Assembly: GCF_000717715.1 (NCBI RefSeq)
Contig: NZ_JOAI01000048.1
Span: 1 to 64,000 of the forward strand
Length of the DNA: 64,000 nucleotides
Reading direction: 5' to 3'
DNA from: Streptomyces sp. NRRL B-24484
Lineage (GTDB): Bacteria > Actinomycetota > Actinomycetes > Streptomycetales > Streptomycetaceae
Shown here piece after piece: positions 1-64,000 of the stretch. A program made the position numbers and the translations under genes. The notes under the pieces were generated by a model. It was not told the origin of the DNA, searched no databases, and was given only the letters and a program-made list of their open reading frames with translations. Positions within the stretch are counted from its first letter, which is position 1. Every line of letters starts with the position of its first letter.

Positions 1-96
1 ACCGACCCGAAGCCCTATGTGTGGACCAAGACCGCCGACGACATCCTCGAACGCCTCGCCGGATATCTGAAGCGAATTCCAGACTCAGGACACTAG
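1..96 (+). CDS. IS630-family transposase, C-terminal end (partial)
   Basis: Frame 1 is open from the window edge to a TAG at 94-96 and encodes 31 residues ending KRIPDSGH, with VWTKTADDILERL before it. This is the characteristic C-terminus of actinobacterial IS630-family DDE transposases (typically PFVWTKTADEIL...RISDSGH). The rest of the element lies to the left, so I cannot tell whether the IS is complete. The stop overlaps the stop of the convergent dioxygenase-like gene, leaving no room on this side for a terminal inverted repeat outside the neighbouring gene. It is therefore either a remnant or an element whose end lies within that gene. Confidence 0.75.
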   Translation, partial: TDPKPYVWTKTADDILERLAGYLKRIPDSGH

Positions 97-1019
97 CGGC
101 CGTTCTTGTCCGGGTCGACGGCGAGGGTGATGACGCCGAGGTGGCCGTCGCCGTCCTCGGTGATCTTCAGCAGCATGTCCGCGCGGTAGATGCTGTCGCC
201 GTCGTTGAAGGTGTCGCGGCCCGTGTGCGCGGCGTAGGGCTGCTTCGCCAGGACGGCCGAGTTGAGCTTCTCGTCCATCATCAGCTGGGTGGTGAGGGTG
301 CGTTCGTCGTTCACGTGGACCATGGCGTGGACGTGCACGGTGCGGCCGGAGTACCAGCCGGGCCAGATGGTGGTGAAGGAGACGATGCCGTTCCTGCCCG
401 TCACCTGGGCACCGCGCAGGTAGCGCTCGTCGTCCTGCGGTACGAGGTCGGCCTGGCTGCCCCCGCCTCCCTGAGCACCGCCTCCACCACCGGCACCACC
501 GGCACCGCCCGGGGCTCCCGACGGCGGTGGCCCGGACGGCGGCGTGCCGCCCGGTGCCCCGCCGGGCGCACCGCCGGGGGCACCGCCGCCGCCGGCGGAG
601 AGCGCCTCGGCACCGGAGTAGTGGCCGGCCGCGTCGCAGTGCCAGATCTCCACCACCGCGTCGGGCAGGGCCTTGCAGCTCTCACTGTCCTGGACGCGGA
701 TCGCCAGCCGGAGCCGGGAGCCCTCGCGGTCCTCGCGGATGTCGGAGCGCACCTTGTCGGCGTCGAAGTAGTACGGGCCCTGGGTCGTCGAGGGCGAGAG
801 GGTGCAGGTGTTGGCGCCGGCGAACAGGCCGGCCAGGTCGGCCGTGCCGGTGGCCTGCGGCGAGACGGTGACGCTCGCGCCGTCGGTGGCGGTGGCCGTG
901 GTGGTGCTGCCGCCGCCCCGGCCGCAGGCGGCGAGCAGTGCACCGAGGCCGATGCTGCCGAGCCCGGCGAGCGCGGTCCGCCGGCTGACCCGCCGGCCCT
1001 CGTCGTGGTCGATGTCCAT
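93..1019 (-). CDS. Tat-exported intradiol ring-cleavage dioxygenase-like lipoprotein
   Basis: 308 residues. The N-terminus has a twin-arginine motif (SRRTALAGL) and a lipobox ending LAAC, so the protein is probably Tat-exported and lipid-anchored. The body matches the catechol/protocatechuate intradiol dioxygenase fold: TTQGPYYFD, then EIWHCDAAGHYSG, then WYSGRTVHVHAMVH. The latter two supply the Tyr and His residues expected to bind non-haem Fe(III). Secreted members of this family are common in streptomycetes and their substrate is generally unknown. A Gly/Pro-rich insert of about 50 residues (GGAPGGAPGG type) separates the two halves and is unusual in length. The gene ends against the transposase fragment. 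Family confident, substrate unknown. Confidence 0.85.
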   Translation of the reverse strand: MDIDHDEGRRVSRRTALAGLGSIGLGALLAACGRGGGSTTTATATDGASVTVSPQATGTADLAGLFAGANTCTLSPSTTQGPYYFDADKVRSDIREDREGSRLRLAIRVQDSESCKALPDAVVEIWHCDAAGHYSGAEALSAGGGGAPGGAPGGAPGGTPPSGPPPSGAPGGAGGAGGGGGAQGGGGSQADLVPQDDERYLRGAQVTGRNGIVSFTTIWPGWYSGRTVHVHAMVHVNDERTLTTQLMMDEKLNSAVLAKQPYAAHTGRDTFNDGDSIYRADMLLKITEDGDGHLGVITLAVDPDKNGR

Positions 1020-1098
1020 GCCACGATGCTGGGCCGCGCGGATGAGACCCGGCTGTGGACACGCTCGACCGGCGATGAGAAGGCGGTCCGCGGCGCGG

Positions 1099-1602
1099 CT
1101 AGCCCACGGCGGTCGCGCGGGAGGGTCCCGCGGGCTGCGCCGGCCGGCCCGCCGCGGCGAGGGCGCGCACCTCCGTCTGCTGTTCGGGGGTGAAGCCGCG
1201 CTTGAGGACCGGGGTGAACAGCCTCGGTGCGTGGTACAGCAGGAAGAAGTCGGCGGTCTCCACGAACCGGACGGCCCACCAGGCCGTCTCCGTCGTGTGG
1301 CCGGGCCGCCGGAGGGTCACCCCGGTGTCCGTGACGGTGACCTCGACCGGCTCGGACGAGGGCGGTGTCTGGTCCCGGACGGCCGTCCTGGTACCGACGG
1401 TGAGCATGCCCAGCGCGACCAGGCCCACGGCGAGGGACATGCCGCCGTAGACGGGCTGACGCAAGAACCGGACCTCGACGACGCCGAGCGCCGACATGAG
1501 GGCGCACAGGGCCCAGGCCTTCCGCCGCTGCTTCGCGGTGCCCTGTCGGAAGGCTCGCGCGCGTTCCTGCGGCGTGATCTCGTACTCGGCCGTGATGTGC
1601 AT
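1099..1602 (-). CDS. YcxB-like two-TM membrane protein
   Basis: 167 residues starting MHITAEYEITPQE. After a short N-terminal region it has two closely spaced hydrophobic segments (about residues 29-43 and 53-70), then a soluble beta-rich domain with TVTDTGVTLRRPG, FVETADFFLLYH and a terminal KRGFTPEQQTEVRALA element. This layout is that of YcxB-like proteins, small membrane proteins of unknown role. It lies 62 bp downstream of the GH114 gene on the same strand and could be the last member of that transcript, but nothing in it suggests a polysaccharide function. Confidence 0.7.
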   Translation of the reverse strand: MHITAEYEITPQERARAFRQGTAKQRRKAWALCALMSALGVVEVRFLRQPVYGGMSLAVGLVALGMLTVGTRTAVRDQTPPSSEPVEVTVTDTGVTLRRPGHTTETAWWAVRFVETADFFLLYHAPRLFTPVLKRGFTPEQQTEVRALAAAGRPAQPAGPSRATAVG

Positions 1603-1664
1603 GGTGCTCCGTTCGCGTGGGACGGATCATCATGGCGCAGGCCGCCGACCGGGCGGAAGGGTGA

Positions 1665-2612
1665 TCAGCAGGGCTGCCGCCAGGCGTCGAGCTCCAGGTG
1701 CTTGGTCATGGAACTGAGGCCGATCTCGCGGCTCTTGGCGCAGTACTGCGCGTTGGGCGTCTTGTACTCCACGTGGAAGACGGCCTTGCCGGCCGCGATG
1801 AAGGGCTTGAGGGCGTCGCACTCGTCGAACTCGGCGCACTGCTCGTTGACGGCGAAGTCGAAGTCGCCGACCAGGGCCGGGATCTGGTCGAGGTCGTTCT
1901 TGAGGCCGACGGCGAGGCCGCGGTCGTGGGCGAGCTTGGCGATGGCCTTGTTGTAGGCGAGCTGGTCGTTGGCGCTGATCTGGAATCCGGTGTCGGCGCG
2001 GTAGTTCTCGACCAGGTCCGGTTCGACGCCGTCGAAGCCCTTCTCGCGGCACATGTCGAAGCGCTTGGCCATCAGCGGCAGCAGCACGTCCGTGCGCCGG
2101 ATGTCCAGCGAGGACTCGCCCTTCCAGCCGTTGGCCCCGCCGAGGACGGTCTTGGGGAAGGCCTTGGCGTCGGACCGGTAGTCCTCGTAGGCGCCGACGT
2201 TGACGTAGCAGATGACCTTGCGGCCCTTGGCGTGCAGCGCGGCGACCGTGGCGGCGTCGTTCTCGAAGCCGTCGATGTCGTAGACCGGCACGTCGACGCC
2301 GGTGTCGACGCGGCCGTCGAGCTGCCACTGCCAGGCGGTGCGCGGGGCGGGCTGCCACCGGCCGGCCGTGGTCGGCCGGCCGCCGGTCGGGCTGCCGGAG
2401 GGGGCGGTGTCGTTGCCCGGGGTCGGCGAGGTGCTCGCCGAGGGGCCGCCGCTCGCACCGGTGGACCCGGACGGCGCGGGGTTCGCCGTGCCGGACGGCG
2501 CCGCGGTGGGCTCGTCCTGGTCGGGGCCGTCGTCGTCGCCCCCGCCGGAGCACCCGGCGAGGGCGAGCAGCAGGGCGGCCGCGGCGAGGGCGGCGGGGTG
2601 GCGGCGGGTCAT
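1665..2612 (-). CDS. GH114 endo-alpha-1,4-polygalactosaminidase-like lipoprotein
   Basis: 315 residues from ATG at 2612; the longer upstream reading frame belongs to the preceding gene, and the start lies in an ATGA overlap with its stop. Signal peptide with lipobox LALAGC, then a Thr/Ser/Pro-rich linker to about residue 70, then a GH114 TIM barrel: WQWQLDG, VYDIDGFEND (candidate catalytic Asp), KVICYVNVGAYEDYR, GFDGVEPDLVENY (candidate catalytic Glu), GLKNDL. GH114 enzymes cleave alpha-1,4-linked galactosamine polymers, and PelA carries a related hydrolase domain. Here the hydrolase is a separate lipoprotein, encoded at the 3' end of a PelF-containing cluster. The likely job is trimming or releasing the exopolysaccharide made by this locus. 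Confidence 0.85.
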   Translation of the reverse strand: MTRRHPAALAAAALLLALAGCSGGGDDDGPDQDEPTAAPSGTANPAPSGSTGASGGPSASTSPTPGNDTAPSGSPTGGRPTTAGRWQPAPRTAWQWQLDGRVDTGVDVPVYDIDGFENDAATVAALHAKGRKVICYVNVGAYEDYRSDAKAFPKTVLGGANGWKGESSLDIRRTDVLLPLMAKRFDMCREKGFDGVEPDLVENYRADTGFQISANDQLAYNKAIAKLAHDRGLAVGLKNDLDQIPALVGDFDFAVNEQCAEFDECDALKPFIAAGKAVFHVEYKTPNAQYCAKSREIGLSSMTKHLELDAWRQPC

Positions 2613-3322
2613 GGGTCGGTCTCCGTCCGGGTGGGCGTGAGGGCGGCGGGCCCCGCGAGGGCCGGTGTCAGGGCCGGCGACAGCGTCCGCCAGGGGTTGT
2701 CGCCGTCGCCCGGTGTCGCGTAGTGGACGGCGGCGCCGCGCAGCCTGGCCTCGCGCGGGACGGCGCGCAGCCGGCCGGACGGCACGCCGTGCACGAGGTG
2801 GCAGAAGAGCTCCGGCGGGTGGTCGGCCGTCCACCGCGGTACGGGTGCCGCCTCGTACGCCTGCCAGTCTCCCTCGAAGGTGACCAGCAGGTCGGCGACC
2901 CCGCCGTCGGCGTAGGCCGGGTCGGGGTGGGTGCCGTGGCCGAGGACGACGCTCGCGCAGCCCAGGGCGCGGGCGGCGACGGTGAGCCGCCGCTGGTAGG
3001 GCAGGAACGCCGGGTGGGTGCACGCCTGGTCGAAGTAGACGCCGTCGGTGCCGTACCAGGCGCGGTGGCGCTGGAGGTCCTCGACGACGGCGGCGTGCGG
3101 GCGGCGGCCGTAGTCGGTGTCGACGTAGCCGAGGATGCGGACCCCGGCCTCGCGGAGTTCGGCGACGGGTTCGGCGAGCACCGGGTCGGGCGCCTCCCCG
3201 GGGCCGTCGGCGGCGTTGACGACGACGCCGTACAGGCGCGGTGCGGCCCGGACGAGGGCCCGCCAGGCGGACGGGTCCTCGGCCGGGTGCACGTAGAGCG
3301 GTACGAGCAGGCGCTCCTCCAT
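2609..3322 (-). CDS. spherulation-specific family 4 (spherulin-4-like) protein
   Basis: 237 residues, ATG at 3322, sharing one base with the stop of the upstream epimerase and coupled by ATGA to the GH114 gene. Features typical of the spherulin-4 family: N-terminal LLVPLYVHP, GVVVNAADGPG, ILGYVDTDYGRRP, WYGTDGVYFDQAC and VLGHGTHPDP. This is a small TIM-barrel fold related to GH114-type glycosidases. No signal peptide is visible, so unlike its neighbour it would act in the cytoplasm or use a non-classical route. Association with polysaccharide loci suggests a role on GalN/GalNAc polymers or their precursors, but the reaction is unproven. Confidence 0.8.
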   Translation of the reverse strand: MEERLLVPLYVHPAEDPSAWRALVRAAPRLYGVVVNAADGPGEAPDPVLAEPVAELREAGVRILGYVDTDYGRRPHAAVVEDLQRHRAWYGTDGVYFDQACTHPAFLPYQRRLTVAARALGCASVVLGHGTHPDPAYADGGVADLLVTFEGDWQAYEAAPVPRWTADHPPELFCHLVHGVPSGRLRAVPREARLRGAAVHYATPGDGDNPWRTLSPALTPALAGPAALTPTRTETDP

Positions 3323-4254
3323 CAGGCGGCGCGCCCCTGGGTGTCGTTCGGGCCGGCCGCCGCGGCGGCCGTGAGGCCGTGCCAGAGGTCGGCCAGCGAC
3401 TCGGCGAGCGTGATCCGCGGCTCCCAGCCCAGGGCGCGGGCGGTGGAGATGTCGGCCTGCTGCCAGGAGACGGCGGCGGAGCGCTCGGAGCCCGCGCCGT
3501 GCTCCTCGATCCGGCCGCCGAACCGTGCGGCGGCGACCAGGGCGTCGGCGACGGCGCGGACGGGGCGGGCCTCGCCGCCGGCGACGTTGACCACCGGGGG
3601 CAGCGGGTGGGCGGCGGTGAGGGCGGCGCCCACCGCGCGGGCGACGTCGCGGGCGTCCACGAAGTCGCGGTGCGCGGAGAGGTCGCCGACGGTGACGGTG
3701 CCGTCCGGCCCGGCCCGGTGGAGTTCGGCGGCGAGCCGGCCGGCCAGCGAGGTGCCGGGCGCGCCGGGGCCGATCGGGTTGAACACCCGCAGCACGACGG
3801 CGTCCTGGCCCTTGGCGGCGGCCTCGGTGACGGCCAGGGTGCCGGCGAGCTTGGTGGCGCCGTACAGGCCGCCGGGCCGGGCGGCGGCGGTCTCGGCGAG
3901 CGAGGTGCCGTGTTCGCAGGCGCCGTACTCGGCGGCGGAGCCGAGGTGGACGAGCCGGGTGCCGGGCAGCACCGCGCGCAGGGCGGCGGCGAGCACGGCG
4001 GGGCCGCGGGCGTTGAGGCCGGTCTGCAGCAGGGCGTCGCCGGTGACGGCGCCGGCGCAGTTCACCACCGCGGCGGGGCGGAGGTCGGCGAGCAGCGCGG
4101 CGAGGCCCTCGACGGTCTCGTTGGCGAGGTCGATCCGCAGGTCGGCGGAGGAGGAGTGGCCGGCGCGGAGCACCCGCGCACCGGGGAAGGTGCGCAGGTG
4201 CTCGGCGATGTGGCCGCCCAGGAAGCCGGTGGCTCCGAGGACGAGGACGTCCAT
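3322..4254 (-). CDS. NAD-dependent sugar epimerase/dehydratase (extended SDR)
   Basis: 310 residues. N-terminal Rossmann motif GATGFLGG, VNCAGAVTG, a SAAEYG segment and the SDR catalytic Tyr-Lys pair in YGATK, then VFNPIGPG and HRDFVDARDVARA, all typical of nucleotide-sugar epimerases and 4,6-dehydratases. It sits three bases downstream of the nucleotidyltransferase and overlaps the spherulin-like gene, so it belongs to the same transcript. In Pel-type loci a UDP-GlcNAc C4-epimerase can supply UDP-GalNAc. This gene or the LegB-like one could do that, but the exact sugar cannot be read from sequence. Confidence 0.85.
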   Translation of the reverse strand: MDVLVLGATGFLGGHIAEHLRTFPGARVLRAGHSSSADLRIDLANETVEGLAALLADLRPAAVVNCAGAVTGDALLQTGLNARGPAVLAAALRAVLPGTRLVHLGSAAEYGACEHGTSLAETAAARPGGLYGATKLAGTLAVTEAAAKGQDAVVLRVFNPIGPGAPGTSLAGRLAAELHRAGPDGTVTVGDLSAHRDFVDARDVARAVGAALTAAHPLPPVVNVAGGEARPVRAVADALVAAARFGGRIEEHGAGSERSAAVSWQQADISTARALGWEPRITLAESLADLWHGLTAAAAAGPNDTQGRAA

Positions 4255-4257
4255 GGG

Positions 4258-4971
4258 TCAGGCACCCCGCAGCAGCAGGTCGCGGTTCTCGCGGAAGTCG
4301 GCATTGGCCCGGTCGTAGTCGTCGGGGCGGCCGATGTCCAGCCAGTAGCCGTTGAACTCGTAGGCCTGGGGCGGGGTTCCGGCGTCCAGCAGGTCGAGGA
4401 CGAGGTCGTCGAAGCCGAGCGGCTTGCCGGGGGTGTAGCGGGTGAGGGTGGTCTTGGAGAGGCCGTAGACGCCCATCGAGACGTGGTAGTCCATGCTGGG
4501 CTTCTCGCGGAACTCGGTGACCCGGCCCTGCTCGGTGGTGAGGACGCCGAAGTCGATGTTGACCTTGCGGGCGTAGGTGGCGATGGTGAGCGGTGCCTCG
4601 GCGTCGATGTGCTGCTTGAGGACGTCGCCGTAGGCGAGGTCGGTGAGGACGTCGCCGTTCATGACGAGGAAGTGCTCGGGCAGGGTGTCGAGCATGGTGA
4701 GCAGCGGGCCCATGGTGCCGAGCGGGGTCTCCTCGGTGGTGTAGGAGACGTCCATGCCCCACTGCGACCCGTCGCCGACGTAGGCGCGGATGATGTGGCC
4801 GAGGTGGCCGATGGCGAGGGTGCAGCTCTCGAATCCGGCCGCGACGAGCTGGCGCATGACGATCTCGAGGATGGCGTGCTGGTCGCCGATGGGCACGAGC
4901 GGCTTGGGCAGCGCGGTGGTGTACGGGCGCAGGCGGACGCCCTTGCCGCCGGCCAGGATGACAGCGTGCAT
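4258..4971 (-). CDS. sugar-phosphate nucleotidyltransferase
   Basis: 237 residues. It starts MHAVILAGGKGVRLRPYT with the nucleotide-binding signature LAGGxGxRLxPxT and a PKPLVPIGD lysine motif, followed by MNGDVLTDL (metal-binding Asp) and a C-terminal GYWLDIGRPDDY. This is a single-domain NTP-transferase like RmlA, GalU-like or GDP-mannose pyrophosphorylase-type enzymes, without the C-terminal left-handed beta-helix of GlmU. It would activate a sugar-1-phosphate for the glycosyltransferase encoded upstream. It lies 41 bp after the LegB-like gene and 3 bp before the epimerase. Confidence 0.87.
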   Translation of the reverse strand: MHAVILAGGKGVRLRPYTTALPKPLVPIGDQHAILEIVMRQLVAAGFESCTLAIGHLGHIIRAYVGDGSQWGMDVSYTTEETPLGTMGPLLTMLDTLPEHFLVMNGDVLTDLAYGDVLKQHIDAEAPLTIATYARKVNIDFGVLTTEQGRVTEFREKPSMDYHVSMGVYGLSKTTLTRYTPGKPLGFDDLVLDLLDAGTPPQAYEFNGYWLDIGRPDDYDRANADFRENRDLLLRGA

Positions 4972-5012
4972 GCTGGTGCTCCTTGTCTGTGTGCGGTGGT
5001 GGCGGGCGCGGA

Positions 5013-6020
5013 TCAGACGTTGTACAGGTCGGTCTTGTAGCGGGCCAGGTTGGCCGGGTCGCGGAAGAACTCGATGGTGTGCAGCAGGCCCTCCTCCAGG
5101 GAGTGGGCGGGGGCCCAGCCGGTGGCCTCGCGCAGCCGGGTGGCGTCGGCGACCAGGCGCATGACCTCGGAGGCGGCGGGACGGATGCGGTCGGTGTCCT
5201 CACGGACCGTCAGGTCGGCGTCCATCAGCTTGCCGACCAGGGTGACCAGGTCGCCGACGGAGATCTCGCCGCCGGTGCCGGCGTTGAAGGTGCGGCCGAC
5301 GACCTGCTCGGCGGGGGCGGTGCCGACGGTCGCGAACGCGGCGGCGGTGTCCTTGACGTAGAGGAAGTCGCGGGTGGGGCGGAGGTCGCCGAGGGTGATG
5401 GTGCGCTCCCCCGCCGCGACCTGGCCGATGACGGTCGGGATGACGGCGCGCATGGACTGGCGCGGGCCGAAGGTGTTGAACGGACGGAGCGTCACCACGG
5501 GGGTCTCGAAGCTGGCGTGGTAGCTGTCCGCGAGCCGGTCGCCGCCGGCCTTGGAGGCCGCGTACGGGGACTGGGTGTTGATCGGGTGGTCCTCGGTGAT
5601 CGGCACGGTCTGCGCGGTGCCGTAGGTCTCGCTGGTGGAGGTGTGCACCAGGCGCGGGATCTCCAGGTGGCGGACGGCCTCCAGCACGTTGAGGGTGCCG
5701 GTGACGTTGGTCTCCACGTAGGAGTGCGGGGCCTGGTACGAGTACGGGATCGCGATGAGCGCGGCCAGGTGGTACACCGCGTCGGTGCCCTTGACCAGGC
5801 CGGTGACCGAGCCCGGGTCGCGGACGTCGCCGAGCACGATCTCCACGTTGTCCAGGACGTCCCGGTCCAGGGTCTCCAGCCAGCCGAACGAGGAGAAGGA
5901 GTTGTACTGGACCATGGCGCGGACCCGGTGGCCGTCGGTGACGAGCTTCTCGACCAGGTGGGAGCCGATGAAGCCCTCGGCTCCGGTGACGGCGGCGGTG
6001 GTGGCGGTGGTGCTGCTCAT
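5013..6020 (-). CDS. LegB-like NAD-dependent nucleotide-sugar 4,6-dehydratase
   Basis: 335 residues from ATG at 6020; the longer upstream frame has no RBS and looks non-coding. N-terminal TGAEGFIGSHLVE Rossmann motif, AMVQYNSFSSFGWL, HLAALIAIPYSYQAP, HTSTSETYGTA and YAASKAGGD (catalytic Tyr/Lys). This set is characteristic of the LegB group, dehydratases acting on UDP- or GDP-GlcNAc. No other legionaminic-acid genes are nearby, so I read it as supplying a modified amino sugar or acting as an epimerase for the PelF-type polymer. 140 bp separate it from the membrane-protein gene upstream, containing only GC-rich sequence and a long-range inverted repeat. Confidence 0.85.
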   Translation of the reverse strand: MSSTTATTAAVTGAEGFIGSHLVEKLVTDGHRVRAMVQYNSFSSFGWLETLDRDVLDNVEIVLGDVRDPGSVTGLVKGTDAVYHLAALIAIPYSYQAPHSYVETNVTGTLNVLEAVRHLEIPRLVHTSTSETYGTAQTVPITEDHPINTQSPYAASKAGGDRLADSYHASFETPVVTLRPFNTFGPRQSMRAVIPTVIGQVAAGERTITLGDLRPTRDFLYVKDTAAAFATVGTAPAEQVVGRTFNAGTGGEISVGDLVTLVGKLMDADLTVREDTDRIRPAASEVMRLVADATRLREATGWAPAHSLEEGLLHTIEFFRDPANLARYKTDLYNV

Positions 6021-6160
6021 GGGCGAGCCTCCGGTGGTGTGGACGTGTGGGTGTGGCCGGCGGGCCCTCGGACGGGGCGCGCGGTGGGGGGTACGTGGGT
6101 GCCGTCGGTGCGGCACGGGCCCGCCGGGGCGGGCTGCGCGTCAGCGGGGCGCGGTGCGCC

Positions 6161-7735
6161 TCATCTGTGCGCGGTGATGCGGCCGGTTCTGGCGCGGGCG
6201 ACGAGCACCATCGCGCCCACGGCGAGGCCGGTGACGGCGAGTCGGGCCGGGGTGGCCCAGGCCGGCTGCAGCGCGCCGGCCGTGCTCTCCGCGGCGGCGG
6301 CCGCGGTGCATATCAGTGCGGGCGGCCAGACGGCGCCGAAGACCTGGAGCAGCAGGGCCGTCCAGAGCAGGGCGCCGAGCAGCAGCAGTCCGCCGAGCTG
6401 GACGGGGCCGGGGAGGGCCCGGGTCCAGAGCAGGGCGGCGCCGGTGCCGAGGGTGGCCAGAACGGTGAGGTAGCCCGCGATGAGCCTGACGAGCGTGCGG
6501 TCGGTGCGGTTGCGGAACTGGTCCGCGGTGGTGCTGGTGTGCAGCGCCGTCACCGACCGGCTGCGGAACCGGAAGAGCAGCCATTCGGCGAGGCCCATGC
6601 TGAGGGTCAGCGCGACGGCGGCGGAGGCGCCGCCGGGCACGGCGGGCCGCCAGGGGTCGCCGAACGAGGCGGTGATCACCAGCGCGCCGACCGCGAGGCC
6701 GAACAGCCCGTGCGGCAGGCTGTCGGCGAGCGGCACGCCCGCCTCCGGCGTCTTGTCGCCGGCCCTCAGCCGCTGCCCGATCTCGATGCCGGCGAAGACG
6801 GCGGCGAGGGCGAGCGACAGGGCGGGGCCGGCGATCCGCAGCCAGTTCGGCAGGTCCACCACGAGGGTGGCGGCCGCGCCGGCCGTGGTGGGCGCGAGCG
6901 CGCCCATCAGCCGCTTGGCCCGGCGGGTGACCAGCAGCACGGTGGCCGAGGCCAGGTAGAGCGACTGCCCCGCGGCGAACAGCAGGACGGCGGTGTCCGC
7001 CCCCGCGAGGGCGGCCGCGCCGGTGCCGAGCGCGGTGGCGGTGAGACCGCCGCGCAGCAGGCTCCGGCCGACCGCGGCCCGGGCTCCGAGCGAGCGCCAG
7101 GCGTAAGCCCGGTGGGCGAGCGCCTGGTTGAGGCCCCAGCCGACCAGGGCGGTCAGGGCGAGGGCGCTGCCGGCGCCGCCGGACTGCAGGAAGCGTGCGG
7201 TCGGCAGGTAGGCGAGGCCGGGCAGGGCGAACAGCAGGCCCCGCAGCACGGTGCGCAGCGGGTCGGCCTGCCAGGGGTCGTGCGGCTCCGGCGGCGCGGG
7301 GTGGCGCCGCTCGGTGCGGGCGAAGAGCTCCTCGGCGATGGAGAAGGAGTCGGTGCGGCCGTAGCGGACGGCGGCCTGTTCGTCCGTCAGTCCGTCGGAC
7401 TCGAGGACGGCGGCGATCTCGAAGGGGTGGACGGCGCGCGCGCAGACGTCGGCGAGCCGTTCGGCGAGTTCGTCGAGCGGGTCCTCGGGCAGCGGGACGG
7501 GCTCGGCGGAGCCGCGTCCGGCCGCACCGGGCTCGACGATCCGCAGGGCGAGCGTCTCGTCGGGGTTGTGCCGGGTGCCGGCGGCCTTGCCGGTGAGCTC
7601 CTCGGGCGGCGGGACGCGCAGGGCGAGCGTCTCGTCCGGCTTCGCGGCCTTCTTGCGGCGGGCCGGCGGCAGTTGCAGGACGACGGTGTCCTCGGGGCGC
7701 GGCCCGTCCTCGGAGAGGTTCAGCAGGGTGCTCAT
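6161..7735 (-). CDS. polytopic membrane protein, candidate PelG-like partner of the glycosyltransferase
   Basis: 524 residues from ATG at 7735, which lies in an ATGA overlap with the stop of the PelF-like gene, so the two are translationally coupled. About 150 N-terminal residues are soluble and contain three short similar motifs: PEDTVVLQLP, PDETLALRV and PDETLALRI. The remainder has roughly eleven or twelve hydrophobic segments, for example LLFALPGLAYL, LALTALVGWGLNQAL, SLALAAVFAGIEI, AVALTLSMGLAEWLLF and LLLLGALLWTALLL. I do not recognise the family. Position and topology fit the Pel-system membrane partner PelG, a twelve-TM protein working with PelF, but no PelG signature is obvious. That assignment is inference. 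Confidence 0.75.
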   Translation of the reverse strand: MSTLLNLSEDGPRPEDTVVLQLPPARRKKAAKPDETLALRVPPPEELTGKAAGTRHNPDETLALRIVEPGAAGRGSAEPVPLPEDPLDELAERLADVCARAVHPFEIAAVLESDGLTDEQAAVRYGRTDSFSIAEELFARTERRHPAPPEPHDPWQADPLRTVLRGLLFALPGLAYLPTARFLQSGGAGSALALTALVGWGLNQALAHRAYAWRSLGARAAVGRSLLRGGLTATALGTGAAALAGADTAVLLFAAGQSLYLASATVLLVTRRAKRLMGALAPTTAGAAATLVVDLPNWLRIAGPALSLALAAVFAGIEIGQRLRAGDKTPEAGVPLADSLPHGLFGLAVGALVITASFGDPWRPAVPGGASAAVALTLSMGLAEWLLFRFRSRSVTALHTSTTADQFRNRTDRTLVRLIAGYLTVLATLGTGAALLWTRALPGPVQLGGLLLLGALLWTALLLQVFGAVWPPALICTAAAAAESTAGALQPAWATPARLAVTGLAVGAMVLVARARTGRITAHR

Positions 7736-9336
7736 CCGGCGGCTCCGACGGCGGAGCGGGCGGCGCCGGCCTCGGCGGTCTCCGGCTGGGAGGGCGACCA
7801 CCAGTCGAACGGGCCGTCGTCGCGGGCGGTGCGGAAGCGGTCGCGGCGGTCGAGCTCGCTGTAGATGTCGCGGAAGGAGTCGATGGTCTGGCGCAGGGTG
7901 AACTGCTCGATGACGCGCATCCGGGCGCCGCGGCCCATCTCGGCGCGGCGGTCGGAGTCGCGGAGCAGTTCGAGCGCGGCCTTGGCCATCGCCGCGGGCT
8001 CGCGCGGCGGGACGACCAGGCCGGTGTCGCCGACGGCCTCGCGGACGCCGCCGACATCGGTGGAGACGGTGGCCCGGCCGCAGGACATCGCCTCGATGAG
8101 GGTGAAGGGGAAGCCCTCGCTGATGCTGGACAGCATGACGACGTTGCCCGCCGCGTAGGCGTCGCGGATGTCGTCGACCCGGCCCTCGAAGACCACGGCG
8201 TCGCCGATGCCGAGGTCGGCGGCGAGGGCCTCGCAGCGCTCCCGGTAGGCGGCGCCGCCGGCGGGGGTGCCGCCGAAGAGCCGCAGCCGGGCACCGGGTA
8301 TCTCGGCGCGGACGATGCCGAAGGCCCGGATCAGCGTCTCCAGGTCCTTGATCGGGTCGACCCGGCCGGCCCAGCTGAGGGTCGGCACCTCGGGCTCGGG
8401 TCCGGCGGGCGGGAAGGCCTCGGGGTCGACGCCGTTGTACACGGTGCGGATGCGCTCGGCGGGGGTGCCGGCGCGCTCCTCCCAGCGGCGGTTGTAGCGG
8501 TTGCCGGGGGTGACGAGGGCGGCGCGGGCGTAGCTCTCGACGGCGAGCATCCGGTAGAAGCCCAGGACGAGCGCCTTGACCGGCCAGGCGTAGCCGGTGC
8601 CGTAGCCGAGGTAGCGCTCGCGCAGGTAGATGCCGTGCTCGGTGAGCAGGAACGGGGTGCCGTGCAGGTGGTTGCCGACCAGGCCGGGCAGTGCGGCGAG
8701 GCCGCCGCTGACGGCGTGCAGGACGCCGCCGGGCTTGGGGTGCGCGGCGAGGGGGCGCAGCGCGTGCTCCAGGAGCTCGGTGGCGGTCAGCGCGTCGTGC
8801 AGGCTGGGTCTTGCGGCGGCGGTGGCGAGGTGGGGGCGGTTCCAGACGTCGGCGAGGACGCGCAGGGCGGCCTCGGAGCGCAGCGCGGGGCTGAGCCGGC
8901 CGGCCCGGGCGTGGTCGGCGAGGACGTACAGCTCAGGCCCGAAGGCGTCCTCCTCGGTGGGGTCGAGGAGGGAGAGCAGGAAGCGCTCGTAGCCGGTGAG
9001 GAAGGCGCGCATGGCGGCGCCCCTGGGTGCCTGGCCGGGTGGGGCGGGGCCCCAGAGCGGGACGGCGCGGACGTCGGTCACGTGGCCGGGGAGGTCCCAG
9101 GAGAGGGGCTGCCCGGCGGTGCCGGTGATGGCGATGACCCGGAACTCGATCTCCGGCATGCCGGTGACGAGCTGGTCGCACCAGACGCTGACGCCGCCGT
9201 GGCTGTGCGGGTAGGTGCCCTCGGTGAGCATGGTCACGCGGGTGCCGACCAGGTGCGCGAGGTCGGCCGGGCGTGTCGCGCCCGGCGCGTCGGGCTCGGT
9301 CCCGGCCGCGGGCACGGCGTGCAGACGTGTGTTCAT
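7732..9336 (-). CDS. pelF: PelF-type GT4 glycosyltransferase
   Basis: 534 residues. The N-terminal donor-side region matches the PelF/DUF3492 type (TEGTYPHSHGGVSVWCDQL, TEHGIYLRERYL), followed by GT-B/GT4 motifs: TVYNGVDPEAF, SWAGRVDPIKDL, RLFGGTP, VVFEGRVDD and the EX7E motif in SISEGFPFTLIEAM. PelF is the cytoplasmic UDP-dependent polymerase that makes the GalNAc/GlcNAc-type Pel chain. It is the first gene of the minus-strand run that continues into the membrane protein, dehydratase, nucleotidyltransferase, epimerase and hydrolases. A strong hairpin at 9405-9441 separates it from the deacetylase-like gene upstream. Homology to PelF-type enzymes is confident; the actual polymer is not known. 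Confidence 0.85.
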   Translation of the reverse strand: MNTRLHAVPAAGTEPDAPGATRPADLAHLVGTRVTMLTEGTYPHSHGGVSVWCDQLVTGMPEIEFRVIAITGTAGQPLSWDLPGHVTDVRAVPLWGPAPPGQAPRGAAMRAFLTGYERFLLSLLDPTEEDAFGPELYVLADHARAGRLSPALRSEAALRVLADVWNRPHLATAAARPSLHDALTATELLEHALRPLAAHPKPGGVLHAVSGGLAALPGLVGNHLHGTPFLLTEHGIYLRERYLGYGTGYAWPVKALVLGFYRMLAVESYARAALVTPGNRYNRRWEERAGTPAERIRTVYNGVDPEAFPPAGPEPEVPTLSWAGRVDPIKDLETLIRAFGIVRAEIPGARLRLFGGTPAGGAAYRERCEALAADLGIGDAVVFEGRVDDIRDAYAAGNVVMLSSISEGFPFTLIEAMSCGRATVSTDVGGVREAVGDTGLVVPPREPAAMAKAALELLRDSDRRAEMGRGARMRVIEQFTLRQTIDSFRDIYSELDRRDRFRTARDDGPFDWWSPSQPETAEAGAARSAVGAAG

Positions 9337-9404
9337 GGATTCCCCCCCAGGAAATCCCGCCCCCGGGCAGGCGGGCGGTGGTGGTGCGCGTGGTGCTGGC
9401 CGGT

Positions 9405-9441
9405 GCCCCGGGCCGGGGAGGGTCGCTCCCCGGCCCGGGGC
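9405..9441. terminator. 16-bp GC-rich stem-loop between deacetylase-like gene and pelF
   Basis: A perfect 16-bp inverted repeat (9405-9420 pairs with 9426-9441) closes a five-base loop GGTCG. It lies in the 133-bp gap between the 9470-11731 gene (stop at 9470) and the PelF-like gene (start at 9336), both on the minus strand. There is no U-tract, as is usual for streptomycete terminators. It probably terminates or partly attenuates transcription leaving the upstream gene, setting its level apart from the pelF operon. Confidence 0.7.
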
Positions 9442-9469
9442 GTCCGACGGCGGTCGCCGTCCGGTCGGA

Positions 9470-11731
9470 TCAGCGGGTGCTGCGGGTGCTGCGGGTTCCG
9501 CCCTTCGTCGCGGTCGACGTGGAGGCGGTGCTCTTGGAGGTGAGCTTGTTGAGCGTGGTGCCGCTCGCGGTCGGCCCGGCCGGGACGGGCGACTTGACGC
9601 CCTTCGGCACCGGGAGGCTCGCGACGGTCTTGGCGATGGCGGTGCGCACGGCCTTGAGGGCCGTCTGCGCGGGCACCTCGCCGGCCGGCAGCTTCAGCGT
9701 GACGTTGACCTGGGTGAGGCCGGGGCCGACCCAGCCGGACAGCTGCCCGGCGTACGCGGAGCCGAAGGCGGTGGAGCCGATCAGCTGCTTCTGGACGGTG
9801 CCGGTCGGCATGGTGGCCTCGGCGAGGACGCCCGAGGGCGCGCTGACGGTGACGGTGTCGCCGATCCGGTAGGCGGTGACCTGGCCGGAGTTGACGGCGT
9901 TCTTCCACGCGGCGCGGCGCTGCAGCTCGACGCCGATGTCCTTCTGGCGGAGGTTCACCAGCGGGGTGTTGGAGGCGTACAGCCCGTCGTACTCGGCGAG
10001 GATGTGCTCCATCACCGGGTAGGCGATGCGGTCCTCGGCGTAGTTCGACTGGTGCACGAAGTGCGGCCGCGGGTCGTTGTTGATCGCCCGGTTGACGGCC
10101 AGTCGGGACTCCAGCGGGACGATGTAGTCGGCGTAGCCGGTGTTCACGTCCAGCGGGGTCGGCAGGCAGGTGCTGGTGGCGGGGTTGTCCTCGCAGATGC
10201 CGCTGCCGCCCTGCGCGCGGGAGGTGTAGATCCAGTTGTACTCGTCCACCTCCTCGACCGTCTTCGCCGCGTTGTAGAAGACGTTGAGCGGGTAGCGCGG
10301 GACGGTGAGGGCGTTGCCGACGGCGCGCTGGTCGTGCTCGCGGGAGGAGTCGCTGGCGAGCCAGCGGGTGCCCGTGCTGTTCACCGACGGCGCCAGGTAC
10401 GGGTTGTCGGTGGGCTGCTGCGGGTTGGTGACCAGGCCGGAGTGCTCGCCGGTGACCAGCTCGGTCTGGTCGGGCGCGGTCAGGCCGTTGTTCGCCGCCC
10501 AGGTGCGGTTGTTGGTGATCTGGGAGGTGATGTCGGCCTGGCTGGTCCACACCGTCTGCCCGCTGGCGTTGGTGGTGCAGCGCCACGGCACCACGGTGGT
10601 GTCCTGCACGCAGCCGAGGAACTGGTGCTGGTAGGTGTGGTTGATCCAGCGGTAGGCGGACTGGTCGGCGATCATCTGGACGGCCAGCGGGTCGGTGCCG
10701 TCGCCGTCGGCCTTGAAGTCCTCCGAGCCGCCGCCGTTGTACGCCAGGTCGACCTTGAAGTTGTGGTCCTGCTGCCACTGCTTCAGGTACTGGGCGTCCG
10801 CGACCGTCATCCGGCTGGGGTGCTCCTCCGGGTTGCTGCCGGGCGGGCAGGTCACGTCACCGGGGGTGCACTTGAGGACGGTGTCCCAGCGGTCGTCCGA
10901 CATGAAGACGTCGTCGACGTGCAGGGCGAAGTAGTTGCGGTCGTAGCCGAGGTGGATGCCCTCGGTGGCCCACTCGACGATGCCGCGGGCGAGCTGCCGG
11001 TACTGCCTCTGGTAGGCGTTGTAGACGAAGGTGACGACCAGTTCGCGGCGGCCGTCGTGGGCGTACTCGCCGACCAGCGAGCCCCGGGTGTCGGTGCCGG
11101 GGATCGGCGCGTCGACGTACGGGGTGAAGGTGGCGCCGGCCGCCTGCTGGGCGAGCGGGGTCGCGATGTATCCGTAGCTCTCGGAAACGGAGGGCGAGTT
11201 GTCCTCGAAGGTGACGCCGCCCTCGAGGTAGCCGAACGGCCCGGACTTGCCGGCGGCGGTCACCTGCGCCTGGACGCCGTCCAGGGTGCCGGCGTAGGCG
11301 CCCGGCAGGGTGCCCCAGTTGAGGCCGACGCTCGCGCCGGCGTAGGTGTAGGCGTCGACCTGGCGGATGCCGAACTGCGCCTCGTAGGAGGCGAGCGCGG
11401 TGAGCTCGTCGCTGCTGAGGCCGGCCGGGCTCTCGCTCGGCATCACCACGGCCTGGAACTTGGCCCGCGGAGCGCCGTTCAGGGTGTCGCTGAGGAAGCC
11501 GGCGGCGATGGTCGGACGGCCCGACGCGGCGAGGTCGATCCGGGTGTACGGCACGCCGGTGCTGTCGAGTTCGGCCACGATCGCGCCGACGGCCGGTCCG
11601 CCGTCGTCGACGACCAGCAGCCGCAGGTCGATCCTGGGGGTCGTGGCCGCGTACGCGCCGGGCATCGGCGCGAGCGTCATGACCAGGCCCGCCACCGTGC
11701 AGGCAGCGGCAATTCGGGCTCTACGCCCCAT
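9470..11731 (-). CDS. secreted PelA-like polysaccharide deacetylase-type protein
   Basis: 753 residues from ATG at 11731, preceded by a good RBS (GGGGGAGGG); the open frame upstream is not coding-like. Signal peptide about residues 1-29 (ends GAYA). Residues 35-255 form an alpha/beta region of unknown type. From about 265 come features of a carbohydrate-esterase-like domain: LHVDDVF (Asp273-Asp274) and NHTYQH (His365 and His369), the Asp plus HxxxH pattern that binds metal in Pel- and NodB-like deacetylases. The C-terminus (from about 700) is a Lys/Ser/Thr/Pro-rich tail, possibly wall-associated. Next to PelF it would partially deacetylate the exported polymer, a step PelA performs in Pel systems. 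The family match is motif-level only. Confidence 0.7.
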   Translation of the reverse strand: MGRRARIAAACTVAGLVMTLAPMPGAYAATTPRIDLRLLVVDDGGPAVGAIVAELDSTGVPYTRIDLAASGRPTIAAGFLSDTLNGAPRAKFQAVVMPSESPAGLSSDELTALASYEAQFGIRQVDAYTYAGASVGLNWGTLPGAYAGTLDGVQAQVTAAGKSGPFGYLEGGVTFEDNSPSVSESYGYIATPLAQQAAGATFTPYVDAPIPGTDTRGSLVGEYAHDGRRELVVTFVYNAYQRQYRQLARGIVEWATEGIHLGYDRNYFALHVDDVFMSDDRWDTVLKCTPGDVTCPPGSNPEEHPSRMTVADAQYLKQWQQDHNFKVDLAYNGGGSEDFKADGDGTDPLAVQMIADQSAYRWINHTYQHQFLGCVQDTTVVPWRCTTNASGQTVWTSQADITSQITNNRTWAANNGLTAPDQTELVTGEHSGLVTNPQQPTDNPYLAPSVNSTGTRWLASDSSREHDQRAVGNALTVPRYPLNVFYNAAKTVEEVDEYNWIYTSRAQGGSGICEDNPATSTCLPTPLDVNTGYADYIVPLESRLAVNRAINNDPRPHFVHQSNYAEDRIAYPVMEHILAEYDGLYASNTPLVNLRQKDIGVELQRRAAWKNAVNSGQVTAYRIGDTVTVSAPSGVLAEATMPTGTVQKQLIGSTAFGSAYAGQLSGWVGPGLTQVNVTLKLPAGEVPAQTALKAVRTAIAKTVASLPVPKGVKSPVPAGPTASGTTLNKLTSKSTASTSTATKGGTRSTRSTR

Positions 11732-11833
11732 GAGGTGTCCCTCCCCCTCGGACGGCGCGCGGGTCGCGCGGAGAGTCGCCGTCCGGATTGTGCGATGTGC
11801 GAGTGCGCGCATTGCGGTGTACGTGTGGTCACC

Positions 11834-11859
11834 AAAAACGCGGCGCCCAGGGCGCCGCG
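11834..11859 (-). terminator. intrinsic terminator-like hairpin with U5 tract in the deacetylase gene leader
   Basis: On the minus strand a 9-bp perfect stem (CGCGGCGCC / GGCGCCGCG, plus-strand 11839-11847 and 11851-11859, loop CAG/CTG) is followed directly by five T residues (plus-strand AAAAA at 11834-11838). This is a textbook Rho-independent terminator, rare in such GC-rich genomes. It lies about 100 bp upstream of the 9470-11731 start codon in the same orientation, with no minus-strand gene upstream. It should act as a leader attenuator or end a short RNA. Confidence 0.6.
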
Positions 11860-12200
11860 CAACGTCATCCCCCGCCGCACATCGTATGACCATCGGCCCC
11901 GGCCGCATCCACCGAATCACCCAGGAGAGTGCAAAGTTGTCGAATAATCAGCACATAGGTCATTTGCCATTTCACACGTACCCACCCCGTGCGCCCCACG
12001 TGCTCCTCACTCAGCGAACTCCCAGGTGACCGAGGGGTAGCCTGCGTCCCCGACCGCCCCCGCGACCTGGGAACCGTACCGCGGCGGAGCCGTCCGTGCA
12101 CCGGATCGACTCCCAGCAAGGACTCAGGAAGCACCGGGGAGCCGCCCCGGCCGCCCCTCGGGCACCACAAGGGGAGCGTGACGTTCCGCTATCGACGGCG

Positions 12201-12246
12201 CGTCAGAACCGCACCGCGGTTGCGCCGCCGGTACGGTTCTGTGACG
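12201..12246. promoter_or_regulatory. inverted repeat upstream of small ORF
   Basis: Perfect 8-bp arms CAGAACCG (12204-12211) and CGGTTCTG (12234-12241) are separated by 22 bases that contain an ACCGCGGT palindrome. Arms extend imperfectly to CGTC/GACG. The element ends about 35 bp before the start codon of the 57-residue ORF. It could be an operator or a leader stem. No regulator can be named. Confidence 0.4.
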
Positions 12247-12278
12247 AGACCGCGACACTGCAGGGGAAGGCCACGTCC

Positions 12279-12452
12279 ATGACACCGTGCTCCCCCTCCG
12301 CCGGGTGCTCCTGCTCCCCCCGGGACCTCGCCGAGCAGGCCCGCGCCTGGTCGGTGCCCCGGCACCGGCGGCCCACCCCGGCCGGCACGGGCCAGGTGAT
12401 CGACAGCTTCCTGTCCTGGTGGGGCCGCGCCCGCCGCGCCGACCTCCGGTAG
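12279..12452 (+). CDS. small Cys-rich-start hypothetical protein (57 aa)
   Basis: ATG at 12279 with an AGGGGAAGG Shine-Dalgarno 8 bases upstream. The peptide begins MTPCSPSAGCSCSP, with three Cys in the first twelve residues, and ends FLSWWGRARRADLR. No known family is recognised. The good RBS, the inverted repeat upstream and the codon composition support translation. A short ORF in GC-rich DNA could still be spurious. Confidence 0.5.
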   Translation: MTPCSPSAGCSCSPRDLAEQARAWSVPRHRRPTPAGTGQVIDSFLSWWGRARRADLR

Positions 12453-12505
12453 GACCGTGCGGCCGGACGGCCCGGCAAGAATCCTCGGAGGATCCCGGCC
12501 GGGCC

Positions 12506-12530
12506 TGTCGAAATCCCGCCGCCGGCTTCT
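12506..12530 (+). promoter_or_regulatory. candidate ECF42-type promoter of the DGPF-sigma pair
   Basis: TGTCGAAA at 12506-12513 matches the -35 element known for ECF42 sigma factors (TGTCGA core); a GGCTTC segment follows at about the right distance for the weakly conserved -10. It sits 55-80 bp before the DGPF gene, whose downstream neighbour encodes an ECF42-like sigma factor. This fits the autoregulation described for that group. Confidence 0.55.
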
Positions 12531-12584
12531 ACCCACCTGTGACGGCGCCCCGCCCGGGGCCGCCCGTACGGCGAGGAGAGAACG

Positions 12585-12989
12585 ATGAAGTACATGCTGC
12601 TGATGCAGTTCAGCGCGGAGGGCACCGAATTCCCGGCGATCACCGAGTGGGCCGAGCAGGACGTCAAGGCGCACATCGCCTTCATGGGCGCCGCCAACGA
12701 GAAGCTGATCGCCGACGGCGAGTTCGTCGACGCCCAGGGCCTGGCCTTCCCGGACAGCGCCAAGATCGTCCGGGCCTCGGGCACCGGCGGCGGCCCGCTC
12801 GTCACCGAGGGGCCCTTCCCGGAGACCAAGGAGTTCCTGGCCGGCTACTGGATCGTCGACTGCGAGAGCGAGCAGCGGGCGATCGAGATCGCCGGACACG
12901 TCTCCGGCGCCCCCGGCCCCGGCGGCGAGCCGCTGAACATGGCCATCCAGGTGCGCCAGGTGATGGCCGCGCCGCCCGTGGAGCTCTGA
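12585..12989 (+). CDS. YciI/DGPF-domain protein
   Basis: 134 residues starting MKYMLLMQFS, with ITEWAEQDVKAHIAFM, DGEFVDAQGLAFP and the family signature TEGPFPETKEFLAGYWIVD (the DGPF-type motif, here EGPF). It folds as a YciI-like alpha/beta barrel. In actinobacteria these proteins are encoded directly before ECF42 sigma factors, as here. They have been suggested to act in the same stress or detoxification response, but no reaction is established. RBS GAGGAGAG precedes the start. Confidence 0.88.
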   Translation: MKYMLLMQFSAEGTEFPAITEWAEQDVKAHIAFMGAANEKLIADGEFVDAQGLAFPDSAKIVRASGTGGGPLVTEGPFPETKEFLAGYWIVDCESEQRAIEIAGHVSGAPGPGGEPLNMAIQVRQVMAAPPVEL

Positions 12990-12990
12990 G

Positions 12991-14241
12991 CTGACCGGCA
13001 CCGGCCCCACCGTCGACGACCTGCTGCGCGAACTCGCGCCGCGGGTCGTCGGCGTGCTCACCCGGCAGTACGGGGACTTCTACGCGGCCGAGGACGCCGT
13101 CCAGGAGGCCCTGCTCGCCGCCGCCGTCCAGTGGCCCGAGCAGGGCCTGCCGCACCACCCGCAGGCCTGGCTCGTCCAGGTCGCCGCCCGCCGGATGACC
13201 GAACAGGTCCGCAGCGAGACCGCCCGCCGCCGGCGCGAGGAGACGGTGGCCGCCCGCGAGCCGGACGACCGCCGCACCGCCCCGGCCGCCGACGAGGACG
13301 GCGCCGCCGACCGCGACGACTCGCTGACCGTGCTCTTCCTCTGCTGCCACCCGGTGCTGACGCCGGCCGCCGCCGTCGCCCTCACCCTGCGGTCCGTGGG
13401 CGGGCTGACCACCGCCGAGATCGCCAGCGCCTTCATGGTGCCGGAGGCCACGATGGGCCAGCGGATCAGCCGCGCCAAGCAGCGGATCAGGACCTCCGGC
13501 GTACCGTTCTCGATGCCCGCCCCCGAGGAACTGCCGCACCGCCTCGACCTGGTCCTGCACGTCCTCTACCTGGTGTTCAACGAGGGCTACGCCGTCAGCA
13601 GCGGAGCCGGCCTGCAGCGCACCGACCTCTCCCGCGAGGCGGTCCGGCTCGCCCGGTCCCTGCACCGGGCCGTCCCCGACAGCAGCGAGGCGGCCGGCCT
13701 GCTCGCCCTGATGCTGCTCACCCACGCCCGCAGCACCGCCCGCACGGGGCCGGACGGCGAACTCGTCCCGCTCGCCGAGCAGGACCGCGGCCGCTGGGAC
13801 GCCGCGGCCGTCGCCGAGGGCACCGCCCTGATCACCGCCACCCTGCCGCGCGGACCGGTCGGCCCGTACCAACTGCAGGCCGCGATCGCCGCCGTGCACG
13901 ACGAGGCCGCCACCGCCGAGGAGACCGACTGGCCGCAGATCCTCGCCCTGTACGGCGTGCTGGAGCGGATCGCCGACAGCCCGGTCGTCCGGCTCAACCG
14001 GGCGGTGGCCGCCGCGATGGTGCACGGCCCGCGGGCGGGGCTCGACCTGCTCGCCCGGCTCGACACCCCCGCGGCGCTGGCCGGGCACCAGCGGCTGTAC
14101 GCGGCGCGCGCCCACCTGGAGGAGATGGCCGGCGACCGGCGGGCCGCCCTCGCCGACTACCACGCCGCCGCGGAACGCGCCACCAACCTCCCCGAACGCC
14201 ACTACCTCACCCTCCGCGCCGCCCGCCTCGCCCCGGACTGA
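12991..14241 (+). CDS. ECF42-type RNA polymerase sigma factor with C-terminal TPR-like extension
   Basis: Conserved coding begins upstream of the first canonical start: residues TVDDLLRELAPRVVGVL lie before the GTG at 13054 and match the normal N-terminus of this family. I therefore place the start at a CTG at 12991, one base after the DGPF stop; the GTG at 13054 is the conservative alternative. Sigma region 2 (YAAEDAVQEALLAAA) and region 4 (LTTAEIASAFMVPEATMGQRISRAKQRI) are followed by a helical extension of about 230 residues typical of ECF42, including HVLYLVFNEGY. These factors have no anti-sigma; the C-terminal extension is needed for activity. 416 residues with the CTG start. Confidence 0.88.
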   Translation: MTGTGPTVDDLLRELAPRVVGVLTRQYGDFYAAEDAVQEALLAAAVQWPEQGLPHHPQAWLVQVAARRMTEQVRSETARRRREETVAAREPDDRRTAPAADEDGAADRDDSLTVLFLCCHPVLTPAAAVALTLRSVGGLTTAEIASAFMVPEATMGQRISRAKQRIRTSGVPFSMPAPEELPHRLDLVLHVLYLVFNEGYAVSSGAGLQRTDLSREAVRLARSLHRAVPDSSEAAGLLALMLLTHARSTARTGPDGELVPLAEQDRGRWDAAAVAEGTALITATLPRGPVGPYQLQAAIAAVHDEAATAEETDWPQILALYGVLERIADSPVVRLNRAVAAAMVHGPRAGLDLLARLDTPAALAGHQRLYAARAHLEEMAGDRRAALADYHAAAERATNLPERHYLTLRAARLAPD

Positions 14242-14325
14242 GCCCGGCCGCGGACCGGGCCGAACCCGGGACGGTCTCAGCCCGGCGAGGGCCCGCGGCC
14301 CGGGCCGGCCGCTAGCCTGGGCCGC

Positions 14326-14985
14326 ATGACGGAGAGCACCGGCACGGGCCACCTCGACACCACCAGGGCCGCCTACGACGCGGTGGCCGTCCAGTACACC
14401 GAGCTGTTCGCCGACGGGTTCGGCGCGCGGCCGCTGGACCGGGCGATGGTCGAGGCCCTCGCCGGGCTGGTGCTGCAGGAGGGCGGCGGCCCGGTGGCCG
14501 ACCTCGGCTGCGGGCCCGGCCATGTGACGGCGTACCTGCACGGACTCGGCGTGGACGCCTTCGGGATCGACGTCTCGCCCGCCATGGTGGCGATCGCCCG
14601 GTCGCGGCACCCGCAGCTGCGTTTCGAGGAGGGGCCGATGCTCGGCCCCGGGCTCGCTGCGGGCTCGCTCGGGGGCATCCTCGCCCACTACTCGCTGATC
14701 CACACCCCGCCGGAGGAACTCCCCGGGGTGCTCGCCGAGTTCCACCGCCTGCTGGCGCCGGGCGGGCACGTCCTGATCGCCGTCCAGTCCACCGACGGCC
14801 CCGTCCCGCCGGTCACGCCCTACGACCACAAGGTCGCACCCGCCTACCGCTGGTGGCCGGACGCCCTCGCCGCGCTCCTTCGTGAGGCCGGCCTCACGGA
14901 GGTCGCCCGGCTGGTCCGCCGGCCGTACGAGGACGAGCGGACCCCGCACGCGCAACTGCTCGCCCAGCGCCCGGCCGCCTGCTGA
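14326..14985 (+). CDS. class I SAM-dependent methyltransferase
   Basis: 219 residues. Motif I VADLGCGPGHVTAYL binds SAM, followed by GIDVSPAMVAIARSRHP and an acidic motif II region. The C-terminal part has LAPGGHVLIAVQS. This is a UbiE/small-molecule type Rossmann methyltransferase; substrate unknown. It ends 8 bp from the convergent phosphotransferase gene. Confidence 0.87.
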   Translation: MTESTGTGHLDTTRAAYDAVAVQYTELFADGFGARPLDRAMVEALAGLVLQEGGGPVADLGCGPGHVTAYLHGLGVDAFGIDVSPAMVAIARSRHPQLRFEEGPMLGPGLAAGSLGGILAHYSLIHTPPEELPGVLAEFHRLLAPGGHVLIAVQSTDGPVPPVTPYDHKVAPAYRWWPDALAALLREAGLTEVARLVRRPYEDERTPHAQLLAQRPAAC

Positions 14986-14992
14986 CACCCGG

Positions 14993-16141
14993 TCACCCTC
15001 CCGCAGCCGCAGCACCCGGTCGGGTTTCGCCAGGCCCGTTTCCACCTGGCTCGCTCACGCCCGCCTCCGCTCCGCCCGCCTCCGTTCCGCCCGCTGCCAG
15101 CCCGTCCAGGACGGCCAGCTGTTCCGTGATCCGGTCGGCGGACCAGGAGAGCAGCCAGGCGGTGTGCTCGGGCGCATAGCCCCGGGGTGCGCTCTCGACC
15201 CGCATGACCAGGGCGAGGTGGATCCGGTAGAGCGCCAGCCGTGCGCGGGCACCCGCGGTGTCGGTGCGCAGGCCGGGGGCGACGCTCCGGTAGCCGGCCA
15301 TCAGGCCGGGATCGTCCTCGGGGCTGCCGAGCGGGTCGAGGCCGACGAGTTCCGCCAGCGGGTCGCCGAAGAAGGCGCGTTCGCCGTCGATCAGGCCGCC
15401 GAGGCGCAGACCGCCGTGCACCGGGTCGGGGGTGAGGACGAGGTTGCCCTCCCAGGCGTCGAAGTGGACGAGCGCGGGTCGGCGCACCTCGGCCAGCGCA
15501 CCGCCGAACCGCACCGGCAGTGCGGCCAGGACGGCGGAGGGGACGGGCAGGGTGACGCCGAAGCGTTCGGCGTCGGCGAGCACCGCGGCCAGCATCCCGG
15601 CGAAGGCCGTCGGCCAGTCGGCGCCCTGCAGGCCGGGGACGGGCCCCGGGTAGCCGAAGCGCGGTCCGGTGGCACCGGCGATCCGGGCGACGGCAGCGCC
15701 CAACTGGCCGCGCAGCAACATTCGCTGATCCTCTGTCAGGCTGTCACGCAGTTCGTCCCAGGTGCGGCCGTCGAGGTGTTCGAGCAGCAGCCACTCGCCG
15801 GCACCGCCCGGGCCGGCCGGTTCGTGGTGCAGGACGGCGGGGACGGGGGCGCCCGTGGCGGCGGCCAGGCGGTGGAAGAGCCGCTCGGTGTCGAGCAGGC
15901 CCTGTTCGTGGGTGAGTGCCGGCGCGTCGGCGGGCGGCGCGGCCTTGAGCACCAGCCGCCGGCCGTCGGCGAGTTCGACCAGCCGTACCGAGTTGTAGAG
16001 CCCGCCGCGCAGGGCCCGCCCGCCGACCACCTCCACCGCCCCGAGCGCCTGCCGGACGCGCCGCTCGGCCAGCTCCCGCGCGGCCCGGTCCCCCTCCGGG
16101 CGGCCGGCCCCGGCCTGCCCCTCGGTCAGTGCGGTGGTCAT
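14993..16141 (-). CDS. aminoglycoside phosphotransferase (APH)-family kinase
   Basis: 382 residues from ATG at 16141; the much longer open frame upstream is non-coding. N-lobe with GGLYNSVRLVELADGRRLVLKAAP (nucleotide-binding Lys), hinge EWLLLEHLDGRTW, then the catalytic loop PALVHFDAWEGNLVL, where HFDxxxGN replaces the commoner HGDxxxxN, and GLIDGERAFFGDPLAEL as the DFG-like metal loop. This is the APH/choline-kinase fold. Actinobacterial members usually phosphorylate unknown small molecules rather than confer resistance. The C-terminus carries a low-complexity Gly/Ala/Glu tail. Confidence 0.83.
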   Translation of the reverse strand: MTTALTEGQAGAGRPEGDRAARELAERRVRQALGAVEVVGGRALRGGLYNSVRLVELADGRRLVLKAAPPADAPALTHEQGLLDTERLFHRLAAATGAPVPAVLHHEPAGPGGAGEWLLLEHLDGRTWDELRDSLTEDQRMLLRGQLGAAVARIAGATGPRFGYPGPVPGLQGADWPTAFAGMLAAVLADAERFGVTLPVPSAVLAALPVRFGGALAEVRRPALVHFDAWEGNLVLTPDPVHGGLRLGGLIDGERAFFGDPLAELVGLDPLGSPEDDPGLMAGYRSVAPGLRTDTAGARARLALYRIHLALVMRVESAPRGYAPEHTAWLLSWSADRITEQLAVLDGLAAGGTEAGGAEAGVSEPGGNGPGETRPGAAAAGG

Positions 16142-16314
16142 GGCGCTCCTCTGCGGACACGAAAGGGTCGTCGGTCGGCGCGACCACGCGGCCGGGGGCA
16201 CCCGCGAGGAGTGCGCCCGCTCCGCATCCAACAACGCCCGCCCCGCTTTTGTCGAGCCTTGAATTAAGCGCGGAGCGGCGGCCGCAGACGTTCCGCCACA
16301 CTGTGCGGACCCGG

Positions 16315-16812
16315 TCAGTCCGGGGACCCCGCCGGAAGACTGCCCTCGACGGTCACGCCGTACTGCGGCTCCCCGGCGGAAGAGGACCACGAGACCGTCA
16401 GCCGGATCCGCGTCCCCCGGTACCCCTTGGTGAAGGCCAGGCGCCGGCTGTCCGTCAGCTGCGCCTCGGGCGTCCAGCCGTCCTGCACCGCCAGGTCGCG
16501 GTAGAAGGCGAACACCTCGGCAGGGGCGCCCGCGAAGGCGTAGCTCCGACTCGCCGTGGCCGTCCGGTCGTCGGGCTCGCACCCGGTGGACCCGCCGAAC
16601 GCTCGCGCGCCCGCGGGCTGCCGGTCGAAGACCGGGAGCGCGCGCAGCTCGTCCCGCAGCTCGTAGTCGACCTTCCCGCAGCCCGTCGCGTACGCGCTCC
16701 GCGGCGGGCGGACGTCGAGCAGCAGTCCCACCCCCCACGCCACCGCCACGCACACCGCGGCCGCCCCGAGGGCCGCGGCCACCCACCGAATGATCTTCCC
16801 CCTGAGACCCAT
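16315..16812 (-). CDS. membrane-anchored hypothetical protein
   Basis: 165 residues. One N-terminal hydrophobic segment (residues 9-32, AAALGAAAVCVAVAWGVGLLLDV) serves as a signal anchor, then an extracytoplasmic domain with paired cysteines (ATGCGKVDY, GSTGCEPDD) and a C-terminal beta region (LTVSWSSSAGEPQYGVTVEG). I do not recognise a family. Similar one-TM proteins of streptomycetes are annotated only as hypothetical. Divergent from the FprA-type reductase gene. Confidence 0.65.
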   Translation of the reverse strand: MGLRGKIIRWVAAALGAAAVCVAVAWGVGLLLDVRPPRSAYATGCGKVDYELRDELRALPVFDRQPAGARAFGGSTGCEPDDRTATASRSYAFAGAPAEVFAFYRDLAVQDGWTPEAQLTDSRRLAFTKGYRGTRIRLTVSWSSSAGEPQYGVTVEGSLPAGSPD

Positions 16813-16930
16813 GCGGGCGATCGTAGGCCCTGGGCCCCAGGCCCTCGACCCGACCCGCCCGACGGATCATGATGTGGTGTCCCATGGCACCGGACGACTT
16901 CGGCGCGCGAGGCGGTCCAGCATCCGGACT

Positions 16931-16974
16931 CCCATAAGTCAAACCTATGGGTACATAAAGCAGAGGTATGTACC
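16931..16974. promoter_or_regulatory. two tandem CATA-N9-TATG dyads upstream of ferredoxin-NADP reductase
   Basis: Dyad 1: CCCATA (16931-16936) N9 TATGGG (16946-16951). Dyad 2: GGTACATA (16950-16957) N9 TATGTACC (16967-16974). Both are perfect, share the core CATA-N9-TATG, and their centres are 21 bp apart, two helical turns. The arrangement is what tetrameric LysR-type regulators such as OxyR bind. It lies about 95 bp before the FprA-type gene in an otherwise GC-rich gap. Confidence 0.65.
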
Positions 16975-17069
16975 GCCGGAGGCCCGCGGCGGCGATGGTG
17001 GCATTCGGAAACCTCTCCGCCGTCCGTTCCCGGGCCGCCCGCGGCCCGCCCCTGCCGAAGGATGCCGCC

Positions 17070-18467
17070 ATGTCCCGCCCTGTCCGGGTCGCGATCGTCG
17101 GAGCCGGCCCCGCCGGTGTCTACGCGGCCGACGCCCTGCTCAAGTCCGGGATCGCCACCGACCCGGGTGTCTCGATCGACATCCTGGAGCGGCTGCCCGC
17201 CCCGTTCGGCCTGATCCGCTACGGCGTGGCACCCGACCACCCGCGGATCAAGGGCATCGTGACCGCCCTGCACCAGGTGCTCGACAAGCCGCAGGTCCGC
17301 TTCTTCGGCAACGTCGACTACCCGGGCGACCTCGCCCTGGAGGACCTGCACCGCTTCTACGACGCCGTGGTCTTCGCCACCGGCGCGGTGGCCGACCGCG
17401 ACCTCGGGATACCGGGGATCGACCTCGACGGCTCCTACGGCGCCGCCGACTTCGTCTCCTGGTTCGACGGCCACCCGGACGTGCCCCGCACCTGGCCGCT
17501 GGAGGCCGAGAAGGTCGCCGTGCTCGGCGTCGGCAACGTCGCCCTCGACGTGGCCCGCATCCTGGCCAAGACCGCCGACGAGCTGCTGCCCACCGAGATC
17601 CCCGGCAACGTGTACGACGGGCTGGCCGCCAACCGGGCGGTGGAGATCCACGTCTTCGGGCGCCGCGGCCCGGCGCAGGCGAAGTTCAGCCCGATGGAAC
17701 TGCGCGAGCTCGACCACTCCCCCACCATCGAGGTGGTCGTCGACCCCGAGGACATCGACTACGACGACGGCTCGATCGCCACGCGGCGCGGCAACAAGCA
17801 GGCCGACATGGTGGCGTCCACCCTGGAGAACTGGGCGATCCGCGACATCGGCGACCGCCCGCACCGCATCCACCTGCACTTCTTCGAGTCACCCGTGGAG
17901 GTCCTCGGCGAGGACGGCCGGGTGGTGGGCCTGCGCACCGAGCGCACCGCCCTCGACGGCAACGGTGACACCGAGGGCACCGGCATCTTCCGCGACTGGG
18001 ACGTCCAGGCGGTGTACCGCGCCGTCGGCTACCGCTCGGACGAGCTGCCCAAGCTGCCCTTCGACGCGATGACGGCGACCGTCCCGCACGAGGCCGGCCG
18101 GGTGCTGGAGGCCGGGGTGCACCTGCCCTCGACCTACGTCACCGGCTGGGTCAAGCGCGGCCCGGTCGGCCTGATCGGCCACACCAAGGGCGACGCCAAC
18201 GAGACCGTCGCCTGCCTGGTCGAGGACCACCGGGCCGGCCTGCTGCGGATCGCCGAGTCGCCGGCCGAGGACGCGGTGGTGGCCTTCCTGGAGGAGCGCG
18301 GCGTCGACTACACCACCTGGGAGGGCTGGCAGCTGCTGGACGCCCACGAGCGGGCGCTCGGCGAGCGGGAGGGCCGCGAGCGGGTCAAGGTCGTCCCCCG
18401 GGACGAGATGCTGCGCGCCTCCGGCAGCTCCCTGACGGCCAGCCCCGAGGCCGACCCGGCACAGTGA
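17070..18467 (+). CDS. fprA: FprA-type NADPH-ferredoxin reductase (adrenodoxin reductase-like)
   Basis: 465 residues from ATG at 17070. FAD Rossmann motif VAIVGAGPAGVYAAD at the N-terminus, ERLPAPFGLIRYGVAPDHP typical of the adrenodoxin-reductase/FprA family, the NADPH motif VAVLGVGNVALDVARIL in the middle, and GWVKRGPVGLIGHTKGDANETV near the C-terminus. It passes electrons from NADPH to ferredoxins serving P450s and other oxidoreductases. It is monocistronic, ends in a 13-bp stem hairpin, and is preceded by the tandem dyads at 16931-16974. Confidence 0.92.
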   Translation: MSRPVRVAIVGAGPAGVYAADALLKSGIATDPGVSIDILERLPAPFGLIRYGVAPDHPRIKGIVTALHQVLDKPQVRFFGNVDYPGDLALEDLHRFYDAVVFATGAVADRDLGIPGIDLDGSYGAADFVSWFDGHPDVPRTWPLEAEKVAVLGVGNVALDVARILAKTADELLPTEIPGNVYDGLAANRAVEIHVFGRRGPAQAKFSPMELRELDHSPTIEVVVDPEDIDYDDGSIATRRGNKQADMVASTLENWAIRDIGDRPHRIHLHFFESPVEVLGEDGRVVGLRTERTALDGNGDTEGTGIFRDWDVQAVYRAVGYRSDELPKLPFDAMTATVPHEAGRVLEAGVHLPSTYVTGWVKRGPVGLIGHTKGDANETVACLVEDHRAGLLRIAESPAEDAVVAFLEERGVDYTTWEGWQLLDAHERALGEREGRERVKVVPRDEMLRASGSSLTASPEADPAQ

Positions 18468-18507
18468 CCCGGGCAGTGACCCGGCGCAGTGACCCGAGGT
18501 TCCTGAA

Positions 18508-18549
18508 CGGCCCGTGCGGCAGCGGCACCGACCGCCGCCGCACGGGCCG
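18508..18549. terminator. bidirectional hairpin between fprA and metallo-hydrolase genes
   Basis: CGGCCCGTGCGGC at 18508-18520 pairs perfectly with GCCGCACGGGCCG at 18537-18549 (13 bp, 16-base loop) in the gap between convergent genes ending at 18467 and 18579. Confidence 0.7.
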
Positions 18550-18578
18550 CCCGCCGTCCGGCCCCTTTCGGGCCGGGC

Positions 18579-19355
18579 TCAGAACCGGGCCAGGCCGCCG
18601 GGCGCGAGCCGGTGCAGGCGGTCGCCGAGACCCGCGGTGTCGAAGGCCTTGGTCAGCGAGTCGCCGTCCTCGGTGAAGTGCGCCCAGTGCTCGAAGTGCA
18701 GCGGGACGACGTGGCGGGCGTCGAGGATCGCGGCGGCCTCCGCGGCACCGGCACTGGTCAGGGTGAGCGGGGCGTCCGGGATCAGCGGCGTGCGGGCCGC
18801 ACCGGCGAAGAGCAGCGCCACGTCGACCGGGCCGACCCGGTCGGCGACCTCGCGGACGACGTCCAGCGAGGCGTTGTCGCCGCTGACGTAGACGGTGGGC
18901 AGGCCGCCGCCGGACAGCACGAAGCCGGTGACCTCGCCGACCAGCGGTTCGCTGCCCTGCGGCCCGTGCAGGGCGGGCACGCCGGTGACCCGGAGCGACC
19001 CGCCGTCCGGCCGGGTCAGCACCGTGTGCTCCCAGTTCGGCAGCGCCCGGACGGCCCCGCCGAGCCGGTCGGCCGCGGATCCGGTGGAGAGCACCGTCGG
19101 CACCGCGCCGCCGGTGACCAGCTCGCGCCCGGAGGCGTCCAGGTTGTCCGGGTGGTGGTCGTGCGAGAGCAGTACCGCGTCCACCGGCCCGACCTCGGCG
19201 AGGGGCAGCCCCGGGCCGGCGGTCTTGGTGAGCGTCCGGGCGCCGACCGGGTGGGCGCCCGGGGCGTCGAAGGTCGGGTCGGTGAGCAGCCGCAGGCCCC
19301 CGAGCTCCAGGACGGCGGTCGGGCCGCCGATGTAACGGACGGTCAGCGTGGTCAT
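18579..19355 (-). CDS. UlaG-like metallo-beta-lactamase-fold hydrolase
   Basis: 258 residues. Starts MTTLTVRYIGGPTAVLELGGLRLLTDPTFD, with the MBL signature LLSHDHHPDNLD (HxHxxD), VPALHGP as second metal His, VYVSGDN as the bridging Asp and VPLHFEHWAHFTE near the end. This matches the UlaG/L-ascorbate-6-phosphate-lactonase-like branch, whose actinobacterial members mostly have unknown substrates. Single gene between convergent fprA and the lectin gene. Confidence 0.87.
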   Translation of the reverse strand: MTTLTVRYIGGPTAVLELGGLRLLTDPTFDAPGAHPVGARTLTKTAGPGLPLAEVGPVDAVLLSHDHHPDNLDASGRELVTGGAVPTVLSTGSAADRLGGAVRALPNWEHTVLTRPDGGSLRVTGVPALHGPQGSEPLVGEVTGFVLSGGGLPTVYVSGDNASLDVVREVADRVGPVDVALLFAGAARTPLIPDAPLTLTSAGAAEAAAILDARHVVPLHFEHWAHFTEDGDSLTKAFDTAGLGDRLHRLAPGGLARF

Positions 19356-19571
19356 GGTGGCTCCCCTTCAACCGGTGATCCCGTACACCGGGGACAAGCC
19401 CCGGGCGGTCACGGTTGTTCCCGGGTCGGCGCACGGCCCCCCGATCGGGTGACGCCGCCGGCCGCACCGCGACGCGCCCCGACACACCGGGCCGCATCCC
19501 GACGCATCCCGGGGCACCCCGGTGCCCGGGCCGCACGGCCGGTGCGGGCCGGGGCGCCGGCGGGAGGCGCG

Positions 19572-20072
19572 TCAGGAGTCCAGGGTGACGATCTGCCAGC
19601 GCTGGTTCGGGTTGGTCAGCTCGCCGCAGTCGTGGACGTAGACGTAGTCGCCGTCGGTGTCGAGGCACTGCAGGGTCTGCTGGTTCTGCAGGGTGATCAC
19701 CGGGCCGGCCTTGTTCTTCTCCCACCAGTGCTGGTAGCCGCTGGTGTTGCAGTTGTGGGCGTAGGCAGCGGTGCCGTTGTTGTCCAGACACTGGCCGGAG
19801 GCGACGCCCTTGTAGACGACCGAGCCGTCGCCGAGCACCTCGCGGGCGAACTGCTGCCGCAGGTCGTCCCCGTGGCAGGTCTGGAGCCGGTAGTTGTCCC
19901 CGCCGCCGGGCGTGTCGTAGATGCACGTGCCGAACTTGGCGCTCTTGAACTGCACGACCGCTCCGAAGCCCGCCGGGGCGGCGGCCGCCGAGGGCACGGC
20001 GGTCAGCAGCGGCACGGCCAGGGCGGCACTCAGCGCCGGCAGGAGGAGTCTCGCGGGGGTGGGCACGCGCAC
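19572..20072 (-). CDS. small secreted ricin-type lectin-like protein
   Basis: 166 residues from GTG at 20072, which has GAAAGGA 10 bases upstream and starts the signal peptide directly (MRVPTPARLLLPALSAALAV, ending SAAAA). An in-frame start at 20153 would add 27 residues and is less likely. The mature part has ricin-type beta-trefoil elements: GTCIYDTPGG, QCLDNNG and TLQCLDTDGDY, with QHWW and QRW at the ends of subdomains, and four or more cysteines for disulfides. It would bind extracellular carbohydrate; no catalytic domain is attached. Confidence 0.8.
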   Translation of the reverse strand: MRVPTPARLLLPALSAALAVPLLTAVPSAAAAPAGFGAVVQFKSAKFGTCIYDTPGGGDNYRLQTCHGDDLRQQFAREVLGDGSVVYKGVASGQCLDNNGTAAYAHNCNTSGYQHWWEKNKAGPVITLQNQQTLQCLDTDGDYVYVHDCGELTNPNQRWQIVTLDS

Positions 20073-20259
20073 GGCGGTGGGTCCTTTCGAGAGGGGTCCG
20101 CAGACCGGGGAAGCGGCAGCGGCGCGGACCGGAGCGGCCTGACGCCGCGCCAAGTCCGTTCTCGAACGATGCTAGATCGGCGCAAATCACCCCACCTGTG
20201 GAGCGGGTCCGCAGGGTGGCCCGCCGGGTCCGGCGGGCGCCGGGCACCCCCACGGACCG

Positions 20260-20934
20260 TCAGGACTCCTCCGTGTCGGCCTCCGGGGCGTACAGGTCCT
20301 GGATCTCCAGCCCCTCGGCGCCCAGCCGGGTCCGCTCGGCGTGCTCCCGCATCCGGGCGCCGTAGACCGGATGGTCCATCAGCCCGGTGTAGGTGCCGAA
20401 GTCCAGGTCGAGGAGGCCGGCCTCGTCGGCGAGGTACACGTCCAGCCCCGGGTACATCACCGCCACGTACGGAAGGTCGTCCATGTCGGTGACCAGGACG
20501 GGGTACTCCCCCGCCGAGTCCGGCTCGCCGAGGTACAGCAGCCGGCGCGAGTCGCAGCCGCCCACCAGCGGCAGGCAACGGCCCGGCAGCAGCGGCTCGA
20601 ACTCGGCGAACATCTTCGACCACACCTCCTCGTTGCTGCCGAATCCGTACAGCTCGTCCACGGCCTCCGAGAGCGCGGCGCCCGCGAGGTCGGGCGCCGG
20701 GGCCTCCGGGTACCAGCCGAGCCCGACCGGCAACGAGGAGTCGAAGGCCAGCCAGCGCCGCAGGCTCGGCGGCAGCGGCCGCCCGTCCGGCAGTCGGAGG
20801 GCGGCGAGGGTCTCGGCGGGCAGCGGCACCGGCTCGTCGTCGAGGTCCGGCATGTCGGCCGTCTCCCAGCCGTCCGTGCTCACCTTGGCGATGACGAGCT
20901 CGATCAGGGCCTCGCCGTGCAGGTCGTTCTCCAT
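20260..20934 (-). CDS. hypothetical protein, possibly SMI1/KNR4 (SUKH)-like
   Basis: 224 residues from ATG at 20934; the frame upstream is not coding-like. Acidic overall with LPPSLRRWLAFDSSLP, LPLVGGCDSRRLLYLGEP, YPVLVTDMDDLPYVAVMYPG and LDLDFGTYTGLMDHPVYG. The order of LPPSLRRWL, a substrate-free alpha/beta core and DxxDxP segments resembles SUKH-superfamily (SMI1/KNR4) proteins, many of which are immunity proteins to toxins. No toxin gene is adjacent. Assignment tentative. Confidence 0.65.
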   Translation of the reverse strand: MENDLHGEALIELVIAKVSTDGWETADMPDLDDEPVPLPAETLAALRLPDGRPLPPSLRRWLAFDSSLPVGLGWYPEAPAPDLAGAALSEAVDELYGFGSNEEVWSKMFAEFEPLLPGRCLPLVGGCDSRRLLYLGEPDSAGEYPVLVTDMDDLPYVAVMYPGLDVYLADEAGLLDLDFGTYTGLMDHPVYGARMREHAERTRLGAEGLEIQDLYAPEADTEES

Positions 20935-21098
20935 GCGCGGCACTGTGCCACAGGCCGCTGACAGCCCCGGCCGATAACGATCCGGCGCGGAGATTTCCGG
21001 ACGACCGCGGACGATCGGGGCAATCGATCTTGCCCTCGCACCCCGCTGCCTGGTGCGCTCGACGGCACCTGATGACCCGACCGACACCAGGAGGGACC

Positions 21099-21776
21099 GT
21101 GTCCGACACACCGCAGGACGAGCCGGACGGACAGGCCGGGCCCGGCGGACCGGCCGACCCACCGGACCGGCCCGGCCGTCGCCGCGGGCTGCGGCGGCCC
21201 GTCGCCGCCGCGGCGCTGACGGCCGTCCTGCTGGCCGCGGCCGGACTCGGCTGTGCGTACCGGGAGAACTTCGCCGCCCTGGGCGCCTACCGCTTCGTCG
21301 CCCCGCCGACGTTCCGCTCGCTGCCCACCCATCAGGACGGGCCGTTCACGGTCAAGGCGACGGCGGTCGTCGTGACCCGGTCGCCCGGTCCGCTCGGCGC
21401 CTACCACACCGGGGTCTCCCGCGGTCTCGGACCGATCGAGGCCCGGTACGGCGACGGCCTGACGGACCGGGTCTCCGCCTACGGCCGCCACCAGCACTTC
21501 TTCGACCCCGCGGACTCCCTGCACGAGCACCTCGACCGCCTCCGCCGGTCCGGCGTGCCCGTGGACGGCCTGCGCACCGTCGATCCCGGCCCGCGGGGCG
21601 GCGCGATGGCCTGCGGCATGCTGCCGGCGCAGCGCGGCAGCATCGGCGAGTGCATCTGGGCCGACGGCAGCATGCTCGTCACCTACGACGAGACGACGCC
21701 CGACGGCGCCCTGGGACCGGCCGAACTCGCGTCCCACGCACGCGACTTCCGCACCCTCGCCGAAGTCCCCGACTGA
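21099..21776 (+). CDS. one-TM hypothetical membrane protein
   Basis: 225 residues from GTG at 21099 preceded by AGGAGGG; the longer in-frame start at 21030 lacks an RBS. N-terminal Asp/Gly/Pro-rich cytoplasmic stretch of about 35 residues, one TM (VAAAALTAVLLAAAGLGCAY), then an extracytoplasmic domain containing FTVKATAVVVTRSPGPLGAY, AYGRHQHFFDPADS and AMACGMLPAQRGSIGECIWAD with two cysteines likely disulfide-linked. No family recognised. Similar proteins are widespread and unnamed in streptomycetes. Confidence 0.7.
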   Translation: MSDTPQDEPDGQAGPGGPADPPDRPGRRRGLRRPVAAAALTAVLLAAAGLGCAYRENFAALGAYRFVAPPTFRSLPTHQDGPFTVKATAVVVTRSPGPLGAYHTGVSRGLGPIEARYGDGLTDRVSAYGRHQHFFDPADSLHEHLDRLRRSGVPVDGLRTVDPGPRGGAMACGMLPAQRGSIGECIWADGSMLVTYDETTPDGALGPAELASHARDFRTLAEVPD

Positions 21777-21860
21777 GCGCACCCGCCGGATGTGATGGGT
21801 TCCCCGTGAGGCGCCCCCACGCGCCCCTGTGGTGATCCCCCACGCCTTTGAAGGCCTGTC

Positions 21861-22778
21861 CTACCCGACCAGGCGGCGGCGCCAGTCGAGCGGGGTGACG
21901 GAGATCGCGCGGTCGGGGTCGCCGTCCCACTGGGCGGGCAGCCCGACGGCCTCCAGGGCGGCCACCACCTCGTGGCCGATCGCCGCGGTCGTCCCGGTCG
22001 AGCCGTCGAAGCCGCCGTAGAGCAGCATCAGGCCGTGCCCGGCGGCCGCGGAATCGGTGCACTGCGTGTGGAAGTAGACGAAGCCGCGGGCGTCGGGGCC
22101 GCCCTCCGCGCCGATCTCGGACTGGCCGCAGCTGCGGCAGCAGGTGAAGTTCTCGCGGGCGGTGATGCCGGACTCCTCCAGCGCGGCGAAGGCCCGGGTG
22201 AGCTGCTCGGGCTGGGTCTCGCCCTGCCAGGCGGCCTGTTCGGCGACCCGCTCCCGCCACATCCGGTCGGCCAGCGCCTGCGCCTGTACGCGGGAGACGG
22301 GCCGGCGGTCCCCGCTGACCAGGTGGTACTCGGCGGTCTCGGCCAGCCGCGCCCGGGTGGTGTAGCCGCGGAGCAGTTCGGCACGGACGCAGGACTCCAG
22401 CTCCTCGCGCTCCTCCTCGTCGAGGTCGAGCGGCGGTACCTCGGGGTCGGGGCCCATGTCCAGCAGCGTCCACGCCGGGCCGGTGTCCCAGCCGGACTCC
22501 TGCCGGGCCCAGCCGGTCATCGCGGCGATGACGGCCTCGGGGCCGTCGACCATCGCCTGGAAGTGGCGGTCCGAGCCGCCGTCGCGGTGCTCCAGCTGGT
22601 AGTCGCCACCGGTCCTGTGCCAGACCTGGGTGTACACGTCGGGCAGGTCGGGTATCCGCTGCACCACCAGGTACCGGTCGTCCTCGGCGCCGATCCGCCG
22701 GACCAGCCCGGCCAGTTCCCCGGCGGGCACCCTGACGTGCCGTTCCGCGTTCTCCGTCTTCACCACGATCTCGAGCAT
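21861..22778 (-). CDS. DUF6891-like hypothetical protein
   Basis: 305 residues from ATG at 22778. The first 90 residues form a small alpha/beta domain (MLEIVVKTENAERHVRVP, RYLVVQRIPDLPDVYTQVWH). The C-terminal half has AFAALEESGITARENFTCCRSCGQSEIG with a CCxxCG zinc-binding-like cluster, then FVYFHTQCTDSA and LMLLYGGFDG. This C-terminal pattern matches a domain of unknown function found widely in actinobacteria (I believe DUF6891). Function unknown. Between convergent and divergent unrelated genes. Confidence 0.72.
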   Translation of the reverse strand: MLEIVVKTENAERHVRVPAGELAGLVRRIGAEDDRYLVVQRIPDLPDVYTQVWHRTGGDYQLEHRDGGSDRHFQAMVDGPEAVIAAMTGWARQESGWDTGPAWTLLDMGPDPEVPPLDLDEEEREELESCVRAELLRGYTTRARLAETAEYHLVSGDRRPVSRVQAQALADRMWRERVAEQAAWQGETQPEQLTRAFAALEESGITARENFTCCRSCGQSEIGAEGGPDARGFVYFHTQCTDSAAAGHGLMLLYGGFDGSTGTTAAIGHEVVAALEAVGLPAQWDGDPDRAISVTPLDWRRRLVG

Positions 22779-22810
22779 GCGCAGACTCTCGCACACCCTT
22801 CCGACAGCAC

Positions 22811-22878
22811 GGCCGCGGGCCGCCGCGGGCCGTCGTGGGCCGTCGTGGGCCGCCGCGGGCCGCCGCGGGCCGCCGCGC
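22811..22878. repeat. 10-bp tandem repeat, about 6.5 copies
   Basis: Unit CGCCGCGGGC repeats from 22811 with minor variants: positions 22831-22850 carry CGTCGTGGGC twice, the rest are CGCCGCGGGC, and the last copy is partial. It fills most of the gap between the divergent genes at 22778 and 22955, so it lies in or next to both promoters. Confidence 0.8.
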
Positions 22879-22954
22879 CGGTCCGTCGCCGGGCGGCGAT
22901 GCGCACCTAGACTGGTCGGGTGGGCACCCCGGACGTCACCGGAAGGAGACCGCG

Positions 22955-23170
22955 GTGAACGCACAAACGCCCAGGGACGCGGCGGACGCGGCGAGCGACC
23001 CGGTCGCCACGATCCGCTACTCGGGCGACCCGGAGCAGGACCACCTCCTCGACGAGATCCAGCACCCGGAGACCACCGACGCGCTGTACGAGCTGGCGTC
23101 CCGTCCCGGCTCGGCGGAATCGAACGGCGACGGGGTGGCGCCCCGCGCGGAGCCCCGGCCCGACCGGTAA
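22955..23170 (+). CDS. small hypothetical protein (71 aa)
   Basis: GTG start at 22955 with GGAAGGAG 7-12 bases upstream. Acidic, helix-forming sequence with VATIRYSGDPEQDHLLDEIQ and TTDALYELASRPGS; no TM and no cysteine. No family recognised. RBS quality and composition support it as real. It precedes the GNAT gene by 42 bp on the same strand, so they may be co-transcribed. Confidence 0.65.
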   Translation: MNAQTPRDAADAASDPVATIRYSGDPEQDHLLDEIQHPETTDALYELASRPGSAESNGDGVAPRAEPRPDR

Positions 23171-23212
23171 ATCCTTTGCCAGGCCCCGGCGGGGGCGCCA
23201 GACTCCCGCGGT

Positions 23213-24217
23213 ATGGGCACTGACGTACCTTTCGACCGGCGGCCGATCGGGGCCGAACAGTTCGACGCCTGGCTGGAGCTGCTGGCCGCCGTCGAAGCCG
23301 AGGACCGGGAGGACGAGCACCACGGCGTGGACGACCTCCGGGAGTACCTCGCCGACCCGTACTGCGACTTCGCCCGGGGTTCCGTCGCCTTCTACGACGG
23401 CCCGACGATGATCGGCTACGGCTACCTCAAGGCGCGCACCGAGGCCGACCCGGTGCACGAGATGTACTACCTGGGCGGCGTCCACCCGGCGTACCGCGGG
23501 CGCGGCGTCGGGGCGGCGCTGCTGGCCTGGGCCGAGGAGGCGGCGCTGCCGCTGCACCTGGAGCGCTACCCGGAGCGGCCGCTGACGCTCTACAGCTCCA
23601 GCCTGGCGCGGAACACCCCGGCGGGCGAGCTGTACGCGGCGCTGGGCTACACGGCCGCCCGCTGGTTCCACGGGATGACGCGGGACCTGCTCGCGCCGCT
23701 GCCGGACCTCCCGGCCCCGGACGGGATCGAGGTGCGCGGCTTCACCGCCGAGCGCTCCGAGGACGCCCGGCTGGTCCGCAACGAGGCCTTCCGCGACCAC
23801 TGGGGCTCGACGGAGCAGACCGAGGAGGGCTGGGCGCACATGACGTCCGGCCCGGCCTTCCGCCCCGGTCTGAGCTTCGTCGCCTACGACGTGGCGGAGG
23901 ACGCGGCCGGCGGCGGCGAGGCCCTCGGCATCCTCCTCGGCGAGGAGTACGAGGCGCACACCGGGGCGACCGGCCGGCGCGACCTGTACGTCTCGCTGGT
24001 CGGCACCCGCCGGGCCGGCCGCAAGCGCGGCATCGCCTCGGCACTGCTGGTGCAGGCCATGACAGAGGCCCGCGAGGCGGGGTTCGCCACGGCCTCGCTC
24101 GGCGTCGACGCGGACTCGCCGACGGGTGCGCTCGGCCTGTACGGGCACGTCGGATTCACCGTCAAGGACACCTGGATCGCCCAGCTGAAGCCGCTCTGGT
24201 CGCCCGCGGCGGGCTGA
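23213..24217 (+). CDS. tandem-GNAT acetyltransferase (MshD-like)
   Basis: 334 residues with two GNAT folds. The N-terminal one has YLGGVHPAYRGRGVGAALLAWAEE, a good acetyl-CoA pyrophosphate loop (RGRGVG), and the C-terminal one has VSLVGTRRAGRKRGIASALLVQAM, with RKRGIA in the same role, followed by SLGVDADSPTGALGLYGHVGF. Tandem GNATs of this length resemble mycothiol synthase MshD, but many paralogues exist and this one is not next to mycothiol genes. Substrate uncertain. Confidence 0.83.
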   Translation: MGTDVPFDRRPIGAEQFDAWLELLAAVEAEDREDEHHGVDDLREYLADPYCDFARGSVAFYDGPTMIGYGYLKARTEADPVHEMYYLGGVHPAYRGRGVGAALLAWAEEAALPLHLERYPERPLTLYSSSLARNTPAGELYAALGYTAARWFHGMTRDLLAPLPDLPAPDGIEVRGFTAERSEDARLVRNEAFRDHWGSTEQTEEGWAHMTSGPAFRPGLSFVAYDVAEDAAGGGEALGILLGEEYEAHTGATGRRDLYVSLVGTRRAGRKRGIASALLVQAMTEAREAGFATASLGVDADSPTGALGLYGHVGFTVKDTWIAQLKPLWSPAAG

Positions 24218-24238
24218 CCGGCCCGGGCCGGCAGCGGC

Positions 24239-25639
24239 TCAGCGGCCGCTGAGCAGGTCCGCGGCGCGGGCGATCAGGGAGGTACGGCCGAGGCCGCCGG
24301 ACTCCCGGCGGTCGGCGGCGCGGTAGGCGACGTACAGGCCGCGGATGCCGAACCAGCGCAGCGGTTCGGGCTCCCAGCCGCGGACCTTCCGGCCGACCCA
24401 GGGCAGCCGGGTGAGCTCGGTGTCCCGCCCGAGGACGAGGTCGCACAGCGTCCGGCCGGCGAGGTTGGCGGTGGCGACGCCGTGGCCGACGTAGCCGCCG
24501 GCCGCGCCGAGCCCGGTCGCCGGGTCGTACTGGACGGTGGCGCACCAGTCGCGGGGCACGCCGAGCACGCCCGACCAGGCGTGGTCGATCGGCGTGCCCG
24601 CCGCCGCGGGGAACAACCGCCCGAGCAGCTCGGCGAGCTGGCGCTGCGTCGAGGCGTGCGTCTCGCCGCGGCTGTCGACGTGCGAGCCGAAGCGGTACGG
24701 CACCCCGCGGCCGCCGATCGCGATCCGGCCGTCGGCGGTGCGCTGCGCGTAGCAGTAGGCGTGGGCGCCGTCTCCGAGCACCTCCGCGCCCTGCCAGCCG
24801 ATCGCGTCCCACACCGCCCGGTCGAGCGGGGCGGTGACGATCATGCTGCTGTTCATCGGGACCCAGGTGCGGCGCTGGCCGCGCAGCCCGGCGGTGAAGC
24901 CTTCGGTGGCGCGGACGACGTGCCGGGCGCGGACCGTCCCGCCGCGGCAGACGGCCGCGCCGGGCCGGATGTCGAGCACCTCGGTGCCCTCGTACAGGGC
25001 GACGCCGCGCCGCTCGACGGCGTCGGCGAGGCCGCGCACCAGCTTGGCCGGGTGGATCCGGGCGCAGTGCGGGGTCCACAGGGCGCCGCGGGCGCCGGCG
25101 ACCCGGACGCGGTCGGCGAGTTCACCAGGGCCGAGCCGGACCATGTCCTCCTCGCCCCAGCCCTCCTCGCGCAGGTCGGGCAGGTGGGCGAGCATCCGCT
25201 GCTCCTGGACGGCGCCGACGGCGACGTGCAGTTCGCCGTCCTTGCGGATGTCGGCCTCGATGCCCTCCTCGGCGGCGACCGCGGCCACCTCGTCGACCGT
25301 GGCGAACATGGCCCGCTGCATGGCGAGGGCGGCGGGCCGGCCGTGCGCGGCGGCGTAGCGGCGGAACTGTCCGGGCAGGGCGGCGGTGAGCCAGCCGCCG
25401 TTGCGCCCGGAGGCGCCGAAGCCGGCGAACTCCTTCTCCAGCACGGCGATCCGCAGCGCGGGCTCGGCCTTCTTGAGGTAGTGGGCCGTCCAGAGGGCGG
25501 TGTAGCCGCCACCGACGAGGGCGACGTCGACGTCGAGGTCTCCGTCGAGGGCGGGCCGCTGCGCGGGCAGGCCGTCCGCGGCGTACCAGTGGGAGACGTG
25601 GCCGTTGGTGCGGGCGGGGCCGGCGGGCGAGGGGCTCAT
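24239..25639 (-). CDS. FAD-dependent amine oxidase, PuuB/DadA-like (gamma-glutamylputrescine oxidase-type)
   Basis: 466 residues from ATG at 25639; a GTG two codons upstream is an alternative. FAD-binding VALVGGGYTALWTAHYLKK, then FAGFGASGRNGGWL, a DAO-family core, RIAIGGRGVPYRFGS, and the C-terminal GYVGHGVATANLAGRTLCDL. This is the DAO superfamily arrangement typical of gamma-glutamylputrescine oxidase and D-amino-acid-type oxidases. Its neighbour 53 bp upstream encodes an XRE-cupin regulator like PuuR, supporting a polyamine or amino-acid catabolic role under local control. Confidence 0.85.
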   Translation of the reverse strand: MSPSPAGPARTNGHVSHWYAADGLPAQRPALDGDLDVDVALVGGGYTALWTAHYLKKAEPALRIAVLEKEFAGFGASGRNGGWLTAALPGQFRRYAAAHGRPAALAMQRAMFATVDEVAAVAAEEGIEADIRKDGELHVAVGAVQEQRMLAHLPDLREEGWGEEDMVRLGPGELADRVRVAGARGALWTPHCARIHPAKLVRGLADAVERRGVALYEGTEVLDIRPGAAVCRGGTVRARHVVRATEGFTAGLRGQRRTWVPMNSSMIVTAPLDRAVWDAIGWQGAEVLGDGAHAYCYAQRTADGRIAIGGRGVPYRFGSHVDSRGETHASTQRQLAELLGRLFPAAAGTPIDHAWSGVLGVPRDWCATVQYDPATGLGAAGGYVGHGVATANLAGRTLCDLVLGRDTELTRLPWVGRKVRGWEPEPLRWFGIRGLYVAYRAADRRESGGLGRTSLIARAADLLSGR

Positions 25640-25691
25640 GGTCACTGCCTGGGGGGTCGGTCCGGCGGGAGGGGTCGGGGGTGGGGTGCCG

Positions 25692-26279
25692 TCAGTCCGG
25701 TGTGGGCGGGCTGACGATCCAGAGCACTTCGGCGGGGACGTCCGCGTGGTTGGCGACCCGGTGCGGGGTGGCGGTGCGGTAGTCGAGGCTGTCGCCGACG
25801 CCGAGGGTGTACGGGTGGCCGTCGAGTTCGACGGTCACCGTGCCGGCGAGGACGAGCAGGATCTCCTGGGAGTCGCCGTGCGTGTAGGCCTCCTCACCGG
25901 TGGACGCGCCGGGGTCGAACTCCCCCGCGTACACCTCCAGATGAGCGAGCGGCCGCTGGGAGACGAGGTACTTGCGGGTGCCGGGGGCGGTGGGCAGCGC
26001 GGGTCGGCGCTCGCGGCGGACGACCCGCGGCCCGGCGGGGACGGAGTGGTCGAAGAAGTCGGCCATGGTGAGGCCGAGGGCGTCGGCGATCCTGCGGAGC
26101 ATGCCGATGCTGGCGCCGGCGAGGCCGCGCTCGACCTGGCTGAGGAAGCCGGGGCTGGCACCGGCGGCCTCGCCGAGGGCGCGCAGCGACAGGGCGCGCG
26201 CCTCCCGGTAGCCGCGGATGCGGGCACCGAGGGCGCGGGCGTCGGCCTCCGCGGCGGTACCGGTCGTCCGATCGGTCAT
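25692..26279 (-). CDS. XRE-family regulator with C-terminal cupin (PuuR-like)
   Basis: 195 residues. HTH at about residues 14-70 (LGARIRGYREARALSLRALG, ASPGFLSQVERGLAGASIG), followed by a cupin sensor domain (YTHGDSQEILLVLAGTVTVEL, DSLDYRTATPHRVAN). The layout is that of PuuR and related regulators of amine catabolism. It is encoded directly before the FAD oxidase on the same strand, so it probably represses that gene and itself until a ligand binds the cupin. Confidence 0.87.
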   Translation of the reverse strand: MTDRTTGTAAEADARALGARIRGYREARALSLRALGEAAGASPGFLSQVERGLAGASIGMLRRIADALGLTMADFFDHSVPAGPRVVRRERRPALPTAPGTRKYLVSQRPLAHLEVYAGEFDPGASTGEEAYTHGDSQEILLVLAGTVTVELDGHPYTLGVGDSLDYRTATPHRVANHADVPAEVLWIVSPPTPD

Positions 26280-26346
26280 GGGGCCCCCGGTTCGGCAGGT
26301 GTGTCCGACTCCCCGTCAAACGCTCTGTTCGACGGGGTGGAACACA

Positions 26347-26366
26347 CCGTATGCCGGGCGGTACGG
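26347..26366. promoter_or_regulatory. CCGTA-N10-TACGG dyad upstream of the XRE-cupin gene
   Basis: A short perfect dyad lies 68-87 bp upstream of the XRE-cupin start in the 235-bp gap shared with the divergent hydrogenase operon. It could be the regulator's operator. The rest of the gap shows no clear -35/-10 for either side; TTTCTAGGAGG provides the strong RBS for the hydrogenase gene. Confidence 0.35.
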
Positions 26367-26514
26367 CGGCACAAGGGGCCGGCGCCCCCTACGGACTGAG
26401 CCCGTTCGAGCGACCCCTTCGGCCGTTCGCCCGGGCGGTGGAGTGCGGACGCTGCTATGAAGAGCGTTGAGTCCGTTTTGTCCGGTCTCATCCCCGTTTC
26501 TAGGAGGCATCCAC

Positions 26515-27600
26515 ATGGGTGCTACGGCTACCGACGCCCAGGCCGCCGGCCGGGGCACGGCACCGGAGGGCAAACAGCCGCCGGTGCACATCCTCTGGAT
26601 CAACGCCGGTCTGAGCTGTGACGGCGACTCCGTGTCCCTGACCGCCGCGATGCAGCCCAGCATCGAGGAGATCGTCACCGGCGCCCTGCCGGGCCTGCCC
26701 GAGGTCGCGGTGCACTGGCCGCTGATCGACTTCGAGTGCGGCCCGGTGCAGGGTGCGGACAACTTCGTCGAGTGGTTCTTCAAGGCCGAACGCGGCGAGC
26801 TGGAGCCGTTCGTCCTGGTGGTCGAGGGATCGATCCCGAACGAGTCCATCAAGCCCGAGGGCTACTGGTGCGGCTTCGGCGACGACCCGGCGACCGGCCA
26901 GCCGATCACCACCAGCGAATGGCTCGACCGGCTCGCCCCCAAGGCCACCGCCGTGGTCGCGATCGGCACCTGCGCCACGTACGGCGGAATCCACGCCATG
27001 GCGGGCAACCCGACCGGCGCCATGGGCGTGCCCGACTATCTGGGCTGGGACTGGACGTCCAAGGCCGGCCTGCCGGTCGTCTGCGTGCCGGGCTGCCCGA
27101 TCCAGCCGGACAACTTCTCCGAGACGCTGACGTACCTGCTCTACCAGCTGACCGGCGCGGCGCCGATGATCCCGCTGGACGACAAGCTGCGGCCGACCTG
27201 GCTGTTCGGCGCGACCGTCCACGAGGGCTGCGACCGCGGCGGCTACTACGAGCAGGGCCAGTTCGCGGAGGCGTACGGCGAGCCGGAGTGCCTGGTGAAG
27301 CTCGGCTGCTGGGGCCCGGTCGTCAAATGCAACGTGCCCAAGCGCGGCTGGATCAACGGCGTCGGCGGCTGTCCGAACGTGGGCGGTGTCTGCATCGCCT
27401 GTACCATGCCCGGCTTCCCGGACAAGTTCATGCCCTTCATGGACGAGCCCCCGGGTGCCCGGATCTCCGCCACCGCCAGCGAGGCCTACGGGGCCGCGAT
27501 CCGCCGCCTGCGCTCCATCACCGCGAAGACGGTGGACAAGGAGCCCAAGTGGCGGCGCACCGGCCGCAAGCTGACCACCGGTTACCGCACCCCCTGGTGA
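26515..27600 (+). CDS. hhyS: group 1h [NiFe]-hydrogenase small subunit
   Basis: 361 residues from ATG at 26515 with AGGAGG upstream; the track-long version starting at 26467 is not needed. It carries the iron-sulfur relay to the large subunit. The N-terminal proximal-cluster motif reads NAGLSCDGDSVSLT: C35 followed by D38 in place of the usual second Cys, the Asp ligand typical of oxygen-tolerant actinobacterial hydrogenases. Further ligands: GTCATYGG, VCVPGCP, HEGCDRGG, LGCWGPVVKC, GGCPNVGGVCIACTMPG. No Tat signal is present, so the enzyme stays cytoplasmic. It oxidises atmospheric-level H2 during starvation in relatives. Confidence 0.95.
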   Translation: MGATATDAQAAGRGTAPEGKQPPVHILWINAGLSCDGDSVSLTAAMQPSIEEIVTGALPGLPEVAVHWPLIDFECGPVQGADNFVEWFFKAERGELEPFVLVVEGSIPNESIKPEGYWCGFGDDPATGQPITTSEWLDRLAPKATAVVAIGTCATYGGIHAMAGNPTGAMGVPDYLGWDWTSKAGLPVVCVPGCPIQPDNFSETLTYLLYQLTGAAPMIPLDDKLRPTWLFGATVHEGCDRGGYYEQGQFAEAYGEPECLVKLGCWGPVVKCNVPKRGWINGVGGCPNVGGVCIACTMPGFPDKFMPFMDEPPGARISATASEAYGAAIRRLRSITAKTVDKEPKWRRTGRKLTTGYRTPW

Positions 27601-27608
27601 CCGACCCC

Positions 27609-27639
27609 GGACGCCGCGTGCCGTGGGCGCGCGGCGTCC
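27609..27639 (+). terminator. stem-loop between the hydrogenase structural genes
   Basis: GGACGCCGCG at 27609-27618 pairs with CGCGGCGTCC at 27630-27639, extended by a wobble and one more pair, loop of about seven bases. It occupies the 82-bp gap between hhyS and hhyL. A full terminator would silence hhyL, so it is more likely a processing or partial attenuation element that sets the ratio of the two subunits. Confidence 0.5.
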
Positions 27640-27682
27640 GCCCCTGTCCCCCCGACGCAACGACGAAGGGCACACACTCCCG

Positions 27683-29458
27683 ATGGCGACGACAGCGAAG
27701 CCGACCGGCGACGGCCTGATGGAGATGTCCTGGGACCCGATCACCCGGATCGTGGGCAGCCTGGGCATCCACACGAAGATCGATTTCAAGCAGAAGAAGG
27801 TCGCGGAGTGTTACAGCACCTCGTCGGTCTTCCGCGGCTACAGCGTCTTCATGCGCGGCAAGGACCCGCGCGACGCACACTTCATCACCAGCCGGATCTG
27901 CGGCATCTGCGGCGACAACCACGCCACCTGTTCGGTCTACGCACAGAACATGGCGTACGGGGTGAAGCCCCCGCACCTTGGCGAGTGGATCATCAACCTC
28001 GGCGAGGCCGCCGAGTACATGTTCGACCACAACATCTTCCAGGAGAACCTGGTCGGGGTCGACTACTGCGAGAAGATGGTCCGCGAGACCAACCCGGGCG
28101 TGCTGGAGCGCGCCGAGCGGACGGCGGCACCGCACGCCGCCGAGCACGGCTACCGGACGATCGCCGACATCATGCGCTCGCTCAACCCCATCGAGGGCGA
28201 GTTCTACCGCGAGGCGCTGCAGGTCAGCCGCTACACCCGGGAGATGTTCTGCCTGATGGAGGGCCGCCACGTGCACCCCTCCACGCTCTACCCGGGCGGC
28301 GTCGGCACGGTCGCCAGCGTGCAGCTGTTCACCGACTACCTCAGCCGGCTGATGCGCTACGTGGAGTTCATGAAGCGCGTCGTCCCGCTCCACGACGACC
28401 TGTTCGACTTCTTCTACGAGGCCCTGCCCGGCTACGAGGAGGTCGGCCGCCGCCGCATCCTGCTCGGCTGCTGGGGCAGCCTCAACGACCCCGACCACTG
28501 CGACTTCACGTACCGCAACATGACGGACTGGGGCCGGCGGATGTTCGTCACCCCGGGCGTCGTGGTCGACGGGAAGCTCGTCACCAACGACCTCACCCAG
28601 ATCAACCTGGGCATCCGGATCCTGCTCGGCAGCTCCTACTACCAGGACTGGGAGGGTCAGGAGCTCTTCGTCACCCACGACCCGCTCGGCAACCCGGTCG
28701 ACCCGCGGCACCCGTGGAACCAGCACACCATCCCCCAGCCGCAGAAGCGGAACTTCGACGACAAGTACAGCTGGGTGATGTCGCCGCGCTGGTTCGACGG
28801 CAAGGACCACCTCGCGCTGGACACCGGCGGCGGCCCGATCGCCCGCCTGTGGTCCACCGCCCTCTCCGGCCTGGTCGACATCGGCTACGTGAAGGCCACC
28901 GGCCACAGCGTGGTCATCAACCTGCCGAAGACCATGACCAAGCCGGAGACCACCTTCGAGTGGAAGATCCCGCAGTGGTCCAACGCGCTGGAGCGCAACC
29001 GCGCCCGCACGTACTTCCAGGCCTACGCCGCCGCCTGCGCCCTGCACTTCGCCGAGAAGGCGCTGGCGGAGGTCCGCGCCGGACGCACCCAGACCTGGGA
29101 GAAGTTCGAGGTGCCGGACGAGTCGATCGGCTGCGGCTTCACCGAGGCCGTCCGCGGCGTCCTCTCGCACCACATGGTGATCCGCGACGGCAAGATCGCC
29201 AACTACCACCCGTACCCGCCGACCCCGTGGAACGCCAGCGTCCGCGACAGCTACGGCACCCCCGGCCCGTACGAGGACGCGGTGCAGAACACGCCGATCT
29301 TCGAGGAGAACTCCCCGGAGAACTTCAAGGGCATCGACATCATGCGGGCCGTGCGCAGCTTCGACCCGTGCCTGCCCTGCGGCGTGCACATGTACGTCGG
29401 CGACGGCCGCACGGTGCAGAAGATGCACGTCCCCACCGGCCTGAGCGGACTGGCCTGA
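27683..29458 (+). CDS. hhyL: group 1h [NiFe]-hydrogenase large subunit
   Basis: 591 residues from ATG at 27683. N-terminal Ni-Fe ligand motif RICGICGDNHATC (C73, C76) and C-terminal DPCLPCGVH (C563, C566, H569) define the active-site ligands. A 22-residue tail follows H569 and should be cut off by the dedicated peptidase encoded downstream. Other typical elements: WDPITRIVGSLGIH and LYPGGVGT. Translation is coupled to the next gene through TGATG. With HhyS it forms the H2-oxidising heterodimer. Confidence 0.95.
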   Translation: MATTAKPTGDGLMEMSWDPITRIVGSLGIHTKIDFKQKKVAECYSTSSVFRGYSVFMRGKDPRDAHFITSRICGICGDNHATCSVYAQNMAYGVKPPHLGEWIINLGEAAEYMFDHNIFQENLVGVDYCEKMVRETNPGVLERAERTAAPHAAEHGYRTIADIMRSLNPIEGEFYREALQVSRYTREMFCLMEGRHVHPSTLYPGGVGTVASVQLFTDYLSRLMRYVEFMKRVVPLHDDLFDFFYEALPGYEEVGRRRILLGCWGSLNDPDHCDFTYRNMTDWGRRMFVTPGVVVDGKLVTNDLTQINLGIRILLGSSYYQDWEGQELFVTHDPLGNPVDPRHPWNQHTIPQPQKRNFDDKYSWVMSPRWFDGKDHLALDTGGGPIARLWSTALSGLVDIGYVKATGHSVVINLPKTMTKPETTFEWKIPQWSNALERNRARTYFQAYAAACALHFAEKALAEVRAGRTQTWEKFEVPDESIGCGFTEAVRGVLSHHMVIRDGKIANYHPYPPTPWNASVRDSYGTPGPYEDAVQNTPIFEENSPENFKGIDIMRAVRSFDPCLPCGVHMYVGDGRTVQKMHVPTGLSGLA

Positions 29459-29973
29459 TGACCGCGGAGACGGCCGGCCGGCGGGTCCAGGAGGTCCTGG
29501 ACCGGCTGGCCGGCGAGGCGGACGGGCCCGCCGTCACCGCGGCCGAGGACCTCGTCCGCGAGCTGATGGCCTTCTACGGCGAGGGGCTCGCGCGGATCGT
29601 CGCACTGCTCGGTGCGGACGGAACGGCCCCGCTGCCCGCCGCCCTGCTCGACGACCAGGTGGTCTCCGGGCTGCTGGTGCTGCACGACCTCCACCCGGAG
29701 ACCGTCCAGCAGCGGATCCGGCGGGCGATCGGCTCGCTGCCGGGCCGTCCGGCCGAGCTGATCGGCTACGCGGCGGAGGCCGGGTCGGTGCGGCTGCGCA
29801 CCGCCCCCGGAGGCTGCGGCTGCGGCGGCGAGGACGCGCTGCGGCGGGACCTGGAGTCCGCGTTCGCCTGCTACGCGCCCGAGGTGACGGACATCCGGCT
29901 GGAGAAGGCGCCGCCGCAGCCCGCGCTGCTGCAGATCGGCCGCCGGCCGCCGGTGGGGGCGGACGCCGGATGA
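29458..29973 (+). CDS. NifU/Nfu-like hydrogenase accessory protein
   Basis: 171 residues; ATG shares one base with the large-subunit stop. Mainly helical first half (QEVLDRLAGEADGPAVTAAEDLVRELM is the only extended coil-like stretch), then a Gly/Cys motif GGCGCGGEDALRRDLE and ACYAPEVTDIRLE resembling the Nfu C-terminal domain, whose CxxC-type cysteines carry a transient iron-sulfur cluster. Here the spacing is CGC rather than CxxC. In group 1h operons this position is occupied by a NifU-family protein thought to help cluster assembly or electron transfer. Confidence 0.75.
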   Translation: MTAETAGRRVQEVLDRLAGEADGPAVTAAEDLVRELMAFYGEGLARIVALLGADGTAPLPAALLDDQVVSGLLVLHDLHPETVQQRIRRAIGSLPGRPAELIGYAAEAGSVRLRTAPGGCGCGGEDALRRDLESAFACYAPEVTDIRLEKAPPQPALLQIGRRPPVGADAG

Positions 29974-30620
29974 CCACGTCCCCGACCGACGCCCCGGGCG
30001 CGGGCGCCGCGGTACTGCGCCGGCTGCGCACACCCGCGGCGCCCCGCCCGGAGCGCTGCGCCTTCTGCGGCGCCGCCCTGGCCCCCGAGCACCGGCACCT
30101 CGCCGACACCGCGCAGCGCGAACTGGCCTGCGCCTGCCCGGCCTGCGCGATGCTCTTCGACCGCCCGGGGGCGGCCGGCGGCCGCTACCGCAGCGTGCCC
30201 CGCCGCTACCTGGTCGACCCGGCGCACGGCGTCGACGACGCGGACTGGGAGGCGCTGCAGATCCCGGTCTCCACCGTCTTCTTCCTCCGCAACGCCGCGC
30301 TGGACCGGCTGATCGCGCTCTACCCCAGCCCGGCCGGCCCCGCCGAGAGCGAGCTCGACCCGAGCACCTGGCAGGCCGTGCTCGACCGCACCCGGCTCGC
30401 CGCGCTGCTGGAGCCGGACGTCGAGGCGCTGCTGCTGCGCCGCGCGGACGGCGTGACGACCTGCCACCTGGTGCCGGTCGACGCCTGCTACGAGCTGGTC
30501 GGGCGGATGCGGCTGCACTGGCAGGGCTTCGACGGCGGTCCGACCGCCCGCGCCGAGCTGGAGGGCTTCTTCGACCGCCTCGCCGGCCTCGCCCGGCCCC
30601 TGACCGAGGACACCCCGTGA
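29970..30620 (+). CDS. DUF5947 hydrogenase-associated protein
   Basis: 216 residues, start in an ATGA overlap with the previous gene. N-terminal Cys cluster CAFCG with CACPACAML suggests a zinc- or Fe-S-binding ribbon; then RYRSVPRRYLVDPAHG, VSTVFFLRN, TCHLVPVDACYELVGRMRLHW. This domain of unknown function is found almost only in group 1h hydrogenase operons. A structural or maturation role is inferred from context alone. Confidence 0.8.
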   Translation: MTTSPTDAPGAGAAVLRRLRTPAAPRPERCAFCGAALAPEHRHLADTAQRELACACPACAMLFDRPGAAGGRYRSVPRRYLVDPAHGVDDADWEALQIPVSTVFFLRNAALDRLIALYPSPAGPAESELDPSTWQAVLDRTRLAALLEPDVEALLLRRADGVTTCHLVPVDACYELVGRMRLHWQGFDGGPTARAELEGFFDRLAGLARPLTEDTP

Positions 30621-31315
30621 CCTGTGACCTGACCTTCGACTGCACCGGGGTGCAGGGCGACCGGTACGCCGCCGGGCCGACCCTGCTCTTCCGGCTGCGG
30701 ATCGGCTCCGGCGGAGCCCGGGTGCACGCCCTGGCGCTCCGCTGCCAGCTGCGCATCGAGCCGGCCCGGCGCGGCTACGACGACGGCGAGGCCGAGCGGC
30801 TCGGCGACCTGTTCGGCGAGCGGTCCCGCTGGGGCACCAGCCTCAACCCCGTCCAGTTCGCGCAGGTCCCGCTGCTGGTGCCGGGCTTCACCGGCAGCAC
30901 CGACGTGGAACTGCCGGTGCCGTGCACCTACGACCTGGACATCGCCGCGACCCGCTACCTCGCCTCCCTGGAGGACGGCGACGTGCCGCTGCTGGTGCTG
31001 TTCTCCGGCACGGTCTTCACCGGCGAGAACGGCTTCGGGGTGCAGCCCGTGCCCTGGCACAAGGAGACCCGGGTGAAGCTCCCGGTGCGGGTGTGGCGGG
31101 AGATGATGGAGCAGCACTTCCCCGGCTGCGGCTGGCTGCGACTGCCCCGGGACGCCATGGACGAGCTGCTCGCGTACCGCTCCCGGCACGGGCTGCCGTC
31201 CTGGGAGGCCACCGTGCGCGCCCTGCTGGCGGCCGCCGAGGGGCCGTCCGCGGCCCGGGAACCCGTGCAGGAGCCCTTCCAGGGGCCCGCGATGGCCCGG
31301 GAGGGTGCGCGATGA
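30617..31315 (+). CDS. DUF6084 hydrogenase-associated protein
   Basis: 232 residues from GTG in a GTGA overlap. Beta-rich start MTCDLTFDCTGVQG, LLFRLRIGS, ALRCQLRIEPARRGY, then DLFGERSRWGTSL and NGFGVQPVPWHKETRVKLP and MMEQHFPGCGWLRL. I recognise it as the DUF6084 family that accompanies actinobacterial hydrogenases. No catalytic motif is visible; function unknown. Confidence 0.78.
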   Translation: MTCDLTFDCTGVQGDRYAAGPTLLFRLRIGSGGARVHALALRCQLRIEPARRGYDDGEAERLGDLFGERSRWGTSLNPVQFAQVPLLVPGFTGSTDVELPVPCTYDLDIAATRYLASLEDGDVPLLVLFSGTVFTGENGFGVQPVPWHKETRVKLPVRVWREMMEQHFPGCGWLRLPRDAMDELLAYRSRHGLPSWEATVRALLAAAEGPSAAREPVQEPFQGPAMAREGAR

Positions 31316-32742
31316 CCGCCGTCCGTCCCGCCGCCGAGCGGTTCGCCGGCGCCCGGCAGATCGCCGACGCCGTGCTGTTCGAGGGCTACGTGCTCTACCC
31401 GTACCGGGCGTCCTCCGCCAAGAACCGGCTGCGCTGGCAGTTCGGCGTGCTGGTGCCGCCGGGCTACGGCGAGGGGGCCGGCGAGCACCCGGACCAGCAC
31501 ACCGAACTGCTCGTGGAGCCGCGCCGCGGCGCCACCCTGACGGCCGAACTGCGCTTCCTGCGCGTGCAGCGCCGCACCGTGCAGCGGCTGCGCGAGGACG
31601 GCGGCCACGAGGACACCGGGGCGCTGGAGCTCTCCGACCGGGTGCTCACCGCCTGGGACGAGGGCGCCGAGGAGCGCGTCACGATGTCGGCCACCGTCGA
31701 CGAGCTGCTCGCCGGCGAGGTCCTGCTGCCCGTGCACTGCCCGGCCCGCACCGAGATCGAGTCCGTCCGCGACGGCGAGCGGACGGTCGGCCGCACCGTC
31801 CGCCGCTGCGCCCAGGTCGACGGGGTGCTGCGGGTCAGGCTGCAGCCGCTGCCCGGCCCCTACGCGGCGTACCGGCTGCGCGCCGTGGTGGAGAACACCA
31901 CCGCGTGGACGGCCGGCCCCGGTGACGGCCGCGAAGAGGCGCTGGCGCACTCGCTCGTCTCCGCGCACGTGCTGCTCGGCCTGGACAGCGGCTCCTTCGT
32001 CTCGATGACCGACCCGCCGGAGTGGGCGAAGGGCGCCGTCGCCGAGTGCCGCAACCTGCGCACCTGGCCGGTGCTGGCCGGCGACGACGGCCGCGCCGAC
32101 GTGGTGCTCTCCTCACCGATCATCCTGGAGGACCACCCGCAGGTGGCCCCCGAGAGCCCGGGTGCGCTGTACGACGGCACCGAGATCGACGAGATCCTCG
32201 CGCTGCGCACCTCCGCGCTGACCGAGCAGGAGAAGCGGGAGGCACGCGGCACGGACGAGCGGGCCGGCGCCGCCGTCGACCTGGCGGACTCGCTGCCGCC
32301 GGAGGTGATGGAGCGTCTGCACGGCGCCGTCCGGGCGCTGCGCGAGGTGACCGCCGGCCCGCCGGCCGGGGCCGACGTCCCCGGGGTCCGGCCGGACACG
32401 CCCTGGTGGGACCCGGGCGGCGACCCCGGGGTGGACCCGGCCACCGACCGGGTGGTGATCGACGGCCGGGCGCTCGGCGCGGGCGACCGGGTGGTGCTCC
32501 GGCCCGGCCGGCGCCGCACCGACGCCCAGGACCTCTTCCTGCAGGGCCGCACCGCCCTGGTGGAGGCCGTGCTGCAGGACGTCGACGGGGCGGTGCACGT
32601 CGCGGTCACCGTCGACGGCGACCCGGGCGCCGACCTGTGGCGCGCCCAGGGCCGCTTCCTGTACTTCCAGCCCGACGAACTCGCCCCCGCGGACGGTGCG
32701 CTCGCCGCCGCGGAGGAACTCGCCCCGTTGGAGGAGACGTGA
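31312..32742 (+). CDS. hydrogenase-cluster hypothetical protein (476 aa)
   Basis: 476 residues from ATG at 31312 in an ATGA overlap; the track frame starting at 30922 overlaps the previous gene and is too long. N-terminus with VLFEGYVLYPYRASSAKNRL, then beta-rich sequence with VLTAWDEGAEER and VLSSPIILEDHPQ, and a C-terminal beta domain DLFLQGRTALVEAVLQDVDG. Such proteins occur in the same position in other group 1h operons. There are few cysteines, no TM and no catalytic motif that I recognise. A scaffold or chaperone role is a guess. Confidence 0.75.
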   Translation: MTAVRPAAERFAGARQIADAVLFEGYVLYPYRASSAKNRLRWQFGVLVPPGYGEGAGEHPDQHTELLVEPRRGATLTAELRFLRVQRRTVQRLREDGGHEDTGALELSDRVLTAWDEGAEERVTMSATVDELLAGEVLLPVHCPARTEIESVRDGERTVGRTVRRCAQVDGVLRVRLQPLPGPYAAYRLRAVVENTTAWTAGPGDGREEALAHSLVSAHVLLGLDSGSFVSMTDPPEWAKGAVAECRNLRTWPVLAGDDGRADVVLSSPIILEDHPQVAPESPGALYDGTEIDEILALRTSALTEQEKREARGTDERAGAAVDLADSLPPEVMERLHGAVRALREVTAGPPAGADVPGVRPDTPWWDPGGDPGVDPATDRVVIDGRALGAGDRVVLRPGRRRTDAQDLFLQGRTALVEAVLQDVDGAVHVAVTVDGDPGADLWRAQGRFLYFQPDELAPADGALAAAEELAPLEET

Positions 32743-33317
32743 CGGACGGCAGCGGGGCGGCGCCCCGGGTCCTGGTCGCCGGGGTCGGCAACGTCTTCCT
32801 CGGCGACGACGGCTTCGGCGTGGAGGCCGTCCGCCGGCTGACCGGGCGGCCGCTGCCGGAGGGCGTCGAGGCGGCCGACATCGGGGTGCGCGGCGTGCAC
32901 CTCGCCTACCGGCTGCTCGACGGCTACGACACGCTCGTCCTGGTGGACGCCACCGAGCGCGGCGGCACGCCCGGCACGGTGTACCTGCTGGAGGCGCCGG
33001 CGCCCGGGGCGATCGAGCCGCAGGCGCCGGCGCTGGACGGCCACCGGATGGGCCCGGACGCGGTGCTCTCGCTGCTCGCCACGCTCGCCGCCGGCACGGG
33101 CGGCAGCCCGCCTCGGCAGGTGTTCGTGGTCGGCTGCGAGCCGGAGACGGTCGAGGAGGGCATGGGGCTCAGCGCCCCGGTCACCGCGGCCGTCGACGAG
33201 GCCGTCGCCGTGATCCTCCGGCTGCTCGACGGCGGACCCGCCGATCCGGGCACCGCCCCAGCGTCCGACCTAAGCGGTACCACCGACAGAGAGGCCCCCT
33301 CATGCGCAAGTTCCTGA
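32739..33317 (+). CDS. hydrogenase maturation peptidase (HyaD/HybD family)
   Basis: 192 residues from GTG in a GTGA overlap. Starts with VLVAGVGNVFLGDDGFGVEAVRRL, the family motif with Gly-Asn-xx-xx-Asp-Asp/Glu metal ligand, followed by TLVLVDATERGG and DGHRMGPDAVLSLL, whose His completes the Ni-sensing site. It removes the C-terminal tail of HhyL after nickel insertion. The gene overlaps the start of the small membrane protein by 16 bp. Confidence 0.88.
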   Translation: MTDGSGAAPRVLVAGVGNVFLGDDGFGVEAVRRLTGRPLPEGVEAADIGVRGVHLAYRLLDGYDTLVLVDATERGGTPGTVYLLEAPAPGAIEPQAPALDGHRMGPDAVLSLLATLAAGTGGSPPRQVFVVGCEPETVEEGMGLSAPVTAAVDEAVAVILRLLDGGPADPGTAPASDLSGTTDREAPSCASS

Positions 33318-33403
33318 TCGTCCTCCTCAGCGCCGCCGCGGTGGCGGTCTTCGTGCAGAGCCTGCCCGACCTCAAGCGGTACCTGAAGATCCGGCAGATG
33401 TGA
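33302..33403 (+). CDS. DUF6893-type small membrane protein (33 aa)
   Basis: ATG at 33302 with GAGAGG eight bases upstream; ends in TGA at 33401. The peptide MRKFLIVLLSAAAVAVFVQS followed by LPDLKRYLKIRQM has one hydrophobic span of about 17 residues and a basic end, so an N-in or N-out single-pass protein. It overlaps the peptidase gene by 16 bases. I recognise the DUF6893 family of small proteins found beside hydrogenase genes. A role as membrane anchor for the otherwise soluble enzyme is possible and untested. Confidence 0.75.
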   Translation: MRKFLIVLLSAAAVAVFVQSLPDLKRYLKIRQM

Positions 33404-33434
33404 CCGCGCGGCGGTGCTGCGAATGGCGTAGCGG

Positions 33435-33457
33435 GCGCCGCGCCCACGGCGCGGCGC
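33435..33457. terminator. hairpin separating the structural and hyp blocks
   Basis: A 10-bp perfect stem (GCGCCGCGCC / GGCGCGGCGC) with a CAC loop lies in the 136-bp gap between the small membrane gene and hypA. It probably ends or reduces transcription from hhySL and lets hypABFCDE use its own promoter. Confidence 0.6.
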
Positions 33458-33539
33458 ACCCCGCGTCCGGGGACCGCGGCCTGTAATGGTCCCCGACCGT
33501 CCGGTCACCGCCTCCGGGCGGGCGCAGAGCGGGGTGCCG

Positions 33540-33914
33540 ATGCACGAGATGTCGATCGCCATGGCCGTGGTGGACCAGGTGGCGCAGGCCGCCCCCGAGG
33601 GCGCGGGCCGGGTCGAGTCGGTGCTGCTGCAGGTCGGCGAACTCGCCGGCGTGGTGCCGGACTCGCTGCACTTCTGCTTCGAACTCGCCTGCTCGGGCAC
33701 GGTCCTGGAGGGCGCCGAGCTGATCACCGAACCGGTGGCGGCGCACGCCCGGTGCGGCGCCTGCGGCACCGGGTGGGCGGTCGGGATGCCGCCCGAACTC
33801 ACCTGCCCCGGCTGCGGCAGCGGCGCGGCCACCGAGCTGCTGACCGGACGGGAGCTGCAGATCCGCAGCGTCCGCTGGGCGGACCGTCCGGCGTACGCCG
33901 ACCAGGAAGGCTGA
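33540..33914 (+). CDS. hypA: hydrogenase nickel-insertion protein HypA
   Basis: 124 residues from ATG at 33540 (an upstream in-frame start adds 18 residues that do not fit the family). The N-terminal MHEMSIAMAVVDQV places His2 as a nickel ligand, and the zinc site is CGACG followed by CPGCG, two CxxC pairs. HypA delivers nickel with HypB to the large-subunit precursor. Confidence 0.93.
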   Translation: MHEMSIAMAVVDQVAQAAPEGAGRVESVLLQVGELAGVVPDSLHFCFELACSGTVLEGAELITEPVAAHARCGACGTGWAVGMPPELTCPGCGSGAATELLTGRELQIRSVRWADRPAYADQEG

Positions 33915-33918
33915 CGCC

Positions 33919-34761
33919 ATGTGCCGAGTTGTCGACCTCCAGCAGGCCGTGCTGGCCCGCAACGAGGACGCCGCCCGGGAGCTGCGCGGGGCGCTCGCCG
34001 CCCGGGGCGCCGTCGCGGTGAACCTGCTCTCCAGCCCCGGCAGCGGGAAGACCGCCCTGCTGGAGGCCGAGCTGCTGCTCGCCGGGCGGCGCGGCACGCC
34101 CGTCGCCGCGCTCACCGCGGACCTCGCCACCGAGAACGACGCGCTGCGCCTGGCCCGTTCGGGCGCCCCGGTGAAGCAGGTGCTGACCGACGGGCTCTGC
34201 CACCTGGAGGCGGCGATGCTCGCCCGCCACCTGGACGGCTGGCTGCCCGCGGACACCCGGCTGCTGTTCGTGGAGAACGTCGGCAACCTGGTCTGCCCGG
34301 CCTCGTACGACCTCGGGGAGAGCCTGCGGGTGGCGCTGGCCTCGGTGACCGAGGGCGAGGACAAGCCGCTGAAGTACCCGACGGCGTTCGGGCTGGCGAA
34401 CCTGGTGGTGGTGACCAAGGCGGACCTGGCCGAGGCGGTGGACTTCGACGAGGCGGCCTTCCTCGCGCACGTCGAGCGGGTGAACCCGGGGGTGGAGGTG
34501 CTGTTCACCTCGGCGCGCACCGGGCAGGGCGTCGGGCTGCTGCTGGACCGGGCCACCGCGGTGCTGGAGGGCGGCGCGGTGCACCGGCCGGTGATGGGCG
34601 TGCCGTCCGCCGGGCACCACCACGGCCCGCCGCCCGCTCCGCACGGTGCCGACCGGGCGCACGACCACGGGTACGGCCACGACCACGGGCCGGGACACGA
34701 CCACGGGCACGGCGGCACCCACCCGCACCGGGAACCGGCGCTGCCGCCGGCCGTCTCGTGA
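33919..34761 (+). CDS. hypB: hydrogenase nickel-incorporation GTPase HypB
   Basis: 280 residues. P-loop SSPGSGKT at about 38-45, TADLATENDALRL, NVGNLVCP with metal-binding Cys, and VVVTKADLAEAV. The C-terminal 55 residues are His-rich (GHHHGPPPAPHG, HDHGYGHDHG, GHDHGHGG), a nickel-storage tail found in some HypB proteins at the N-terminus but here at the C-terminus. The usual N-terminal Cys motif is reduced to MCRVV. Confidence 0.93.
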   Translation: MCRVVDLQQAVLARNEDAARELRGALAARGAVAVNLLSSPGSGKTALLEAELLLAGRRGTPVAALTADLATENDALRLARSGAPVKQVLTDGLCHLEAAMLARHLDGWLPADTRLLFVENVGNLVCPASYDLGESLRVALASVTEGEDKPLKYPTAFGLANLVVVTKADLAEAVDFDEAAFLAHVERVNPGVEVLFTSARTGQGVGLLLDRATAVLEGGAVHRPVMGVPSAGHHHGPPPAPHGADRAHDHGYGHDHGPGHDHGHGGTHPHREPALPPAVS

Positions 34762-37079
34762 CCGCCTCGCCGCAGGCGCCCGCCGTCGAACGGCGGCTGG
34801 TCCGGGTCGGCGGGATCGTCCAGGGGGTCGGCTTCCGCCCCTTCGTGCACGCGCTCGCCGCGGAGCTGCGGCTGGCCGGGCACGTCACCAACACCGGCGA
34901 GGGCGTGCTCGCCGAGGTCGAGGGACTGCCGGACGCCGTCGCGGCGTTCTGCCGGCGGATCGCCGACGACGCACCCCCGCTCGCCCGGGTCGCCTCGGTG
35001 CTGCACGAGCCGATCGAGACCACCGGCGCGGACGGCTTCGCCATCGTGCCGTCCACGGGCGGCGGCGGCAGCCGGACCCTGATCCCGCCGGACACCGCGA
35101 CCTGCGCCGACTGCCTGGCCGAACTCGCCGACCCGGACGACCGGCGGCACCGCCACCCGTTCATCACCTGCACCAACTGCGGGCCACGGTTCACCATCGT
35201 CACCGCGCTGCCCTACGACCGTGCCGCCACCACCATGGCCGGATTCCCGATGTGCGCGGACTGCGGGCGCGAGTACACCGACCCGGCCGACCGGCGCTTC
35301 CACGCCCAGCCGATCTGCTGCCCCGCCTGCGGGCCCGAGCTGTCGCTCACCGTGCCCGGGCGGGCCGGGCTGCGCGGAGCGGCGGCGCTGGAGGACGCCC
35401 GGCGGCTGCTCGCCGAGGGCAAGGTGCTCGCCGTCAAGGGACTCGGCGGTTACCACCTGGTCTGCGACGCGGGCAGTGCCGCCGCGGTGGCCGAACTGCG
35501 GCGGCGCAAGCGGCGCGGCGACAAGCCCTTCGCGGTGATGGCCGGTTCGCCGGCCGAGGCGGCCGCGCTGGCGCGGGTCGGCGCGGCCGAACGGGCCGCC
35601 CTGGAGTCCGCCGCCCGGCCGATCGTGCTGCTTCGCCGCCGACCCGGCGCCCCCGGGATCTCCGAGGGCGTCGCCCCGCGCTGCCCCGACCTCGGCGTGA
35701 TGCTGCCGTACACCCCGGTGCACCGGCTGCTGCTCGGCCTGCCCGGCGACCCGGACGGTCCGCGGGTGCTGGTGATGACCAGCGGCAACCTCTCCGGCGA
35801 GCCGATCGTCACCGACGACGCCGAGGCGCTGGACCGCCTCGCCCCGCTGGTGGACGGCTGGCTGGCGCACGACCGGCCGATCCACGTGCCCTGCGACGAC
35901 TCGGTGGTGCGGGTGGTGGACGGCGAGGTGCTGCCGGTGCGCCGCTCCCGCGGGTACGCGCCGCTGCCGGTGCCGCTGCCGGTGGACGTCCGCCCGGTGC
36001 TCGCCGTCGGCGGGGACCTCAAGAACACCTTCGCACTGGCCGAGGGGCGCACCGCCTGGCCCTCCGGGCACGTCGGCGACATGGACGACCTGGCGACCCT
36101 CGCCGGATTCGGCCGCGCCGTCGCCCAGTTGGCGGCCGTCACAGGGGTCCGGCCGGAGCTGCTGGCGGCGGACCGGCACCCGCGCTACCGCTCCGCGCAG
36201 TGGGCCCGGCGGCAGGCCCGCGGGCGCGAGGTCCGCACCGTGCAGCACCACCACGCGCACGTGGCCTCGGCGATGGCCGAACACGGGCTGGACGGCACCG
36301 GGCGGGTCATCGGCATCGCCTTCGACGGCACCGGCTACGGTGAGGACGGCACGGTCTGGGGCGGCGAGGTGCTGCTCGCCGACTACGACGGCTTCGACCG
36401 GTTCGGCCGGCTCGGCCACGTGCCGCTGCCCGGCGGGGACGCCGCGGTGGAGCGCCCGTACCGGATGGCGCTCGCCCACCTGTACGCGGCGGGCCTGCCG
36501 TGGGCGCCCGGACTGCCCTGCACCGCGGCCTGCCCTGCGGACGAACTGGCGGTGCTGCGGCAGCAGTTGGCGCGCGGCCTGAACTGCGTGCCGACCTCCA
36601 GCATGGGCCGGCTGTTCGACGCCGTCTCCTCGCTCGCGGGCGTCTGCCACCGGGCCGGCTACGAGGCCCAGGCCGCCGTGGAGTTGGAGGCCGCCGCGCT
36701 GGAGGCCGAGGACTGCGGCGGGCCGTACGCCTTCGGGATGCGGGACGAGGGCGGCGTCTCGGTGGCCGAGCCGGGACCGGTGCTGGCCGCGGTGGTGGCC
36801 GACCTGGCGGCCGGCATGCCCGCCGCGGCGGTCGCCCGGCGCTTCCACGGCGCGGTGGCCGCCCTGGTCGAGCGCTGGTGCCTGGCGGCACGGGAGCGGA
36901 CCGGGCTCGGCACAGCGGCGCTCACCGGCGGGGTGTTCGGCAACGCGCTGCTCACCGAGGAGTGTCTGCGCCGGCTGCGGGCGGCCGGTTTCACCGTACT
37001 GCGGCACCGGCTGGTGCCGCCCAACGACGGCGGTCTGGCCCTCGGCCAGCTCGTGGTGGCCGGCCGGACCGGCAACTGA
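34758..37079 (+). CDS. hypF: carbamoyltransferase HypF
   Basis: 773 residues from GTG in a GTGA overlap with hypB. N-terminal acylphosphatase domain (VGGIVQGVGFRPFVHALA), two zinc-finger pairs (CADCLAELADP, CTNCGPR, MCADCGREYTD, CCPACGPE), a YrdC-like carbamoyl-AMP domain (KGLGGYHLVCDA), and the C-terminal Kae1-like domain with HHHAHVASAMAEHG. It makes and transfers carbamoyl groups to HypE for synthesis of the cyanide ligands. Confidence 0.95.
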   Translation: MTASPQAPAVERRLVRVGGIVQGVGFRPFVHALAAELRLAGHVTNTGEGVLAEVEGLPDAVAAFCRRIADDAPPLARVASVLHEPIETTGADGFAIVPSTGGGGSRTLIPPDTATCADCLAELADPDDRRHRHPFITCTNCGPRFTIVTALPYDRAATTMAGFPMCADCGREYTDPADRRFHAQPICCPACGPELSLTVPGRAGLRGAAALEDARRLLAEGKVLAVKGLGGYHLVCDAGSAAAVAELRRRKRRGDKPFAVMAGSPAEAAALARVGAAERAALESAARPIVLLRRRPGAPGISEGVAPRCPDLGVMLPYTPVHRLLLGLPGDPDGPRVLVMTSGNLSGEPIVTDDAEALDRLAPLVDGWLAHDRPIHVPCDDSVVRVVDGEVLPVRRSRGYAPLPVPLPVDVRPVLAVGGDLKNTFALAEGRTAWPSGHVGDMDDLATLAGFGRAVAQLAAVTGVRPELLAADRHPRYRSAQWARRQARGREVRTVQHHHAHVASAMAEHGLDGTGRVIGIAFDGTGYGEDGTVWGGEVLLADYDGFDRFGRLGHVPLPGGDAAVERPYRMALAHLYAAGLPWAPGLPCTAACPADELAVLRQQLARGLNCVPTSSMGRLFDAVSSLAGVCHRAGYEAQAAVELEAAALEAEDCGGPYAFGMRDEGGVSVAEPGPVLAAVVADLAAGMPAAAVARRFHGAVAALVERWCLAARERTGLGTAALTGGVFGNALLTEECLRRLRAAGFTVLRHRLVPPNDGGLALGQLVVAGRTGN

Positions 37080-37128
37080 ACGGCGGAGGCGCACCCGCCC
37101 CCGCCGAAGGACGAACGAGGAGCAGCCG

Positions 37129-37419
37129 ATGTGCCTGGCGGTGCCCGGCAGGGTGATGGAGATCGAGGAGCGCGACGGCACCCGGATGGCCGTCGTGGAC
37201 TTCGGCGGCGTGGTGAAGGACGTGTGTCTGGAGTACCTGCCCGACCTGGCGGTCGGCGAGTACGCGATCGTGCACGTCGGGTTCGCGCTGCAGCGCCTGG
37301 ACGAGGAGTCGGCCCGCCGGACCCTTGAGCTGTTCGAGGAACTCGGGCTGCTGCAGGAGGAGTTCGGCGACCCGTGGGAGGCGGCCGCGGGCGCCCCGAA
37401 GGAGGCGGAGAGCAAGTGA
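37129..37419 (+). CDS. hypC: hydrogenase assembly chaperone HypC
   Basis: 96 residues. Starts [14 protein letters not shown], with the invariant Cys2 that binds the Fe(CN)2CO unit together with HypD. OB-fold continues with [18 protein letters not shown] and [26 protein letters not shown] lies upstream, 50 bp after hypF, and hypD starts within its stop. Confidence 0.94.
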
Positions 37420-38549
37420 AGTACCTGGAGGAGTTCCAGAACCCGGAGCTGGCCCGGCGGCTGCTCGACGACATCCGGGCCACCGTCACCCGCCCCTGGG
37501 CGCTGATGGAGGTCTGCGGCGGCCAGACGCACACCATCATCCGGCACGGCATCGACCAACTCCTGCCCGAGGGAGTGGAGTTGATCCACGGGCCGGGCTG
37601 TCCGGTGTGCGTGACCCCGCTGGAGGTGATCGACAAGGCGCTGGAGATCGCCTCCCGCCCGGACGTGGTCTTCTGCTCCTTCGGCGACATGCTGCGGGTA
37701 CCGGGCACGGGCAAGGACCTGTTCCGGGTCCGCAGCGAGGGCGGCGACGTGCGGGTGGTCTACTCCCCGCTGGACGCGCTGCGGGTCGCCGAGCAGAACC
37801 CGGACAAGCAGGTGGTGTTCTTCGGCATCGGCTTCGAGACCACCGCCCCGCCCAACGCCATGACGGTGTACCAGGCGAAGAAGCGCGGGATCCGCAACTT
37901 CAGCCTGCTCGTCTCGCACGTCCGGGTGCCCCCGGCGATCGAGGCGATCATGCAGTCGCCGGACTGCCGGGTCCAGGGCTTCCTCGCCGCCGGGCACGTC
38001 TGCTCGGTGATGGGCACCGCCGAGTACCCGGAGCTCGCCGAGCGGTTCCGGGTGCCGATCGTGGTCACCGGTTTCGAGCCGCTGGACATCCTGGAGGGCA
38101 TCCGCCGCACCGTGCGCCAGCTGGAGCGCGGCGAGCACACGGTGGACAACGCCTACCCGCGGGCGGTGCGCGACGAGGGCAACCCGGCCGCACAGGCGAT
38201 GCTCGCCGACGTCTTCGAGACCACCGACCGTGCCTGGCGCGGGATCGGCACCATCCCGCAGAGCGGCTGGCGGCTCTCGTCCCGCTACCGCGAGTTCGAC
38301 GCCGAACACCGCTTCGACGTCGGGGACGTGAACACCTGCGAGCCGGCCGCCTGCCGGGCCGGCGAGGTGCTGCAGGGCCTGCTCAAGCCGCACGAGTGCG
38401 AGGCCTTCGGCACCCTCTGCACGCCGCGCAACCCGCTGGGCGCGACCATGGTCTCCAGCGAGGGCGCCTGCGCCGCCTACTACCTGTACCGCCGCCTGGG
38501 TGCGCCCGCCGCACCCGCCGCCCCGCTGGAGGCGAGCCCCGTTGCCTGA
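37416..38549 (+). CDS. hypD: hydrogenase formation protein HypD
   Basis: 377 residues from GTG in a GTGA overlap with hypC. Typical motifs: [16 protein letters not shown] (CGGxH metal site), [19 protein letters not shown], and the [4Fe-4S] cysteines in [16 protein letters not shown] and FGTLCTP. It assembles the Fe(CN)2CO moiety with HypC and HypE. Confidence 0.95.
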
Positions 38550-39627
38550 CACCGACACCCTCGCCGGCACCCTCCCCACGCCGGACTTCTCCAACTGGAG
38601 CTGCCCGCTGCCGCTCCGCGACCACCCGCGGGTGGTGATGGGGCACGGCGGCGGCGGGGCGCTCTCCGCCGAACTCGTCGAGCACGTCTTCGCACCCGCC
38701 TTCGGCGGCCCGGTGCTCGCCGCGCTCGGCGACTCCGCCGCGGTCACCCTCGGCGGGGTGCGGCTCGCCTTCTCGACCGACTCGTACGTGGTGCGGCCGC
38801 TGTTCTTCCCCGGCGGCAGCATCGGCGACCTGGCCGTCAACGGCACCGTCAACGACCTGGCGATGAGCGGCGCCACGGCCGCCTACCTGTCCTGCGGGTT
38901 CATCCTGGAGGAGGGCGTCGAGACGGCGCAGGTCGCCCGGGTCGCGCAGGCGCTCGGCGCGGCCGCGCGGGCCGCCGGCGTCGAGGTGGCCACCGGCGAC
39001 ACCAAGGTCGTCGAGGCCGGCCGCGGCGACGGGATCTACCTCAACACCGCGGGCATCGGGCTGATCCCGGCCGGGGTGGACCTGCGGCCGCAGCGCGCCG
39101 AGCCGGGCGACGTGGTGATCGTCAGCGGGCCGATCGGGCTGCACGGCGTCGCCGTGATGAGCGTCCGCGAGGGACTGGAGTTCGGCGTCGACGTGCGGAG
39201 CGACTGCGCCCCGCTCGGCGGGCTGGTGCAGGCGATGCTGGCCGTCACGCCGGACCTGCACGTGCTGCGCGACCCCACCCGCGGCGGCCTCGGCGCCTCG
39301 CTCAACGAGATCGCGGCGGCCGCCGGGGTCGGCGTGGTCGTCCAGGAGCGGGGCATCCCGGTGCCGCCGGAGGTCGCCAACGCCTGCGCGATCCTCGGCC
39401 TCGACCCGCTGTACGTCGCCAACGAGGGCAAGCTCGTCGCCTTCGTGCCGCGGCAGCACGCGGACGCCGTCCTGGAGACGATGCGGGCGCACCCGTACGG
39501 CGCGGGCGCGGCGGTGATCGGCGAGTGCGTCACCGACCACCCCGGCATGGTGGTGGCCCGGACCGCGCTCGGCGGCACCCGGGTGATCGACCTGCCGGTC
39601 GGCGAGCAGCTGCCGCGGATCTGCTGA
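38542..39627 (+). CDS. hypE: hydrogenase expression/formation protein HypE
   Basis: 361 residues from TTG at 38542, eight bases inside hypD, with GGAGGCGAG just upstream. Core [30 protein letters not shown] and [17 protein letters not shown]. The C-terminus ends PRIC: the last Cys receives carbamoyl from HypF and is dehydrated to thiocyanate. The exact terminal motif confirms the 3' end of the gene. Confidence 0.95.
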
Positions 39628-39643
39628 GCGCCACGGCCGCCGG

Positions 39644-40570
39644 TCACGGCGCGGCGAGCAGCCGGGTGCCCTCCGGCAGTTTGCCGCGCCGTGCCTGTGC
39701 GGCCAGCCGTTCGGCGACGGTGGCGCGCATCCGGTCGGCGGCCCGGCCGAGCGGGATGTCCCGGCCGTGGGCGAGCGAGATCGTCCGGCCCAGGCCGGCG
39801 CCGGTGAACCGGGTGGTCGGCAGGCCCGAGCGGGCTGCGACCATGGCGGGCACCACGGCAGGGCCGAGGCCGGCCCGGACGAAGCCGAGCACGGCGTCCA
39901 TCTCGCCGCCCTCGACGGCGAACCGGGGCTCGAACCCGGCCTCCCGGCAGGCCGCCAGGGTGGCGTCGCGCAGCGCGTAGCCCGTCCGGAACATCACCAG
40001 CGGGCGGTCCCGCAACTCCCCGACCGGGACGGCCTGTTCGGGCAGCGGCTCGGCGGAGACCAGGACCAGGTCCTCGTGCAGCAGCGGGGTGACGTCCAGG
40101 CCGGGCAGGGCGCCGCCGGGGCTGGGCGAGACGATCAGGGCGAGGTCGAGTTCGCCGGCGTCCAGGGCGGCGACCAGGTCGCCGGAGCCGCCCTCGCTGA
40201 TCTGCAGGTCGACACCGGGGAAGCGGGCCCGGAAGGCCCCGAGCACGTCCGGCAGCAGGCTGACGCACAGGCTCGGCGGCGCCCCGAGGCGGACCCGGCC
40301 GCGGCGCAGCTGCACCGTCTCCTGGACGGCGAGCCGGGCGCTGTCGGTGTCGGCGAGGATGCGGCGGGCCAGCGGCAGCAGGGCCTCGCCCGCGTCGGTG
40401 GGGGTGGTGGCGCCGCGGCTGCGGTGCAGCAGTTCGGCGCCCAGCTCCCGCTCCAGCGCCTTGATCTGCTGGGAGAGCGAGGGCTGTGCGACGTGCAGCC
40501 GCTCGGCGGCCCGGGTGAAGTTGCCGAGTTCGGCGACGGCGGTGAAGTAGCGGAGCTGCTGGAGTTGCAA
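39644..40570 (-). CDS. LysR-family transcriptional regulator
   Basis: 308 residues from TTG at 40570 with GGGAGG 6 bases upstream; the homologous N-terminus begins at LQLQQLRYFTAVAELGNFTRAA, so the longer frame upstream is not real. HTH with HVAQPSLSQQIKALERELGA, then a periplasmic-binding-like effector domain. It is divergent from sdhCAB and an ATAG-N7-CTAT dyad lies between them, so it most likely controls the sdh operon. The effector may be an organic acid, inferred from the target. Confidence 0.9.
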   Translation of the reverse strand: MQLQQLRYFTAVAELGNFTRAAERLHVAQPSLSQQIKALERELGAELLHRSRGATTPTDAGEALLPLARRILADTDSARLAVQETVQLRRGRVRLGAPPSLCVSLLPDVLGAFRARFPGVDLQISEGGSGDLVAALDAGELDLALIVSPSPGGALPGLDVTPLLHEDLVLVSAEPLPEQAVPVGELRDRPLVMFRTGYALRDATLAACREAGFEPRFAVEGGEMDAVLGFVRAGLGPAVVPAMVAARSGLPTTRFTGAGLGRTISLAHGRDIPLGRAADRMRATVAERLAAQARRGKLPEGTRLLAAP

Positions 40571-40711
40571 GGTCTGCCTCCCGGCATTGGGCCACCCCTC
40601 AGGGCGCGTCGGGCACCTCCCGGCCGAAGGCTGGGGGAGAACTGCGCAATTCGGATGCGGACATCTGTTCGTACCAGGGGTCGGCCCGGAACCGCATGGT
40701 GCACCGGTCCC

Positions 40712-40736
40712 GGACTGCGCAGTTCCCCGCGCCCCT
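40712..40736. repeat. dispersed GGACTGCGCAGTTCC repeat, left of sdhCAB
   Basis: A 25-bp sequence reading GGACTGCGCAGTTCC then CCGCGCCCCT. A near-identical copy (two differences) occurs at 44246-44270 directly after sdhB. This short repeat occurs widely in streptomycete genomes, often near gene ends; the TGCGCA core is palindromic. Confidence 0.6.
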
Positions 40737-40740
40737 CTCG

Positions 40741-40761
40741 ACCATAGCCATATCCTATGGT
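40741..40761. promoter_or_regulatory. LTTR-type dyad between lysR and sdhC
   Basis: ACCATAG (40741-40747) N7 CTATGGT (40755-40761), perfect 7-bp arms, containing ATAG-N7-CTAT (a T-N11-A LysR box). It sits 56-77 bp upstream of sdhC and about 170 bp from the divergent lysR start. It shares the CATA-N9-TATG core with the two dyads before fprA. Confidence 0.7.
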
Positions 40762-40817
40762 GACGAGCCTTTTCATGTCTTGGACGTGAGGTAGGGGCTG
40801 TTCCTAGCGTGGAGCGC

Positions 40818-41518
40818 ATGGCTCTGGCGACTGGAACGCGTCGGCCGCGGCACGCCCTGGCGGTGCTGTGGGGTTCGACGATCGGCAAGAAGGCGGTGAT
40901 GGCCGCCTCCGGCGCGGTGATGCTGCTGTACCTGGTGGCCCACATGCTCGGCAATCTGAAGATCTTCTTCGGGCCGGACGACCTCAACGGCTACGCGGCG
41001 TGGCTGCGCACGGTCGGGCAGCCCTTCCTCGGGCACGCCTGGTTCCTGTGGATCGCCCGGGTGGTGCTGCTGGTCTCGGTGGTGGCGCACGGCGTCGCCG
41101 CGTACCAGCTGAGCCGGCGCGACCTCGCGGCGCGCCCGCAGAAGTACGCGCGGCGGCGGGCCCGGTCGAGCTACGCGACGCGGACGATGCGCTGGGGCGG
41201 CGTGATCCTGGCGCTGTTCATCGTCTGGCACATCCTGGACCTGACCACGCTGACCGTGAACCCGCGGGCCGAGGAGGGCCACCCGTACCAGAACGTGGTG
41301 GCGTCCTTCTCGACCTGGTACGGCGGCGGGATCTACGTCGTCGCGATGCTCGCGGTCGGGCTGCACGTGCGGCACGGCTTCTGGAGCGCCGCGCAGACCC
41401 TCGGCGTCAACAACGCACGCCGGGACCGGGTGTTGAAGGCCACCGCGAACGTGCTGGCGCTGGTGCTGACGGCCGGCTTCCTCGCCGTGCCGGTGGCCGT
41501 GATGATCGGAGCGGTGAA

Positions 41519-41522
<4 letters not shown>
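40818..41522 (+). CDS. sdhC: succinate dehydrogenase cytochrome b subunit (type B SdhC)
   Basis: 234 residues from ATG at 40818 (TTGs and another ATG upstream give only three more residues). Five hydrophobic segments, for example [66 protein letters not shown] and [21 protein letters not shown], with His residues positioned for two haems b (VAHM, VAHG, VWHI, LHVRHG). This is the fused single-subunit anchor of di-haem quinone-reactive SDH, so no sdhD is needed. Confidence 0.9.
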
Positions 41523-43461
<1,939 letters not shown>

Positions 43462-43465
<4 letters not shown>

Positions 43466-44199
43466 ACCTCACCCTGCGGATCTGGCGGCAGGCGGGCCCC
43501 GACGACCCCGGCGGGTTCAGCACCTACCAGGTCGGCGAGATCAGCCCCGACATGTCCTTCCTGGAGATGCTCGACACCCTCAACGAGACGCTGGTGCTGC
43601 GCGGCGAGGAGCCTGTGGCCTTCGACCACGACTGCCGCGAGGGCATCTGCGGCGCCTGCGGCATGGTCATCGACGGGCAGGCGCACGGGCCGCAGCCGAC
43701 CACCACCTGCCAGCTCCACATGCGTCACTTCGAGGACGGCGCCACGGTGGACGTCGAGCCGTGGCGGGCCGCGGCCTTCCCGGTGGTCAAGGACCTGGTG
43801 GTGGACCGCTCCGCGCTGGACCGGGTGATCGGCGCGGGCGGGTACATCACCGCACCGACCGGCAGCGCGCCGGAGGCGCACGCCACGCCCGTCCCCAAGG
43901 AGGCGGCGGACGCGGCCTTCGAGCACGCCGCCTGCATCGGCTGCGGGGCGTGCGTGGCGGCGTGCCCGAACGGGTCGGCGATGCTGTTCACGGCGGCGAA
44001 GGTGGTGCACCTGAACCTGCTGCCGCAGGGCGCTCCGGAGCGGTCGAGCCGGGTGCGGGGGATGGTCGGCGCGATGGACGCCGAGGACTTCGGCGGCTGC
44101 ACCAACACCGGCGAGTGCGCGACGGCCTGCCCGAAGGGGATCCCGCTGTCGGCGATCTCGACGCTGAACAGGGAGTTCCTGCGGGGCACGTTGCGGTGA
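43462..44199 (+). CDS. sdhB: succinate dehydrogenase iron-sulfur subunit
   Basis: 245 residues from ATG in an ATGA overlap. 2Fe-2S ferredoxin motif [12 protein letters not shown] plus TTTCQLHM, then the 4Fe-4S and 3Fe-4S motifs [12 protein letters not shown] and [14 protein letters not shown]. It carries electrons from SdhA to the haem anchor. The gene ends the sdhCAB operon. Confidence 0.94.
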
Positions 44200-44245
44200 G
44201 GGGTGTGCCACGGCGGCCCCGGCAGGTCACGGCGGGCCCGCCTCC

Positions 44246-44270
44246 GGACTGCGCGGTTCTCCGCGCCCCT
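44246..44270. repeat. dispersed GGACTGCGCGGTTCT repeat, right of sdhCAB
   Basis: Second copy of the 25-bp repeat (see 40712-40736) with two substitutions, in the 82-bp gap between convergent sdhB and the phosphatase gene. It could also act as a terminator-like element. Confidence 0.6.
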
Positions 44271-44281
44271 CAGGGAATCCG

Positions 44282-46660
44282 TCAGGGGTCGGTCGGGAGT
44301 TCCTGTTCGGTCCAGATGGTCTTGCCGGCGGCTGTGTAGCGGCTGCCCCAGCGGTCGGTGAGCTGGGCGACGAGGTAGAGGCCGCGGCCACCCTCGTCGG
44401 TGAGGCGGGCGCGGCGCATCCGGGGCTGGGTGCTGCTGCCGTCGGAGACCTCGCAGATGAGGGTGTCGGCGCGGATCAGGCGGACGCCGACCGGCCCGCC
44501 CGCGTAGCGGATGGCGTTGGTGACCAGTTCGCTGAGGACGAGTTCGGTGGTGAAGGCGAGGTCGTCGAGGCCCCACTCGGCGAGCCGGGCGGTGGCGTCG
44601 GCGCGGACCTTGGCGACCGCGGCCGGGTCGGGATCGACCGTCCAGGTGGCGGTGGATTCGGCGGGGACGGCGCGGGTGCGGGCGAGCAGCAGGGTGACGT
44701 CGTCGCGCAGCCGGGTGGGCGGGAGTCCGGCGACGAGTTGCAGGGCGGCCTCGCGCAGCGGCCGGTCCTCCCCGGCGACGGCGGCCAGCCGCCGCTGGAT
44801 CTCGGCCATGCCCTCGTCGATGTCGCCCTCGCCGCGTTCGATCAGGCCGTCGGTGTAGAGGGCCAGGACACTGCCCTCGTCGAGGACGGTCTCGATGGCC
44901 TCGAAGGGCAGGCCCCCGACGCCGAGCGGCGGGCCGGGGGTGACGGGCAGGAAGTGGACGGTGCCGTCGGGGTCGGCGACGGCGGGCGGCGGGTGGCCGG
45001 CGCTGGCGATGGTGCAGGCACGGGTGACCGGGTCGTAGACGGCGTACAGGCAGGTCGCGCCGACGGAGCCGGGGTCGGGCCGGTGCCGTCGGCCGACCGG
45101 GGCGGTGTCCTCGGGTTCGGCGGTCTCGCCCTCCTCGGCGTCGCCGGTGAAGTCGCCCTCGAAGAGCAGTTGGGAGACCAGGTCGTCGAGGTGGACGAGC
45201 AGTTCGTCGGGTTCGAGGTCGAGGTCGGCGAGGGTGCGGACGGCGGTGCGCAGCCGTCCCATGGTGGCGGTGGCCTGCAGTCCGTGCCCGGCGACGTCGC
45301 CGACGACCAGGGCGACCCGGGCGGAGGAGAGCGGGATGACGTCGAACCAGTCGCCGCCGACGCCGCCGGCGCTGTCGGTGGGCAGGTAGACGCTGGCGGT
45401 GGAGACGGCGGCGACGGTGCGGACGGCGGGCGGCAGCAGGCTGCGCTGCAGGCCGACCGCGGCACGGTGCTCGCGGGTGTAGCGGCGGGCGTTGTCGACG
45501 GCGAGGGCGGCGCGGGCGGCGATCTCGGCGAGCAGCAGCCGGTCGCCCTCCTCGTAGCGGTCCTTCCAGCGGTTGCGGCGGCTGGTGACCTGGCCGAGCA
45601 GGATGCCGCGGGCGACCAGCGGGGCGGTGATCTCCCAGTCGTGGGCGGGTTCGGCGGCGGTGGAGCGGTCGGGGGCGCCGTCGGCCCGGACGAGCACGGT
45701 GTCGCCGGTGGCGGGCGCGGACTCGGGCGGACCGGCAACGGCGGTGCGGCGCAGCAGCAGGCGTCCGGTGGGGTCCGGGACGGGTTCGTCGCCGGTGAAG
45801 ACGGCGGCGGCGACGTCGACCACGGCGACGTCGGCGAACTCGGGCACGAGCGCCTTGGCGAGGCCCTCGGCGGTGCCGGTGACGGAGAGCGAGCCGCCGG
45901 CCGCGGCGGTGACGCGGTGCAGCAGCGCGAGGCGCTGGCGGGAGCGGTGCTGTTCGGTGATGTCGGTGAAGAGCACGGTGAGGCCGATGACGACGCCGTC
46001 GGAGTCCTGCAGCCGGAAGGCCGAGATGGCCATCATCCGGCCGCTGCGGGGGTCGACGACGGTACGGGCGAGCCCTTCGGCGAGGACCAGCGGGCGGCCG
46101 GTCTCCAGGACCTCGCGCAGGTGGGCCTCCAGGACGACGGCGTCCGCCGGCTGCAGGAAGTCGGCGAGCTTGAGGCCGCTGAGGGTGGGCGGGACGCCGG
46201 AGTACGGCAGCAGGTGGGTGTTGGTACGGACGATCTGCAGGTCGGTGTCGAAGACGGCGAGGCCGAAGCGGTCCTGGAGGAAGAGCTCGCGGGTGAAGGC
46301 CTGGTCCTGGCGCCAGCGGGCGACGGTGGAGGACTTGGCGCCGAGGACGACCTGCCGGGTGCCGGTCGGGTCGTTGGGGTTGTCGCCGTGCAGGGTGAGG
46401 ACGCGGACGTAGAGGTTGAGCGGGCGGCCGTCGCCGGTGCGGACGGTGACCCGGCCGTCCCAGCCGCCGGGGCCGGACTCCTCGGGGCCGCGCCAGGTGT
46501 CCGGGTCGGCGAGCAGGTCGCGCAGGGCCCGGCCGACCAGGGCGCGGGCGGGCAGGGCGAGGAGCTCCTCGGCGGCGCTGGTGCAGCCGACGATCCTGCC
46601 GCTGCCGTCGACGAGCGCCCCTGCGACGCCGTCGAGGAACGGGAAGCGGCGGTCTTCCAT
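44282..46660 (-). CDS. PAS-PAS-GAF-SpoIIE (PP2C) phosphatase with ATPase/anti-sigma-like kinase domain
   Basis: 792 residues. Two PAS-like domains (about 1-110 and 115-240; VDGSGRIVGCTSAAEELL and FDTDLQIVRTN), GAF-like sensor (about 245-410), a SpoIIE/PP2C core (GGDWFDVIPL, LVVGDVAGHGLQA, LYTDGLIERG, LRDDVTLLL) and a C-terminal GHKL ATPase of anti-sigma type (LVLSELVTNAIRYA, DEGGRGLYLV). Such multi-domain regulators control sigma factors through anti-sigma-antagonists in streptomycetes. Target unknown. Convergent with sdhB; divergent from the chitinase gene. Confidence 0.9.
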   Translation of the reverse strand: MEDRRFPFLDGVAGALVDGSGRIVGCTSAAEELLALPARALVGRALRDLLADPDTWRGPEESGPGGWDGRVTVRTGDGRPLNLYVRVLTLHGDNPNDPTGTRQVVLGAKSSTVARWRQDQAFTRELFLQDRFGLAVFDTDLQIVRTNTHLLPYSGVPPTLSGLKLADFLQPADAVVLEAHLREVLETGRPLVLAEGLARTVVDPRSGRMMAISAFRLQDSDGVVIGLTVLFTDITEQHRSRQRLALLHRVTAAAGGSLSVTGTAEGLAKALVPEFADVAVVDVAAAVFTGDEPVPDPTGRLLLRRTAVAGPPESAPATGDTVLVRADGAPDRSTAAEPAHDWEITAPLVARGILLGQVTSRRNRWKDRYEEGDRLLLAEIAARAALAVDNARRYTREHRAAVGLQRSLLPPAVRTVAAVSTASVYLPTDSAGGVGGDWFDVIPLSSARVALVVGDVAGHGLQATATMGRLRTAVRTLADLDLEPDELLVHLDDLVSQLLFEGDFTGDAEEGETAEPEDTAPVGRRHRPDPGSVGATCLYAVYDPVTRACTIASAGHPPPAVADPDGTVHFLPVTPGPPLGVGGLPFEAIETVLDEGSVLALYTDGLIERGEGDIDEGMAEIQRRLAAVAGEDRPLREAALQLVAGLPPTRLRDDVTLLLARTRAVPAESTATWTVDPDPAAVAKVRADATARLAEWGLDDLAFTTELVLSELVTNAIRYAGGPVGVRLIRADTLICEVSDGSSTQPRMRRARLTDEGGRGLYLVAQLTDRWGSRYTAAGKTIWTEQELPTDP

Positions 46661-46782
46661 CGCGTCTCACCCCGTCCGGTGGGCTCCTCTCTCCCTCATA
46701 CTCCACCGCTCCCCGGGTGTCGGCGCCCCGGGACACGGAGGGTGACCGGAGGTTCTGCCTTCGGGTTCTGTACGCACGGGGG

Positions 46783-46812
46783 TTGACGCGGCTGGTTCAA
46801 CGGGCCTAACTT
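46783..46812 (+). promoter_or_regulatory. vegetative-type promoter of the chitinase operon
   Basis: TTGACG at 46783-46788 and TAACTT at 46807-46812, spaced 18 bp. The predicted start near 46819 lies just upstream of the DasR-like box, leaving a leader of about 275 nt. Confidence 0.55.
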
Positions 46813-46824
46813 CACGTTCTGAAA

Positions 46825-46840
46825 AAGGGTCCAGACCAAT
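46825..46840. promoter_or_regulatory. DasR-responsive element (dre)-like operator
   Basis: AAGGGTCCAGACCAAT agrees at 13 of 16 positions with the DasR consensus ACTGGTCTAGACCAGT and with the direct repeats known in streptomycete chitinase promoters. It sits immediately downstream of the predicted start site, so GlcNAc-responsive repression is expected. Confidence 0.7.
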
Positions 46841-47093
46841 TCGTCGGGGCCTGGCGTGCCGTCCGCCGCACCCGGGACGAACTGGTGACATACCGCCAGT
46901 CGGGAGCCTCGGAAGCACTTTGACGGATCGCCTGGCGATCCGTCTGCACCATCGCAGCGTGCTGCCCGTCGGTCGGTCGACCGCGCCGAACGGGTCGCCG
47001 ACCGCTGCGCCATGTTCACTTCGTGAACGCAAAGGTCCCTGATCCTCACCCCCACCACGCCCCGGCGCACCGCCGGGACAGGAGGAGACAGCC

Positions 47094-48515
47094 TTGATCC
47101 GCACCCTTGCCCGTACCGTCGCGACGGCGGTCGCGCTGCCCGCGACGGCCGCCGCCCTGCTGATCGCCGGAGGTTCGCCGGCGGCCGCCGCGGCCAACCC
47201 CGGCCCGGGCTTCCCGGCCCACTTCGCCGCCCCCTACCTGGAGACCTGGAACTCGCCCTCGGTGATGACCGATGTGCGCAACGCCACCGGCCTCAAGTAC
47301 TTCACGCTCGCCTTCGTGATCAGCAACGGGAGCTGCACCGCCACCTTCAACGGCAACACCGACATAGCCGACGCCTCCTGGCAGAACGCGATCAACGGCC
47401 TCCGCTCGGCCGGCGGCGACGTGATCGCCTCCTTCGGCGGCGCCGCCGGCACCGAGCTCGGCCAGGCCTGCACGAGCGTCTCCGCGCTGCAGGCCCAGTA
47501 CAAGCGGGTCGTCGACACCCTCAACCTGACCCGGATCGACCTCGACATCGAGGGCTCCGCGCTGAACGACACCGCCGCCAACGACCGCCGCAACCAGGCC
47601 CTGGCCGCCCTCCAGCAGCAGTACGCGGCGGCCGGCAAGCGGCTCGCCGTCAACTACACGCTGCCGGTCGGCCCGTCCGGCCTGGAGTCCAACTCGATCA
47701 GCCTGCTGAACAACGCCAGGAGCCGCGGCCTGGACGTCAACATGGTCAACATCATGACCATGGACTACGGCCCGGCCATGGACATGGGGCAGGCCGCGAT
47801 CAACGCCGCGAACGGCCTGCACACCCAGCTCGGCCAGATCTGGACGGGCAAGACCTCCGACCAGCTGTGGGCGATGGAGGGCAACACCCCGATGATCGGG
47901 GTCAACGACACCACCGCCGAGGTCTTCACCACCGGCAACGCCTCGACCCTGGAGTCCTTCGCCGCCTCGCACGGCATCCAGCAGCTCGCCTTCTGGGCGA
48001 TCGGCCGCGACAAGGCCTGCGCCGCCGACGGCACCCTCTCCGACTCGTGCAGCGGCACCCCGCAGTCCGCGTACCAGTTCACCAGGACCTTCAACGCGCT
48101 GACCGGCGGCACCACCCCGCCGCCCACCGGCCGCACCGGCCGGATCACCGGCTACGGCGGCAAGTGCGTGGACGTGGCCGCCGCGAACAGCGCCAACGGC
48201 ACCGCGGTCCAGCTGTACGACTGCAACGGCACCGCCGCGCAGACCTGGACGGTCGGCACCGACGGCACCGTCCGCGCGCTCGGCAAGTGCATGGACGTGA
48301 CCGCCGCCGGCACCGCCAACGGCTCCCAGGTGCAGCTCTACGACTGCAACGGCACCGGGGCCCAGCAGTGGCAGGCCCGCGCCGACAAGACCCTGGTGAA
48401 CCCCGCCTCCGGCCGCTGCCTGGACGCCACCGGGCCCAGCTCCGCCAACGGCACCCGGCTGCAGATCTGGGACTGCTTCGCCGCCGCCAACCAGCAGTGG
48501 ACCCTGCCGGCCTGA
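47094..48515 (+). CDS. GH18 chitinase-like enzyme with C-terminal ricin lectin
   Basis: 473 residues from TTG at 47094 with GGAGGAG upstream. Sec signal peptide 1-33 (ends AAAA). GH18 barrel with SFGGAAG and the acid-base motif RIDLDIEG (E153), VNIMTMDYGP and QLAFWAIGRDK. A Thr/Pro linker at about 340 leads to a three-repeat ricin-type lectin (CVDVAAANSANGTAVQLYDC, CMDVTAAGTANGSQVQLYDC, CLDATGPSSANGT; QTW, QQW, QQW). Degrades chitin or chito-oligosaccharide; under the DasR-like box and probably co-transcribed with the next gene, 32 bp downstream. Confidence 0.9.
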   Translation: MIRTLARTVATAVALPATAAALLIAGGSPAAAAANPGPGFPAHFAAPYLETWNSPSVMTDVRNATGLKYFTLAFVISNGSCTATFNGNTDIADASWQNAINGLRSAGGDVIASFGGAAGTELGQACTSVSALQAQYKRVVDTLNLTRIDLDIEGSALNDTAANDRRNQALAALQQQYAAAGKRLAVNYTLPVGPSGLESNSISLLNNARSRGLDVNMVNIMTMDYGPAMDMGQAAINAANGLHTQLGQIWTGKTSDQLWAMEGNTPMIGVNDTTAEVFTTGNASTLESFAASHGIQQLAFWAIGRDKACAADGTLSDSCSGTPQSAYQFTRTFNALTGGTTPPPTGRTGRITGYGGKCVDVAAANSANGTAVQLYDCNGTAAQTWTVGTDGTVRALGKCMDVTAAGTANGSQVQLYDCNGTGAQQWQARADKTLVNPASGRCLDATGPSSANGTRLQIWDCFAAANQQWTLPA

Positions 48516-48547
48516 TGCCGCGACCCGACCGAACAGGAGCGAACCCC

Positions 48548-50764
48548 ATGCCAGTCCCACCCGTGCACCGGCGGGCGCACGCCCGTCGCCGGGCCCTGCC
48601 GCTGGTCACCGCCGTCGGCCTGATCGCCTCGGCGTCCACCGCGGTGATGCTCGTCCAGGGCCAGGCCGCGCAGGCGGCCGGCCTGCCCACCGGCGCCACC
48701 GCGCTCGTCGCGCAGCACAGCGGCAAGTGCGTGGACGCCGCGGCCGCCGCGACCGCCAACGGCACCGCCGTCCAGCAGTACGGCTGCAACGGCACCGGCG
48801 CCCAGCAGTGGCAGTTCCAGGACGCCGGCGGCGGCTACGTCCGGATCAACGCGCAGAACGACACCAGCAAGGTGCTCGACGTCACCGACGTGTCCACCGC
48901 GGACGGTGCGAAGATCCAGCTCTGGGCGTACGGCGGCGGCCCCAACCAGCAGTGGCAGCCGGTCGCCGAGGCAGGCGGCGGCTACCACTTCGTCAACCGC
49001 AACAGCGGCAAGTGCCTGGACGTGCCGAGCGCCTCCACCGCGGACGCCGTCCAGCTGCAGCAGTGGACCTGCAACGGCACCGCCGCGCAGTCCTTCTCCT
49101 TCGGCAGCGGCAGCCAGAACCCGCCCGGCACGCCCGACTTCGGGCCCAACGTGGCGGTCTTCGACCCGTCGATGCCCGCCTCGACGGTCCAGGCCAAGCT
49201 GAACGCGGTCTTCTCGCAGCAGGAGTCCAACCAGTTCGGCGCCCAGCGCCAGGCCCTGCTGTTCAAGCCCGGCAGCTACAACGTCGACGCCAACGTCGGC
49301 TTCTACACCCAGGTCGCCGGCCTCGGGCTCTCCCCCGACGACGTGACCGTCAACGGCGCCGTGCACGCCGAGGCCGACTGGTTCCAGGGCAACGCCACCC
49401 AGAACTTCTGGCGCTCCGCCGAGAACCTGTCGGTCAACCCGACCGGTGGCACCGACCGCTGGGCCGTCTCGCAGGCCGCGCCGTACCGGCGGATGCACGT
49501 CCGCGGCAACCTGCAGCTGGACGACGGCGGCTGGTCCAGCGGCGGCTTCATCGCCGACTCGAAGATCGACGGCCAGGTGCGCTCCGGCTCCCAGCAGCAG
49601 TGGCTCTCCCGGAACGCCCAGTGGGGCGGCTGGACGGGCTCCAACTGGAACATGGTCTTCGTCGGCGACGTCAACGCCCCGGCGAACTCCTTCCCCAACC
49701 CGCCGTACACCACCGTCGGCCAGACCCCGGTGGTCCGCGAGAAGCCCTTCCTGTACGTGGACGCGGCCGGCGCCTACAAGGTGTTCGTCCCGGCGCTGCG
49801 CAGCAACAGCAGCGGCACCACCTGGGCCGGCGGGGCGCAGCAGGGCGGCTCGCTGCCGATCGACCAGTTCTACATCGTCAAGCCGGGCGCCACCGCCGCC
49901 GACATCAACGCGGCGCTGGGCCAGGGCAAGAACCTGCTGTTCACGCCGGGTGTGTACCACCTCGACCGGGCGATCGACGTGACCCGTGCGGACACCGTGG
50001 TGCTGGGCCTGGGCCTGGCCACCCTCGTCCCGGACAACGGGGTCACCGCGATGACCGTCGCCGACGTGGACGGGGTGAAGGTGGCCGGCCTGCTGATCGA
50101 CGCCGGCACCACCAACTCGGCGGTACTGATGCGGGTCGGCCCGGCCGGGTCCGGCGCCGACCACTCCGCGGACCCGACCTCGCTGCACGACGTGTTCTTC
50201 CGGGTCGGCGGCGCGGGCGTCGGCCGGGCCACCCAGTCGCTGGTGGTGAACAGCAACAACGTGATCGGCGACCACATGTGGATCTGGCGCGCGGACCACG
50301 GCAGCGGCGTCGGCTGGACGAGCAACACCGCCGCCAACGGCCTGACCGTCAACGGCAACAACGTCACCATGTACGGCCTGTTCGTCGAGCACTACCAGCA
50401 GACCCAGGTGGTCTGGAACGGCAACGGCGGCCGGACGTACTTCTTCCAGAACGAGATGCCGTACGACCCGCCGGACCAGTCCGCCTGGACGAACGGCTCG
50501 ACCCGCGGCTACGCGGCGTACAAGGTCGCCGACTCGGTGACCAGCCACGAGGCGTGGGGGCTGGGCAGCTACTGTTACTTCAGCGCCAACCCGTCCGTGG
50601 TGGCCGAGCGCGCCTTCGAGGTGCCGAACCGGTCCGGGGTGCGCTTCCACGACATGGTGACCGTGTCGCTGGGCGGCACCGGCACCATCAACCACGTGAT
50701 CGACTCGGCCGGGGGCCCGTCCAACTCCTCGTCGAACGTGGCGAACCTGGTCGCCTTCCCGTAA
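48548..50764 (+). CDS. secreted ricin-lectin plus beta-helix protein
   Basis: 738 residues from ATG at 48548 with CAGGAG upstream; the longer open frame runs back through the chitinase gene and is spurious. Signal peptide ends QAAQAAG. The first 145 mature residues are a ricin-type beta-trefoil (CVDAAAAATANGTAVQQYGC, CLDVPSASTADAVQLQQW). Then a large repetitive domain (VAVFDPSMPASTVQAKLNAVF, RQALLFKPGSYNVDANVGFY, LTVNGNNVTMYGLFVEHYQQ) typical of right-handed beta-helix glycanases. Homologues are often labelled adenylyl cyclase in databases, which has no support here. Glucanase of GH55 or GH87 type is possible but not shown. Confidence 0.75.
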   Translation: MPVPPVHRRAHARRRALPLVTAVGLIASASTAVMLVQGQAAQAAGLPTGATALVAQHSGKCVDAAAAATANGTAVQQYGCNGTGAQQWQFQDAGGGYVRINAQNDTSKVLDVTDVSTADGAKIQLWAYGGGPNQQWQPVAEAGGGYHFVNRNSGKCLDVPSASTADAVQLQQWTCNGTAAQSFSFGSGSQNPPGTPDFGPNVAVFDPSMPASTVQAKLNAVFSQQESNQFGAQRQALLFKPGSYNVDANVGFYTQVAGLGLSPDDVTVNGAVHAEADWFQGNATQNFWRSAENLSVNPTGGTDRWAVSQAAPYRRMHVRGNLQLDDGGWSSGGFIADSKIDGQVRSGSQQQWLSRNAQWGGWTGSNWNMVFVGDVNAPANSFPNPPYTTVGQTPVVREKPFLYVDAAGAYKVFVPALRSNSSGTTWAGGAQQGGSLPIDQFYIVKPGATAADINAALGQGKNLLFTPGVYHLDRAIDVTRADTVVLGLGLATLVPDNGVTAMTVADVDGVKVAGLLIDAGTTNSAVLMRVGPAGSGADHSADPTSLHDVFFRVGGAGVGRATQSLVVNSNNVIGDHMWIWRADHGSGVGWTSNTAANGLTVNGNNVTMYGLFVEHYQQTQVVWNGNGGRTYFFQNEMPYDPPDQSAWTNGSTRGYAAYKVADSVTSHEAWGLGSYCYFSANPSVVAERAFEVPNRSGVRFHDMVTVSLGGTGTINHVIDSAGGPSNSSSNVANLVAFP

Positions 50765-50774
50765 CCGCACGAAC

Positions 50775-50808
50775 GCTCCCCGGCCGGGTCCGCACCCGGC
50801 CGGGGAGC
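50775..50808. terminator. strong bidirectional hairpin
   Basis: GCTCCCCGGCCGGGT at 50775-50789 pairs with ACCCGGCCGGGGAGC at 50794-50808, 15 bp, loop CCGC, in the 76-bp gap between convergent genes. Confidence 0.8.
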
Positions 50809-50840
50809 CCTGTGTTCTCTCCGTGCCGTGCCCGTACGGC

Positions 50841-51425
50841 TCAGGAGGTGGCGTTCCAGCTGTGCGCCACGTCGATCACCAGCCGGTTGTCCAACTGGAA
50901 GACCCGGAAGGGCAGTCGGGCCCGCACACCGAGGCCGACCTGGCTCTGGCCCTCGAAGCTGCCGCCGAACTTGGCGTCCCTGAAGGTGCGGTAGCCGGTG
51001 AGGTTCACGCCGGGCAGCGACTGGCCGGCCTTCGCCGGGTACACCGGCGCACCGGTCGACGGGTCGTAGGACGGTGCCACGACCACGATCTCCAGGATCG
51101 CGCCGCCGTTCACCGGGATCGTCCGGCCGGAGCCGTCCTGGATCAGCGACGGGACGTACTGGACGTGGTAGCCGACGTGGCCGGCGGTCGTCGTCCCGGG
51201 GATGTCGAGCACCATGCGGTCCCAGCACGGGTGCTGGCCGGTGCGGATGTCGGTCAGCGGGTGCTGCCCGGTGGCGGGGTTCGCAGCCTTCGGCAGGCTG
51301 CCCCAGCCGGTCGGGCAGGTCGTCACCGTCGCCGTGGGTGTGGTCGCGGATGCCGCGGCCGGTACCACCACGGCACCGGTGCCGGCGAGAACGAGTGCCA
51401 TCGGGATCGTGATCCACCGTCGCAT
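50841..51425 (-). CDS. secreted AMIN-like domain protein
   Basis: 194 residues from ATG at 51425, preceded by CGAGGAGG; the track start at 51479 adds 18 unlikely residues. Signal peptide ends AAASAT. The mature part has CPTGWGSLPKAA, HPLTDIRTGQHPCWDRMVLDIPG, HVGYHVQYVPSLIQDGSG, YPAKAGQSLPGVNLTGYRTFRDAKFGG in pieces and ends RVFQLDNRLVIDVAHSW. This is the actinobacterial AMIN-like domain, commonly in cell-envelope proteins of unknown role. Confidence 0.8.
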   Translation of the reverse strand: MRRWITIPMALVLAGTGAVVVPAAASATTPTATVTTCPTGWGSLPKAANPATGQHPLTDIRTGQHPCWDRMVLDIPGTTTAGHVGYHVQYVPSLIQDGSGRTIPVNGGAILEIVVVAPSYDPSTGAPVYPAKAGQSLPGVNLTGYRTFRDAKFGGSFEGQSQVGLGVRARLPFRVFQLDNRLVIDVAHSWNATS

Positions 51426-51547
51426 GATGCGCCTCCTCGGGCCGCGCCTGGATCCCTCACCCGAAGAGACGTGGGCCACGGCCGGGCAGTTGCAGCACCC
51501 GGCCCCGAGTTCCGGGGGCGGGCGGCGCGACCGGCAGAATGGGACGC

Positions 51548-51961
51548 ATGTCGAAGCGCCGCCACCCCCGATTCTCCCCCGCCGACCCCTGCCCGTGCGG
51601 CCTGGGCGGCCCCTACGGCGGCTGCTGCGGACGGCTGCACCGCGGCGAGGCGGCGGCGGGCACCGCGGAGCAGCTGATGCGCTCGCGCTACAGCGCCTTC
51701 GCCGTCCAGGACGGCCCCTACCTGCTGCGCACCTGGCACCCGGACACCAGGCCGCCCCGGATCGGCTTCGACCCGGGGCTGCACTGGACGGGGCTGGAGG
51801 TGCTGGCGACGACGGAGGGCGGGGCGTTCCACACCGCCGGGACGGTGCGGTTCCGGGCGCACTTCACGGACGGCCGCGAGCCGGGGGCCATGGAGGAGCA
51901 CAGCACCTTCGTCCGGCTGGACGGCGCCTGGGTGTACGTGGCGGCGCTGCCGGAGGACTGA
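51548..51961 (+). CDS. YchJ-family protein with N-terminal SEC-C-like motif
   Basis: 137 residues from ATG at 51548 (ATG at 51539 adds three). N-terminal zinc-type motif FSPADPCPCGLGGPYGGCC, then AEQLMRSRYSAFAVQDGPYLLRTW and a SnoaL/NTF2-like beta-rich domain ending STFVRLDGAWVYV. UPF0225/YchJ family; function unknown in bacteria. Confidence 0.87.
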   Translation: MSKRRHPRFSPADPCPCGLGGPYGGCCGRLHRGEAAAGTAEQLMRSRYSAFAVQDGPYLLRTWHPDTRPPRIGFDPGLHWTGLEVLATTEGGAFHTAGTVRFRAHFTDGREPGAMEEHSTFVRLDGAWVYVAALPED

Positions 51962-52012
51962 GCGGCGCTGCCGGGGGACCGACCCCGTCCGGCCCGTCCC
52001 GGACGGGTCGGA

Positions 52013-52459
52013 TCAGTCGTGGAAGGCGGCGACCAGGTCGTCCAGCGGGTCGTCGTCCACGATCAGGACGGTGCGGTCCAGCCCGCTGGTGAAGGCCGAG
52101 GCGGCCGCGACGTGCGCCCGGGCGACCTCCAGAGTCTCGGCCGCCCGCGCCAGCTCCTCGACGACCCGGGCCTGCCGCGCCGCCGGGGTGTCCCCCTCGC
52201 CGTCCGGCAGGGCCACCTTGATCTGTTCCGCCGGGATCGCGGCGAGCCCGGCGGCGGCCTGCGCCAGCGCCTGCGGCAGGTGGAAGAGGATCGCGTGCAG
52301 CGCCGTCACCACGTCGTGCACGCTGGACGGGTCGGGGAAGGCCCCGATCCCAGGGGCCGTCCGGTGGTTCAGGACACGGATCTCCTCGCCCACGGCATTG
52401 GCGATCTCGTACGGGGTCCGGGCCGGGCCCGGTGCGCGGTCAGGGCTCATAGCGGACAT
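52013..52459 (-). CDS. helical hypothetical protein
   Basis: 148 residues from ATG at 52459 with CGGAGGTGAGC upstream. Nearly all-helical sequence (EIANAVGEEIRVLNHRT, HDVVTALHAILFHLPQALAQAAAG, ARVVEELARAAETLEVARAHVAAA) ending LIVDDDPLDDLVAAFHD. No TM, no cysteine and no motif I recognise. It is encoded 84 bp after the DUF6087-like gene on the same strand, a pairing seen in other streptomycete genomes. Confidence 0.7.
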   Translation of the reverse strand: MSAMSPDRAPGPARTPYEIANAVGEEIRVLNHRTAPGIGAFPDPSSVHDVVTALHAILFHLPQALAQAAAGLAAIPAEQIKVALPDGEGDTPAARQARVVEELARAAETLEVARAHVAAASAFTSGLDRTVLIVDDDPLDDLVAAFHD

Positions 52460-52543
52460 GCTCACCTCCGTGCGGTACGGGCACGTACGGCGGGGCCGCA
52501 CCGGGCCCCGACGACCACCCGTTGTGCGTAGCGGCCGGGCGGC

Positions 52544-52858
52544 TCAGTCCGCACGGCGGCCGCGGGGCCCGGGCCGGAACACCGGCAGCCGGCCGGAGAC
52601 CTGGGGGAAGACCGGCGGCCGGCCGTTCCCGACGATCATCTGCTGGGCGGCGGCCCAACTGTCGGCGATCGCCACGGGCTGCCAGGTGCGGCCGTCCCAC
52701 TCGACCACCAGGCGGGGGGCGTCGCGGTGGTCCGGGTGGCCGGGGCGGCCCGCCGGATCACCGATCGGGAAGGCGTCCCGGGTGCCGACCGCGTGCCTCA
52801 GGTCGGCGGGGCGGGCACAGCTGTCGGACAGGGGCTCTCGCTCGTCGGGCACGAACAC
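52544..52858 (-). CDS. DUF6087-like hypothetical protein
   Basis: 104 residues from GTG at 52858 with CGAAAGGA upstream. Contains LRHAVGTRDAFPIGDPAG, APRLVVEWDGRTWQPVAIADSWAAAQQMI; the EWDGxxWQPV...A motif resembles the DUF6087 family of streptomycetes. Function unknown. Probably co-transcribed with the following helical protein. Confidence 0.62.
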   Translation of the reverse strand: MFVPDEREPLSDSCARPADLRHAVGTRDAFPIGDPAGRPGHPDHRDAPRLVVEWDGRTWQPVAIADSWAAAQQMIVGNGRPPVFPQVSGRLPVFRPGPRGRRAD

Positions 52859-53019
52859 CGGGACGTCCTTTCGGGGTCGGGCCGCCCGTGCGGCGGTCCT
52901 CCCGTCAGGCTAACCCGCCGTGCCTGACCGGGCACGTTGTGCAACGGAGGGCCCGGTGCGGCCGGCATCTGCGGCGCCGACGTTTCGGTGCGGGGCGGCC
53001 CGGCGTCTAGGCTCGGGGC

Positions 53020-53394
53020 ATGGCGGAGGACGAGGGCCCGGTACGGGTGGACAGCTGGATCTGGTCGGTCCGGCTGCTGAAGACGCGCTCGATGGCCTCG
53101 GCGGCCTGCCGGGCCGGGCACGTGCGGGTGAACGACGAGCGGGCGAAGCCCGCGCAGACGGTGAAGCCCGGGGACGAGGTCCGGCTGCGGTACGACGGCC
53201 GGGAGCGGGTCGTCGTGGTCGCCAAACCGATCCGCAAGCGGGTCGGCGCCGAGATCGCGGCGCAGTGCTACGTCGACCACTCCCCGCCTCCGCCGCCGCG
53301 CGAGTTCGCCGTGCCGACGGCGCTGCGCGACCGCGGCACGGGCCGCCCCACCAAGCGCGACCGCCGGGAGATCGAGCGACTGCGCGGCTCCTGA
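53020..53394 (+). CDS. S4-domain RNA-binding protein (Hsp15-like)
   Basis: 124 residues. S4 domain at the N-terminus: VRVDSWIWSVRLLKTRSMA, AACRAGHVRVNDERAKP, VKPGDEVRLRYDGRER. Then VAKPIRKRVGAEIAAQCY and a basic tail RPTKRDRREIERLRG. This matches Hsp15/RqcH-pathway-type small S4 proteins that bind stalled 50S subunits. Single gene. Confidence 0.88.
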   Translation: MAEDEGPVRVDSWIWSVRLLKTRSMASAACRAGHVRVNDERAKPAQTVKPGDEVRLRYDGRERVVVVAKPIRKRVGAEIAAQCYVDHSPPPPPREFAVPTALRDRGTGRPTKRDRREIERLRGS

Positions 53395-53503
53395 CGCCCA
53401 GCCGTTGACGTGCACCCGGCATCTGACGCAGGCTTCGGATCACATCGCCGAATGTGAGCGGGCGTCAGGAGCGTGGCCGGCGCCCGGGAGGGAGGGGCGC
53501 GCC

Positions 53504-53911
53504 GTGAGGCTGACGCTGTTCGGATACTGGCGTTCCCCCGAGAGCCCGGACCTGCCCGACCCCGCGGCCCTCGTGGACCCGGAGTGGGAGATGTGGGAAC
53601 GCGCCGAGGTCGCCGACTACCTGGAGCACGGGCACGTCGCGCGCCAGTTCCTCGGCGTCTCCAGATGCCGGATCTGCGGCGAGGTCAACGGCTCGGCCGA
53701 GTTCACCGACGGCGAGTACCTGTGGCCATCCGGCCTCGCGCACTACGTGCGGGAGCACGCCGTCCGGCTGCCCGAGCGGATCACCGCGCACATCCTGCGG
53801 CGCACCGCGGAGTGGGAGGAGGTCGAGGTCGACGCCTCGTGGTGGCACGAGCGGGCCTACGCCCCGGCCCCGCACGGAGAACCGCTGACCACGGCCGGGC
53901 CCAGGAGCTGA
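53504..53911 (+). CDS. hypothetical zinc-finger-like protein
   Basis: 135 residues from GTG at 53504 with GGAGGGG seven bases upstream; frames starting earlier lack an RBS. LTLFGYWRSPE, WEMWERAEVADYLEHGH, then SRCRICGEVNGSAEF with CxxC and LAHYVREHAVRLPERI with HxxxxH, together a likely treble-clef or zinc-ribbon. No known family. Single gene. Confidence 0.68.
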   Translation: MRLTLFGYWRSPESPDLPDPAALVDPEWEMWERAEVADYLEHGHVARQFLGVSRCRICGEVNGSAEFTDGEYLWPSGLAHYVREHAVRLPERITAHILRRTAEWEEVEVDASWWHERAYAPAPHGEPLTTAGPRS

Positions 53912-54118
53912 CTCCGCGGCGCTCCGGCATGCCGCTCGGGGCGCGAGGTGTGCCCGTACGTCCCCGCGAGGACCGGTCCTGAGGGTGCGGGCCGCTGGGC
54001 GGCGTGAGCTTTCAGGGCTGCTCACGCCGTGTCCCAGCGGTTCCGCGGCCGCGCCGGTGCGTGGGCGAGGCCGATCGGGGGCCCGGCATCGGCCGGGGCG
54101 GGGGCCCGGTGCCCGGGG

Positions 54119-55240
54119 TCAGTCGCGGGCTGCGGGCGCCGGGGCGAGGCCGGTGCAGGCGCGCAGCCGGTCGCGGCGGTGCTCGGCGGCGGTGGCGGCG
54201 GCGCCGGACTGCGGCACCGGGACGCCGCGCTTGTCGATGTGCGCGGGTGTGAACCGCTCGCCCACGGTGCGGCCGTCCCCGCTCAGCGTGAGCGTGGTGA
54301 CGCCGGTCTCGTCGGAGTCGGTGTAGTTCGAGGTGCCGTACCAGAGGAAGTTGCCGAAGCCGTACGCCACGTAGGTGTCACCGAGCATGCCGGAGCCCAG
54401 CATGGTGTGCGCGTGGGTGCCGACCACCGCGGTGGCGCCCGCGGCGGAGAGCTTGCGGGCGAGGTCGGTCTGGGCGCCGGTCGGGCAGGTGTGGCCCTCC
54501 TCGCCCCAGTGCAGGTAGACCAGGACGACCGGGGCCTGGCGCTTGGCCTCGGTGACGGCCCGCAGCAGCGCGGCCGGGTCGAGGGCGGAGGCGATCCCCG
54601 CCTTGGCCGAACCGGCGCGCCACTTCTGGTTGGTGAGGTCCTGCACCTGGCTGGCCGCGAGCACCGCGACCTTCACGCCCTTCACGGTGGTCACGTACGG
54701 GGCGTACGCCTCCTGGGCGTTGCGGCCGAAGCCGACCACCGGGATCGGCGAGGAGGCCTTCGCGGCGAGCGTGTCGGCGAGGCCGTCGGCGCCGAAGTCC
54801 ACGGCGTGGTTGTTGGCCAGCGAGACCACGTCCACCCCTGCGTCGCGCAGCGTCTGCAGCGCCTTGGGGCTGGTCCGGAAGGTGTAGGTCTTCGGCTCGG
54901 GCGCGCCGCGGCCGGTGATCGCCGTCTCCAGGTTGAGCACCGCCAGGTCCGCGGCGGCGAGCGTGCGGGAGATCGGGCCGAGCGCGGTGTCCGGGCCGCC
55001 GGCGAGGCGGGAGGCCGTCCGGCCCTCGAAGTGGACGTCGCCGGCGAAGGCGACGGTGACGGTGCCGCCCGCGGCGGCCGCCGGGGCGCCGCCCGCTGCG
55101 GCGGAACCCGAGGCGGCGGGCGCGGCCGCGGTGGTGCCCGCGGCCGTGGCGCGGTCGGCGGCCGGGCCGGACTGGCTGCCGCAGGACGTCAGGCAGGCCA
55201 GGCCCAGCACAAGCGCAGCAGCAGGCGCGGCACGGCGCAC
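54119..55240 (-). CDS. CapA-family lipoprotein
   Basis: 373 residues from GTG at 55240, chosen because GGGGGGA lies 7 bases upstream and a normal lipoprotein signal follows (VRRAAPAAALVLGLACLTSC); ATG at 55258 adds six residues. Then an Ala/Gly-rich linker and the CapA/PgsA metallophosphatase-like fold: VTVAFAGDVHFEG, LAVLNLETAITGRG, VDVVSLANNHAVDFG, VVLVYLHWGEEG and VVGTHAHTMLGSG. Known members act in poly-gamma-glutamate capsule synthesis, but isolated lipoprotein copies in streptomycetes have unknown roles. Confidence 0.85.
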   Translation of the reverse strand: MRRAAPAAALVLGLACLTSCGSQSGPAADRATAAGTTAAAPAASGSAAAGGAPAAAAGGTVTVAFAGDVHFEGRTASRLAGGPDTALGPISRTLAAADLAVLNLETAITGRGAPEPKTYTFRTSPKALQTLRDAGVDVVSLANNHAVDFGADGLADTLAAKASSPIPVVGFGRNAQEAYAPYVTTVKGVKVAVLAASQVQDLTNQKWRAGSAKAGIASALDPAALLRAVTEAKRQAPVVLVYLHWGEEGHTCPTGAQTDLARKLSAAGATAVVGTHAHTMLGSGMLGDTYVAYGFGNFLWYGTSNYTDSDETGVTTLTLSGDGRTVGERFTPAHIDKRGVPVPQSGAAATAAEHRRDRLRACTGLAPAPAARD

Positions 55241-55367
55241 GACAATCCCCCCGGTCATCGAACTGTACGCGCCAACTCTACGACACGATCCGCACAATCA
55301 TCCGCATGATCCCCATAACTCGCCCACATATGTGGAGGGTTGGATTCCGCATGAGCCTGACAGCCGG

Positions 55368-56426
55368 TCAGGAGGACCCGCGGACCACCAGTTCCGGCTC
55401 GAAGATCACCGAGGTGGCGCCCCGGCCGGGGCGGGCCAGCACGTCGAGCAGGATGCGGGCCATCTCGGCCGCCATCTCCTCCACCGGCTGCCGGACGGTG
55501 GTGAGCGGCGGCCGGCCGGCGGTGGCCGCGCTGCTGTCGTCGAAGCCGACCACCGCGACGTCCTCGGGCACCCGCAGGCCGTGGTCCCGCAGCACCGCGA
55601 CGGCGCCCTGCGCCATCAGGTCGTTGGCGGCGAACACCCCGTCGAGGTCCGGGTGTTCGACGAGCAGCCGGGTCATCGCCCGCTCGCCGCCGGCCTGGGT
55701 GAAGTCCGCCTCGGCGTGCGGCAGGTACGGCATGCCGTGGCGGGCCATCGCCTCGTGGAAGCCCTCCAGCCGGTCGCGGGCGGCGCGCACCGCGGGCGGG
55801 CCGGCGATGGTCGCCACCCGGCGGCGGCCGCGGGCGTGCAGGTGGTCGGCGGCGAGCCGGGCGCCGTCCCGGTTGGCCAGGTCGACGCAGCTGACCGGCA
55901 GCGGGGCGGCCGGACGGCCGAACAGCACGGTGGGCACGCCGGCGGCCAGCAGCAGGCCGGGCATCGGGTCGTCGGCGTGGGTGGAGACCACCATCGCACC
56001 GTCGGCGTTGCCCTGCTTGAGGTAGGAGAGCGCCTGGTCGCGGGCGCCCGGGGCGTCGGCGAGCATCAGCACCGGATGGACGCCGTGCGGGCGCAGGCCG
56101 GTGAAGACGCCGCTGACCACCCGGCCGAAGAAGGGGTCGGTGAAGACCTGTGTCCGGGTCGCCTCCTCGTCCCGCTCGTCGGTGCCGCTGCCGGAGACGA
56201 CCAGGGCGAGGGCGCCGGCCCGGCGGGTGACCAGCGAGCGGGCCGCACCGTTGGGCACGTAGCCGGTGCTGGCCACGGCCTGCCGGACGCTCTCCTGGAT
56301 GGCCGGGTCGACGTTGCGGATGCCGTTGATCACGCGGGAGACGGTCGCACGGGAGACGCCGGCGACCCGGGCCACGTCCTCCAGGGTCGCGGAACGCTGG
56401 GCGGCCGGGCGGAGGGCTTCGCTCAT
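55368..56426 (-). CDS. LacI-family regulator of the beta-glucan locus
   Basis: 352 residues. HTH at the N-terminus (ATLEDVARVAGVSRATVSRV, INGIRNVDPAIQESVRQAV) and a periplasmic-binding-like effector domain (FTDPFFGRVVSGVF, DGVFAANDLMAQGAVAVL, VAVVGFDDSSAA). Its own promoter carries a GGGAGAGC-GCTCTATC palindrome between putative -35 and -10 elements. Identical-type sites precede the glucanase and ABC transporter, so it is most likely the local, autoregulated repressor induced by an oligosaccharide. Confidence 0.9.
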   Translation of the reverse strand: MSEALRPAAQRSATLEDVARVAGVSRATVSRVINGIRNVDPAIQESVRQAVASTGYVPNGAARSLVTRRAGALALVVSGSGTDERDEEATRTQVFTDPFFGRVVSGVFTGLRPHGVHPVLMLADAPGARDQALSYLKQGNADGAMVVSTHADDPMPGLLLAAGVPTVLFGRPAAPLPVSCVDLANRDGARLAADHLHARGRRRVATIAGPPAVRAARDRLEGFHEAMARHGMPYLPHAEADFTQAGGERAMTRLLVEHPDLDGVFAANDLMAQGAVAVLRDHGLRVPEDVAVVGFDDSSAATAGRPPLTTVRQPVEEMAAEMARILLDVLARPGRGATSVIFEPELVVRGSS

Positions 56427-56444
56427 GAGCCTTTTATAGCATGC

Positions 56445-56460
56445 GGGAGAGCGCTCTATC
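56445..56460. promoter_or_regulatory. LacI-regulator operator A (autoregulation)
   Basis: GGGAGAGCGCTCTATC, differing from the perfect palindrome GGGAGAGC-GCTCTCCC at two right-arm positions. It lies between TGATAG and TATAAA of a minus-strand promoter spaced 17 bp, and 19-34 bp upstream of the lacI start, leaving almost no leader. Confidence 0.75.
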
Positions 56461-56524
56461 AGCCCGTTCCCGGGCGTTCACCAGCGCCGATTACCGGCCT
56501 CGGCCGGCCCGGGTGCAGGCCGTG

Positions 56525-56566
56525 CGCCCCCGCCCCTCCCCGGGGGAGCGGGGAGGGGCGGGGGCG
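56525..56566. terminator. 17-bp stem terminator of the DUF1996-CBM gene
   Basis: CGCCCCCGCCCCTCCCC at 56525-56541 pairs perfectly with its complement at 56550-56566, eight-base loop, 20 bp downstream of the stop of the gene ending at 56585 (minus strand). Confidence 0.8.
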
Positions 56567-56584
56567 ACGGTCGGTCGGCGGGCG

Positions 56585-57976
56585 TCAGGGCAGGCGGTAC
56601 TGCTCGTTCAGCGCCGCACCGCGCCCGGGCTGGGTCTCGTCGTAGCCGCGGGCGTTGCACTGGAGGCCACCGACGATGCAGTGGTCCACCAGGGCCGCCA
56701 GGGTGGGCGCCTCCCACGCGTTGAAGAAGTCGTAGTGGAAGGAGTACCCCCGGCCGCTCGCCAGCCGCAGCTGCGAGAGGTCGCCGGAGGGCACCGGCCA
56801 CGCCATCTTGAACTCGATCATCGGGAGCGCCACCGGGTGGGTGGAGGGGCAGACGCCGTTGACCGGGTAGGCCATGTGGCTCTTGTGGTCGGGGGTGTCC
56901 AGGTACAGGCCGTTCCAGCAACTGGGGGCCTGGTAGCGCAGGTTGACCGCGCCGCCGCCGGGGCAGGAGGTCGGCAGGTCGGTGTTGTGGTAGCTGTTGC
57001 CGCACTCCCAGCCCGCCACGTAGCCCGGGTTGGTGGCGAACTCCGTCTGGGTCGCGGACGGGCTGCCGACGACGAACCGCAGACCCGGCGGGAACGGCCG
57101 CACCGAGGTGTAGTCGGTCACCCCCGTCTTGTAGTAGATGGTCTGCAGGCCGACCGGGTTGACCTCCGTGGCGCCGTTGTACATGGTCGGCATCCAGTAG
57201 GCGGACTTGTCACCGGGGGCGAGGCAGCTGGTGCCGCCCGCCGCCAGCGAGGCCGGGGTGGAGGTCGCCGTGGTTGTGGTGTTGCCCATGAAGGTGTGCA
57301 TGTGCGAGGCGCCGGCCAGCCCGGGGAAGACGATCGGGTCGTCCGGCAGGTTGCGCGTCGGCGAGCAGTTCGCCTGGAACTCGTGGAAGTAGGTGTGCGG
57401 CGGGTTGGCCGTGGACGGCGTCACCCCGGTCACCTGCGGGTTCGCCAGGACGTAGCCCGTCTGCGGGGTGGTGACGGTGCCGTACACCTTGAACTCGTAC
57501 AGCGAGTAGCCGTACTGGGTGGCCCGCTGGGTGGCGTTGAGCCGGACGTACCGGCCGGTGCCGTTGACGTTCAGCGACTGCACGCCGCCGGCCGAGGTGG
57601 TGGTCGAGTAGATCGTCGACCAGGTGGCGGCGTCGGACGAGGTCTGCAGCTGGTAGGCGGTGGCGTACGCCGCCTCCCAGCTGAGTTCGACCTTGCTGAC
57701 CGTCGCCGGACCGCCGAGGTCGATCTGGATCCACTGCGGGTCGCTCCAGTTCGAGGCCCACCGGCTGGTCGGGTCGCCGTCGACGACGGCTCCGGCCGGG
57801 AAGTTCGGGCTCTCGATGGACGAGGCGGTGACCGGCTTGGACTGCGAGATCAGTCCGTCGGCGGCGACGGCCTGGCGGGCGGTGCCGCCGATGCCCGCGA
57901 GGGCGAGCAGCGCGGCGAACGCGACGGCGAACGCCGTCCGGCGCGGCCTGCCCCGGGACAGGAAACGGGGTCGCAT
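56585..57976 (-). CDS. secreted CBM32 (F5/8 type C) plus DUF1996 protein
   Basis: 463 residues. Signal peptide 1-39 (ends RQAVAAD). F5/8C/CBM32 domain at about 40-165: PVTASSIESPNFPAGAVVDG, PTSRWASNWSDPQWIQIDLG, VNGTGRYVRLNATQRATQYG, LYEFKVYG. Then DUF1996: TYFHEFQANCSP, SHMHTFMGN, YWMPTMYNG and HMAYPV. DUF1996 proteins are often linked to CBMs and have unknown activity. 112 bp downstream of the glucanase on the same strand, probably the same transcript and regulon. Confidence 0.87.
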   Translation of the reverse strand: MRPRFLSRGRPRRTAFAVAFAALLALAGIGGTARQAVAADGLISQSKPVTASSIESPNFPAGAVVDGDPTSRWASNWSDPQWIQIDLGGPATVSKVELSWEAAYATAYQLQTSSDAATWSTIYSTTTSAGGVQSLNVNGTGRYVRLNATQRATQYGYSLYEFKVYGTVTTPQTGYVLANPQVTGVTPSTANPPHTYFHEFQANCSPTRNLPDDPIVFPGLAGASHMHTFMGNTTTTATSTPASLAAGGTSCLAPGDKSAYWMPTMYNGATEVNPVGLQTIYYKTGVTDYTSVRPFPPGLRFVVGSPSATQTEFATNPGYVAGWECGNSYHNTDLPTSCPGGGAVNLRYQAPSCWNGLYLDTPDHKSHMAYPVNGVCPSTHPVALPMIEFKMAWPVPSGDLSQLRLASGRGYSFHYDFFNAWEAPTLAALVDHCIVGGLQCNARGYDETQPGRGAALNEQYRLP

Positions 57977-58088
57977 CGGACCTCCATTCGAACGGATGGG
58001 TGGGGGTTGCCCCGGGACGCGCCCGGTGGGGCGTGGCGCGTCCCGGGAGTCTGGGGCCGGACACGGGTGTCCGGGTCGGGGCTCCGGG

Positions 58089-61000
58089 TCAGGCGTAGAC
58101 GCCGAACTCGTACAGCGAGTCGCCGTAGGCGGTGCCGCGCTGGGTGATGTTCACCCGTACGTAGCGGCCGCTGCCGTTCACGTCGACGTCGTCGACGCCG
58201 CCGGTGCCGCTCGTCGTCGACCAGGCGGTCGCCCAGTTGGTGCCGTCGGTCGAGGTCTGGATCTGGAAGGCCTTGCCGTAGGCGCCCTCCCAGCCCAGCT
58301 GGACGTGCCTGAAGGACTTCACCGCGCCCAGGTCGACCTGGATCCACTGCGGGTCGGCCCACTCGCTGGCCCAGCGGGTGTTCCAGTTGCCGTCGGTGGC
58401 GTTGGACGCCGGGTAGGGCGCGCCGTTGCCCTGGGCCTGGAAGGTGGAGGCGGTGGCGGGCCGGCCGAGCGCGATGTTCGTGCCGCTCGGGGTGGAAGCG
58501 ACCACCCGGAAGGACTTGGTCTCGATGCCGACGTTGCCGTGGCCGTCGTAGGCGTAGACGTAGACCTTGTAGACACCGAGGCCCTTCGGGGCGACCGCGG
58601 TGAAGCGGCCGTCACCGGTCTGGGTGAAGGCGACCTGGCTGAAGCCGGTGCCGCCGCCCGCGTACTTGGCGCAGTAGTAGAGGTTGTAGCGGATCAGGTC
58701 GCCGTCGGGGTCGGTGGTGGCGGCGGTGATGTCGAAGGTGCCGCCGGCCGGGACGGTCGCGGTGTTGCTGAGCGACAGGTCCGAGACGACCGGCGGGGTG
58801 TTGCCACCGGCGTTCCCGCCGTAGTTCTTCGCGACCGAGTAGAAGGCGAGCCGCCGCCAGCCGGCGGGCACGGTGTTGTACCAGACGCCGCCGAAGTCGT
58901 TCTCGGTGCCGTAGTGGAAGACCGTAGCGCCGAGCGAGACGCCGGTGTGGCCGGTGATGCAGCCCCAGTTGGAGAGGTAGGCGTCGCGCTTCTTGACGTC
59001 GGTGGGCTCCAGCGGCACGCCGTTGGCGTCGTTCGGCACCTCCCACTCGCCGTCCTCGCCGGACTCGGTGATGATGTACGGCTTGGTGTAACCGCCGCTG
59101 ATCCAGTCGTTCTTGACGTTGCAGACCGCGCCGTAGGAGTTCACCGCGAGCAGGTCGAGGCTGGGCGAGTAGTCCCTGTAGTACTTCCATGCGGCGGTGT
59201 ACGCGTCGGTGGAGGTCACCGGGTGGTTGGGGTCGATGGCGTGGATCGCCTGGGTGACCCGCTCGACGTACTTGGCGTAGGCGACGCGCTGCTGCTCGAC
59301 GGTGGTGCCGTTGTAGGTGTGGTCCTGGGTGGTGAGGATGACCTCGTTGCCGACGTCCCAGAGCAGCACGCCGGGGTGGTTCCGGTAGGTGGTCACCCAC
59401 TGCTTGATCTGGTCGAGCGTCGAGTCCATGTAGGCGGTGTCGTTGACGTAGTCGGCGCCCTGGTTCAGCCAGAAGCCGTTGACCACCTTGAGGCCGTGCG
59501 CGGCGGCGGTGTCCAGCAGCGGCTTGCTGCCGGCGTCGGTGCCCCAGGTACGCAGGGTGTTGACGCCCATCGCCTTGAGCTCGCGGATGTGCGCCTCGGC
59601 GGTGGAGTTGGCCGGGCCCCAGGTGATGCCCTTGAGCTGGTACGGCCGGCCGTCCACCTGCAGCTGCCAGTTGCCCTGCGAGCCGGTCACCTTGACGGTG
59701 GACGGCGCGGTGGGCACGGCCGGGTCGGTGAGCGGGGCGGGGGCGGTGCCGGTGGCGACCTGGACGGTGACCTTGTCGATGCTCAGGGTGCCGCCGGAGG
59801 TGGTGGCGTCGGTCGGGGTGGTGCAGTTGCAGACCGCGTCGGGGAAGCCGCCGCCGATGCCGAGGTTGAACACCAGGTAGAAGCCGTGGTGCACGGCCGC
59901 GTCCCAGGTGGCGACGCCGACCTGCGACTCGTTGACCTGCCAGACCTGGCGGCCGTCGAGGTACCAGCGGATCTGCTCGTCGGAGGTGGTGCGGTCGATG
60001 ATCTGCGAGTACGTGTGGTAGCCGGTCTGGCAGCCGGTGCAGGAGGCCAGGCCGCTGGTCATGCCGTTGTACTCGTTGCAGTTGCCGCCGGGGGCCGTGC
60101 CGCAGTGCAGGGTGGTGGAGAGCTGGCTGCGGCCGTTGACGTTCTCCAGGATGTCGCTCTCGCCCGCGCCGGGCCAGACGGTGGAGTTGCCGCGGTTGGC
60201 GGCGCCCATCGCCCGGACCGACGGCCAGTAGCCGAGGCCGTTGGCCACGTCGGGCTGCTTGACGGTGGTGGAGATCTGCAGCTGGCCGCCGGCCGGCGCG
60301 GCGAAGTCGGTGCGCTTGGACTCGACCCGGCCCGAGGTCCAGGCCGAACCGTTCTTCAGCGCGGTCAGGTTGAGCGCGCCGCTGCCGTTCAGGCCGACGT
60401 TGGCCGGGGCGTTGGTGGCCGTCTGCACCTCGCCGGTGCCCCAGTTGGCCGGCCCGCCGGGGTACGCGGTGCCGGTGTCGACGATCCAGTCGTTGCCGTT
60501 GGGCGCGGTGCCGGCGCCGCCGGTGAAGTCCTCGTTGAAGACGGTCGTCCAGTTGCCCGGCGGCGGCGTGGTCGGCGGGGTGGTGGGCGGATCGGTCGGC
60601 GGGGTGCTGCCGCCTCCGGTGCGGACCTGGAACTCCCAGAGCGAGTAGCCGTATCCGGTGCCGCGCTGGGTGCCGTACATCCGCACGTAGCGGCCGCTGC
60701 CGGAGACGTTCAGCGTCTCCGTGCCGCCCGCACCGGTGGTGGTGCCGGTGCTGCCGTCCACCGCGTTGGCGGCCGCGGTGCCGTAGTTCTCCTCGCTGGA
60801 GGCGGTGACCGGGCGGCCCTGGGCGGCGTTCGCGGTGCCGCAGCTGCCGGTGGGGGTGCCGCCGCCGGGGGTGCCGTAGACCTGGAACTCCCAGAGGGAG
60901 TAGCCGTATCCGGTGCCGCGCTGGGTGCCGTACATCCGCACGTAGCGGCCGCTGCCGGAGACGTTCAGCGTCTCCGTGCCGCCCGCACCGGTGGTGGCCG

Positions 61001-61281
61001 AGGTCGACCTGGATCCACTGCGGGTCGGTGTTGGCCGAGGACCAGCGGGTGCCGGTGCTGCCGTCCACCGCGTTGGCGGCCGCGGTGCCGTAGTTCTCCT
61101 CGCTGGAGGCGGTGACCGGGCGGCCCTGGGAGAGCAGCGAGGCGGCCGCCTGCGCCCGCCCGGCGGGCAGGAACAGCAGCAGTCCGGCGACCAGGGCGCC
61201 GGCGACGAGCCCGGCCAGGGCGCGCCAGGGTGGTGCGGAGTGCGGTGTGGGGGCCGCCGCACGGGCGGGTGGAGCGAGCAT
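58089..61281 (-). CDS. multidomain GH16 plus clan GH-A beta-glucanase with CBM32 modules, apparent frameshift near the N-terminus
   Basis: From ATG at 61281: signal peptide (ends GRAQAAAS), then F5/8C module 1 up to PQWIQVDLG, where the frame shifts inside 60998-61047 and the main frame continues to 58089. That main frame is open upstream to 61262, but the upstream part is a shadow. Further domains in order: rest of module 1, module 2 (also shortened), TPPTDPP linker, GH16 laminarinase-like domain with catalytic ESDILE at 60144-60161, a TIM-barrel of clan GH-A with DVGNE (59343-59357) and ITESG (Glu at 59064-59066), a PKD/CBM-like domain, and a C-terminal CBM32. Expected to cleave beta-1,3-glucan. 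It could be an assembly artefact or a true frameshift. Confidence 0.8.
60624..60997. repeat. 119-bp duplicated CBM segment R1 (60624-60742 and 60879-60997)
   Basis: The two copies differ at one base. They encode the second half of two successive F5/8C modules. In the reading direction (leftwards) each follows copy-specific sequence: 50 bp plus R2 in the first module, and R2 directly in the second. Confidence 0.85.
60741..61130. repeat. 83-bp duplicated CBM segment R2 (60741-60823 and 61048-61130)
   Basis: Copies are identical and encode the first half of each F5/8C module (SQGRPVTASSEENYGT type). In the right copy 50 bp lie between R2 and R1, in the left copy none, so both modules lack the middle third expected of the family. 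Confidence 0.85.
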
Positions 61282-61336
61282 GGGGAACTCTCCTGACGAG
61301 ACGGGTGGGGGAGGACGGCACGCGTCGGCCGATTCC

Positions 61337-61354
61337 TGGGAGAGCGCTCTCGCA
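61337..61354. promoter_or_regulatory. LacI-regulator operator B (glucanase side)
   Basis: TGGGAGAGC-GCTCTCGCA, one mismatch in the 16-bp core palindrome. It lies just downstream of the minus-strand promoter of the glucanase, 56-73 bp before its start codon, a position that would block transcription. Confidence 0.8.
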
Positions 61355-61508
61355 GTCATGGGAATGGTTGCCGCGATGTTTCCGTCATGTCAAGCCCCTT
61401 GCAGCAGCCGGACCCTCGCCGATCGTGCTTTCAAATCGGCAGGTGCGCAAAGCTTTTGAGTGCAGCCCCTTGACGGCGGGGCTGTTCCGGGGCCAGGCTC
61501 CGTCCGAC

Positions 61509-61524
61509 GGGAGAGCGCTCTCCC
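61509..61524. promoter_or_regulatory. LacI-regulator operator C (transporter side)
   Basis: GGGAGAGC-GCTCTCCC, a perfect 16-bp palindrome about 10 bp downstream of the plus-strand -10 element. Confidence 0.82.
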
Positions 61525-61556
61525 ATCTGATCCGATGGACGCCCGCACGTCCATCC

Positions 61557-61572
61557 GGTGGAGCGCTCTCCC
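61557..61572. promoter_or_regulatory. LacI-regulator operator D (transporter side)
   Basis: GGTGGAGC-GCTCTCCC; right arm perfect, left arm two mismatches. Its centre is 48 bp from that of operator C, so cooperative or looped binding is possible. Confidence 0.7.
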
Positions 61573-61622
61573 GCGCCCCCCGTACATCCGCCCCACGCCG
61601 AATCCCCGCAAGGAGCCCACCC

Positions 61623-62918
61623 ATGCCCACCGCCCGCACCGGCCGGAGATCCGCTGCGGCGGCCGCCTCCGCCGCGCTCGCCGTCGCCCTGCTCGCCGGC
61701 GGCTGCTCCAGCAGCGGCCCGGCCGCCGAGGACGCCGCCGACGCCAAGATCACGCTGACCGTGAACCTGTTCTCCGAGTTCGGCTACGCGGACCTCTACA
61801 AGCAGTACGAGCAGCTGCACCCCAACATCACCGTCAAGGAGAACCGCGCCGACCTCGGCGCCCACCACCAGAACCTGCGCGCCCACCTGCTGGCCGGCTC
61901 TGGCACCGCCGACATCGAGGCGATCGAGATCGGGCAGGTGGCCGGGTTCCAGCCGCAGGCCTCGAAGTTCGTCGACTTCCTGCAGTACGGCGTCAGCAAG
62001 GACCAGTGGGTGCCCTCGAAGACCGCCCCGGCCTCCAGCGCCGACGGCAAGGCGCTCTTCGGCCTCGGCACCGACATGGGCGGCATGGCCCTCTGCTACC
62101 GCACCGACCTGTTCAAGGCCGCCGGCCTGCCGACCGACCGCGACCAGGTCTCCGCGCTGCTCGCCGACTGGCCCGCCTACACCGCCGCCGGCAAGCAGTT
62201 CCTCGCCAAGAGCCCCACCAAGGGCGCCAAGTGGTTCGACAGCGCGGGCAACCTGTTCAGCTCGATCGTCGCGCAGGCGCCGACCGGCTTCTACGACGCC
62301 TCGGGCAAGCCCGTCGTCCAGGAGAACCCGGCCGTCAAGCAGGCCTTCGACCTGGTCGCCGGTGCGATCAAGGACGGGCAGTCCGCGGGCATCCAGGCCT
62401 TCACCCCCGCCTGGGACACCGGCTTCCAGAAGAGCCAGTTCGCCACCGTCGCCTGCCCCGCCTGGATGAGCTACGAGTTCAAGGCCAACCCGCCGACCGA
62501 CGGCGGCAGCTGGGACATCGCCCGGATCCCGGGCGGCGGCGGCAACTGGGGCGGCTCGTACCTGACGGTGCCCAAGGCCGGCAAGCACACCAAGGCCGCC
62601 GTCGAGCTGGCGAAGTGGCTCACCGCCCCCGAGCAGGAGTCCTGGCTGTTCAAGAACAAGGGCTACTTCCCGTCCGACCAGGCGCTCTGGAGCCAGCCCG
62701 ACATCGCCGGGTTCACCGACCCGCTGTTCAACAACGCGCCCACCGGCAAGATCTTCTCCCAGTCCGCCAAGGACCTGCAGCCGCAGCCGCTCGGCGCGCA
62801 CGGCGCCGAGATCGGCACCGCCATCGGCAACGCCCTCACCTCCATCGAGCAGGGCAAGGCCGACCCGGGCACCGCCTGGCAGAAGGCCCTCGCCGACGTC
62901 GCCAACATCACCGGCTGA
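61623..62918 (+). CDS. sugar ABC transporter substrate-binding lipoprotein
   Basis: 431 residues from ATG at 61623 with AAGGAG upstream. Lipobox LLAGGC (Cys28). Mature part is an extracellular solute-binding protein family 1 type: NLFSEFGYADLYKQYEQLHP, VKENRADLGAHHQNLRAHLLAGSGTADI in parts, LGTDMGGMALCYRTDLFKAAG, and a C-terminal KWLTAPEQESWLFKNKGYFP. Captures the oligosaccharide produced by the extracellular glucanase. Under operators C and D; permease genes follow. Confidence 0.9.
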   Translation: MPTARTGRRSAAAAASAALAVALLAGGCSSSGPAAEDAADAKITLTVNLFSEFGYADLYKQYEQLHPNITVKENRADLGAHHQNLRAHLLAGSGTADIEAIEIGQVAGFQPQASKFVDFLQYGVSKDQWVPSKTAPASSADGKALFGLGTDMGGMALCYRTDLFKAAGLPTDRDQVSALLADWPAYTAAGKQFLAKSPTKGAKWFDSAGNLFSSIVAQAPTGFYDASGKPVVQENPAVKQAFDLVAGAIKDGQSAGIQAFTPAWDTGFQKSQFATVACPAWMSYEFKANPPTDGGSWDIARIPGGGGNWGGSYLTVPKAGKHTKAAVELAKWLTAPEQESWLFKNKGYFPSDQALWSQPDIAGFTDPLFNNAPTGKIFSQSAKDLQPQPLGAHGAEIGTAIGNALTSIEQGKADPGTAWQKALADVANITG

Positions 62919-62992
62919 CACGCCCCCTCCCGGGCCGCCGTAACCCGCTCTCCAGGGCCACGGACGCACCGCGAGGAGCACACCCCCCGATC

Positions 62993-63032
62993 CCGCGGTG
63001 CCGGCGCGGACCTGACCCCGCCGGCACCGCGG
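62993..63032. terminator. 14-bp hairpin between binding protein and permease genes
   Basis: CCGCGGTGCCGGCG at 62993-63006 pairs with CGCCGGCACCGCGG at 63019-63032, twelve-base loop, within the 137-bp gap. Typical of binding-protein operons where it lowers downstream expression so that the binding protein is in excess. Confidence 0.65.
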
Positions 63033-63055
63033 CCCACCCGCAAGGAGCCCCCGCC

Positions 63056-64000
63056 ATGGCCGCGACCGTGTCCGCCGACACGCCGCTGCGCCCCGCCCGC
63101 GCCCCGGCCGCCCGCTGGAGCCGGATCGAGCGCCGCACCTCCCCCTACCTGTACGTCGCCCCGTTCTTCCTGGTGTTCGCGGTGTTCGGGCTCTTCCCGA
63201 TGCTCTACACCGGCTACGTCTCGATGACCGGCTGGCGGGCCGACCGGCCCGGCACCGAGAGCAGCTGGGTCGGCCTGGAGAACTACCGCCGACTGCTGGA
63301 CGACCCGTTCTTCTGGAACGCGCTGAAGAACACCCTGGGCATCGGGGTGCTCTCCACCGTGCCGCAACTGCTGTTCGCGCTCGGCCTCGCGCACCTGCTG
63401 AACTACCGGATCCGCGGCCGCACGTTCTTCCGGCTCGGGGTGCTGCTGCCCAACGTCACCTCGGTCGCCGCCGTCACCCTCATCTTCGTCCAGCTCTTCG
63501 GCCGGGACTTCGGCCTGGTCAACTGGGCGCTCGGGCTGTTCGGGGTGGACCGGATCGACTGGCAGGCCGGCACGCTCTCCTCCTGGACGGCCATCTCCGC
63601 GATCGTGACCTGGCGCTGGACGGGCTACAACGCGCTGATCTACCTGGCCGCCATGCAGTCCGTGCCCTTCGAGCTGTACGAGGCCGCGGCGATCGACGGG
63701 GCGAGCCGCTGGCGGCAGTTCCGGTCGATCACGATCCCGATGCTGCGGCCGACGATCCTGTTCACCGTCATCGTCTCCACCATCGGCGCCCTGCAGCTGT
63801 TCGGCGAGCCGATGCTCTTCGGCCAGCAGCAGGACCCGACCACCGGCGGCTCCCAGCACCAGTTCCAGACCCTGGCGCTCTACTCGTACAACCAGTTCTG
63901 GGGCCGCTTCAAGTACGGCTACGGGGCGGCGGTGTCCTGGGCGATGTTCCTGCTCATCGTCGTCGTGGTGGCCGCCAACCTGCTCGCCGCCCGCCGGATG
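63056..64000 (+). CDS. sugar ABC transporter permease (MalF-type), 3' end outside window
   Basis: At least 315 residues from ATG at 63056 (RBS CAAGGAG), open to the window end, no stop yet. Six TM spans, for example VAPFFLVFAVFGLFPMLYTGY, LGIGVLSTVPQLLFALGLAHLL, LGVLLPNVTSVAAVTLIFVQLF and AVSWAMFLLIVVVVAANLL. The EAA loop EAAAIDGASRWRQFRSITIP contacts the ATPase. A second permease should follow outside the window; the ATPase is often MsiK, encoded elsewhere. Confidence 0.9.
   Translation, partial: MAATVSADTPLRPARAPAARWSRIERRTSPYLYVAPFFLVFAVFGLFPMLYTGYVSMTGWRADRPGTESSWVGLENYRRLLDDPFFWNALKNTLGIGVLSTVPQLLFALGLAHLLNYRIRGRTFFRLGVLLPNVTSVAAVTLIFVQLFGRDFGLVNWALGLFGVDRIDWQAGTLSSWTAISAIVTWRWTGYNALIYLAAMQSVPFELYEAAAIDGASRWRQFRSITIPMLRPTILFTVIVSTIGALQLFGEPMLFGQQQDPTTGGSQHQFQTLALYSYNQFWGRFKYGYGAAVSWAMFLLIVVVVAANLLAARRM

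Follow-up and report, generated by a model that had tools for sequence, protein, structure and literature searches.

The window analysed here, a stretch of 64,000 nucleotides from Streptomyces sp. NRRL B-24484 (genome assembly 8.86 Mb, 186 contigs), contains eight minus-strand genes which, taken together with the sugar-nucleotide cassette in their midst, are probably a synthase-dependent exopolysaccharide operon of the galactosaminogalactan (GAG)/Pel type. That its core product would be a partly deacetylated alpha-1,4-N-acetylhexosamine polymer can be proposed with good confidence; that the cassette furnishes a dedicated NDP-6-deoxy-hexosamine, of QuiNAc or FucNAc type, is a tentative suggestion whose chances we put a little short of even. 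The nearest protein matches are from Kitasatospora, and the genes, in order of transcription (agd3, pelF, tm, dehyd, ntp, sdr2, sph, gh114), are as follows.

9470..11731, minus strand: agd3, Agd3-like secreted polysaccharide deacetylase of CE18/CBM87 architecture, 753 aa
7732..9336, minus strand: pelF, PelF-type GT4 glycosyltransferase, 534 aa (NF038011 PelF 171.8 bits, cut-off 100)
6161..7735, minus strand: tm, 12-helix membrane protein with an N-terminal helical domain, likely the polymer export partner, 524 aa
5013..6020, minus strand: dehyd, LegB-like NDP-hexosamine 4,6-dehydratase, cassette gene 1, 335 aa (TIGR04180 453.4 bits)
4258..4971, minus strand: ntp, sugar-1-phosphate nucleotidyltransferase, cassette gene 2, 237 aa (NTP_transferase 138.5 bits)
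3322..4254, minus strand: sdr2, SDR resembling 4-keto-6-deoxy-sugar reductases, cassette gene 3, 310 aa (2pk3 112.3 bits)
2609..3322, minus strand: sph, spherulin-4/Sph3-like (GH135-type) protein with no clear export signal, 237 aa (Spherulin4 109.3 bits)
1665..2612, minus strand: gh114, GH114 (Ega3-like) endo-alpha-1,4-galactosaminidase with a lipoprotein-like N-terminus, 315 aa (GH114 283 bits)

Overlaps join pelF to tm (4 nt), sdr2 to sph (1 nt) and sph to gh114 (4 nt), the remaining gaps being 3-140 nt. In all this, Pfam/NCBIfam scores and coordinates agree with the initial annotation, which had described the eight-gene run with its families, order and overlaps, and had placed separate hydrolase and deacetylase-type genes at its opposite ends. 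The operon is followed downstream (window 93-1602) by a YcxB-like gene and by one with a Dioxygenase_C domain, whose product starts like a lipoprotein; on the upstream side (12585-16141) a gene with a YCII domain is accompanied by a sigma-70-type factor (DUF6596), and a methyltransferase and a phosphotransferase of the APH family are also encoded there. A scan upstream of agd3 for a BldD box, with what we take to be its consensus, gave no clear enrichment (two or fewer mismatches in 45 of 79 loci against 198 of 395 mononucleotide shuffles).

Is the polymer then Pel itself? A true Pel operon, with PelA split in two and PelD/PelE lost, would fit the 534-aa protein, which is well over the equivalog cut-off for PelF (DUF3492 193.4 bits, cut-off 23.3) and whose residues R325, K330, E407 and E415 are identical in 80 of 80 relatives, and would also fit its membrane partner, which by structure comparison has a MOP-type fold, PelG being presumably a member of the MOP superfamily. 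The 6161-7735 product, for which the initial annotation had looked to PelG, resembles it no further: the protein has no Pfam match, PelG (PF16933) has no match anywhere in the genome, and profile comparison by hhalign, with only three rows on the PelG side, gave a probability of 0.1. On these grounds an identity with PelG was rejected. A Pfam scan of the eight operon proteins recognised neither PelD nor PelE, and also no second glycosyltransferase; the polymerase takes the form of two overlapping genes, pelF and tm, and not of a single transmembrane glycosyltransferase such as Gtb3. Elsewhere in the same genome (L009:8628-12282, G000 contig C44) there is an agd3-free trio consisting of a PelF-like GT4 (DUF3492), a shorter protein that shares the N-terminal domain of the membrane partner, and an SDR resembling cassette gene 3; all five of the other family loci inspected (L186-L190) have such a trio, and matches to that N-terminal domain occur in many family genomes in a class survey of 394.

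The deacetylase also seems to speak against Pel. In structure comparison the 753-aa protein, from a model of moderate confidence, resembles Agd3 over most of its length, so that the anticipated likeness to carbohydrate esterases was found, and on that model it is nearer to Agd3 than to PelA. The reading of the locus as PelA divided between two genes is thereby disfavoured. The protein itself stays below every Pfam cut-off (CBM87_Agd3 15.2 bits against 27.6), two relatives, L145 and L143, score above both Pfam cut-offs for Agd3, and a PDB sequence search with it, or with its 20-sequence family profile, gave nothing useful, the profile retrieving no chain. Its CE18 motifs CM1-CM4 (Asp-Asp, HxxxH, Arg, His), equated by motif order and the published list, are kept in 81 of 81, in keeping with a GAG-cluster deacetylase of Agd3 type. 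Just 40 of 80 Agd3-like proteins passed a secretion test based on our own hydrophobicity script, which often clips the start, and clipping is probably the cause of that half rate. As CE18 and Spherulin4 proteins are parts of GAG clusters, a true Pel operon is an improbable account. The polymer foreseen in the initial annotation, Pel-like, partly deacetylated and of GalNAc type, is sustained in its GAG/Pel-type core by families, residues and synteny, and its being Pel proper is made improbable by the Agd3-like CE18 enzyme and the missing PelG.

The two hydrolase-type proteins belong to the same GAG-cluster set. The GH114 protein (Pfam cut-off 27) matches Ega3 (6ojb, E 4.4e-53) and keeps D199 and E257 in 63 of 63, as an Ega3-type hydrolase should; the spherulin-4 protein (cut-off 30.2) matches Sph3 (5c5g, E 1.4e-11) and keeps the catalytic Asp and Glu, D98 and E150, in 70 of 70, residue 99, where Sph3 has Glu beside the catalytic Asp, being Q in 51 and R in 19 of the 70 aligned. 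The spherulin-4 domain begins close to the N-terminus: among 66 called orthologues its LLVPLY-like first motif is at residue 3 in 13, within the first 20 residues in 51 and never beyond residue 59, and the called start falls inside the domain in five. A search of residues 1-60 for a strongly hydrophobic segment, a rough test since starts were chosen by a simple script, was positive in 4 of 66 spherulin-4 proteins, 53 of 61 GH114, 40 of 80 Agd3 and 0 of 79 PelF proteins. From its sequence the spherulin-4 protein is apparently cytoplasmic; fungal Sph3 is membrane-bound and probably acts where the polymer exits the synthase, according to the available text of PMC12054363. Three galactosaminogalactan-active enzyme families side by side could also be a weapon or a means of feeding, the secreted deacetylase and hydrolases attacking fungal GAG or foreign Pel, but the operon also has a GT4 of polymerase type, a protein with an exporter fold and genes for sugar nucleotides, and its spherulin-4 protein lacks a clear export signal, all of which makes this very improbable.

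How general is the arrangement? An Agd3-like protein was found in 153 of the 297 family genomes sampled (E 1e-30) and in 13 of 396 genomes across the phylum (E 1e-10), six of the 13 being the genome itself and its family. The loci compared, the best 80 of 505 matches, are therefore biased towards close relatives; among them all eight genes occur in this order in 51, and agd3, pelF, tm, dehyd, ntp and sdr2 in order in 66, one more ORF being called between pelF and tm in two of the 66. The six-gene run is followed by sph and/or gh114 in 65 of 66, and by both in order in 51. Since the same order recurs so often, it is beyond chance, and the neighbourhood comparison to which the initial annotation had pointed bears out the gene order. 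Seven of the 80 reach a contig edge after tm, leaving 73 informative by our own gene caller; the cassette trio is together in 67 of these and absent from five, and one locus (L053, Streptomyces philanthi) is degenerate. Three of the five (L052, L079, L091) have the cassette-free form agd3-pelF-tm-sph-gh114, and L070 and L086 are without sph as well as without the cassette. L022 has the cassette and neither pelF nor tm: there (L022:10001-15987), and in L105, where those two are also missing, the dehydratase gene directly follows agd3. L139, of another family, combines agd3, pelF, sph and gh114; at its tm position stands a 440-aa protein without a match. The ortholog profiles for tm and sph were built on window columns, L141 and L142 were read by profile hits only, and L208 gave no gene calls. 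At L207:221-11038, a locus of another family, agd3 is divergent from gh114, tm, pelF and a gene weakly resembling the dehydratase, and some genomes have two or three Agd3 matches (e.g., G131, G153, G163), with three in some of the window's genus. In another actinomycetote lineage (L143:3459-11139) a gene for true PelG (475 bits) and one resembling pelF adjoin an Agd3-type CE18 gene and a spherulin-4 gene whose product has a signal-like N-terminus, a Pel/GAG hybrid operon whose layout L144 repeats by profile hits.

What the cassette makes is approached through its three enzymes. The window dehydratase falls just under the curated LegB cut-off of 475, its next family scoring 177, and all of the 10 dehydratases scanned of 69 matched LegB (best E 7.5e-139; next family best 1.6e-52). 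Its T-S-E aligns with the T-D-E site of DesIV (1r66) and is conserved in 69 of 69; as T-S-E is also found in UDP-glucuronate decarboxylases, the motif alone cannot settle the reaction. At this place 6dnt and 6wjb are without a Glu, but so is Pal (6bwl), the second-best PDB match, which belongs to a known pair of 4,6-dehydratases, and on this count too the motif is not decisive. The nucleotidyltransferase (Pfam cut-off 21.2), as a profile of 10 of 69 sequences, had as its best PDB matches mannose-1-phosphate guanylyltransferase beta (113.9 bits) and a UTP-glucose-1-phosphate enzyme (108.1), so that the bases are not discriminated. For sdr2 (profile of 12 of 68) the best PDB match is the GDP-6-deoxy-4-hexulose reductase 2pk3, the next scoring 91.8 bits, and S106, E109, Y110, Y131 and K135 are kept in 68 of 68. 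LegB dehydrates GDP-GlcNAc, as given in the available text of PMC7439481. The simplest joint reading of these sequences would take NDP-HexNAc by way of NDP-4-keto-6-deoxy-HexNAc to NDP-6-deoxy-HexNAc, of whatever base and stereochemistry, and the three extra sugar genes may change the polymer's building blocks. The operon SDRs score 139.4 and 21 bits with the galE model (cut-off 262.3), by which alone a UDP-Glc(NAc) 4-epimerase like Uge3 was sought in the operon; two galE over cut-off are elsewhere in the genome. In another family (L145:7813-17575) agd3-pelF-tm-nucleotidyltransferase-SDR is continued by genes for a UDP-sugar dehydrogenase and a further SDR, which take the place of the dehydratase; the precursor module, it seems, is not the same in every lineage.

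Some genomes have it both ways. In the class survey of 394 genomes, 44 of them with a match, two long membrane-protein matches were found in 10, and in the nine of these for which both operon places were fetched, one operon is with the cassette and one without (9 of 9). All nine are of one genus, and the pairs are therefore due to shared inheritance and not to nine events. On the near-chromosome-sized contigs of four (G122, G033, G076, G080) the cassette operon is near a contig end, at 0.04-0.08, and the other at 0.72-0.76. The cassette operons of three of the nine pairs are without a whole agd3 (none called in L196 and L202, a fragment only in L204) and their genomes have one Agd3 match each, so one secreted deacetylase may serve both operons. 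In a PelF tree (47 of 91 rows) the two types are separated by one change, SH-aLRT 99, while the Agd3 tree has two; these were thinned to 32 of 76 and 30 of 74 cassette rows, respectively, with all 15 cassette-free rows. In an earlier PelF tree with distant outgroups and every second cassette row, the cassette-free rows formed two clades plus L139, the long-branch rows being unsure. Type-separating columns at 90%, with 15 cassette-free rows, number seven in PelF, two in sph and none in agd3, tm or gh114 (an earlier PelF count, under a slightly different rule, gave four with six cassette-free rows, among them L085, whose locus breaks off at a contig edge and which was assigned by its kin). Of the PelF columns T357, I390 and T412 are, by GT4 structures, presumably near the donor cleft. 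So few separating columns speak, as far as alignments go, for a similar backbone in both operon types. They could be read, together with the apparently shared deacetylase and the two galE genes that could supply UDP-GalNAc, as meaning that an ordinary GAG/Pel polymer (GalNAc/GalN) is made, with the cassette sugar serving only for minor decoration, a cap or another glycoconjugate. That is a distinct possibility, though not one we would expect, as it has to face a cassette inside the operon in most informative loci of the best 80, no recognised second glycosyltransferase among the eight genes, and a PelF lineage that tracks the cassette.

Keeping to the preferred reading, in which the cassette sugar enters the chain, how might the parts work together? 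Starting from the families and folds of the proteins, their conserved catalytic residues, the synteny and the two operon types, we infer substrates, export direction, product and sites of action thus: in the cytoplasm PelF would polymerise an NDP-N-acetylhexosamine, the membrane protein of MOP fold coupled to it would export the chain, and the secreted Agd3-like CE18 enzyme would partly de-N-acetylate it, leaving it cationic and sticky, with the GH114 lipoprotein trimming deacetylated stretches and the apparently cytoplasmic spherulin-4 protein perhaps trimming or clearing acetylated chain inside. The cassette would probably make NDP-6-deoxy-hexosamine for incorporation into this operon's polymer, and the cassette-free sister operon of some relatives would draw on housekeeping UDP-GalNAc. 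Carried further, paralogous operons could give a streptomycete cell two chemically distinct GAG-type cationic polymers, one of GalNAc/GalN type fed by housekeeping metabolism and one with a cassette-supplied 6-deoxy-hexosamine backbone (6-deoxy-GalNAc or 6-deoxy-GlcNAc), with a cytoplasmic GH135-type enzyme inside the membrane; this conjecture is conceivable but on balance doubtful.

Hyphal pellets hamper the industrial use of streptomycetes (PMC5972031, in the text available), and the Agd3-like protein, present in about half of the family genomes sampled, would mark a candidate matrix polymer for them, of which no experimental study was found in the literature searched; nor did the text available there mention a cassette conserved in this way, a cassette-free operon alongside it or a spherulin-4 protein lacking an export signal. 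The cassette gives a clear chemical prediction, and should a 6-deoxy variant prove to be the product, the cationic biofilm polymers would gain a new member, on which the specificity of GAG- and Pel-degrading enzymes could be tested. The operon also bears on the published idea of a bacterial origin of the fungal GAG cluster, transfer from bacteria to fungi being discussed in PMC7229062.

The core operon is already known in kind, because of precedents in that paper and in Bacillus cereus. Bamford et al. 2020 (PMC7229062) give Agd3 homologues in 45 bacterial species, and their agd3 operons likewise have a cytoplasmic glycosyltransferase, a multi-spanning membrane protein and GH114, with spherulin-4 beside agd3 in some Actinobacteria; in its passages on these operons neither a dehydratase/nucleotidyltransferase/reductase cassette nor a coexisting second operon is mentioned. 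The B. cereus pelDEADAFG operon (PMC7112168, as far as its available text goes) similarly has PelF and separate deacetylase and hydrolase genes, whereas in the window there is no PelG family match, PelD/PelE are not recognised in the operon, and a CE18-like enzyme replaces PelADA. With the GDP-GlcNAc 4,6-dehydratase (LegB) step of the legionaminic acid pathway the likeness is that of the dehydratase family score (453 against 475), but the window operon has no recognised aminotransferase or later genes, its dehydratase being paired with a reductase-like SDR. The Aspergillus fumigatus GAG cluster (uge3, gtb3, agd3, ega3, sph3) has the same Agd3-type CE18, GH114 and spherulin-4/GH135 enzymes and a glycosyltransferase with a membrane part; in the window, by contrast, synthase and membrane part are encoded by separate genes, the spherulin-4 protein shows no clear signal for export, and a three-gene cassette stands in place of the galE-type 4-epimerase.
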